Made by a program: the position numbers and the translations under genes. A DNA stretch of 32,643 bases. It comes from Clostridia bacterium (GTDB taxonomy: Bacteria > Bacillota > Clostridia > Christensenellales > Aristaeellaceae). The stretch spans positions 1 through 32,643 of the forward strand of contig JAFWQU010000022.1 of NCBI GenBank assembly GCA_017508975.1. Direction: 5' to 3'. Below are positions 1-32,643 of the stretch, one piece after another (within the stretch, counting starts at the first letter, position 1; each line of letters opens with the position of its first letter). The notes below the pieces were generated by a model. It saw nothing but the letters and a program-made list of their open reading frames with translations. It was not told the origin of the DNA and ran no database searches.

Positions 1-245
1 CAGACGGGGCAGATGACGCTGTGCATGCCGTTCCCGATGTCCATATACTCGCTCCAGACGTGGGCTTCTGATTCCCGGAAGCTGCACACGGTGCACTGGT
101 GGTAATGGTCCTGCTCGTTCAGGTAAGTCCACTCGCCCCAGCCGTGGACGTGCCCCTCATCCGCCCGGGCCTCCTCCGCCGGCATCATGGCCAGCGCAAA
201 AACCGCCAGTGCCGCCAGCACCAGCAACCCCCATCGCCTTCTCAT
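1..245 (-). CDS. Secreted His/Cys-rich protein, C-terminus cut by window edge
   Basis: Only the first 81 codons are in the window and no stop is reached. The start is the ATG at 243-245, preceded by a strong AGGAGG ribosome site. Residues 1-28 form a signal peptide (two Arg-rich positions, a hydrophobic core, then an Ala-rich end). The visible mature part has a repeating pattern of aromatic, His and Cys residues: HVHGWGEW, then HYHQCTVC, then HVWSEY and a further His and Cys near the edge. Such HxW...HxxC..C repeats are common in clostridial surface proteins and could bind metal, but the function is unknown. It is transcribed away from the next gene from its own promoter at 320-348. Confidence 0.7.
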   Translation of the reverse strand, partial: MRRRWGLLVLAALAVFALAMMPAEEARADEGHVHGWGEWTYLNEQDHYHQCTVCSFRESEAHVWSEYMDIGNGMHSVICPV

Positions 246-319
246 CCTGTCGTCCTCCTTTTTCATCCCGCAGGACCGGCCGGTCAATTCATTCAATTCC
301 ATCAGTTTCCAGTATGAAA

Positions 320-348
320 ATTATACAGGAACGAAAAGGAAATTGCAA
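320..348 (-). promoter_or_regulatory. Sigma-A promoter for the truncated secreted protein gene
   Basis: Read on the minus strand, TTGCAA (343-348) is followed by a 17-base spacer and a perfect TATAAT (320-325), about 75 bases before the start codon at 245. Confidence 0.65.
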
Positions 349-378
349 GAGGTCTCTGCCGTCGGCACGGGGCCGGCC

Positions 379-406
379 TTGTGCAAATCCGAAAAAACGG
401 TATAAT
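379..406 (+). promoter_or_regulatory. Sigma-A promoter for the 449-2413 gene
   Basis: TTGTGC (379-384), a 16-base spacer and a perfect TATAAT (401-406), about 43 bases before the ATG at 449. This excludes the longer reading frame that is open from 209, since it would start upstream of the promoter. Confidence 0.65.
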
Positions 407-448
407 GATTCCAGACGGAAAACAAACGAACACCAGGGAGGGATGAGC

Positions 449-2413
449 ATGCGGAAAACCCTGTCGTCAATCCTGCTGCTGATGCTGGCGGTGAGCGTGT
501 GTCTCACGGCGCAGGCGGAGAACCCGATGAAGACCGCGGAGGCGATGACGTTCTTCTCCGGCGTCGCGGGCCGCGTGGCGTTTGCGCTGCCGGGCGTGCC
601 GGAGATGGTCTCGGAGATGGACGTGCCGGACTATTTCACGGACAGCCGGCAGCTGATGGGCTCCTGCGTGGAGGACGGGACGGAGTACCAGCTGCGCAGC
701 GGCGACATCCGCGAGATGATCGACGGCGTGCGCGAGGAGATGACCGCGCAGTGGCCGGACGTGGAGGAGGATATCGTCCGCCTCAACGCGCTGATGAACT
801 ACTGCTTCATGTTCCCGCGGACCTACGGCGCGGAACTGCAGCAGACGGACCCCCACGGAGACAGGGAGACCGGCTGGCTCTGGATCGACTATACCTTCAC
901 CTACCCGGACGCGCCGGGCGTCACCTACTACGGCAAGGCCATGCTGGCGGACACCTGGGCGACGGGCCTCGTGATCGAGGAGTGCCCGCACGCGCAGGAG
1001 GTGCTCGGCCGGCTCCGCTTCCTGACGGACGAGGAGCTGGAGGCGGAGAAGGCCGCAATGGAGCAGGAGACCGTGCTCCCGTTCCACGGCCTGGAGATCA
1101 CCTTCCCCCGGGAGCCGGTCACCTATGAGATCAACGGCGCGGAGCTGGCGGCCGCCTTCTCTGCGGACTGGTCCTACCTGTCGGTGCAGTACCAGGCGGC
1201 CAGCCTGGTGCTGAACCTGGAGGGCGAGGCGCTGCAGGCGAAGCTGGTCGAGATCGCCCGGGAGCGGATGCTGGTGCCCTTCAAGACCAAGCAGGTGAAC
1301 GATCCGGCGATGTCCTTCCCCGCGGAGGGGATCGCCCAGCTGGACTTCACGAGCGTGAACGAGTCGACCCTCGGACAGTACGGCCAGCCCATGCGCTGCC
1401 GCCTGTACGCGGGGGAGAAGGGCGTGTGGTACGTCTACGCGGCGGACACAGACACCGGCCGTGCTTTCCTGGACGCCCTGCGCTTCACCGACGGGGAGAG
1501 GATCCAGCCCGCGAAGACCTTCCCGCAGTTCCGGGCGAACCTGGAGAAGCTGCTGCCGGAGGGCTCGCTCGTCTGGGCGGACGCGATCTGCTCGGACGGC
1601 GAGTGGGTGCGCGTCGGCATCAACCCGGAGACCGACCTGGGCGGCATTCTGGCGTATGTGGACAGCTCGGCGGAGGACGCCGCGGTCCGCGAGGTGCGCG
1701 TGCTGCAGATGGACGGCATGAGCGGCGAGACGCTGCTGGTGGCGGGGAAGTGCGCCAGAGCCCTCAGCGGCGAGGCGGTGACCCTGGCAGCGCCCACGCC
1801 TGAGGAGGCGGTGCAGACCGCCGGCGGCGTGCAGGTCAGCGTGCAGCATTTCGACCCGGCGGATTCCACGCTCGTCTATGACCGCGTACGCCTGGTGCCC
1901 GCGGAGGTGCCGGAGAAGCGCGAGGAGATCCGCTATCCCGAGGAAGAGAACGTCGCGCCGTTTGAGAACGGGCCCACCGCCGCGGAGTTCGAAGCGCGCC
2001 TGGCGCGGCTCAAGCCGAGAATCCTCCCGGACGAGATCCCGGTGCAGTTCGTCACGGAGAGCAGTTCCGCCAATGGCCCGGCCCGGGGCTACCTCGTCGG
2101 GAACTCAACCATGCTCCTGCTCTATCTCGACGGCGAGGGCGAGGACGCGCGGATCAACCTGGCGGTGATTGTGGACCTCGGGGAGAACGCGCCGCAGGTC
2201 GTGGGCACGACGCTGCTCACCTTCGCGATCCTGACCGACGCGAGCGACGAGGACTGCGCGGCGATGAGCTATATCCTCCTGGAGACCCCGATGTGGGACC
2301 AGCTGGCGGACCGCTGGCCCTACCTGTGCAGGGGCAATCTCTGCGCCCACCTGCAGGAGGGCGGCGACGAGGAGAACTGGCAGCCGATGGGATTTATTGC
2401 GGGGAGACCGTGA
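449..2413 (+). CDS. Large secreted protein of unknown function
   Basis: A 654-residue protein with a clear N-terminal signal peptide: two positive residues, a Leu-rich core, and AQA followed by Glu as a likely signal peptidase I site near residue 23. There is no lipobox Cys. I prefer the ATG at 449 over the one at 443 because the AGGGAGG ribosome site (435-441) is seven bases from 449 but only one from 443. The mature part is acidic, predicted mixed alpha/beta, and has no transmembrane segment or catalytic motif that I recognise. It may contain two related lobes, but I cannot show this by eye. It is monocistronic: its own promoter lies upstream and a repeat-rich gap downstream. The function is unknown; an extracytoplasmic location is well supported. 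Confidence 0.8.
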   Translation: MRKTLSSILLLMLAVSVCLTAQAENPMKTAEAMTFFSGVAGRVAFALPGVPEMVSEMDVPDYFTDSRQLMGSCVEDGTEYQLRSGDIREMIDGVREEMTAQWPDVEEDIVRLNALMNYCFMFPRTYGAELQQTDPHGDRETGWLWIDYTFTYPDAPGVTYYGKAMLADTWATGLVIEECPHAQEVLGRLRFLTDEELEAEKAAMEQETVLPFHGLEITFPREPVTYEINGAELAAAFSADWSYLSVQYQAASLVLNLEGEALQAKLVEIARERMLVPFKTKQVNDPAMSFPAEGIAQLDFTSVNESTLGQYGQPMRCRLYAGEKGVWYVYAADTDTGRAFLDALRFTDGERIQPAKTFPQFRANLEKLLPEGSLVWADAICSDGEWVRVGINPETDLGGILAYVDSSAEDAAVREVRVLQMDGMSGETLLVAGKCARALSGEAVTLAAPTPEEAVQTAGGVQVSVQHFDPADSTLVYDRVRLVPAEVPEKREEIRYPEEENVAPFENGPTAAEFEARLARLKPRILPDEIPVQFVTESSSANGPARGYLVGNSTMLLLYLDGEGEDARINLAVIVDLGENAPQVVGTTLLTFAILTDASDEDCAAMSYILLETPMWDQLADRWPYLCRGNLCAHLQEGGDEENWQPMGFIAGRP

Positions 2414-2430
2414 GGGGAAAAGGGCTCCTC

Positions 2431-2465
2431 TGCCGCTGTCGCGGCATCTCCCCAGCAAGCTGGGG
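2431..2465 (+). repeat. Pair of short hairpins after the secreted-protein gene
   Basis: Two adjacent perfect hairpins: TGCCGC/GCGGCA (2431-2446, loop TGTC) and CCCCAGC/GCTGGGG (2450-2465, loop AA). They start 18 bases after the stop at 2413 and have no T-tract, so they are not a classical terminator. They may act in mRNA 3'-end protection or be part of a dispersed palindromic repeat. Confidence 0.5.
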
Positions 2466-2499
2466 CGACACAGGTACCTGGACAATGCTGGCCCGAACA

Positions 2500-2587
2500 C
2501 TCCAAAAGAGTGCACCCCGAAGGAGTCCAGAGGGCGATCGGAAAGCCCTCTGGTCGTGGCCCGCAGGCCACGAAATCTCACTGTTGA
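2500..2587 (+). repeat. Dispersed two-hairpin element, copy 1
   Basis: Shares a left block (CTCCAAA, GTGCACC, CCGAAGG) with copy 2. Then hairpin 1 is CCAGAGGGC/GCCCTCTGG (2527-2553) with loop GATCGGAAA, and hairpin 2 is CGTGGCC/GGCCACG (2555-2572) with loop CGCA. It ends AAATCTC, three bases, GTTGA. Compared with copies 2 and 3, both stems differ on both sides so that pairing is kept, while loop 1 is identical. Confidence 0.75.
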
Positions 2588-2652
2588 TTATCAGCATACG
2601 AAACTGAGGCTGGCACGAAAAGGCTCCTTTTGGAGATATTGATGCCGGCAAA

Positions 2653-2821
2653 GGAACCTCACCCCTGACCCCTCTCCTTTACTGTGAAAATACATCGTAT
2701 TTTCATTTATCGTGGTCAATAATACGTTGTATTATTGATGATGATTTTAGGAGAGGGGAAAATTTTACACAAAATACTCCCCTTCCCCTGAAAGGGGAAG
2801 GGGTAGGGGGATGAGGTTTCC
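2653..2821. mobile_element. MITE-like non-coding element with imperfect terminal inverted repeats
   Basis: About 169 bases. The left end (GGAACCTCACCCCTGACC..., 2653-2677) and the reverse complement of the right end (GGAAACCTCATCCCCCTACC..., 2794-2821) are imperfect inverted repeats of about 26 bases. Inside are two AT-rich perfect hairpins, GAAAATAC/GTATTTTC (2686-2704) and CAATAATAC/GTATTATTG (2717-2737), and a GC-rich hairpin CCCCTTCCCCT/AGGGGAAGGGG (2779-2803). It encodes no protein, is much richer in A+T in its centre than its neighbours, and ends three bases before the stop codon of the HAD gene. No clear target-site duplication is visible. Confidence 0.55.
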
Positions 2822-2824
2822 GTG

Positions 2825-3505
2825 TTATTCCACCAGCTCCGAAAGGCCTCCGATCTCCCGGCAGTCGGGCGGGAGTGCCGTGCGGGGCGGGGACTGGCGG
2901 GTGTGCAGATAGAGGGACGGGATGCCGCAGCGGTGGGCGCCCCAGCAGTCGCATTGGGCGTCGTTGCCCACCATCACGCACTCCGACGGAGAGACGCCCA
3001 GCGCTCCGAGCGTGCCGTAGAAGGCCGGGGAGGGCTTGCGGACGCCAACCTCGCTGGAGAGCAGGATCCCGTCGAAGGCGTCGGCCAGGCCGAGCAGGCG
3101 CAGCTCCGGGCGCGTCCAGCAGGCCTGCGCGTTGGAGAGCAGAATCAGCCGGCGGCCGGAGGCGCGCAGCGCGGCCAGCACCTGCCGCGCGTCGGGAAAG
3201 CAGCGCAGCACATGGGTGGAGCGCTCCCGGAAGAACCACAGCACCTGCCGCAGGGGCGCGCCGGTGAGCCCGGTCAGCCGCTGCCAGACCCGGGCGAGAT
3301 CCGGCTCGCCGAACTCGTCGCCCGCGGCGAGGAACGCCTCCCGCGTCCCGCGGTCCACCGCGCGGCGCAGGGCAAGCGCGTCCCAGGGGCGCCCCAGACA
3401 TGCGGCGGTCTCCTGCCAGAGGAGGGGGTCGGCCTCGTCCGTATGGATATCCACCAGGGTGCCGTAGAGGTCGAAGACCACCACGGGCGGCAGCGCGCTA
3501 CGCAT
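2825..3505 (-). CDS. HAD-superfamily hydrolase
   Basis: A 226-residue Rossmann-type HAD hydrolase. Motif I is FDLYGTL (nucleophile Asp12), motif II has Ser124 (LLSN), motif III Lys157 (VRKPSP), and motif IV Asp182/Asp186 (VGNDAQCD). The second Asp of the usual DxD phosphatase motif is Tyr14, which gives the DxYGT form known from 2-haloacid dehalogenases and from some uncharacterised HAD proteins. Substrate is therefore uncertain; a sugar-phosphate phosphatase or a dehalogenase-like activity are both possible. The ATG at 3505 lies inside the 3' end of the GH28 gene (8-base overlap), so the two are probably translationally coupled. The MITE-like element abuts its 3' end. Confidence 0.85.
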   Translation of the reverse strand: MRSALPPVVVFDLYGTLVDIHTDEADPLLWQETAACLGRPWDALALRRAVDRGTREAFLAAGDEFGEPDLARVWQRLTGLTGAPLRQVLWFFRERSTHVLRCFPDARQVLAALRASGRRLILLSNAQACWTRPELRLLGLADAFDGILLSSEVGVRKPSPAFYGTLGALGVSPSECVMVGNDAQCDCWGAHRCGIPSLYLHTRQSPPRTALPPDCREIGGLSELVE

Positions 3506-4973
3506 CCGTGCGGGCGAGGTCCAGGGTGACGGCCTCGCAGTGGCTCAGGCGCACAGTGGCCTCCGGGCCGAGGGTGCAGGCCTCGAAATGGATGTCCCGC
3601 GCGGCGCAGCCCGGCTCGTCGAAGCCTGCCAGGTCGATGGCCTCGATGCGGCGGTCCTCCTTCTCCCAGTAGTTGTGCGCCCAGCCGGTCAGGTGCGTGC
3701 GTGTGACGCGCATATCGGAGAACTGCGGCGGCACGGGGGAGCCCTCTCCGTCGTCGTTGTACTTGACCGCGCAGACGAGGAAGCGGGAGATCACGCAGTC
3801 GGAGACGCGGATGCCGCGCACAAAGCCGCCGCGTTTTTTGGTGCCCTTGATCTGAATGCCGGAGAGCGAGTGCTCCAGGTCGCAGTGCCAGATCGCCACG
3901 TCCTCCACGCCGCCGGACATCTCGCTGCCGATGGCGATGCCGAGCCCCGCGTGGCTGTAGCAGTCGAAGACCCGGATGTGCTTCGTGGGGCGGTTGATGA
4001 CGTTGCCCTCGGGGTTTTTGCCGCTCTTGATGGCCACAGAGTCGTCGCCGGTGTAGAACTTGCTGGCGAAGAGCGTGCAGTCCTCGCTGGAGTCCGGATC
4101 CCAGCCGTCGCCGTTCCAGACCGCCTCCGAGCGGAAGACGCAGTGGTCGGTGACGATCCCGCGGGAGTAGAGCATGTGCACGTTCCAGCTGGCGCCGTCC
4201 TGCAGGGTCAGGCCCGTAATCCGGACGTTCTCACAGTTGCTCAGGTTGATCAGCCGTCCCCGGGCGCGGCCGGGGATCGTGTGGTCGTTCTCGTACTCGC
4301 GGATCCTGTCGCCCAGGGCGGCGAGCTCGTCCCGCAGGCGCTCCTTCTCCGCCTCGATGATCGCCAGCGCCAGGGGCTGTCCGCCGCCGCGGATTTCGCC
4401 CTCGCCGTGGATCAGGACGTTGCGGCAGTTGGGGCCTGCGGCGTGGTCCATCTCGCCGAGGTTCAGCACGCTCTGGTAGCATTCCATCTCGGTGCCCTCG
4501 AAGCGGCTGGGGATCTTGGGGAGATAGTCCTCCGGATTGTCGGTGCCCTGCAGCACCGCGCCCGCCTCCAGATACAGCGCCATGTCGCTGTGCAGGCGCA
4601 GGGCGCCGGTGCGGTAGACGCCCGCCGGGAGCCAGAGCTCCTCGCCGGGCCCGCAGGCGTCGATGGCGCGCTGGAGCGCGGCGGTGTCCAGCGTGGCGCC
4701 GTCGCCCGCGGCGCCGAAATCACGGGCGTTCCGCCGGGGATAGACCGGGCCGGGCCGGACCTCCGTCCGGCCGAGCCGCTGGCCGTCGAGATAAACCTCG
4801 CAGTCGGCGGGTGCGTGGATTTCCGAAAGCGTGCAGTGAGTGCGGCGGGTCTCCGCCACGGTTTTACCGGAGAGGGCGACCTGGTAGACGGAATCCGCCT
4901 GCGCCTCCTCGGGCAGGTCCCACCAGAGGGTGACGGCGGCGCCGATGGCGGCCTGATGGATAGTTTGCTGCAT
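3498..4973 (-). CDS. Glycoside hydrolase family 28 (polygalacturonase/rhamnogalacturonan-type)
   Basis: A 491-residue right-handed beta-helix enzyme acting on pectic polysaccharides. I choose ATG at 4973 because the GAGG ribosome site (4982-4985) is eight bases upstream; a GTG at 4982 would overlap that site. An N-terminal ~75-residue beta-sandwich-like region precedes the pectate-lyase-type entry motif RNARDFGAAGDG. The GH28 catalytic acids are present as NGDGWDP (287-293) and GDDSVAIKSG (from 309). The usual GHG histidine is Leu in AGLGIAIGSE, and the usual RIK arginine is Gln in IQIKG. There is no signal peptide, so it probably acts in the cytoplasm on imported oligosaccharides. It heads an operon with the HAD gene. 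Confidence 0.9.
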   Translation of the reverse strand: MQQTIHQAAIGAAVTLWWDLPEEAQADSVYQVALSGKTVAETRRTHCTLSEIHAPADCEVYLDGQRLGRTEVRPGPVYPRRNARDFGAAGDGATLDTAALQRAIDACGPGEELWLPAGVYRTGALRLHSDMALYLEAGAVLQGTDNPEDYLPKIPSRFEGTEMECYQSVLNLGEMDHAAGPNCRNVLIHGEGEIRGGGQPLALAIIEAEKERLRDELAALGDRIREYENDHTIPGRARGRLINLSNCENVRITGLTLQDGASWNVHMLYSRGIVTDHCVFRSEAVWNGDGWDPDSSEDCTLFASKFYTGDDSVAIKSGKNPEGNVINRPTKHIRVFDCYSHAGLGIAIGSEMSGGVEDVAIWHCDLEHSLSGIQIKGTKKRGGFVRGIRVSDCVISRFLVCAVKYNDDGEGSPVPPQFSDMRVTRTHLTGWAHNYWEKEDRRIEAIDLAGFDEPGCAARDIHFEACTLGPEATVRLSHCEAVTLDLARTDA

Positions 4974-4994
4974 ATCAATCACCTCGCTGAGGTT

Positions 4995-5023
4995 ATCTTA
5001 CTTGTCCGGCGGCCCCTTGTCAA
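4995..5023 (-). promoter_or_regulatory. Promoter for GH28-HAD operon
   Basis: On the minus strand a perfect TTGACA (5018-5023), a 17-base spacer and TAAGAT (4995-5000). Its -35 element occupies the same bases as the -35 element of the divergent plus-strand promoter. Confidence 0.75.
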
Positions 5024-5045
5024 CGGGATTTGGATCCGGTATAAT
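5017..5045 (+). promoter_or_regulatory. Promoter for the 5065-6536 operon
   Basis: TTGTCA (5017-5022), a 17-base spacer and a perfect TATAAT (5040-5045). The transcript would start near 5052, giving a very short leader before the GGAGGGG ribosome site at 5052-5058, so the leader may be nearly absent or the start slightly upstream. Confidence 0.75.
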
Positions 5046-5064
5046 CGCCTCGGAGGGGATGCGC

Positions 5065-5724
5065 ATGAACGTAATCCGGACCGAGTGGCGGGGCTGGCTG
5101 CGGCAGGACGCGCTGCCCGCGGAATCTGCGGCTGCCGCGCGGGAGGCCGCCTGCGCGGGAATCCGCGCCGGCGCGCTGCTGACCGTGGCGCTCTATCAGG
5201 ATAGGCGGGAGGTCTATCTGTACGTCGAATCGCTGGGGGAGGAGCGGTCCCCGGAGACTTTCCTCGGCGCGCTGTCGCCGTATTTGCTGGCCGTGCCGGG
5301 CGCGCCGGAGGGGCGGCCCTGGGCGCGGATGGCGCCGGTATTCTGGCACTGCGAGCCCGCGGACGCGGAGAGCTGGCGCGCGGGACCGCCCCGGGAGCGC
5401 CGCCGCGGACGCGTCGCAAAGCTGCGGCCGGACGGCATCATGGCCTACGTCCACCACCACTACGCGCTGACCTGGGAGGGGCTGCACCGCGGCGACCGCT
5501 ATATGTTCATCTCCCTGCACGAGGACGTGCTGTTCAGCTATTTTGAGGAGCCGCGCTCCAGCGAGAACCTGCGCGGGGAGGACCGACCGTCGGAGGCGCT
5601 GAAGGCCTGGATCGACGCGGACCCCGACAGCCATTTCATCCACCGGCCGGAGGCGCACGGGGAGAACTTTCTCCTGCTGCCCGCGGTCTTTGACGTGGGG
5701 AAGGAGGTCTGCGCATGCGGCTGA
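5065..5724 (+). CDS. Uncharacterised protein, weak resemblance to L-rhamnose mutarotase fold
   Basis: A 219-residue cytoplasmic protein. ATG 5065 is chosen over 5059 and the earlier 5002 because GGAGGGG (5052-5058) is six bases upstream of 5065. I do not recognise the family. The segment around residues 114-155 reads RVAKLRPDGIMAYVHHHY, then a Gly/Arg turn, then DVLFSYFEEP. This pattern (an RxxL-P-x-Y-V-x-x-H helix followed by a strand ending LFxYFE) recalls RhaM-type rhamnose mutarotases, but the likeness is by eye and the rest does not match. It overlaps the next gene by 10 bases. Sitting opposite a pectin-type GH28, a role in handling sugars from pectin would fit, but that is inference. 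Confidence 0.65.
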   Translation: MNVIRTEWRGWLRQDALPAESAAAAREAACAGIRAGALLTVALYQDRREVYLYVESLGEERSPETFLGALSPYLLAVPGAPEGRPWARMAPVFWHCEPADAESWRAGPPRERRRGRVAKLRPDGIMAYVHHHYALTWEGLHRGDRYMFISLHEDVLFSYFEEPRSSENLRGEDRPSEALKAWIDADPDSHFIHRPEAHGENFLLLPAVFDVGKEVCACG

Positions 5725-6536
5725 CCGGCAACGTGCACACCCACACCACCTTCTGCGACGGGAAGAACACCGCCCGGGAGATGGCCGAGGCCGCGCTGGC
5801 CAAAGGCTTCGATACCCTGGGCTACTCCGGGCACATGGACCCGAGCATCCACATGGATCTCCCGGCCTATCAGCGGGAGATTGCCCGCCTGCGGGAGGAG
5901 TACGCCGGGCGGCTGGACATCCTCTGCGGTGTGGAGCTGGACCAGTACTGGGAGACGGCGGAGATTCCGGGTGCGGAGTACGTCATCGGCTCGACGCACT
6001 TTCTCCGGCTGCCGGACGGGCATCTGGGCTGCGTGGACTGGAAGGCGGAGATCCTGGAGGACCTCTGCCGGGAGCACTTCGGCGGGGACTGGTACCGGCT
6101 GACGGCGGCCTACTACGCCGCGGAGGCGGAGGTCTGGGAGCGGACGCACTGCGACATCATCGGGCATTTCGACCTGGTGGCGCGCTTCAACCACGAGGTG
6201 CCGGCCTTCGACGAGGAGGATCCGCGCTACTGGAAGCCCGCGCTGGAGGCCATGGAGCGCCTGACAGGGACAGGCGCGCTCTTTGAGTTGAACTGCGGGG
6301 CGTACAACCGCGGACGGCGGCGGGATTTCTACCCGGCGGAGCGCCTGCTGCGGCAGCTGCGGCTCTGGGGCGGCGAGCTCGTGATCACCAGCGACGCCCA
6401 CCAGGCGGAGCTGCTGGACGGCGGCTTCGCGGACGCCGTCGAAAAAGCCCGGGCCTGCGGCTTCCAGTCGGTCTGGATGCCGGGACACCGGGCGGACGGA
6501 ACGGTGGATATGCGGCAGAGGCGGATCGCGCTTTAA
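5715..6536 (+). CDS. PHP-domain phosphoesterase, HisJ-type histidinol-phosphatase
   Basis: A 273-residue PHP metal-dependent phosphoesterase. The metal-binding motifs appear in the expected order: NVHTHTTFCDG near the N-terminus, GYSGH, Glu in CGVELD, GSTHFL, IGHFDL, ELNCG and finally ITSDAH. The order and length match HisJ-type histidinol-phosphate phosphatases (last phosphatase step of histidine synthesis). No other his gene is in the window, so the real substrate might be another small phosphate ester. The start overlaps the upstream gene by 10 bases, with a strong GGAGG site inside that gene. Its stop overlaps the stop of the convergent regulator gene by three bases, which leaves no room for a terminator between them. 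Confidence 0.85.
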   Translation: MRLTGNVHTHTTFCDGKNTAREMAEAALAKGFDTLGYSGHMDPSIHMDLPAYQREIARLREEYAGRLDILCGVELDQYWETAEIPGAEYVIGSTHFLRLPDGHLGCVDWKAEILEDLCREHFGGDWYRLTAAYYAAEAEVWERTHCDIIGHFDLVARFNHEVPAFDEEDPRYWKPALEAMERLTGTGALFELNCGAYNRGRRRDFYPAERLLRQLRLWGGELVITSDAHQAELLDGGFADAVEKARACGFQSVWMPGHRADGTVDMRQRRIAL

Positions 6537-7258
6537 GGCTCGAACTCAATGCGCACGGCGCGGCCGAGACAGGTGACCTCGCTGAGCTGCAGGCTCTCCG
6601 CCTCGTACTCGCGGTTGTAGTTCTGCACCAGCAGGGTAAAGTCGTTGAGCCGCTTGAGCTTGCGCAGGTTGCGGTGGCCGTTGTACTCCACGAGCATCAC
6701 GGCGCCGTCGATGGGGCTGTGGGCCGGCACGATCATCGCCAGGTCGCCCTGGTGGATGCGGAAACCGCGCATGCTGTCGTCCGGCACCTTGAAGAAGAAC
6801 ACCTTGTCCGGCGCGGCGCCCTCGATGCGGCCGTCGAGGATCGGCACCAGCCGGTGGTCGATGGGCTGCAGGACCGCGTTCATGACCGGCACGTTCTTCA
6901 GCACGCTCTGCAGGGCGTCCAGCCAGACGGAGCCGGCCACGCCCTCCTTCTGCGTGTCCTCCGGGGCCTCCGCCTTGGGCGCCTTTTTCGGCGCGGGGGC
7001 GGGCGCGGGCGTCTTGGGCTGCACCTGCGCCAGATCCACCGTGGCCGCGATATCGTCCATGGTGAAATCCGCCTCGGTCTGCTGCCGCAGGCCGATGGTG
7101 CGCAGGATGCGGCGGGCCTGCTCGTCCCCGATGATGCGGGTGCCGGCCTCCACCGCCATGATATAGCTTTCGCTCACGCCGCACTTTTTCGCGACCTGCT
7201 TCGGGGTCATGCGCTGGCGGAGCCGTTCGGTACGGATCAGATCACCGAGTCGGGACAT
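6533..7258 (-). CDS. XRE-family regulator with C-terminal LexA/S24-like domain
   Basis: A 241-residue protein. Residues 5-55 form a helix-turn-helix of the Cro/C1 type (TPKQVAKKCGVSESYIMAVE). Residues 80-105 are a Pro/Ala/Lys linker. Residues 150-241 match the S24/LexA fold: Ser162 in DDSMRG, GDLAMIV, and Lys202 in LRKLKRL, about 40 residues later, the spacing expected for the Ser-Lys dyad. It could thus be a self-cleaving repressor responding to DNA damage or another stress, though the cleavage site is not obvious (an Ala-Gly pair lies at 108-109, further from the Ser than in LexA). ATG 7258 follows a GGAGG site nine bases upstream. It may repress its own promoter. Confidence 0.85.
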   Translation of the reverse strand: MSRLGDLIRTERLRQRMTPKQVAKKCGVSESYIMAVEAGTRIIGDEQARRILRTIGLRQQTEADFTMDDIAATVDLAQVQPKTPAPAPAPKKAPKAEAPEDTQKEGVAGSVWLDALQSVLKNVPVMNAVLQPIDHRLVPILDGRIEGAAPDKVFFFKVPDDSMRGFRIHQGDLAMIVPAHSPIDGAVMLVEYNGHRNLRKLKRLNDFTLLVQNYNREYEAESLQLSEVTCLGRAVRIEFEP

Positions 7259-7290
7259 AGGGGGAATCCTCCTGTTGTTGGGATGTCCGT

Positions 7291-7319
7291 ATGATAGCAT
7301 ATCCCGGCGCCGGATGCAA
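7291..7319 (-). promoter_or_regulatory. Promoter of the XRE/S24 regulator with a palindrome in the spacer
   Basis: On the minus strand: TTGCAT (7314-7319), 17-base spacer, TATCAT (7291-7296) with an extended -10 TG. The perfect palindrome CCGGCGCCGG (7304-7313) lies wholly within the spacer, a typical place for a repressor operator; autoregulation is inferred. Confidence 0.55.
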
Positions 7320-7353
7320 ATGTTTTGGCGGCCGGGGCGGCATAGAGAGATTT

Positions 7354-7369
7354 CGCGCCCGCAGGCGCG
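7354..7369. repeat. Fragment of the dispersed element (hairpin 2 only)
   Basis: The 16-mer CGCGCCCGCAGGCGCG is identical to hairpin 2 of copies 2 and 3. Read on the minus strand it is followed by AAATCTC, as in copies 1 and 3. Hairpin 1 is missing, so this is a degenerate or solo half element. Confidence 0.5.
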
Positions 7370-7380
7370 GAATCAGTTTG

Positions 7381-7416
7381 AAAAACACCGCCGGGCTGTT
7401 CCGCTCAGCGGTGTTT
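7381..7416 (-). terminator. Intrinsic terminator after the nucleotidyltransferase gene
   Basis: A perfect 10-base stem, AAAACACCGC/GCGGTGTTTT, ends in TTTT on the minus strand and lies 10 bases beyond the stop at 7427. The A/T symmetry allows weak function in both directions. Confidence 0.75.
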
Positions 7417-7426
7417 TGATTTGCTG

Positions 7427-7963
7427 TTATGATCCGAGCAGCTGATCCACCCGCGCGGCCACGGACTCCGGGAGTTCGCCCCGCACGCACTGCCGAAAGC
7501 GCTCCGGGTGGGCGACGCCGCGGGCGCGGAACCAGTTCTCCAGGGCCTGAACCTTGGCCTCGCGGCCCATGAGCGCATACCAGACGAACCAGTCCTCCGG
7601 GTAGCCCAGCGGAAGCTGGGTGCCCAGGAAGGGGACGGTCTCGCAGACGCTCTCCGCGCCCAGCACGGCAGTCAGTCCCCCGTCGAAGGCCATGCCCGCG
7701 CACAGGTCGACCTCCGTGCCGTCAAAGTGGTAGGACGCGCGGAAGCAGCCGTTGATCTCCGTGGGCTCCGAGCGCATGCCCAGCCGGGTGAGCACCTTGT
7801 CCGCCGCGGCGGTCTCCTCCGCCGGAACGAACACGTCCACGTCGTGGAAGCCCTCGCACACCCCGAGCCGGTCCATCAGAAAACCCGCGCCGAGCTGATA
7901 GTGTACCCCCGCCGCGTTGAGCTTCTCCGCCAGCCGCTTGACCGCTTTCTCCTTGAAGGCCAT
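7427..7963 (-). CDS. Nucleotidyltransferase-fold protein
   Basis: A 178-residue protein. Residues 20-45 carry the minimal nucleotidyltransferase signature: GAG at 25-27 followed by DVDVFV with Asp41 and Asp43. A third acidic residue, Asp87 in EVDLCAG, is correctly placed, so the metal-binding triad seems complete. Such small proteins transfer nucleotides to other molecules or are diverged partners in toxin-antitoxin or resistance systems; no partner toxin gene is adjacent, so the target is unknown. The ATG at 7963 follows GGAGGGAGGGG; an in-frame upstream start at 8014 would sit in the promoter. It is transcribed alone, divergently from the alpha-galactosidase gene. Confidence 0.75.
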   Translation of the reverse strand: MAFKEKAVKRLAEKLNAAGVHYQLGAGFLMDRLGVCEGFHDVDVFVPAEETAAADKVLTRLGMRSEPTEINGCFRASYHFDGTEVDLCAGMAFDGGLTAVLGAESVCETVPFLGTQLPLGYPEDWFVWYALMGREAKVQALENWFRARGVAHPERFRQCVRGELPESVAARVDQLLGS

Positions 7964-7985
7964 GGAATCCCCTCCCTCCGGGCCT

Positions 7986-8014
7986 ATTGTAGCGCATTCG
8001 GGCGGGAAGCGCAA
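7986..8014 (-). promoter_or_regulatory. Promoter of the nucleotidyltransferase gene
   Basis: On the minus strand TTGCGC (8009-8014), 17-base spacer, TACAAT (7986-7991), just upstream of the ribosome site of the 7963 start. Confidence 0.6.
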
Positions 8015-8021
8015 GGAGGTC

Positions 8022-8050
8022 TTGCCCCGCCCGTCAAGCTGTGATATGAT
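8022..8050 (+). promoter_or_regulatory. Promoter of the alpha-galactosidase operon
   Basis: TTGCCC (8022-8027), 17-base spacer, TATGAT (8045-8050) with an extended -10 TG at 8042-8043. It is back-to-back with the minus-strand promoter, the two -35 elements being seven bases apart. Confidence 0.6.
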
Positions 8051-8092
8051 GGGTCAGACACCCGGAGAGACGAGAAGCAGGAGGGAAAGAGC

Positions 8093-9226
8093 ATGCTGGC
8101 AAAGACACCCCCGATGGGATTCAATACCTGGAACACATTCGGCAGCGCGATCAACGAGCAGCTGATTCACGAGAGCGCGGACGCGATGGTGGACACCGGG
8201 CTGGCGGCGGCGGGCTATCAGTATCTGGTGATCGACGACTGCTGGTCGGAGTATCTGCGCGATCCGCAGACCCACCGCCTGGTGGCGAAGAAGGAGAAAT
8301 TCCCCAACGGCATGAAGGCCGTGGCCGACTATGTACACTCCAAGGGGCTCAAGTTCGGCATGTACTCCTGTGACGGCGTGCGCACCTGCGCGGACTATCC
8401 GGGCTCGTTCGACCACGAGTTCCTGGACGCGAAGACCTTCGCCGAGTGGGGCGTGGACTTCCTGAAGTATGACAACTGCTACCGCCCCGCGACCTCCGAC
8501 CAGCGCAACCTCTACGCGCGGATGGGCATGGCGCTGCGGGCCAGCGGGCGCGAGATCCTCTTCTCCGCCTGCAACTGGGGCCAGGAGGGCCCCTGGGACT
8601 GGATGCGCTCGGTGGGCGCGCATATGTACCGCTCCACGGGCGACATTTTCGACAACCCGGAGAGCTACCGGAACATCGCCCGGAGCCAGATTCCGCACCT
8701 GGGCGCCTCCGCGCCGGGCTGCTTCAACGACATCGACATGCTGACCGTCGGCATGTACGGCAAGGGCAACGTGGGCACGCAGGGCTGCAACGATGCCGAC
8801 TACAGGAGCCAGTTCTCGCTGTGGTGCCTGTACTCCGCGCCGCTGATGCTCGGCTGCGATGTGCGGAACATGACGCCCTTCATCCACGGCCTGGTGACCA
8901 ACCGCGAGCTGATCGCCTTCAACCAGGACCCCGAGGCGCGGCCGCCGATCTTCCTGGACGGCCAGGGCGACGAGAGCCGCACAATCACCTGCATGAAGTT
9001 CCTCGCCGACGGCGATTATGCGATCGGCCTGTTCAACATTACCGAAAACGACCGGGAGATCCACATGCTCTTCACGGACCTCGGCCTGCCCTTCGACTCC
9101 GGCTACGGCCTGCAGCTGACGGATGTCTTCACCGGGGAGGACGCCGGGTTCTACCGCGAGTACTTCCGGACGAAGGTTGCCGCCCACGACTGCGCGGTCT
9201 TCCGGGCGAAGCTGAGCCGCGGCTGA
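8093..9226 (+). CDS. Alpha-galactosidase, glycoside hydrolase family 27
   Basis: A 377-residue (beta/alpha)8 barrel enzyme with a short C-terminal beta domain. It opens with the family signature [10 protein letters not shown] (residues 5-14) and YLVIDDCW (44-51). The nucleophile is Asp127 in LKYDNC, and the acid/base Asp lies in FNDIDML (211-217; usually NDPDML). GH27 enzymes release terminal alpha-galactose from raffinose-type sugars or galactomannan. There is no signal peptide, so the substrate is probably imported first. The AGGAGGG site (8079-8085) is seven bases before the ATG. The stop overlaps the start of the next gene by one base (TGATG), so the two are co-translated. Confidence 0.93.
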
Positions 9227-9420
9227 TGGCCGGCTGCGTGAAGTGCGGCAAGGCGCCGCTGACACAGACGGAGATCGGGCTGACCCAAAAGCTCTGCAAC
9301 CGCGGCGCCACCCGGTTCTTCTGCCTGCACTGCCTCTCGGAGCGCTTCCGCATCACCGAACAGCAGCTGCTGGATCTCGCGGAATCCTTCCGGCAGAGCG
9401 GATGTACGCTGTTCCAGTGA
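9226..9420 (+). CDS. Small zinc-ribbon protein (64 residues)
   Basis: ATG at 9226-9228 overlaps the alpha-galactosidase stop. The protein has two CxxC knuckles, CVKC at residues 4-7 and CLHC at 33-36, around a stretch with CNRGATRFF, then a helical tail ending SGCTLFQ. The arrangement MxCxxCGK...LxxKLxNRGA..FxCxxCL...CTLF resembles a widespread but uncharacterised small-protein family in Clostridia; I recall this pattern but cannot verify it here. It should bind one zinc ion and be cytoplasmic. The reading frame, composition and overlap support a real gene despite its small size. Its relation to the galactosidase is unclear and may be just shared transcription. Confidence 0.8.
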
Positions 9421-9444
9421 TTCTCATCCCTGAAATATCGACAT

Positions 9445-9523
9445 CTCCAAACGGGTGCACCCCGAAGGTCCAGGGCGATCGGAAAGCCCTGGTCGCGCCC
9501 GCAGGCGCGAAATCCCGCCGTTG
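9445..9523 (+). repeat. Dispersed two-hairpin element, copy 2
   Basis: Left block CTCCAAA...GTGCACC, CCGAAGG (9462-9468). Hairpin 1 is CCAGGGC/GCCCTGG (9470-9492) around loop GATCGGAAA; hairpin 2 is CGCGCC/GGCGCG (9494-9509) around CGCA. Right end AAATCCC, three bases, GTTG. It lies between the zinc-ribbon gene and the shared terminator. Confidence 0.75.
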
Positions 9524-9559
9524 CTTTTTATGCCCTGATTGAAGACCAGAAAGACATAG

Positions 9560-9600
9560 AAAACCCGCCTGCTCTCGGAATGAGAACCAGGCGGGATTTT
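9560..9600. terminator. Bidirectional terminator between convergent genes
   Basis: Stem AAAACCCGCCTG / CAGGCGGG-ATTTT with A-tract and T-tract on either side, and a second small inner stem (CTC/GAG). It can end the plus-strand galactosidase transcript and the long minus-strand cluster that finishes with ddl at 9606. Confidence 0.85.
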
Positions 9601-9605
9601 GCTGC

Positions 9606-10829
9606 TCAGAACTTGGAGCCCTTCGACCCCTTGGAGCCCTTCGCACCCTTCGCGCCGAGCTTGGCGCCCTTGAGGATGTCGGAGGTAAAGACGAAGGTGC
9701 GGGCGTTTTTCTCCTCCCAGGCCTTGCGGGCCAGGGCGACCATGCGGTCGATCAGCACGCTGTATTTCACGCCCGCGGCCTCCCAGAGATAGAAGGCCAG
9801 GGAGCCGGGGATCGTGTTGATCTCGGTGATGAACAATTGGTCGGTCACGCGGTCCCACATATAGTCGATGCGGACGACGCCCTTGCAGTCCAGCTCGCGG
9901 AAGATCTCTTTGGACAGCGCCTGAATGCGGTCGCGCTGCTCGTCGGGGATCGGGGCGGGGAGCACGCGGCTGAGGCTCGCCATGCCGCCGCTCTTGGTGC
10001 CGCCGCCGGCCAGGTATTTCTTGCCGAAGTCCAGCAGATCGCCGGAGGAGATGGGCATCTCCACCGGGGAGGCCTCCATCTCGCCGTCGAAGCCGAGCAC
10101 AGAGCAGTTGAGCTCGATCGGGTGGTCGAGACCCTGCTCGACCAGCACGCGCCGGTCGTACTCAAAGGCCAGCTCCAGGGCGTCCATCAGTCCCTCGCGG
10201 TCGTTGGCGCGGGTAACGCCGATGGAGGAGCCCAGGTTGGCGGGCTTGACGAAGACGGGGTAAGGCAGCTCCCTCTCCACCTTCTCGGCGACTGCCTGCG
10301 GATCGCGCCGGAAATCGGAGGCGCTGAACCAGCAGCCCGGCAGTACCGGGAAGCCGCAGCCCTGGAAGCAGCGCTTCATCAGGATCTTGTCCATGCCGAT
10401 GGCGCTGCCCGCGACGCCGGTGGAGGTGTAGGGCAGGTTCGCCAGCTCCAGGAGACCCTGCAGCGTGCCGTCCTCGCCGTGCAGGCCGTGCATCACGATC
10501 AGGCAGACCTCCAGGCGCGCGACCATGACCTGCTCGGGCTTGCCAAAGAGCCCCTTGCCCGGGCGCGTGGTCATCAGCGCGCCGCTGCCGGCGGTCAGGT
10601 CCAGATGCACCTGCTCCACCTTGAGCTTCGCCGGGTCGAAATCCACGAAGCTTTCGATGCGCCGCAGCGCCGCGCCGGTGTACCAGCGGCCGTCGGGGGC
10701 GATATAGACGGGGATCAGGTCATAACGCTCCGGGTCTACGTGGTTCATCAGCTGCACCGCGGAGATGATGGCCACCTCGCGCTCGCAGCTGCGGGAGCCG
10801 AAGATGACGCCGAGTTGAGTTTTCTGCAT
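9606..10829 (-). CDS. ddl: D-alanine--D-alanine ligase with a Lys/Gly/Ser repeat tail
   Basis: A 407-residue ATP-grasp enzyme that joins two D-alanines for peptidoglycan. Visible motifs are HGLHGEDGTLQG (114-125), STGVAGSAIGMDK (136-148), FVKPANLGSSIGV (193-205), DFGKKYLAGGGTKSGG in the omega loop (Lys271-Tyr272, the pair typical of D-Ala-D-Ala rather than D-Ala-D-Lac enzymes), and ITEINTIPGS (334-343). The catalytic core ends near residue 385. Residues 387-407 are a low-complexity basic tail (KGAK, LGAK, GAKGSKGSKGSK) that ordinary Ddl proteins lack. murF lies 11 bases upstream, so the dipeptide and its ligase are made together. Last gene of the long cluster. Confidence 0.95.
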   Translation of the reverse strand: MQKTQLGVIFGSRSCEREVAIISAVQLMNHVDPERYDLIPVYIAPDGRWYTGAALRRIESFVDFDPAKLKVEQVHLDLTAGSGALMTTRPGKGLFGKPEQVMVARLEVCLIVMHGLHGEDGTLQGLLELANLPYTSTGVAGSAIGMDKILMKRCFQGCGFPVLPGCWFSASDFRRDPQAVAEKVERELPYPVFVKPANLGSSIGVTRANDREGLMDALELAFEYDRRVLVEQGLDHPIELNCSVLGFDGEMEASPVEMPISSGDLLDFGKKYLAGGGTKSGGMASLSRVLPAPIPDEQRDRIQALSKEIFRELDCKGVVRIDYMWDRVTDQLFITEINTIPGSLAFYLWEAAGVKYSVLIDRMVALARKAWEEKNARTFVFTSDILKGAKLGAKGAKGSKGSKGSKF

Positions 10830-10840
10830 GGTGAACGCCT

Positions 10841-12391
10841 CTATTCGCTGTAATTATCCGGCAGATCGTTCTCGAAGAGAACCGTGTCGCCGGGGTGCAC
10901 CCACTCGCGCAGCAGGGCGGGAACCTCGCTGAGCGCGGTGACGGTGTGGATTTTTTCGGCGGGGAAGCCCCTGGCCAGCAAGCCCTCGCGGATCGGCGCG
11001 GTGTGCCGGGGACCCACGAGGATTGCGCGGTCGACGCTGACGGCCATCTGTTCGCCGAAGCGGCGGTTGAACTCCGCCTCCTCCGCGCCCAGCTCCACCA
11101 TGCCGGGGGTCACGATCACGCGCTGCGCCGGGAAGGCGGCGAGGACCTCCAGCGCGCAGGCGGTGCCCGCCGGGTTCGCGTTGAAGGCGTCGTCGATCAT
11201 GGTGATGCCGCCGGGCCGCGGCACCAGCTGCAGCCGGTGCTCCACCGGGGTCAGCTGCTGGATGCCCCGGGCAATGCGCTTGAGGGGCATGCCCAGCTCC
11301 ACGCAGACCGAGGCTGCCAGGACAATGTTCTGGATATTGTGCTTGCCCAGCATCCGGGTCTCACAGTCGACGGAGGCGTCCCGGGTGCAGAGGCGGAAGC
11401 GGCTGCCCTCGGGGGAGACGCGGATGTCCTCCGCCCAGACGTCGGCAGGCTCGCCGGGGGAGACGCGTGCCAGACGCTTGGTGCCCTCCGTGCGGTCGTA
11501 GAGCTCCCGGCAGATGCCGCCGTCGTCCGGGAAGAAGCGGCAGCCCTCCGGCGGGACCGCGCGGATCAGGTCGTATTTCGTCTCCTTGATGCGCTCCAGG
11601 GTGTGAAAGGTCTCCAGATGCTGCGGACCGACGCTGGTCAGCACGCCATGGGTCGGGTGTACGAGCCGGCAGAGTTCTTTGATGTCCCCCGGGTGCCGCG
11701 CGCCCATCTCCGCCAGGAAGATCTGGTGGGCGGGCTGCAGCTGCTCGCGGATCACGCGGGTGAGGCCCATGGGCGTGTTGGTGCTCGACGGGGTGGTCAG
11801 CACCTGGAACTGCTCCGAGAGCAGCGTGTGCAGGATGAACTTGACGCTGGTCTTGCCGTAGGAGCCGGTGATGCCGATGCGGATCAGGTCCGGGCGGCTC
11901 TCGAGGATCTTCCGCGCGCTGCGCAGGTAGAGCTGCTTGATCGCCTGCTCCCAGGGCCAGGCCGCCAGCGCGCCCAGGGCGAGGGTCAGGGGCAGCGCCA
12001 GCGGGTACAGCCAGCGCCAGCCGCCCCAGCAGGCGGGCAGCAGAAGCAGGAAGTGCACAGCCGTCAAAACGCCCCACAGGCGCTTGACGCGCGCGGTGAC
12101 GACGAAGGGCTTCTTGGCGTTCTTGACCATGGTCAGACGCTGGACGCCGAAGCCCGCGGCCGCGAGGAGCAGCCCGGCGATCCAGCCGTCGCCCAGCGCA
12201 AAATGCAGCGCCGCCGCGGCGCAGGCCAGCAGCGCGCCGGGAATCAGCACCCGGGGCAGATTCCGCTTGAGACAGCGGAAATAGCCGGCGAACTGATAGC
12301 TCTCCAGCTGAAAGAAATGCAGGAGCATCCGCGAGGCAAGGGCACAGGCCGCCGCCAGGCCCACTGCGTACAGGACAAGCGCCAGTTCCAT
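10841..12391 (-). CDS. murF: MurF-type Mur ligase with an N-terminal membrane region
   Basis: A 516-residue ATP-dependent Mur ligase, most likely adding D-Ala-D-Ala to the UDP-MurNAc-tripeptide. The Mur core runs from about residue 165: P-loop GITGSYGKTS (173-182), STNTPMG (203-209), AEMGARHPGDI (227-237), GPQHLETF (255-262), KHNIQN (350-355), and DDAFNANPAG (400-409). Instead of the usual soluble UDP-binding N-terminal domain, residues 1-150 hold about five hydrophobic segments (roughly 4-24, 47-66, 70-84, 105-122, 128-146) with a basic loop, which should place the enzyme at the membrane. The assignment to MurF rests on motifs and on pairing with ddl; a related membrane-bound Mur-like ligase is the alternative. 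Confidence 0.85.
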   Translation of the reverse strand: MELALVLYAVGLAAACALASRMLLHFFQLESYQFAGYFRCLKRNLPRVLIPGALLACAAAALHFALGDGWIAGLLLAAAGFGVQRLTMVKNAKKPFVVTARVKRLWGVLTAVHFLLLLPACWGGWRWLYPLALPLTLALGALAAWPWEQAIKQLYLRSARKILESRPDLIRIGITGSYGKTSVKFILHTLLSEQFQVLTTPSSTNTPMGLTRVIREQLQPAHQIFLAEMGARHPGDIKELCRLVHPTHGVLTSVGPQHLETFHTLERIKETKYDLIRAVPPEGCRFFPDDGGICRELYDRTEGTKRLARVSPGEPADVWAEDIRVSPEGSRFRLCTRDASVDCETRMLGKHNIQNIVLAASVCVELGMPLKRIARGIQQLTPVEHRLQLVPRPGGITMIDDAFNANPAGTACALEVLAAFPAQRVIVTPGMVELGAEEAEFNRRFGEQMAVSVDRAILVGPRHTAPIREGLLARGFPAEKIHTVTALSEVPALLREWVHPGDTVLFENDLPDNYSE

Positions 12392-12412
12392 CTCCTCACG
12401 CTCCTTTTTCGT

Positions 12413-13186
12413 TTATGACAGCAGGAAACTCCTCACGATGGCGTTGAAACGCGCCGACTGTTCCAGATACATGAAGTGCGTGCCCGGAAGGACCACCAGG
12501 GCGGCGCCGGGGATCTCGCGCTCCATCTTCTGCCCCATCCACAGCGGGGTCTCGGTGTCCGACTCGCCCCAGAGCAGCAGCGTGGGCTGCTGGATTTTCG
12601 GCAGGCAGTCGGCGAGGTCCTGGTTGACGACGCGGACGAAGGTCTTGCGCATCTCCTCGTCCAGGGCGTTGTAGTCCGCGGAGCCGTAGCGCTTGCGCAG
12701 GCGCTCCATCGCGCGGTCCGCCAGCGGGGCCATCCCCGGAAGCCTGCCCAGCCCCTCGGCGAGCTTTCTGCCGCGCCGGAAGGCCCCGGAGCGCTTTTTG
12801 CCTGCCTCGGTCTGCGGGGCGCGCAGGCCCGCGCCGCCGGTGATGATCAGTTTCTCAAAGCGCGCGGGGTCCTCCGCGGCCAGGAGCAGCGTCACCCGGG
12901 CGCCGAAGGAGTGGGCGATGACCGCGCAGGGGAGAAAGTCCAGGGCCTCCAGGAGCTTCAGCAGGGACGCCGCGTACTCCGGAACGCCCCAGGGCTCCGG
13001 CGGGCGGCCGCTCTGGCCGAAGCCGGGAAAGTCCACGCGCAGCACGGTCATGTCCGGGCTCAGCGCGTCCGCGACGGGCTTCATCAGCTCCGCGGAGCAG
13101 CCCCAGCCGTGGAGCAGCAGGACGCGCTTCGGGCCCTGCCCCTCCAGCGCATAGTGGATGCGGATGCCGGCGATCTCACGGTCCAA
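12413..13186 (-). CDS. Alpha/beta hydrolase
   Basis: A 257-residue alpha/beta hydrolase with a complete triad: Ser93 in AHSFGA, Asp210 in WGESDTETP, His237 in GTHFMYLE; the oxyanion HGWG is at 26-29. A Lys/Arg-rich lid (about 128-170) covers the pocket. The substrate cannot be told; esterase, lipase-like and C-C hydrolase members share this pattern. The start is a TTG at 13184-13186, six bases after GGAGGGG; the next in-frame ATG would remove the HGWG strand. It overlaps the GNAT gene by 11 bases. Confidence 0.85.
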   Translation of the reverse strand: MDREIAGIRIHYALEGQGPKRVLLLHGWGCSAELMKPVADALSPDMTVLRVDFPGFGQSGRPPEPWGVPEYAASLLKLLEALDFLPCAVIAHSFGARVTLLLAAEDPARFEKLIITGGAGLRAPQTEAGKKRSGAFRRGRKLAEGLGRLPGMAPLADRAMERLRKRYGSADYNALDEEMRKTFVRVVNQDLADCLPKIQQPTLLLWGESDTETPLWMGQKMEREIPGAALVVLPGTHFMYLEQSARFNAIVRSFLLS

Positions 13187-13664
13187 CGCGGTCCCCTCCC
13201 TCCCCTGATGGCTCTCCCAGATGCCAGATATAGCGGCACTTGACTTCGCTGATCGACCAGTGGGCGCGGATCCAGGCGGGTACGCGGACGGTCCGCTCCA
13301 GCGCGCAGCCCAGCTCCTCGCAGGTGCGGCGGCTGGGCGTGTTGTCCGGGTCGCAGGTGATGACCACGCTGCTCTTGCCCTCCCGGCGGATCAGCGGCTC
13401 GATCAGGCGGCAGGCCTTGAGCGCGTAATGGTGTCCGCGGTAGGGGGGATCCACATGGTAGCCGATGTGCCCGAAACAGTACACGCAGGGGCTCTCCCCC
13501 AGACGCAGGGCAATCTCGCCCATCTCGCGCCGGCTGCCGTGGGGCGCGATGATCCAGGTATACTCCCGGCCGAACTGCATCTCCGGGTCCGCGTCCAGCG
13601 TGCGGACCGGGATCAGGTCGATCTCCCCGTCGCTCAGCCGCGGTTTGGCTCTGTGAAAGAACAA
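13176..13664 (-). CDS. GNAT-family N-acetyltransferase
   Basis: A 162-residue GNAT protein. The acetyl-CoA pyrophosphate-binding motif appears as GYHVDPPYRGHHYALKA, and the later CDPDNTPSRRTCEELG is the characteristic motif B of RimJ/RimL-like members. Substrate unknown. The start is TTG at 13662-13664, four bases after the stop of the pfkB gene; no ATG or GTG exists in frame between that stop region and residue 29. It overlaps the hydrolase gene downstream, so pfkB, GNAT and hydrolase are likely coupled. Confidence 0.8.
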   Translation of the reverse strand: MFFHRAKPRLSDGEIDLIPVRTLDADPEMQFGREYTWIIAPHGSRREMGEIALRLGESPCVYCFGHIGYHVDPPYRGHHYALKACRLIEPLIRREGKSSVVITCDPDNTPSRRTCEELGCALERTVRVPAWIRAHWSISEVKCRYIWHLGEPSGEGGDRVGP

Positions 13665-13668
13665 ACGC

Positions 13669-14589
13669 TCACACTTCCCGAATCTCCACCTGATCGAGCA
13701 GGCGGTTATAGTCCTCCGGACGGATCAGCTGCGTGCCGTCCGTCATGACGGAGGCGGCCCCGGCGGCCATGCCCCGGCGCAGTGCCTCCCGGTAGTTTCC
13801 GGTCTCCACGAAGCCGGCCACGAAGCCCGCGGCGAGGGCGTCGCCCGCGCCGACCGTGGAGGAGACGGGCACCTTCAGCCCCGGCGCGCTCAGCGTGCCG
13901 CTGGGGTGGACCAGCATGGCGCCCTGGGCGCCGAGGGTGACCAGCACGCTGCGGGCACCCTCCTGAATCAACTGCATCGCCGCGGCGCGGATCTCCTCCG
14001 GGCTCTCCAGCCGCTTGCCCACGACCTCGCTGAGCTCCTCACGGTTGGGGGAGACGAGGAAGGGCTTGCCGGACAGGGACTGCCGGAGCGTCTCGCCCGA
14101 GGCGTCCAGCACGCAGGGGGCGGGCACCAGGCGCATGATCCGCGCGTAGGTGTCCAGCGGGCAGCCCGGCGGCAGCGAGCCGGTGAGCACCAGGAAATCA
14201 TCCTGGCGGCAGTTCTCCCGCACCAGGCGCAGGAGGCTCTCCAGCATGCGGCTGTTGACCTCCGGGCCGGGTTCGTTGATCTCGGTGACCTCCGCGCCGT
14301 CGAGACTGACGATCTTGAGGTTCGTGCGCAGCTCGCCGGGCATGTGCAGGAAGCCGTGGGCCACGCCCATCGCGTCCAGCATCGCCTCGTAGCGCGCCGC
14401 GCCGTCCTCGCCGGCGAGGCCCAGGCAGCGCACCTGCGCCCCCAGCCGCGCCAGCACGGTGGCGACGTTGGCGCCCTTGCCGCCGGGGTCGGTCCGGCTG
14501 GAGCGCACCCGGTGCAGGCCGCCCACGGTCATGGCGTCCACCTCGACGGTTTTATCGAAGGAGGGATTCAGGCAGAATGCGGTGATCAT
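13669..14589 (-). CDS. PfkB-family hexose kinase (1-phosphofructokinase/tagatose-6-P kinase type)
   Basis: A 306-residue ribokinase-fold kinase. It begins ITAFCLNPSFDKTVEV, typical of FruK/LacC-type enzymes, and has GGKGANVA near residue 36, the LTGSLPPG loop in the middle, and the catalytic anion hole GAGDALAAGF in the C-terminal part. These phosphorylate fructose-1-P, tagatose-6-P or similar. No PTS or fru/lac genes are nearby, so the substrate is open. ATG 14589 follows GGAGG by six bases. A good promoter inside the end of ispDF gives it a separate start of transcription besides read-through. Confidence 0.88.
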   Translation of the reverse strand: MITAFCLNPSFDKTVEVDAMTVGGLHRVRSSRTDPGGKGANVATVLARLGAQVRCLGLAGEDGAARYEAMLDAMGVAHGFLHMPGELRTNLKIVSLDGAEVTEINEPGPEVNSRMLESLLRLVRENCRQDDFLVLTGSLPPGCPLDTYARIMRLVPAPCVLDASGETLRQSLSGKPFLVSPNREELSEVVGKRLESPEEIRAAAMQLIQEGARSVLVTLGAQGAMLVHPSGTLSAPGLKVPVSSTVGAGDALAAGFVAGFVETGNYREALRRGMAAGAASVMTDGTQLIRPEDYNRLLDQVEIREV

Positions 14590-14606
14590 GGGGCACCTCC
14601 GCTGGA

Positions 14607-15782
14607 TTACTGTTCGGTATTATAACATGGGGCTGTGGCTTGCGCAAGCACCGTGGCCTGGGCGCTGATCCCCTCGCCGCGGCCCTCGAAGCCCAGATGC
14701 TCGGTGGTGGTGGCCTTCACGCTGACGCGGTCCAGGGGCAGGGAGAGCGCCCCGGCGATCTGCTCCCGCATGGCGGGAATGTAGGGGGCGAGCTTCGGCG
14801 CCTGGGCGGCGATGGTGAGATCCGCGTTGGCGACCCGCAGGCCGTGCTCCGCCAGCAGCCGCACCGTGTGCGCCAGGAGCTTCATCGAGGAGATCCCCTT
14901 GTAGGCGGGATCCCGGTCCGGAAAGTGCTGGCCGATGTCCCCCAGCGCGGCGGCGCCCAGCATGGCGTCCATCAGCGCGTGGAGCGCGACGTCGGCGTCG
15001 CTGTGGCCCAGGAGACCCTTCTCCCAGGGGACGGTCACGCCGCACAGCACCAGCGGGCGGCCCTCCACCAGCCGGTGGACGTCGTAGCCCGTGCCCACGC
15101 GCAGGGCGGGGAGGGCGGGTTCCGGGAGCAGCGCTTCAGCCATGGTCAGATCCTCCGGGGTCGTGAGCTTGAGGTTGCGGGGATGCCCGGGCGTGAGCCA
15201 GACCGGCAGCCCCATATGTTCCAGCAGGGAGGCGTCGTCCGTGCCGAGAAAACGGTCGGCGGCGGCTCGCTCGTGCGCCGCGCGGAGCAGCTCCGTGCGG
15301 AACGCCTGCGGGGTCTGGACGCAGCGCAGCCGGGCGCGCTCGGGAGTGCCGAGCACGCGGCCCTCCGCATCCGCCTCCTTCACGGTGTCGATGAGCGGGA
15401 CGGAGGCGATGCCGCTGCCCTTCTCCTCGGCGGAGCGCATCGCGGCGCGGATCGTTGCGGCGTCCACGAGGGGGCGCGCGCCGTCGTGCACCAGCACGTG
15501 ATCGCAGCCGTCCGGGAGCGCCGCGAGGCCGCTTGCGACGGACGCCTGGCGGGTGTCCCCGCCCGGGGCGTAGGAAACAGACCCGGGCAGCCCGGCCAGC
15601 GCGGCCTCAAAGGCGGCCCGCTCCGCCGGGGGACAGACCACGACGAGTACCTCCGCGTGCGGCCGCAGGGCGAGCGCGCTGCGGCGGATGACCGGGATGC
15701 CGCCGAGGGGCAGCAGGACCTTGTTGCGCCCCGCGCCCATCCGGCTGCCGCTGCCGCCGCCCAGAAGGATCGCGCCCCACAT
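14607..15782 (-). CDS. ispDF: Bifunctional IspD-IspF enzyme of the MEP pathway
   Basis: A 391-residue fusion. Residues 1-222 are IspD (MEP cytidylyltransferase): [19 protein letters not shown] at the N-terminus, VHDGARP (98-104), QTPQAF (156-161). Residues 228-391 are IspF (MECDP synthase): GTGYDVHRL (230-238) and [15 protein letters not shown] (259-273) hold the zinc and catalytic residues, and [17 protein letters not shown] closes the fold. IspDF fusions are known in several bacteria; in this fusion the two steps flank IspE, which is not in the window. The ATG overlaps the rqcP stop by one base. Product is isoprenoid precursor, needed for the lipid carrier used in cell-wall synthesis. Confidence 0.95.
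14619..14647 (-). promoter_or_regulatory. Internal promoter for the pfkB gene group
   Basis: On the minus strand TTGCGC (14642-14647), 17-base spacer, perfect TATAAT (14619-14624) with an extended -10 TG. It lies in the last codons of ispDF. Transcription would begin near 14611, giving a ~22-base leader to the ATG at 14589. Confidence 0.7.
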
Positions 15783-16054
15783 CAGCTGCGCGCCTCCTCC
15801 ATGCCGGGATCCTCCGCGACGATGCGGTACATGTTGGCCGCGTCGCCCCGGCGGACGGTCTCCTCGACCGCGAGAATCTCATACCGCCCGAGCTTGTCGC
15901 CGAAGCGGATGGTCATGATGTCGCCCACGTGCACCTCGGCGCCGGGCTTGGCCACCTTGCCGTTGAGGGTCACGCGGCCGCCGTCGCAGGCCTCGTTGGC
16001 CACGGTGCGGCGCTTGATGATCCGGGATACCTTGAGATATTTGTCCAGTCGCAT
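15782..16054 (-). CDS. rqcP: S4-domain ribosome quality-control factor RqcP
   Basis: A 90-residue protein with the S4 RNA-binding fold from the start: [17 protein letters not shown], then [15 protein letters not shown] and [11 protein letters not shown]. Length and gene order (flippase, mazG, then this gene) match B. subtilis yabM-yabN-yabO, where YabO is RqcP, which with RqcH adds Ala tails to peptides stuck on 50S subunits. ATG 16054 follows GGAGG. It lies 18 bases after mazG and overlaps ispDF by one base. Confidence 0.9.
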
Positions 16055-16072
16055 AGGAGCCTCCTGTGATGA

Positions 16073-17521
16073 TCAGGTTTGGGGGAGCGCCTTCGCGCGG
16101 TCCCAGTAGACGTCCATCTCCGGGAGCGTCATGTCCTCGAGATGTTTTCCGTCGGCACGGATCAGGGATTCCATGGCGGTGAAGCGGCGGATGAACTTTT
16201 CGGTGGCGGCGGTGAGCGCCTCCTCGGCGTCGCAGCCGGCCAGCCGGACGACGTTCACGCAGGCGAAGAGCAGGTCGCCCAGCTCCTCCTGCGGGTCGCG
16301 GCCGGCGTCGAGCTCCGCCCGCACCTCCTCCGCCTCCTCGGCGACCTTGGGCAGCGCCTCCAGGGCACTGTCCCAGTCGAAATGCACGTCGGCGGCGCGC
16401 TTCTGCACCTTGGCGGCGCGGGTCAGCGCCGGGAGCGCCGCGGAGACCGCCCGGAGGGCCTCCGCCTGGGTGGACTCGCCGCGCTCCTCCCGCTTGATGC
16501 GCTCCCAGTTGCGGGAGACGGCCTCGGCGGTGTCGGCGTGCGCGGCGCCGAATATGTGGGTGTGGCGGCGGATCATCTTGCGGCAGACGGCGCTGGTGAC
16601 GTCGCTCAGGTCGAACTCGCCGAGCTCGCGGCCGATCTGCGCGTGGAAGACGATCTGCAGGAGCACGTCGCCCAGCTCCTCCGCCAGGTGGTCCGGGTCG
16701 CCCTCGTCGATGGCGCCGGCGGACTCGTAGGCCTCCTCCAGGAGATACTTGCGCAGAGATTGATGGGTCTGTGCCCGGTCCCAGGGGCAGCCGCCCTCGC
16801 CGCGCAGCCGGGCCATGATCCGCACCAGGTCCGGCAGGGCGTAGCGCTCGCGGCCGGTCAGCCCGGCGGCGGGCAGCAGCGCGCAGACCGTGTGGTCGTA
16901 GGCGGGCTGCCGGTCCAGCTCCCACAGGGGGAGCAGCCGGGGCGCCTGAGTGCGCCTGGCGGTGGAGGGGAAGAAGAGCATCTCCGCCTCGTCGCCGTAG
17001 ACGGAGGCGAGCAGCAGCTTGGCCTCCCCGGCCAGGCGCGCGCTGTCCAGCTCCGTGACGAGCAGGGACTGGGCCGGGTCCGGCAGGAGATCCGCGAGGC
17101 TCGTCGCCGGCAGCACGCAGAAGCCCGCAGGCTGCGGTCCGGCCTGCGCCAGGCAGACGTCCGCCGTGGAGACGCCCGGCAGCACCTGCAGGCGTTCGCC
17201 CTCCGGGACGCTCGCCCGCAGCGCGGCCACGGCGCCGTCGGTCAGCGCGTCCTGCACGGCAAAGGTCACCCGGCGTTTCGCGTGCCGTGCCCAGAGCGCC
17301 TCCGCCATGGCGGCGTGCATCGCGTCGAAATTGTCGTAGCGGTCGTAGAAGTCGTCCAGGGTTTCGAAGGCGACGCCCTCCCCGGCGAGCCACTCGGCGG
17401 CGCGGTGCCGGCCGGTGCGCAGGATCAGGCAGGACGCCTCCCGCAGCGCGGCCTCCGCCTGCCGGGTGAGATAGCGCGGATCGCCGGGCCCGAGACTGAC
17501 CACGGTCAGAGGCGTTTTCAT
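16073..17521 (-). CDS. mazG: YabN-type tetrapyrrole methylase-like/MazG nucleotide pyrophosphohydrolase
   Basis: A 482-residue two-part protein. Residues 1-215 form a SAM-dependent methylase-like domain (SLGPGDPRYLT at 9-19, GVSTADV near 116). Residues 225-482 are MazG with two repeats: the first has the CPWDRAQTHQSL signature (245-256), EEAYE (262-266) and EELGD (281-285); the second has EEAEEV (395-400) and EELGDLL (412-418). MazG hydrolyses non-canonical or excess NTPs to NMPs. The methylase half is likely non-catalytic or of unknown substrate. ATG 17521 overlaps the flippase stop as ATGA. The fusion and its neighbours match the yabN locus. Confidence 0.92.
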   Translation of the reverse strand: MKTPLTVVSLGPGDPRYLTRQAEAALREASCLILRTGRHRAAEWLAGEGVAFETLDDFYDRYDNFDAMHAAMAEALWARHAKRRVTFAVQDALTDGAVAALRASVPEGERLQVLPGVSTADVCLAQAGPQPAGFCVLPATSLADLLPDPAQSLLVTELDSARLAGEAKLLLASVYGDEAEMLFFPSTARRTQAPRLLPLWELDRQPAYDHTVCALLPAAGLTGRERYALPDLVRIMARLRGEGGCPWDRAQTHQSLRKYLLEEAYESAGAIDEGDPDHLAEELGDVLLQIVFHAQIGRELGEFDLSDVTSAVCRKMIRRHTHIFGAAHADTAEAVSRNWERIKREERGESTQAEALRAVSAALPALTRAAKVQKRAADVHFDWDSALEALPKVAEEAEEVRAELDAGRDPQEELGDLLFACVNVVRLAGCDAEEALTAATEKFIRRFTAMESLIRADGKHLEDMTLPEMDVYWDRAKALPQT

Positions 17522-19098
17522 GCGGCTTTTGCCTTCTTTCTGCGGCGGAGCGCGGCGAAATCCCGCGGGTTGATGGCCTTGAAGAGGATGGCGGCCCCCA
17601 GGTACACCGCGATGCCCACGAGCACCTCCGCGATGGTGGCGAGGCGGGACACCGGCAGGAGCTCCCGAAGCCCCCAGGCCGCCAGGCCCATGCAGGCGGC
17701 GGCCAGGCCGGGCCGGAGCAGCCAGCCCTTCCAGTTGAACCGCATGCCGGTGTATTTGAGGACGAAGAAGATGTTGGGCACCATGGAGACCGTGTAGCAG
17801 ACCAGGGAGGCGATCGGGCCGCCGTGGATGTGCAGTTCCGGCAGACCGACCAGCACGTAGTTCAGCGCGATCTTCGCGGCCACGCCGGCGATCAGGGTGT
17901 ACATGGGAATGCGCTGCTTGCGCACGCCCTGCAGGATCGCGGTGGTCGCCTGCACGACGGTGAAGAGCACCACCGTGAGAGCGGACATTGAGAGCAGCTC
18001 CCCGGCCAGCCGCAGCCGCTCCGGCGCGAGGGTCCCCTCGTAGAAGAAGGCCATGATGTTGTAGGAGAGCACGCTCATGCCCACCGAGCAGGGGAGGCCG
18101 ACCAGGAAAGCGAAGCGCATGCCCAGGTCGCTCTGCTGCCGGACGCCCTCTTGGCTCCCGGCCGCGGCCGCCGCGGTGACGGCGGGCACCAGGGACATGG
18201 AGATCGACAGGGCCAGCGCCGTGGGGATGTTGATCAGCCGGACCACCAGGCCGGTCTGAATACCGTAGTAGGCCTGGGCGGTCTTCGCGTCGAGCCCGGC
18301 GGCGAGCATCCGCCCGACGAGCATGCCCGAGTCGATGAAGGTCGACAGGGGGACGATGCAGGCACTGATGGTGATCGGCAGCGAGATGATCAGCAGCTCC
18401 TTGAGCACCTGCCGCTCGGTGAGGGAGGGCTCCTCGCAGGTCTGGGGCAGCGCGTCGAAGTCGCCGCGCTTGCGGAAATAGACGATCACCATGTACAGAA
18501 GCGCCAGCGCCTCGGAACAGGTGATGCCCAGCAGCGCGCCGGCCGCGCCGTGCGCCAGGTCCTGCTTCATGCCCAGATACGCCAGGGGCAGGGCGAAGGC
18601 CACCTTGCCGCACTGCTCCAGTAGCTGGGAGACGGCGGTGGGCACCATGTTCTGCTGTCCCTGCATGAGGCCGCGGATGGCGCTCATCACGCAGACCAGC
18701 GCCACGCAGGGCGCGATGGCCTGGAAGCCCAGGGTGGATTCCGGCTGGTTGACCCAGCGGGCCAGGAAATTCCGGCCCATGAACATCGCCAGGGAGAGTA
18801 CGCATCCGACCGCCGCGAGGATCCACAGCGCGATCCGGAAGACGTGCTTCGCGGTGCGCGGGTCGTCGCGGGTCAGCGCGTGCGACACCATGCGGGAGAC
18901 AGCCACCGGGAGGCCGGCCGAGGAGATGGTGAGCAGCAGGGAGTAGGTCGGATAGACGGACTGAAACAGTCCCTGCCCGCTGTCCTTGATCAGCCAGGTC
19001 AGCGGGATGGAGAAGAGCACGCCGATGAATTTGCACACGATGCCGGCGACGCCCAGTACGGTCATGCCGCCGACCATGGATTTGGTTGTCTTGGCCAT
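17518..19098 (-). CDS. SpoVB/YabM-type MATE-like lipid or polysaccharide flippase
   Basis: A 526-residue integral membrane protein of the MOP/MATE superfamily (polysaccharide transporter, SpoVB/MurJ-like), with about 14 hydrophobic segments. It begins with a short basic N-terminus, then GGMTVLGVAGIVCKFIGVL and the typical LFQSVYPTYSLLLTISSAGLPVAVSRMVS loop between helices 2 and 3. Members flip lipid-linked sugars such as lipid II. Position directly ahead of mazG and rqcP is the conserved Firmicutes arrangement. Ends in a Lys/Arg-rich cytoplasmic tail (RRRKKAKAA). Gap to trkH is 13 bases. Confidence 0.9.
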   Translation of the reverse strand: MAKTTKSMVGGMTVLGVAGIVCKFIGVLFSIPLTWLIKDSGQGLFQSVYPTYSLLLTISSAGLPVAVSRMVSHALTRDDPRTAKHVFRIALWILAAVGCVLSLAMFMGRNFLARWVNQPESTLGFQAIAPCVALVCVMSAIRGLMQGQQNMVPTAVSQLLEQCGKVAFALPLAYLGMKQDLAHGAAGALLGITCSEALALLYMVIVYFRKRGDFDALPQTCEEPSLTERQVLKELLIISLPITISACIVPLSTFIDSGMLVGRMLAAGLDAKTAQAYYGIQTGLVVRLINIPTALALSISMSLVPAVTAAAAAGSQEGVRQQSDLGMRFAFLVGLPCSVGMSVLSYNIMAFFYEGTLAPERLRLAGELLSMSALTVVLFTVVQATTAILQGVRKQRIPMYTLIAGVAAKIALNYVLVGLPELHIHGGPIASLVCYTVSMVPNIFFVLKYTGMRFNWKGWLLRPGLAAACMGLAAWGLRELLPVSRLATIAEVLVGIAVYLGAAILFKAINPRDFAALRRRKKAKAA

Positions 19099-19111
19099 GA
19101 ACTGCCTCCGA

Positions 19112-20563
19112 TCAGGCGCCGCGCCACACGTTCGGATGGAAGAGAATCAGGATCGGGAAGATCTCCAGACGTCCGGCGAGCATCAGCATCGAGAAGATCA
19201 CCTTGGAGAAGGAACCGTAGCCCGCGAAGGAGCCGGACACGCCGCCGAAGCCGGGGCCGACGTTGCTGATGCAGGTCAGCGCGGCGCTGAAGTTGGTCTC
19301 CAGATCGAAGTGCCCCTCGAAGGAGACGATCACCCCGCCCAGGACCACCAGCGCCGCGTAGACGATGCCGAACACGCAGATCTGGTGGAGCATTTTCTCG
19401 TCGACGCCGCGCCCCTCGAAGCGCACCACGTTCACCCGCCGCGGGGAAAAGGTGTGCTGGATCTCGCGCTTGCTCTGCTTGAAGAGGAGCGCGATGCGCA
19501 TGGTCTTCATGCCGCCGGCGGTGGAGCCTGTGCAGGAACCGCAGAACATCAGCACCACGATGACCGTCTTCATGGCGATGGGCCAGACGTTCAGGTCCGC
19601 GATGCCGAAGCCGGAGGTGGAGGAGATGGTGGCGGTCTGGAAGCAGGCGTGCCGCAGAGTCTTGCCGAAGTCCCAGTTGTACTCCGGGAGGGGGAGCATC
19701 TGCGTGAGGAAGATCAGCACCGCGCCGAGGTTGATCAGCAGGTACCACCGCAGCTCCTCGCTCCGGACGAGATCGCGCCAGCGCCCGATGGCGAGCGCGT
19801 AGAAGAGCGAGAGGTTCATGCCGAAAACGGTCATGAACACGGTGACCACGATCTCCACGGCGGGGGAGTTGAAGGCGCCCACGCTGGCGGCGTAGTTGCT
19901 GAAGCCGCCGGTACCCGCCGTGCCCATCATCTGGATCGCCGCGTCGTAGGGGTTGAGCCCGCAGAAGAGCAGCGCGACGAACATGAGCAGCGAGAGGACG
20001 GCGTAGATCAGATAGAGGATCTTCGAGCTGTCGCGCATCTTCGGGGCGACCTTGCTCAGGGAGGGGCCGGGGCTCTCGGCCAGCACCAGGAAGGCGTTGC
20101 GGCCGGTGAACTGCGGCACGATCGCGAGGGTCAGCACCAGCACGCCCATGCCCCCGATCCAGTGGGTGAAGGAGCGCCAGAAGGTGACGCCCATCGGCAT
20201 GTGGCTGAAATCCGTGATCATGGTCGCGCCGGTGGTGGTGAAGCCGGAGACGGACTCGAAGAGCGCGTCGAAGAAATCGGGCAGGAAACCGCTGAACAGG
20301 AAGGGGAGCGCGCCGAAGAGGGACATCGCCAGCCAGGCGAGGCCGACGATCACGAAGCCCTCCCGCGCCCGGAGATTTTTCGACTCGGGCTTGGCCAGCA
20401 GGCGCATCGGGAGACCCGCGGCCAGCGTGATCAGCGCCGCGAGCGTGAGCGCCAGCGCATCCTCCGCGCCGCAGCACAGCGAGATGGCCAGCGAGGGCAG
20501 CATCAGCGCGGCTTCCAGGATCAGGATGGTGCCCAGCATCCGGATGACGAGCTTGTAATTCAT
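19112..20563 (-). CDS. trkH: Potassium uptake channel TrkH/KtrB type
   Basis: A 483-residue membrane protein with the four pore-loop layout of Trk/Ktr K+ transporters. The selectivity-filter regions are SGFTTTGAT, GTAGTGGFSNY, ISSTSGFGIAD and SNVGPGFGG, and a GGMKTMR cytoplasmic helix start follows filter 3. Start at ATG 20563, overlapping the trkA stop as ATGA, so the channel and its regulator are translationally coupled. The length and fourfold pattern fit TrkH. Confidence 0.95.
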   Translation of the reverse strand: MNYKLVIRMLGTILILEAALMLPSLAISLCCGAEDALALTLAALITLAAGLPMRLLAKPESKNLRAREGFVIVGLAWLAMSLFGALPFLFSGFLPDFFDALFESVSGFTTTGATMITDFSHMPMGVTFWRSFTHWIGGMGVLVLTLAIVPQFTGRNAFLVLAESPGPSLSKVAPKMRDSSKILYLIYAVLSLLMFVALLFCGLNPYDAAIQMMGTAGTGGFSNYAASVGAFNSPAVEIVVTVFMTVFGMNLSLFYALAIGRWRDLVRSEELRWYLLINLGAVLIFLTQMLPLPEYNWDFGKTLRHACFQTATISSTSGFGIADLNVWPIAMKTVIVVLMFCGSCTGSTAGGMKTMRIALLFKQSKREIQHTFSPRRVNVVRFEGRGVDEKMLHQICVFGIVYAALVVLGGVIVSFEGHFDLETNFSAALTCISNVGPGFGGVSGSFAGYGSFSKVIFSMLMLAGRLEIFPILILFHPNVWRGA

Positions 20564-21924
20564 GGCTGGATAACCTCGCTCAAATCGCTGAGTCCGCGCT
20601 CGCAGGTCATGATGATAATGCTGTCGCCGGCCTCCATGTGGTCGTTGCCGAAGGGGACGATGACCTTGCTGCGCCGGACGATGACGGCCACCAGGGAGCC
20701 CTTGCGCATCCGCAGATCCTTCAGCGGCTTGCCGATCCAGGGCGCGCCGGCGGGCACCTGGAATTCCAGGGCCTCCGCCTTGCCGTTGAGGAGCTGGTAG
20801 AGCTTCTCCACCTTGGTGCCCTGGCTGGAGATCCGGGCGCGCACGTAGCGCAGGATGCTCGCGGAGGTGATCTGCCGCGGGCTGATCATGGAGTCCAGGC
20901 CCAGGCGGTTGACCACCTGGACATAGTTGACGCGGTTGTTTTTCACGACGACCTTGCCGACCCCCTGGGAGGCGGCGTACAGGCCGGTCATCAGGTTCTC
21001 CTCGTCGCGGCTGGAGAGGGCGATGAACGCATCCATGTGCTCCAGCCCCTCCTGGGTGAGCAGCTCCTGGTTGGTGCCGTCGCCGTGGAGAACCTCGACC
21101 TGTGGCAGGTCCTGGGCCAGCTTGGCGGCCTTCTCGGCGTCGATCTCGATCATCTTGACCCGCATGCCCGCGGGGACGATGAGCTTCGCCAGATAGTAGC
21201 TGACGCGGCCGCCGCCGGTGATCATGACCTTGCGCACCTGGCGGGTGTCGCGGCCGATATAGCGGAAGAAGGAGGTGATGGTGATCTGGTCGCCGGCGAC
21301 GAACACGCGGTCGCCGACCTCGATCTGGAATTCGCCGGTGGGGATGGTGACGACGCCTTCCCGCTCCACGGCGGCGTAGAGCACCCGGGGAAGCCCGGGC
21401 AGGCGCGCGTTCAGGTCGCGCAGCCTGCAGCCCACGACCACGTCCTTGGCCTGGGCGCGGAACTCGACCATCTCCACCAGACCCTTGGCGAAGGACTCGA
21501 TGTTGCTCGCGAAGGGGAAGCGCAGCAGACGGCTGATCTCCAGCGCCGCAGCGCGGTCCGGGTTGACGGCCAGGTCGATGCCCAGCTCGTGCTGCAGAAG
21601 GGTCTGGCTCTCGTGGTACTCCGGGTCGCGGATGCGGGCGATGGTGTACTTCGCGCCCAGCCGCTTGCCGATCAGGCAGCTGAGCATGTTGACCTCGTCG
21701 CTGGCGGTGGCGGCGATCACGATGTCCGCGTGGCTGACGCCGGCGTCGATCAGGGTTTTGGCGTTGGCGCCGTTGCCGTGGACGCACATGACGTCCAGCG
21801 TGTCCTGACAGCGCTGCAAAACCTCCTCGTCCCGATCAATCACGACGAGATCGTGCTCCTCGCTGAGCAGCTCCTCGGCGAGGGTGATGCCGACTTTTCC
21901 GGCTCCGATGACCAGTATCTGCAT
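20560..21924 (-). CDS. trkA: Trk potassium uptake regulator TrkA
   Basis: A 454-residue cytoplasmic gating ring subunit with two RCK units. RCK_N 1 begins VIGAGKVG near residue 5 and carries VIDRDEE (NAD-binding acid); RCK_C 1 follows around 150-225. The second unit begins with GGGRVSYYLAK near residue 236, with HGDGTNQE after it, and its RCK_C ends the protein. It binds nucleotides and controls TrkH. It is the first gene of the 12-gene cluster and has a good promoter upstream (21980-22007). Confidence 0.95.
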   Translation of the reverse strand: MQILVIGAGKVGITLAEELLSEEHDLVVIDRDEEVLQRCQDTLDVMCVHGNGANAKTLIDAGVSHADIVIAATASDEVNMLSCLIGKRLGAKYTIARIRDPEYHESQTLLQHELGIDLAVNPDRAAALEISRLLRFPFASNIESFAKGLVEMVEFRAQAKDVVVGCRLRDLNARLPGLPRVLYAAVEREGVVTIPTGEFQIEVGDRVFVAGDQITITSFFRYIGRDTRQVRKVMITGGGRVSYYLAKLIVPAGMRVKMIEIDAEKAAKLAQDLPQVEVLHGDGTNQELLTQEGLEHMDAFIALSSRDEENLMTGLYAASQGVGKVVVKNNRVNYVQVVNRLGLDSMISPRQITSASILRYVRARISSQGTKVEKLYQLLNGKAEALEFQVPAGAPWIGKPLKDLRMRKGSLVAVIVRRSKVIVPFGNDHMEAGDSIIIMTCERGLSDLSEVIQP

Positions 21925-21979
21925 CGATCGTCCGCTCCTTGCGCATTCTTAAAAAGCCCGGCGGGAAACCGCCTTCCCT

Positions 21980-22007
21980 ATTTTACCACAGGGACGGCAT
22001 TTTTCAA
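21980..22007 (-). promoter_or_regulatory. Promoter of the trkA-to-ddl cluster
   Basis: On the minus strand TTGAAA (22002-22007), 16-base spacer, TAAAAT (21980-21985) with an extended -10 TG. A short GGCGG/CCGCC hairpin (about 21960-21974) followed by GGGCTTTTT lies in the leader; it is too weak to call an attenuator. Confidence 0.6.
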
Positions 22008-22035
22008 AGACCTTTGCGAGACAATGGCGCGGAGG

Positions 22036-22064
22036 TTGTAATCCGGCCCCGGATGTGGTACAAT
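22036..22064 (+). promoter_or_regulatory. Promoter of the 22111-24924 operon
   Basis: TTGTAA (22036-22041), 17-base spacer, TACAAT (22059-22064) with an extended -10 TG. It diverges from the trkA promoter with about 29 bases between the two -35 elements. Confidence 0.65.
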
Positions 22065-22110
22065 CGGGGTGGAACATGCGCCGTCAGGCAGACAGGAGCG
22101 TAATCGAAGT

Positions 22111-23370
22111 ATGGATATGATCAAAGTGCTTTTACTCTATATGGCGCTGACCTACGCGGGAGCCGCGGGCGAGACCGTGCAGGCGATCCCGCAGGTGGTG
22201 CAGCAGCCGTCGGCGCAGGTGGAGACCGTGGAAGCCGTCCAGACGGAGGAGCCTGTGGTCGTGATTCCGACGCCGGAGGAGATTCCTGCCGAGGAGACGG
22301 AGATCCCCGCGGAGATGGCGGAGAGCGCCTCCGACACCGAGGCGACCCCGGCGGACCTGACGGAGCGGACCGAAGCGGCAGCGGAGGAGAAGACGCACCG
22401 GCTGGTCGCGGGCACCCGGGAGCCCAAGCAGACGGAGGCGCCCGAGGAGTCTCCCGCGCCCACGGCGACGATCACGGAGACCCCCGCGCCCACCGTCGCG
22501 GTGCCGGTGCAGGAGACCGCGACGCCCTCACCGACGCCCACCTTCAGCCCGACCCCCTCCCCGGTGCCCACGCCGACCCCGCAGATCACGCCGAACAAGA
22601 GCTACCGGATCCTGCGCCGCAAGAGCAAGGGCGACGATGTGCGCCGGCTGCAGGAGCGCCTGCGGGAGCTGGGCTACCTGAACGGCACGGCGGACGGCGC
22701 CTTCGGCGACATGACCTACCGCGCGGTGATCGCCTTCCAGCGCGCCAACGGCCTGCAGCCGGACGGCCAGGCGGGCCCCGCGACGCAGACCATGCTGTTT
22801 GAAAACCCCGGCGTGATTCCGAACCTCTCGGCCATGACGCCGACCCCGGAACCCACGGGCACTCCCGGCCCCGACGGCCTGTCTCCCATGCCCGCGGACG
22901 GCACCGGCAGCTGGATGGAGATCCATCTGCACACGGTGATCTGCAACTCGGAAAGCCTGGTCCTGACCCGCGCGGACGGGCTGCGCGAGGCGCCCGGACT
23001 GTGGCTGCGCGGTGAGATCTGCATGCTCTCGCTGCAGGACCTCTCCGACGCGTGCGGCTGGGCGTTCCTGGCGGACAGCGGCGAGAACTTCAGCCTGCAG
23101 GCGCTGGGCTACGACATCGACGTCACGGTGCTGCTGCCCGCGCTGGAGCTGCGCGAGGGTGCGGACGGCTACTGCGACGGCTACGCCGCCACGGACGCCG
23201 GCGTGCCGCTGGACGTACGGCAGGGCGATATCGTCTCGGAGAAGGGCAAGTGGTACGTCTCGCTGAACTTCCTGAAGGTCGCGATGCACGCGGAAACCAC
23301 CTGGGACGAGGACGAGAACACCATGATTCTGCGGATCCGGGAGAAGGACCAGATCCTGACCGCGGACTGA
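22111..23370 (+). CDS. Exported peptidoglycan-binding protein with a Pro/Thr stalk
   Basis: A 419-residue envelope protein. Residues 4-22 form a signal peptide or anchor. Residues 30-162 are Glu/Pro/Thr-rich low complexity (PTPSPTP repeats), suggesting a cell-wall-spanning stalk. Residues 163-228 form a PG_binding_1 domain (KGDDVRRLQERLRELGYL, DGAFGDMTYRAVIAFQ, GLQPDGQAGPAT). A second Pro-rich linker is followed by residues 265-415 resembling a copper-amine-oxidase N-terminal-like module (YVSLNFLKVAMHAETTWDEDENTMILRI is the usual closing pattern, given here in part). ATG 22111 follows AGGAG by 12 bases; ATG 22117 is alternative. No catalytic domain is present. Probably binds the cell wall. 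Confidence 0.85.
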   Translation: MDMIKVLLLYMALTYAGAAGETVQAIPQVVQQPSAQVETVEAVQTEEPVVVIPTPEEIPAEETEIPAEMAESASDTEATPADLTERTEAAAEEKTHRLVAGTREPKQTEAPEESPAPTATITETPAPTVAVPVQETATPSPTPTFSPTPSPVPTPTPQITPNKSYRILRRKSKGDDVRRLQERLRELGYLNGTADGAFGDMTYRAVIAFQRANGLQPDGQAGPATQTMLFENPGVIPNLSAMTPTPEPTGTPGPDGLSPMPADGTGSWMEIHLHTVICNSESLVLTRADGLREAPGLWLRGEICMLSLQDLSDACGWAFLADSGENFSLQALGYDIDVTVLLPALELREGADGYCDGYAATDAGVPLDVRQGDIVSEKGKWYVSLNFLKVAMHAETTWDEDENTMILRIREKDQILTAD

Positions 23371-23392
23371 ACGGATAAAGGAGCATACACGG

Positions 23393-24133
23393 ATGAGAAA
23401 ATGGAGCGCGGCGCTGGCGCTTGTGTGTATTCTGACGCTGCTGGGCACCGCCGCAATGGGGGAGGAGCTGCGCATCGAGGAGGTGCAGCGGAAGGAAAAC
23501 GGGGACGTGCTGCTCTCCTGGAGCGGCGGAACCGCCCCCTACCATGTGCTGTACCAGATGAACGGCATCGCGGACGCCCACCTCTGGCAGGAGGATGAGG
23601 ACGGCATCCGCCGGCTGACCCACCACACGCTGACCTCCCTCGCGCCGGACACGAACTACACCCTCTATGTGGTGGACGGTGAACAGCACGCCGCCTCGGT
23701 GGAGCTCAAGGGACAGCCCAAGGCCTTCAGCGAGTTCAATATCCGGGTGACGATGACCCTGCGGCAGAAGGCCATGGGAAAGTCGAGCACGGTCAACAGC
23801 TTCAACGCCGCCAAGATCACCAACGGCCTGGCCGGTGGCGATTACACCGCGGGCGCCACGATCAAACTGGCCTACAAGCTCGGCGAGATCCGCACCTACA
23901 CCTACCGCATGGTGATGGTGCTGCCGGACGGCGAGGCGGTCACGCTGCACAGCCTGGAGGACAAGCTCTACCGCAGCGGCGGCAACGCCTACTCCTACTG
24001 GTCGTTCTACGATTTCTCGAACTTCTGGCGCTCGGTGCAGGAGATCTACGGCACGATCCCCGCGGGCGACTACACCTACAAGCTGTTCTTGAATGACGGT
24101 CTGGTGCATACGCAGACGATCCGGATCAACTGA
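23393..24133 (+). CDS. Secreted protein with Fn3-like N-terminal domain
   Basis: A 246-residue protein with a signal peptide (residues 1-23, cleaved near AAMG-EE). Residues 24-105 look like a fibronectin type III fold: DVLLSWSGG, then TLTSLAPDTNYTLYV, the typical closing strands. The remaining 140 residues are beta-rich (YTYRMVMVLPDGEAV, AGDYTYKLFLNDG) and end without an anchor, resembling a second Ig-like domain. Function unknown; it lies 22 bases after the peptidoglycan-binding gene and 14 before the esterase, so the three likely act together at the envelope. Confidence 0.75.
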   Translation: MRKWSAALALVCILTLLGTAAMGEELRIEEVQRKENGDVLLSWSGGTAPYHVLYQMNGIADAHLWQEDEDGIRRLTHHTLTSLAPDTNYTLYVVDGEQHAASVELKGQPKAFSEFNIRVTMTLRQKAMGKSSTVNSFNAAKITNGLAGGDYTAGATIKLAYKLGEIRTYTYRMVMVLPDGEAVTLHSLEDKLYRSGGNAYSYWSFYDFSNFWRSVQEIYGTIPAGDYTYKLFLNDGLVHTQTIRIN

Positions 24134-24147
24134 CGGGAGGAAGAGCG

Positions 24148-24924
24148 ATGGCCTTTCTGCAGACACAGTTTTTCTCCAAAGCGCTGGACGTGGCGGTGAC
24201 GGTGAACGTGATCCTGCCCGAGCCGGCGATGGGCATCGGCATCCAGGCCAAGGCGGGGGAGGAGCGTCCGCCCCGCGTGCTGTACCTGCTGCACGGCTAC
24301 TCCGACGACCACTCGATCTGGATGCGGCGCACGAGCATCGAGCGCTACGCCGCGCCGCACAACCTGGCGGTCGTGATGCCGGCGGTCAACCACTCCTTCT
24401 ACACCAACGAGGCCCACGGGGAGCGCTACTGGGACTTTGTCTCGGAGGAGCTGCCGAAGGTCGTACAGCGCTTCTTCCGTGTCTCCGCCGCGCCGGAGGA
24501 CACGTATGTGGCGGGTCTCTCGATGGGGGGCTACGGCGCGATGAAACTCGCGCTGACGCATCCGGAGCGCTTCGCCGCCGCGGCGAGCTTCTCCGGGGCC
24601 GTGGACATCGCGGACATGGGCCACCGGACCAAGGACTCCGTCGCGAACATGGCGCGGATCTTCGGGGAAGATCTGGAGATCGCCGGCACGGGGCATGACC
24701 TCTTCCACCTGCTGAAGATTCACGCGAAGGCCGCCCGCAAGCCCCGCCTGTACGTCTCCTGCGGCACGGACGACTTCCTCTACCACATGCACGGCAAGTT
24801 CGTCTCCGCGGCGGAGCAGCAGGGCTGGGACGTCACCCACCGCGAGATCCCCGGCCGCAGCCACGAGTGGGGGCTCTGGGACACCGAGGTGCTGTACTTC
24901 ATCGAGCAGTTTATTGCGGAATAA
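24148..24924 (+). CDS. EstA/esterase D-family carboxylesterase (CE1-like)
   Basis: A 258-residue alpha/beta hydrolase of the esterase D / tributyrin esterase type. The nucleophile is Ser125 in GLSMGGYGAM, the acid is at Asp208 or Asp209 in CGTDDF, and His239 lies in GRSHEWGLW. LLHGYSDDHSIWMR (48-61) is the oxyanion loop. There is no signal peptide, so it acts in the cytoplasm. Relatives deacetylate short acyl esters or hydrolyse S-formylglutathione; with plant-sugar genes nearby, removal of acetyl or feruloyl groups from imported oligosaccharides is a fair guess. It ends the operon before a good terminator. Confidence 0.9.
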   Translation: MAFLQTQFFSKALDVAVTVNVILPEPAMGIGIQAKAGEERPPRVLYLLHGYSDDHSIWMRRTSIERYAAPHNLAVVMPAVNHSFYTNEAHGERYWDFVSEELPKVVQRFFRVSAAPEDTYVAGLSMGGYGAMKLALTHPERFAAAASFSGAVDIADMGHRTKDSVANMARIFGEDLEIAGTGHDLFHLLKIHAKAARKPRLYVSCGTDDFLYHMHGKFVSAAEQQGWDVTHREIPGRSHEWGLWDTEVLYFIEQFIAE

Positions 24925-24943
24925 TCCAAGGAGTTTCAACGAA

Positions 24944-24967
24944 GCCGTCTGAACGGACGGCTTTTTT
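24944..24967 (+). terminator. Intrinsic terminator of the esterase operon
   Basis: Perfect stem GCCGTC/GACGGC (24944-24961) with a six-base loop, followed by six T residues (24962-24967), 20 bases after the esterase stop. Confidence 0.9.
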
Positions 24968-24976
24968 CAATGGAAA

Positions 24977-25000
24977 AGGCAGCCCCTTGCGGGACTGCCT
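24977..25000 (-). terminator. Intrinsic terminator of the ABC importer operon
   Basis: On the minus strand, a 10-base stem AGGCAGTCCC/GGGGCTGCCT (one G-U) with loop GCAA, followed by a short T-tract. It lies 17 bases after the stop of the permease gene at 25017 and back-to-back with the plus-strand terminator. Confidence 0.85.
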
Positions 25001-25016
25001 GGGATGAACCGGGGAA

Positions 25017-26540
25017 TTACTCCTTGACACCGCCGAGGGCAACGCCCGCGATGATGAACTTGGAGAAGGCGAAGTAGACGATGATCAGCGGCAGGGCTGT
25101 CAGGGTCAGGCCCAGGTAGATGGAGCCGTACTCTGTGCGGTAGATATCGCCGCGCAGCTCCTGCACCATCATGGGGAGGGTCTTCAGATCAGGCTTGGTG
25201 AACAGCATCAAGGGGGTCAGGTAGTTGTTCCAGGAACCGATGACCGACATGATGCCCATGGTAGCCATGGCGGGCACCATGATGGGCAGGATGATGCTGT
25301 TGAAGGTCCGGAACTCGTTGCAGCCGTCGATACGGGCCGCTTCCACCAGGGAGAGCTGGAGGTTCGCTTCCAGATACTGCCGGAAGAAGAACACCGTGGA
25401 GGCTGCCGCGATGGACGGGATGATCAGAGCCAGCCGGTTGTCGACCCAGCCCAACTGATACATGAACATGAAGAAGCCGGTGCCGGTGACCTGGCCGGGG
25501 ATCATGATGATGGCCATGACCACCGCGTAGAGGAACTTGTTGCCCTTGAACTGGTACACCTTGAAGCCGTAGGCCGTCATGGCGGAGAAGTACACCGCCA
25601 GGATGGTGGAGCCGAAGGCGATGATGGCGCTGTTCTTGAAGCCGATGGCCACGTTGAAGCCCTTGGTCGCCAGCACGTTCCAGTTATACTGCAGGTAGGA
25701 GCCCGGGATCAGGCTGACGCCCTGCTGGATGGCCTGGCTGGAACGGGTGGCGTTCACCATCATGATCCAGAAGGGCACGATGGCCAGCGCGCTCAGCAGA
25801 GAGCAGAACACATAGATCATGCTCCGCTTGGAGTTGTGCACACCCTGGACATGGGCCGCGAAGGCGACGATGGAGCCGCCAATCAGCATGAGGACCACCG
25901 GCGTGCTCAGGGACGCGTTGCCATAGGGCAGCTTGATGGGGAAGGAGACCAGCCGCAGCACGATGTAGACGCTCAGGACGACGCCGCAGAGCTGCAGGAA
26001 GGAGGCGACGGTGTACAGGACGCTGGCGTCCTTGTTGCCTCCGAGCACGATCAGCGCGGCGGAGACCACGAGGCAGCACAGCACAGCCCAGATGCAGACA
26101 TTGTAGGAGGTGAACTGCCACTCGGAGCTCACCCGCTGGTTGTTGGACATGTTCCAGCTGTCATAGAGCTTATACTGGTTGACGACCTGCATGTCGATCT
26201 CCAGCTCGCTGGGCAGCTGTCCGGGGAGGAAGCTGTAGCGCAGGCCGCTGTTGCCCGCGTTCGCGCTGGCAGCCTCCTGCTGGGCGATCAGGGCGTCCAG
26301 CTTTTCCTGTTCCTTCTGGACCTTGTCGCGCTGCTTCTGGATGTCGGCCTCGGACTTCTTGCCGCCGGCGATCCAGCGGTCCAGCTGGGTCTGGGCGCTC
26401 TCCACCTTGCCCTGCTGTTTCACGATATCGGCGGCCAGGGCGTTGGAGGAATTGTCGTGGAAGGTTGCCACGGGCAGGAACAGGCTCAGGATGGCGATGG
26501 CGATGAAGGCCAGGCAAATGATTTTGCGGATCGGCTTCAT
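25017..26540 (-). CDS. Carbohydrate ABC importer permease (MalG type) with large N-terminal extension
   Basis: A 507-residue permease, about 230 longer than typical MalG-type proteins. The C-terminal part (from residue 240) is the normal MalG fold of six helices, with the ATPase-contacting EAA loop VEAARIDGCNEFRTFNSIILP at 399-419. The N-terminal extension has helix 1 (7-25), a Gln/Lys/Glu-rich coiled coil (about 36-92), a soluble segment (93-143), and three more helices (146-166, 172-196, 213-230). With helix 1 leading outward, the coiled coil is probably outside the membrane. No database comparison was possible, so whether the extension is lineage-typical is unknown. The ATG overlaps the other permease gene as ATGA. 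Confidence 0.9.
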   Translation of the reverse strand: MKPIRKIICLAFIAIAILSLFLPVATFHDNSSNALAADIVKQQGKVESAQTQLDRWIAGGKKSEADIQKQRDKVQKEQEKLDALIAQQEAASANAGNSGLRYSFLPGQLPSELEIDMQVVNQYKLYDSWNMSNNQRVSSEWQFTSYNVCIWAVLCCLVVSAALIVLGGNKDASVLYTVASFLQLCGVVLSVYIVLRLVSFPIKLPYGNASLSTPVVLMLIGGSIVAFAAHVQGVHNSKRSMIYVFCSLLSALAIVPFWIMMVNATRSSQAIQQGVSLIPGSYLQYNWNVLATKGFNVAIGFKNSAIIAFGSTILAVYFSAMTAYGFKVYQFKGNKFLYAVVMAIIMIPGQVTGTGFFMFMYQLGWVDNRLALIIPSIAAASTVFFFRQYLEANLQLSLVEAARIDGCNEFRTFNSIILPIMVPAMATMGIMSVIGSWNNYLTPLMLFTKPDLKTLPMMVQELRGDIYRTEYGSIYLGLTLTALPLIIVYFAFSKFIIAGVALGGVKE

Positions 26541-27517
26541 TTCACAAACGCCCCCTTTCTGCTGACCTTACCCGGCTTGGGGTCGTGGTCGTTGAGGATG
26601 TAGCGGATCAGCAGCGAGCCGATGATGATGATCACGAAGAGCACCACGGAGGCCGCGCTCGCCATGTTGAAGTTCCGGGAGCCGGTGAAGCCCTGGGTGT
26701 AGATGAAGCGGGCCACGGTGTTGGTGGTCTCGTTCGGGTTGCCCTGGGTCATCATGTGCGGGATATCGAACATGGTCAGACCGCCGACCAGGGAGGTGGT
26801 CAGATTGTAGACCAGGATGGGCTTGATCAGCGGCAGGGTGATCTTCCAGAAGGTCTGGCGGGAGGAGCAGCCGTCCACCAGCGCCGCCTCGAACAGGGAG
26901 GGGTTGATGCCGCTTATGCCGGCGATCATGATGATCATGGTATTGCCGCACCACATCCACCACTGGATGAAGGAGATCAGGCCGCGGCTCCACTCCACCG
27001 AGCGGAAATACTCGATGGGCAGGTTGGACAGGCCGAGCGTCTGGATTAGGGTGTTCACGGGGCCGATGGGGTAGGCGAAGAAGCTCATGAACAGCATACC
27101 GATGGTAGCGGCGGTGATGATGTTCGGCATGAAGATCGTGACCTTGAAGAAGCCCTGCGCCTTCAGCCGCAGCCGGCTGTCGGTGAACCAGGAGGCCAGG
27201 ATCAGAGCCAGGCCCAGCTGGGGCACGAAGTTGAAGAACCAGATGATGATCGTGTTGCCCAGGGAGCCCCAGAATTTGCCGTAGACCAGGCTGTTGGGAT
27301 CGAACAGCTGGCGGAAGTTCTCGTACCAGGGGTTCATGATGTTGTTGTCCAGGACGTGCTCCCAGCCAACCGCATCGGTGACGGAGGTCTTGAAGGTGAA
27401 GAGGATCGGATAGAGACCAAAGATCAGGAACGTGATGAAGAAGGGCGCCACGAAGATATATCCCCAGTGGCTATAGCTGACGGATTTAACCTTCTTCTTG
27501 TTGGAGACAGCTTGCAT
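26537..27517 (-). CDS. Carbohydrate ABC importer permease (MalF/UgpA type)
   Basis: A 326-residue membrane protein with six predicted helices. The first is WGYIFVAPFFITFLIFGLYP, which is typical of UgpA/LacF-like permeases. The EAA loop is EAALVDGCSSRQTFWKITLP. ATG 27517 follows AGAGG, seven bases upstream. A longer frame open to 27616 would run into the intergenic hairpin and is rejected. It pairs with the MalG-type permease and the binding protein; no ATPase gene is present, so the importer probably uses a shared MsmX-type ATPase encoded elsewhere. Confidence 0.92.
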   Translation of the reverse strand: MQAVSNKKKVKSVSYSHWGYIFVAPFFITFLIFGLYPILFTFKTSVTDAVGWEHVLDNNIMNPWYENFRQLFDPNSLVYGKFWGSLGNTIIIWFFNFVPQLGLALILASWFTDSRLRLKAQGFFKVTIFMPNIITAATIGMLFMSFFAYPIGPVNTLIQTLGLSNLPIEYFRSVEWSRGLISFIQWWMWCGNTMIIMIAGISGINPSLFEAALVDGCSSRQTFWKITLPLIKPILVYNLTTSLVGGLTMFDIPHMMTQGNPNETTNTVARFIYTQGFTGSRNFNMASAASVVLFVIIIIGSLLIRYILNDHDPKPGKVSRKGAFVK

Positions 27518-27561
27518 CGAACCACCTCTTACGTCAGAATCTGGCCATTCCCGCACATATG

Positions 27562-27622
27562 CAAGGAATGAGGAGTGGGAAGGATGGGAGAGGGCGGGAT
27601 CCTTCCCACTCCTCATTCCTTG
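27562..27622 (-). repeat. 24-base perfect inverted repeat before the permease genes
   Basis: Arms 27562-27585 and 27599-27622 are perfect complements (each begins or ends CAAGGAATGAGGAGTGGG) around a 13-base G-rich loop. In the mRNA this makes a very stable hairpin 45 bases ahead of the permease start. With no T-tract after it, it looks like an RNA-protecting or processing hairpin rather than a terminator. Confidence 0.85.
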
Positions 27623-27646
27623 TTTATCAGGAAAGACAGGAAGAAC

Positions 27647-27683
27647 GGGGCTGCCCCCTGCCTCATTGGCAAGAGACAGCCCC
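27647..27683 (-). terminator. Hairpin just after the binding-protein gene (partial terminator/stabiliser)
   Basis: On the minus strand a 16-base stem, GGGGCTG/CAGCCCC extended by a run of G-U and G-C pairs and by GCC/GGC, with a five-base loop (27663-27667). It is followed by GTTCTT, a weak T-rich tract. It sits 40 bases after the binding-protein stop and could let most transcripts end there while some reach the permeases. Confidence 0.65.
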
Positions 27684-27723
27684 GAAGGTATGTCTACCTT
27701 AGATTACGCGATGCCTGAGCAAA

Positions 27724-29085
27724 TCACTCCACGGTGATGGTGGTGATGGCGGCGGCAACAGCGGCCTTGAACTCGGACAGGCAGGTGTCCAGATCCTTCT
27801 CGCCCTTGGTGTAAGGAGTGGTCACATAGTCGTTCCACAGACCGTTGATGGTGTCGTCATACTCGCTCATCAGAGAGCCGTTGGCCAGAGCCGCGGCGGA
27901 AGCGAAGATGGCGTAGTGATCCTGACCGCCCAGGAAGGGGTTCGGGGTGCCGCCGTTGGCCAGGATGGTCTCCACGGCCTTGGCGCTGCCCACGAAGTCG
28001 CCGGAATCGGCAGCATACTGGGTCAGGAAGTCGTCGTTCAGGGTGAAGAAGTAGATCAGGTCATGCATGGCAGCCTTCTTCGCGTCGTCAGCCACAGCGG
28101 CCTTCGCAGCGTTGATGCCCATCCAGGTGCCGCCCCAGCTGTAAGCCACTGGGCCGTCGGTGATGCGCCAGTCGCCATAGGTGCCGTTCTCGGTAGCGTT
28201 GGCAATGTTCTCCTCGGAGTCGGGGTTCTCAGCATCCCAGCCAGCCACGCAGTTGGGCTTCAGGGTGTAATGCAGGCCCCAGGTGGGGAGGAAGTAGCAC
28301 AGGGTCTCCAGCTCACCGCGCATGCCGGCGAACCAAACCTCGGACCAGGCGCCGCCCTTGTGGGTCAGGTCGTCCTCTTCCAGAGTCTTGCACAGTTCTT
28401 CGAAGTCCAGGAGCTCGTCGTCGATGACCAGCTTGCCATCCACGACCCAGCCCTCGGAGCGCTGATACTGATAGGCATTCCAGATGTCGCCAGAACCGAT
28501 AACCATCTTGCAGGCGCCCTCGGAGGCTTCCTTCAGCTCCTCAGCGGTGGCCAGGAAGGTATCCCAGTCAGCGACCTTGGCCTGCATCTCCTCAGGAGAG
28601 GTGACGCCCAGATACTTCTCGGCCAGGGAGGCACGATACATCAGAACGCCAGGGGTGGATTGCCAGGACAGGCCCTTCTGGACGCCGGCAGCGTTCTGGC
28701 CGATCTGAGCCATCACGGGGAAGGCCACAGACAGCTCTTCGTCGGTGAAGCCGATATCCTTCAGATCGCCGGTCCAATCCATCTCGACATAGTGCTTCAC
28801 GAAGGCAGCTTCCAGCGTGAAGATGTCGGGAGCCTCATCGGAGGCAGCGTTCGCACCCAGCAGGTTGTCAACCTTGGTGGTGTAGGCGTTGCCGTCGGTG
28901 GGATAGATCTGGAACTCGATCTCGAGCTCGGGATGGTTGGGCAGATAGTACTTCTCGATCATGCCCTGCAGCTCGTTGGTGAAGGACCACACAACCAGCT
29001 TGATCTTGCCTTCGTCAGCGCTGGCAATGCTCATCATGCCGATCAGCATCATCGCGGCCAGAACCAGAGCAAGTACCTTCTTCAT
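27724..29085 (-). CDS. Extracellular sugar-binding protein of an ABC importer
   Basis: A 453-residue family 1-type (MalE/UgpB-like) solute-binding protein. Residues 1-23 are a signal peptide ending SIASA before Asp; there is no lipobox Cys. The mature protein starts KIKLVVWSFTNEL, the usual first strand of these proteins, and has typical aromatic sugar-contact stretches (GWVVDGK, YSWGGTWMGINAAK). The sugar is unknown. ATG 29085 follows AAGGAGG. Base composition is lower in G+C than the neighbouring clusters, with codon use typical of an abundant protein. The strong promoter and hairpins in the downstream gap also fit higher expression of this gene than of its permeases. Confidence 0.93.
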   Translation of the reverse strand: MKKVLALVLAAMMLIGMMSIASADEGKIKLVVWSFTNELQGMIEKYYLPNHPELEIEFQIYPTDGNAYTTKVDNLLGANAASDEAPDIFTLEAAFVKHYVEMDWTGDLKDIGFTDEELSVAFPVMAQIGQNAAGVQKGLSWQSTPGVLMYRASLAEKYLGVTSPEEMQAKVADWDTFLATAEELKEASEGACKMVIGSGDIWNAYQYQRSEGWVVDGKLVIDDELLDFEELCKTLEEDDLTHKGGAWSEVWFAGMRGELETLCYFLPTWGLHYTLKPNCVAGWDAENPDSEENIANATENGTYGDWRITDGPVAYSWGGTWMGINAAKAAVADDAKKAAMHDLIYFFTLNDDFLTQYAADSGDFVGSAKAVETILANGGTPNPFLGGQDHYAIFASAAALANGSLMSEYDDTINGLWNDYVTTPYTKGEKDLDTCLSEFKAAVAAAITTITVE

Positions 29086-29106
29086 ACGGGTTCCTCCTTG
29101 TGAATT

Positions 29107-29147
29107 GCGGCGTTGCCGCGTATTTCTCAAACGGCCGAAACCGTTTC
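29107..29147 (-). promoter_or_regulatory. Leader hairpin and dyads upstream of the binding-protein gene
   Basis: A small GCGGC/GCCGC hairpin (29107-29119) and an inverted repeat AAACGG/CCGTTT (29129-29146) that overlaps the 5-1-5 palindrome GAAAC-C-GTTTC (29137-29147). These lie in the ~145-base leader between the promoter and the ATG and could serve as a repressor site or as RNA structure. Confidence 0.4.
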
Positions 29148-29236
29148 AGATGCAGAACCTGTTTCCGCACAGGCCGATCGACAATACGACGGACCTATCC
29201 GATGCGGTTGAATTATCCCCTTTGAAGACATCACGG

Positions 29237-29265
29237 ATTATAGCACAGACTTTCAGAATTGTCCA
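29237..29265 (-). promoter_or_regulatory. Promoter of the ABC importer operon
   Basis: On the minus strand TGGACA (29260-29265), 17-base spacer, perfect TATAAT (29237-29242) with an extended -10 TG. Transcription would start near 29230. Confidence 0.8.
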
Positions 29266-29350
29266 GTATTCTTTTTCAAAATGTGCAAAGAGGGAAAATC
29301 GCCCGCAAACCCAGTATTGATAAGGCTTACAGCGTTTTTTCAACCGTTTT

Positions 29351-29364
29351 CGAAAATGTTTTCG
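29351..29364. promoter_or_regulatory. LacI-family-type operator palindrome
   Basis: The 14-base perfect palindrome CGAAAATGTTTTCG lies about 85 bases upstream of the importer -35 element. It has the form of MalR/LacI-type sites. A related partial site AACGTTTCA is at 29387-29395. No regulator gene is in the window. Confidence 0.45.
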
Positions 29365-29413
29365 CTCGCATCAATAATTGCTTTTTAACGTTTCAGATGT
29401 TGTCACTTTGGAA

Positions 29414-29425
29414 GAAAGCGCTTTC
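29414..29425. promoter_or_regulatory. CcpA-type cre site
   Basis: GAAAGCGCTTTC is a perfect 12-base palindrome and matches the cre consensus for carbon catabolite control (TGAAAGCGCTTTC on the minus strand). It is about 150 bases upstream of the mapped promoter elements of the sugar importer, further than usual for roadblock or promoter repression. Confidence 0.5.
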
Positions 29426-29605
29426 ATAAGAAGCCCGGATCAGGATGAAAAAAGCAGAAGCGAATTTCACCGCCTTCAGGGGGACAGGTACCCTCCGATT
29501 GCCCCAGTTTTCCGACCTGCTAGTATGAAAGCTTTCCGCTTATTACACCAATCACAAGTAATGCCGATCTCAAGTAAGAATTGCAAATCCAGCAACAGCA
29601 TGTGG

Positions 29606-29668
29606 CCGAAGGTCCAGGGCGATCGGAAAGCCCTGGTCGCGCCCGCAGGCGCGAAATCTCTTCGTTGA
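29606..29668 (+). repeat. Dispersed two-hairpin element, copy 3
   Basis: CCGAAGG (29606-29612); hairpin 1 CCAGGGC/GCCCTGG (29614-29636) with loop GATCGGAAA; hairpin 2 CGCGCC/GGCGCG (29638-29653) with loop CGCA; right end AAATCTC, three bases, GTTGA. The core is identical to copy 2, but the left flank (CATGTGG) differs. Confidence 0.75.
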
Positions 29669-29713
29669 CAATAAAACTGATACTGAATGTCTTTCAAAAC
29701 ATGAAGAAAGCTG

Positions 29714-29767
29714 TCAGTGCTTCGCACTGACCAGAGGGCTTTCCGATCGCCCTCTGGACTCCTTCGG
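29714..29767 (-). repeat. Dispersed two-hairpin element, copy 4 (inverted)
   Basis: On the minus strand: CCGAAGG (29761-29767), hairpin 1 CCAGAGGGC/GCCCTCTGG (29731-29757) with loop GATCGGAAA, hairpin 2 CAGTGC/GCACTG (29715-29729) with loop GAA. Hairpin 2 is different in sequence from the other copies but still a perfect stem. Copy 4 faces copy 3 across 45 bases. Confidence 0.7.
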
Positions 29768-29826
29768 ATCCCCGCTGTTTAGATGGAAACAGTATGAGAA
29801 CAGTTCTGTTGCAGGAAAAAGCGCGC

Positions 29827-29871
29827 AAAAAACCGCCCGCCCGGTGAGGGGTGAGCGGCTTGACGCGGTTT
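29827..29871 (-). terminator. Intrinsic terminator after rplA
   Basis: On the minus strand AAACCGC pairs with GCGGTTT around a 30-base interior with further CCGC/GCGG pairing, followed by a run of T residues. The stem begins one base after the rplA stop. It ends the tuf-to-rplA transcript. Confidence 0.75.
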
Positions 29872-29872
29872 C

Positions 29873-30562
29873 TCAGAACTTCAGAGGGTTGACCCGGATG
29901 CCGGGGCCCATGGTGGAGCTCAGATAGACCGAGCGGATATAGGTGCCCTTCGCGGCGGCAGGCTTCGCCTTGATGATGGCTTCCATCAGAACCGCCAGGT
30001 TCTCGTTCAGCTTCTCGACGCCGAAGGAGACCTTGCCGATGGGGCAGTGGATGATGGCCGTCTTGTCCAGACGATACTCCACTTTACCGGCTTTGATGTC
30101 GTGCACCGCCTTGGTGACGTCCATGGTCACGGTGCCGGACTTGGGGTTCGGCATGAGGCCCTTGGGGCCCAGGACGCGGCCGATGCGGCCGACCAGACCC
30201 ATCATGTCAGGGGTGGCCACGCAGACATCGAATCCGAACCAGTTCTCCTGCTGGATCTTGGCGATCATGTCCTCGGCGCCGACGAAGTCCGCACCAGCGG
30301 CCTCGGCTTCCTTGGCCTTGTCGCCCTTGGTGATGACCAGCACGCGGATGGTCTTGCCGGTGCCGTGGGGCAGCACGACCGCGCCGCGGACCTGCTGATC
30401 CGCGTGACGGGGGTCAACGCCCAGACGGACGGAGACTTCCACGGTCTCGTCGAACTTGGCCTTGCCGGTCTTGATCGCCAGATCACAGGCCTGGTCGGGA
30501 TCGTACAGGTTCATGCTGTCGATCAGCTTCGCGCTGTCCTGATACTTCTTGCCATGCTTCAT
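29873..30562 (-). CDS. rplA: 50S ribosomal protein L1
   Basis: A 229-residue uL1, the normal length. Landmarks: [10 protein letters not shown] start, [20 protein letters not shown], the signature [21 protein letters not shown], and the C-terminal [17 protein letters not shown]. It binds the L1 stalk of 23S rRNA and in other bacteria represses its own rplK-rplA mRNA. ATG 30562 follows AAGGAGG. Unlike the usual arrangement, it is followed by a terminator and not by rplJ-rplL. Confidence 0.98.
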
Positions 30563-30620
30563 GTTGAAAATTCCTCCTTGTGGTGGTAACGGCACAATGT
30601 CCTCCCACAGTCGTTGATAA

Positions 30621-31049
30621 TTACGCTTCCACAGTCACGCCCATGCTGCGGGCGGTGCCGGCCACCATGGATTCGGCGGCCTCGAGGCTCGCGGCGTTCA
30701 GATCGGGCATCTTGATCTTAGCGATCTTGGTGACCTGTTCCTTGGTCAGCTGACCCACCTTGTCGCGGTTGGGCCGGGCGCTGGCGGTCTCAATGCCGAG
30801 CTCCTTCTTGATGAGGACCGGCACCGGGGGCGTCTTCAGGATGAAGCTGAAGGAGCGGTCGGAGTAGACCGTGATCACGACAGGCACGATCATGCCGGGG
30901 TCGTAGCTCTTGGACTTCTCGTTGAACTCCTTGCAGAAGCCGGGAATGTTCACGCCATGCTGACCCAGCGCGGGGCCGATGGGCGGGGCCGGGTTGGCCT
31001 TGCCGGCCGGCACCTGCAGCTTGATATACGCGGAAACTTTCTTTGCCAT
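30621..31049 (-). CDS. rplK: 50S ribosomal protein L11
   Basis: A 142-residue uL11 with the N-terminal [20 protein letters not shown] and the C-terminal rRNA-binding domain including the GTARSMGV signature. It forms the GTPase-associated centre and is needed for the stringent response through RelA. ATG 31049 is preceded by AGGAGG (11 bases); an in-frame GTG at 31061 abuts that site and is rejected. Confidence 0.98.
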
Positions 31050-31110
31050 GTTCGATGGCACCTCCTAGCTTATGTGGTTAGACGAAAGCGCGCGCACGCT
31101 TCCTCCCACT

Positions 31111-31692
31111 TCAGTTCTCGACCTTCTGTACCTGATCAATCGGAAGATCTACCAGCTGCTCACGGCCTGCGAACATCATCACCTTGACCTTGACCGTGCC
31201 GAGCATCGGATCGATGTCCTCCACGGTCGCGATCACGTTCTCCAGCGAGCCGGAGAGCACCCGCACATCCTGTCCGATGGCGATATCCGTCTTGATCTCC
31301 GTGCTGGCGGGATGGAGCATCCGCTCCACCTCCTCCTCGGAGAGGGCGACCGGCTTGCTCTCGGGACCCACGAAGCCCGTGACGCCGCGGGTATTGCGCA
31401 CCAGATACCAGCTGTCCGCGGTCCAGATCATGTGGACCATGACGTAGCCGGGGAAGATCTTGCGCTGCACCTTGACGCGGCGGCCGTTGCGGATCTCTTC
31501 CACTTCCTCCATCGGGATGCAGATCTCGTGGATCAGCTTGCTCATGGCCTCGCTCTTGTCCACGGCCTTCTGCAGGGTGCTGAGAACCTTGTTCTCATAG
31601 CCCGAGTAGGTGTGGATGACGTACCAGAGCAGCTTGCCCTGTTGTTCCGCAGGAACCATGGAATCTATGGTGGGGTTGGTGTTTTCGCTCAT
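31111..31692 (-). CDS. nusG: Transcription termination/antitermination factor NusG
   Basis: A 193-residue NusG. The NGN domain begins KLLWYVIHTYSGYENKV and includes KIFPGYVMVHM and VRNTRGVTGFVG; the C-terminal KOW domain has GQDVRVLSGSLENV. ATG 31692 is chosen over ATG 31698 because the AAGGAG site is seven bases from 31692 but only one from the other. It lies 22 bases after secE. Confidence 0.97.
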   Translation of the reverse strand: MSENTNPTIDSMVPAEQQGKLLWYVIHTYSGYENKVLSTLQKAVDKSEAMSKLIHEICIPMEEVEEIRNGRRVKVQRKIFPGYVMVHMIWTADSWYLVRNTRGVTGFVGPESKPVALSEEEVERMLHPASTEIKTDIAIGQDVRVLSGSLENVIATVEDIDPMLGTVKVKVMMFAGREQLVDLPIDQVQKVEN

Positions 31693-31714
31693 TGCCATGC
31701 TCCTTGCAGCAGTG

Positions 31715-32200
31715 TCAGTTCGCCGGGGCTGCTTCACCCTCGGCTGCCTCCTCGGCGGCCTCGGTGACGGTCGCCGCGGTCTCTTCGACAGCGGCGGCGG
31801 TCTCCTCGACGGCCTCGGAAGCGGCTTCCTCCGCGGCGGCGGCGGTTTCCTCGACGGCCTCAGCGGCGGTCTCGGCGGTCTCTTCGACGGCCTCAGCCGC
31901 CTCCGGGACAGTCTCCGTTACGGCGGCGGGCTTGTTGAAGCGCAGCGCACGGACCAGCGAAGAGGAACCCAAGTCAAACGCACCGATCACGATCATCATG
32001 AAGAGCATGAAGACCAGCACGATCGCGCTGTAGATGATCAGCTGGCGCTTGGTGGGCCAGGTTACGAGTTTGAGCTCGTTGATCATGTTCTTGAACGGCG
32101 CGGCGATGTTCTTGGGCAGGTTCTTGCACCAGGTAAGGACCTTGCTGAACCAGGATGTCTTCTCGGCTGCCGCCTTCGGAGCCTTTTTCTCGTCTGCCAT
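31715..32200 (-). CDS. secE: Preprotein translocase subunit SecE with a long acidic tail
   Basis: A 161-residue SecE. Residues 18-75 are the normal protein: an amphipathic helix with the signature NELKLVTWPTKRQLI and one transmembrane helix (about 55-74). Firmicutes SecE usually stops soon after this helix. Here residues 91-161 form an Ala/Glu/Thr/Val tail made of degenerate repeats (AVEETA, AAEE), with about 20 Glu and no Lys or Arg. By SecE topology the tail should lie outside the membrane. ATG 32200 follows GAGGA by 10 bases. No tRNA-Trp gene lies between it and rpmG. Confidence 0.93.
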   Translation of the reverse strand: MADEKKAPKAAAEKTSWFSKVLTWCKNLPKNIAAPFKNMINELKLVTWPTKRQLIIYSAIVLVFMLFMMIVIGAFDLGSSSLVRALRFNKPAAVTETVPEAAEAVEETAETAAEAVEETAAAAEEAASEAVEETAAAVEETAATVTEAAEEAAEGEAAPAN

Positions 32201-32231
32201 ATGCTTCACATCCTCACGGTGTAGTTCGGAA

Positions 32232-32396
32232 TTACCTGGTCTCGCGGTGAACCGTGTGCTTCCTGCAGAAGGGGCAGTACTTCTTCAGTTCGATGCGATC
32301 CGGTGTGTTCTTCTTGTTCTTCATGTTGTTGTAGTTGCGCTGCTTGCACTCGGTGCAGGCGAGGCAAACCTTTTGCCGAACAGCATTCTTTGCCAT
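32232..32396 (-). CDS. rpmG: 50S ribosomal protein L33
   Basis: A 54-residue bL33, ATG at 32394-32396, TAA at 32232-32234. It has both zinc knuckles, CLAC..C (CLACTEC) near the N-terminus and CPFC near the C-terminus, so it is the zinc-binding form. Sequence core [20 protein letters not shown] (residues 20-39) is standard. Too short to be found by a length-limited gene search, but location between tuf and secE is canonical. Confidence 0.97.
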
Positions 32397-32420
32397 GTTC
32401 TGGACACCTCCTGCTCTGGA

Positions 32421-32643
32421 TTACTCGATGACCTTCGCCACGACGCCGGAGCCAACCGTGCGGCCGCCCTCGCGGATAGCGAAGCGCAGGCCCTGCTCCA
32501 TAGCGATGGGGGTGATCAGGGTGATCTCCATGTCGATGTTGTCACCGGGCATCACCATCTCCACGCCCTCCGGCAGCTTGATGTTGCCGGTCACGTCGGT
32601 GGTCCGGAAGTAGAACTGCGGACGATAGCCGTTGAAGAACGGG
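32421..32643 (-). CDS. tuf: Elongation factor Tu, C-terminal part (cut by window edge)
   Basis: About 73 codons of the end of EF-Tu domain 3: [37 protein letters not shown], then [15 protein letters not shown] and the usual end AKVIE. EF-Tu delivers aminoacyl-tRNA to the ribosome. The stop is at 32421-32423, 24 bases before rpmG. The start lies outside the window. Confidence 0.98.

Follow-up and report, generated by a model that had tools for sequence, protein, structure and literature searches.

A short repeated element of Clostridia and viral contigs may act as single-stranded DNA at gene ends, folded into a class I purine-motif intrastrand triplex that is pinned by a pseudoknot; we give this whole account a probability of roughly 0.45. 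At the level of sequence, the comparative evidence shows a paired stem, a pseudoknot pair, a correspondence between a third strand and the stem, placement at the ends of genes, and gain and loss among phages. If the account holds, a natural DNA tertiary structure, i.e., a pseudoknot-pinned triplex on the template strand past stop codons in Clostridia and viral contigs, could be under selection, a proposal that we advance tentatively and at somewhat less than even odds.

Whether bacterial triplex DNA folds and matters in cells is a long-standing question. For the TM_ECO element, in vivo footprinting left the central guanines unprotected, although a polymerase stop was seen under assay conditions (PMC4666352). 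The natural variants of the element described here report on its fold, as the two-layer code of pseudoknot pair and third strand allows exact and separable changes. It is informative whether DNA or RNA proves to be the actor: if RNA acts, the element would be a pseudoknot of phage and host 3′ untranslated regions that matches no Rfam family in this analysis and follows an uncommon rule for its third strand.

Copies of the element in the window

The window, that is, the whole stretch of 32,643 nucleotides that was analysed, had been reported in a preliminary description to hold four full copies and a half copy of an intergenic two-hairpin element. All five were confirmed where it had placed them: both hairpins are fully paired in each full copy, loop 1 reads GATCGGAAA in 4/4, and the intergenic position is borne out for every copy, with genes taken from a home-made codon-usage caller. 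Strand K here means the strand that reads CCGAAGG...GATCGGAAA, the one described there; the opposite strand, i.e., its reverse complement, is termed the R strand. What the preliminary description missed were the pseudoknot, the third strand and the relation of the strands to the genes.

Copy 1 (2517–2573, plus strand) lies between the convergent genes 443–2413 (plus) and 2825–3505 (minus). It begins with CCGA (2517–2520) and the putative third strand AGGAGT (2521–2526), continues with the stem arm CCAGAGGGC (2527–2535), the loop GATCGGAAA (2536–2544) and the returning arm (2545–2553), and ends with hairpin 2, TCGTGGCC CGCA GGCCACGA (2554–2573). Copy 2 (9462–9516, plus strand) consists of CCGA (9462–9465), the putative third strand AGGT (9466–9469), the stem arm CCAGGGC (9470–9476), the loop (9477–9485), the returning arm (9486–9492) and hairpin 2 (9493–9510), followed by AATCCC. 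Its neighbours are a gene at 9226–9420 (plus) and a D-Ala-D-Ala ligase gene at 9606–10829 (minus), which ends in the low-complexity tail KGAKLGAKGAKGSKGSKGSKF (window 9606–9660, minus strand). Copy 3 (29606–29660, plus strand) comprises the core and hairpin 2 within flanks of family B (see below), the MITE ends of which are degenerate and not both recognised; it is located ~210 bp beyond the stop of the gene for ribosomal protein L1 (29873–30562, minus, PF00687). In copy 4 (29714–29767, minus strand; core 29731–29767), hairpin 2 is replaced by an unrelated hairpin, TCAGTGC TTC GCACTGA (29714–29730). The half copy (7353–7374, plus strand) is hairpin 2 alone.

The 14-mer GATCGGAAAGCCCT occurs exactly four times in the window, every time within a copy. 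When up to three mismatches were allowed, there were 10 matches compared to 3.80 expected, a number reached in 0 of 100 shuffles. The 22-mer of hairpin 2 gave four matches at the same tolerance, compared to 0.00 expected, and two of these are the half copy, one on each strand. Single-sequence folding, with z scores of −3.76 for copy 1 and −1.18 for copy 2, is not decisive by itself as evidence for the element. Rfam 15 had no match to the window at the gathering threshold and three weak matches at E ≤ 1 in eight loci, none of which overlapped an element.

Anatomy and distribution

On strand K, the core reads CCGA-L1-stem-GA(T/C)CGG-AAA-stem′, in which the linker L1 has mostly 4–9 nt and the first stem arm, S2a, mostly 7–10 nt, followed by the loop GA(T/C)CGG-AAA and the second arm, S2b. 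The element is mostly 31–43 nt long. An optional second module, hairpin 2, reads TCGCnnC CGCA GnnGCGA or a variant of it and is followed by AAT; its loop is mostly CGCA, and its stem varies yet stays paired. Hairpin 2 varies even within one assembly, that of the relative RUG095 (L015, L018, L026, L028, L044, L049, L054, L058, L060, L062). Of 12 copies read by eye there, 10 pair completely, one contains a mismatch and another a wobble, and the loop is mostly CGCA; hairpin 1 is constant in these loci since its exact sequence had been used to fetch them. In three copies, an insert with its own hairpin splits the 3′ arm of the main stem (GTCCG GCTG CGGAC in L001 280–393 and L005 1438–1551, minus strand; a related form in L021 near 2365).

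A pattern scan of the source genome (assembly of 1.52 Mb, 66% complete) with up to three mismatches gave 60 forward and 46 reverse matches, compared to 6 and 3 for a reversed control pattern. A covariance-model search of this genome, as suggested in the preliminary description, returned at least 150 matches to the model of core plus hairpin 2 (R1), with the best 150 of 3315 candidates scored; hairpin 1 was constant in the first model alignment, as most loci had been fetched by the exact hairpin-1 pattern. Three main forms of hairpin 2 account for 61, 39 and 11 of 121 copies in the source genome, and one form of hairpin 1 is dominant (108 of 125 copies).

Beyond the source genome, the exact hairpin-1 pattern was found in at least 54 stretches of Clostridia assemblies, several of them labelled rumen or omasum, and pattern scans of IMG/VR revealed that viral contigs carry the core as well. 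With at most 38 matches scored per genome, R1 was present in 25 of 150 genomes of the family (source genome included) and in 11 of 50 genera, with very unequal copy numbers. A core-only model (R2) was detected at E ≤ 1e-4 in six of 297 genomes of the order, five from one family including the source genome and one from another, and in a draw from the phylum in one of 398 genomes, the source genome itself; these searches used strict filters and best candidates only, and absence from them is not proof. The best match listed among plasmids had an E value of 0.007. In named phage records, the matches with E ≤ 0.01 were all in unverified human-faecal scaffolds and the others were weak. A literature search confined to PubMed Central open articles did not find the element in print.

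Covariation of the pseudoknot and the stem

The CGG of the loop is complementary to the CCG just upstream of L1, and the core would almost certainly fold as an H-type pseudoknot, with a stem of ~7–10 bp and the loop CGG paired with the upstream CCG. Among 356 copies with distinct flanks, 339 have CCG/CGG and 13 have GCG/CGC. The remaining cases are two CTG/CGG and one TCG/CGG, kept by wobble, and one broken CAG/CGG; neither CCG/CGC nor GCG/CGG occurs among the 356 copies, though the match rule permitted both. The match rule behind this tally fixed the third 5′ G and the middle G of the loop, which left the first pseudoknot pair as the only one able to vary on either side. Because CCG/CGG patterns had been used to fetch most of the loci, we scanned the 2.9 million contigs of IMG/VR with the matched GCG/CGC and both mixed patterns. 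Distinct sequences with a stem of at least 7 bp, identical ones counted once, numbered at least 75 for CCG/CGG, 14 for GCG/CGC and 0 for the mixed forms; as shares of the distinct matches to the constant part in viral contigs, these are 75/88, 14/24 and 0/18. The best two of the 12 CCG/CGC matches have 6 bp and no L1 signature, and none of the six GCG/CGG matches has more than 3 bp. Human-gut records fetched later contained 11 elements in 10 of 12 records, nine with CCG/CGG, two with GCG/CGC and none mixed. A further pair, between A and T, would be possible but is retained in just 14 of 26 elements, and we therefore claim three pseudoknot pairs, with compensatory change in only one of them.

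Two sets of distinct elements with 9-bp stems were compared, 26 whose L1 has 7 nt and 34 whose L1 has 6 nt. In each set, five of the nine pairs change on both sides, and the covariation score was reached by 0 of 500 shuffles. Two other measures of the stem test were weak: the number of pairs changed on both sides was as high in 19 (26-element set) and 57 (34-element set) of 500 shuffles, and that of further pair types in 469 and 22, respectively. Both sets were picked for a paired stem, and complete pairing is there by construction. When the 3′ partners were shifted by one column, the paired cells fell from 99.8% to 54–57%; only three cells were changed on one side, compared to 65 on both. Distinct elements are not independent events, as they fall into about ten stem classes (grouped by eye).

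The preliminary description took the covariation to imply selection on structure. This part of it is supported well beyond the four copies it had seen; there are few alleles in the source genome, and the wide covariation therefore comes from other genomes and from phages. For plain hairpins, however, the implication needs care. Quasi-palindromes are corrected by template switching during replication, which can make hairpin arms match, and some of the covariation in the stem may be due to this process. By our reasoning, it would give rise neither to the swap in the pseudoknot nor to the mirror-type third strand.

Correspondence between linker and stem

Read outward from the loop, L1 mirrors S2a: a G in the stem meets a G in L1, and an A in the stem meets T or A. 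Examples of L1 and stem are AGGTTT with AAAGGGC, AGGAGT with AGAGGGC, AGGTGG or AGGAGG with GGAGGGC, and AGGGGT with AGGGGGC, the constant A and G at the start of L1 being fixed by the search motif. In 64 distinct halves, 218 of 234 cells obey the rule (0.932, compared to a mean of 0.736 for shuffles within length classes; 0 of 5000). When the GCG forms were added, 250 of 272 cells in 74 distinct halves obeyed it (shuffled mean 194.0; 0 of 3000 shuffles) and 22 broke it. Opposite an A in the stem, L1 has T 57 times, A 17 times, C three times and G once. The mean longest mirror run reached a z score of 10.1, and mutual information, calculated for 40 halves with nine-bp stems, peaks along the mirror diagonal (0.74 for L1 position 4 and stem position 5, 0.67 for 5 and 6, 1.05 for 6 and 7). 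The rule extended to new material: 16 of 18 cells obeyed it in six halves first met in later loci, and 21 of 24 in unseen halves from the human-gut records. Furthermore, L1 tends to grow with the stem, measuring 4 nt in five of seven 7-bp stems and 6–7 nt in 35 of 44 9-bp stems (stem lengths capped at 9).

In the deep groove of the stem of an H-type pseudoknot, the linker would run antiparallel to S2a, as a purine-motif triplex needs. L1 probably serves as a third strand on the purine strand of the stem, with G.G-C, T.A-T and A.A-T triads. Class I purine-motif intrastrand triplexes are defined in PMC4666352 by this order of tracts, with the triads A(T).A-T and G.G-C. The element has the putative third strand, the purine tract and the pyrimidine tract in that order within one strand, and its covariation is that of an antiparallel third strand with G.G-C and A(T).A-T triads.

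Two other structures were considered and either rejected or weakened. A pyrimidine-motif triplex on the mRNA strand accounts for 193 of 272 cells, compared to 250 for the purine motif; it also beats the shuffles (z 7.8 compared to 8.9), since G.G and A.A cells are common to both motifs, but it leaves the 57 cells with T opposite A unexplained. A palindrome of double-stranded DNA bound by a dimer is argued against by the inverted repeats of stem and pseudoknot, which differ in their centre.

Placement at gene ends

All counts of placement rest on the home-made gene caller. In the source genome, the 121 copies with hairpin 2 comprise 37 R-sense, 27 R-antisense (p = 0.26), 42 convergent, seven divergent and four unflanked copies and four inside a called gene, and the background intergenic regions (window and a further set of stretches) comprise 14 convergent and 14 divergent ones. 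The strand bias in this genome is weak; its four copies without hairpin 2 include no R-sense and three antisense copies. Ratios of R-sense to antisense copies with hairpin 2 were 28:8 in other Clostridia assemblies and 18:3 in viral contigs, and the bias was absent in other relatives (6:8). Without hairpin 2, the ratios were 8:2, 40:10 and 0:0, respectively.

In viral contigs, with the GCG forms added, copies between codirectional neighbours were R-sense in 60 cases and antisense in 23. Of these R-sense copies, 35 of 60 begin −7 to +15 nt from the upstream stop codon. The 48 viral R-sense copies that lie within 40 nt of a stop codon are a median of 3.5 nt away from it, and the start that follows is a median of 60 nt away (47 copies). 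In 19 of these 48 phage copies, three or more T in a row stand 7–16 nt beyond the element, compared to 4 and 5 of 48 for the two subsequent windows of 10 nt; the corresponding numbers for viral antisense copies are 6 compared to 2 and 4 of 28, and host R-sense or convergent copies had no such contrast (59, 66 and 59 of 171). Of 47 upstream genes, 20 were scanned; they encode major head (4), portal (5), terminase large subunit (2), tape measure (1), major tail (1), baseplate (1) and primase/helicase (1) proteins and a protein of unknown family (1), with four genes lacking a match.

The idea of an mRNA 3′ element, raised in the preliminary description, is thus partly sustained: divergent promoter regions are avoided and viral copies often stand just past stop codons, but the mRNA in viral contigs usually carries the reverse complement of the strand that was described. 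One viral contig, IMGVR_UViG_3300031867_000329 (L299 and L285), has a region in which several CCG- and GCG-type elements are packed together with other hairpins; strand K is in the sense orientation of the genes here, unlike in most viral copies.

DNA or RNA as the acting molecule

Strand K as DNA fits the triad code best, since an A in the stem is most often faced by T in the third strand (57 of 78). According to PMC4666352, RNA cannot form purine-motif helices, and T.A-T triads do not translate into a pyrimidine motif on the opposite strand. Wobble counts give RNA no help: in 120 distinct stems G.T occurs eight times and A.C six times, in hairpin 2 five and four times, with no strand bias. 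A triad code of the DNA purine motif, together with G.U pairs that are not favoured, points to single-stranded DNA, whereas the placement near stop codons and the T-runs beyond the element in phages look like mRNA features and count against DNA. The weakness of the strand bias in the source genome and its absence in the other relatives also speak against the DNA account. On balance, DNA seems slightly favoured as the acting molecule, with RNA a serious contender at a little under even odds.

In the DNA account, the active form would be single-stranded DNA of the strand that is antisense (template) to the upstream gene. Once transcription or replication opens the duplex, the template strand might snap shut, and the folded strand could then serve as a physical stop sign at the end of the gene. 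The element would spread at the DNA level, as a MITE passenger in the source genome and, in phages, when intergenic segments are gained or swapped.

The strongest competitor, which we consider possible though doubtful, is an RNA element of the 3′ untranslated region, with the mRNA carrying the reverse complement. The order in the mRNA would be stop codon, stem, loop UUUCCGAUC, stem′, L3, (C)UUCGG, ~8 nt and a U-run, and the pseudoknot would pause or end transcription or block 3′-to-5′ exonucleases, thereby shielding the upstream, often capsid, message. Much of the placement evidence would be expected from such an element: the R-sense excess in viral contigs (60 compared to 23, with 35 of these 60 starting −7 to +15 nt from the stop) and in other assemblies (28 compared to 8 with and 8 compared to 2 without hairpin 2), the frequent capsid, portal or terminase genes upstream (11 of 20 scanned), the avoidance of divergent regions, and the T-run 7–16 nt beyond the element in 19 of 48 phage copies. 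However, G.U is no commoner than A.C on either strand, and on the mRNA strand the A of the stem faces a third-strand A 57 times and U 17 times, a pattern that fits no RNA triad code known to us. Moreover, no U-tract adjoins the stem, the strand bias is weak in the source genome, and the host copies are without the T-run contrast. A strict intrinsic terminator was rejected, as the scan of 9200–9700 found none and the T-runs sit 7–16 nt off the element, not directly after the hairpin.

Mobility

By a rule based on flanks, 61 of 120 copies in the source genome belong to family B, 21 to family A and 38 to other contexts. Family-B copies lie within a MITE-like element of 136–140 bp with imperfect terminal inverted repeats (ATACYAATCTCA). 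Both ends were recognised in 25 of the 120 copies, and in 18 of these 25 a single flanking base is repeated, and nothing longer. The L067 copy is inserted in a family-A repeat, other copies of which represent the empty site. Terminal inverted repeats and an empty site were found for family B only; as family A, other contexts and phages have the core too, the MITE seems to have carried the element without being its origin. Twelve relatives from the genus were too far (best gene matches 68–82% identical) to provide an empty site for a source-genome copy.

Several kinds of hairpin repeat adjoin one another in the source genome. Its family-A copies stand within composite repeats (window 2440–2500; L002 1330–1600, L005, L073, L087 and L318) that hold further perfect hairpins, e.g., CCCCAGC TT GCTGGGG. 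A fragment of an IS630-type transposase, cut by the contig end, is present in L341 at the end of contig C11, and none of six MITE-B end motifs was found in this locus. In L089, near 1321, tandem ATACCAATCTCTAGTA units that resemble the MITE-B end precede an element.

Between related phages, the element was present in both at 14 junctions and in one only at 13 and 4, where one junction may fall in several categories and reciprocal pairs are counted twice. A variant replacement was seen between L274 (CCG/CGG) and L382 (GCG/CGC), with 908 columns matched at ~95%. In the six phage alignments inspected, the changes span the intergenic stretch and sometimes the last codons too. A role as a rearrangement hot spot finds no support, the median intergenic identity being 0.69 where both relatives carry it and 0.685 where neither does. 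Short direct repeats (about GGAAAGGAGGA and GATCAGTRA) seem to flank the gains at L263 6394–6496 and L267 3865–3944; the other inspected junctions had either no visible direct repeats, or just purine tracts like ribosome-binding sites, or a palindromic hexamer (L264). We draw no conclusion about the insertion mechanism from these flanking repeats.

Other explanations and related systems

The preliminary description had suggested a REP-like element moved by a transposase in trans, and the element is dispersed, intergenic, structured and patchy between relatives. A RAYT-like (Y1, HUH) enzyme would be expected in this case, but Y1_Tnp (PF01797) had no match in the source genome (66% complete) and is absent in nine of 13 element-bearing genomes, seven of which are at least 92% complete; no transposon ends were seen in the core-only phage copies inspected. 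In its known form the suggestion lacks support, and we regard it as very improbable. Equally improbable is an attC-like recombination site that folds on the bottom strand at gene ends and is cut by a recombinase, so that the genes move as cassettes. Such a site would account for the folding of the antisense strand, the placement at stop codons, and the intergenic segments that are gained, lost or replaced between phages with flanks 77–99% identical; yet the inspected alignments held no clean cassette exchange, copies are mostly single and not in arrays, and where both relatives have the element, their junctions are altered no more than the controls.

An account without selection, in which template switching matched the arms and the copies are passengers, would explain why G.U intermediates are nearly absent, why double changes dominate, and why hairpin 2 of RUG095, despite its variation, pairs completely in 10 of 12 copies. 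It would not yield the swap from CCG/CGG to GCG/CGC across a separate stem, a third strand that is a mirror and not an inverted repeat, or the placement at gene ends, and we give it very little weight. Least probable of all is a switch in which L1 is an alternative Watson–Crick partner of the 3′ stem arm: some classes have a direct-repeat character (AGGGG compared to AGGGGG), but the direct-repeat z score is 1.4 compared to 10.1 for the mirror, and classes such as AGGTTT/AAAGGG fit the mirror only.

The closest known relatives of the candidate triplex are the PIT/BoxC/TM_ECO elements (PMC4666352), which likewise have reverse-Hoogsteen, purine and pyrimidine tracts consecutively on one strand, form the same triads (G.G-C, A(T).A-T), and are G/C-rich, dispersed and intergenic with copy numbers that differ sharply between relatives. 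TM_ECO, however, belongs to class II (pyrimidine tract first), whereas the present element would be class I, and that paper gives no phage association and no strand bias for TM_ECO, whereas the present element has phage copies and a gene-end placement (PMC4666352). Unlike TM_ECO as described there, the element has a conserved 9-nt pseudoknot loop, fewer triads (~3–6) and a co-varying third strand. The finder ITxF was limited to stems of 6–15 and loops of 1–6 nt (PMC4666352); the loop between the stem arms here has 9 nt and the triads number ~3–6, and the finder would thus miss the element. The element would work in the manner of a PIT element, but as it lies outside these limits and differs in class, pseudoknot and placement from what is described of TM_ECO and BoxC, we do not file it as a member.

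Other likenesses are more partial. In the H-type pseudoknots of telomerase RNA and of the preQ1-II and SAM-II riboswitches, linker 1 passes through the deep groove of stem 2, where it makes triples, like the linker proposed here. These RNA pseudoknots use U.A-U Hoogsteen triples parallel to the 3′-side purine strand, whereas the linker of the element is purine-rich and would run antiparallel to the 5′-side purine strand. REP/BIME sequences, which are associated with RAYT, are likewise short, palindromic, dispersed, intergenic and 3′ of genes; the element differs by its pseudoknot, its putative third strand, its phage copies and the nine of 13 carriers without a Y1 transposase. Finally, the 136–140-bp carrier of family B resembles a MITE, with the difference that the core is also found outside it.
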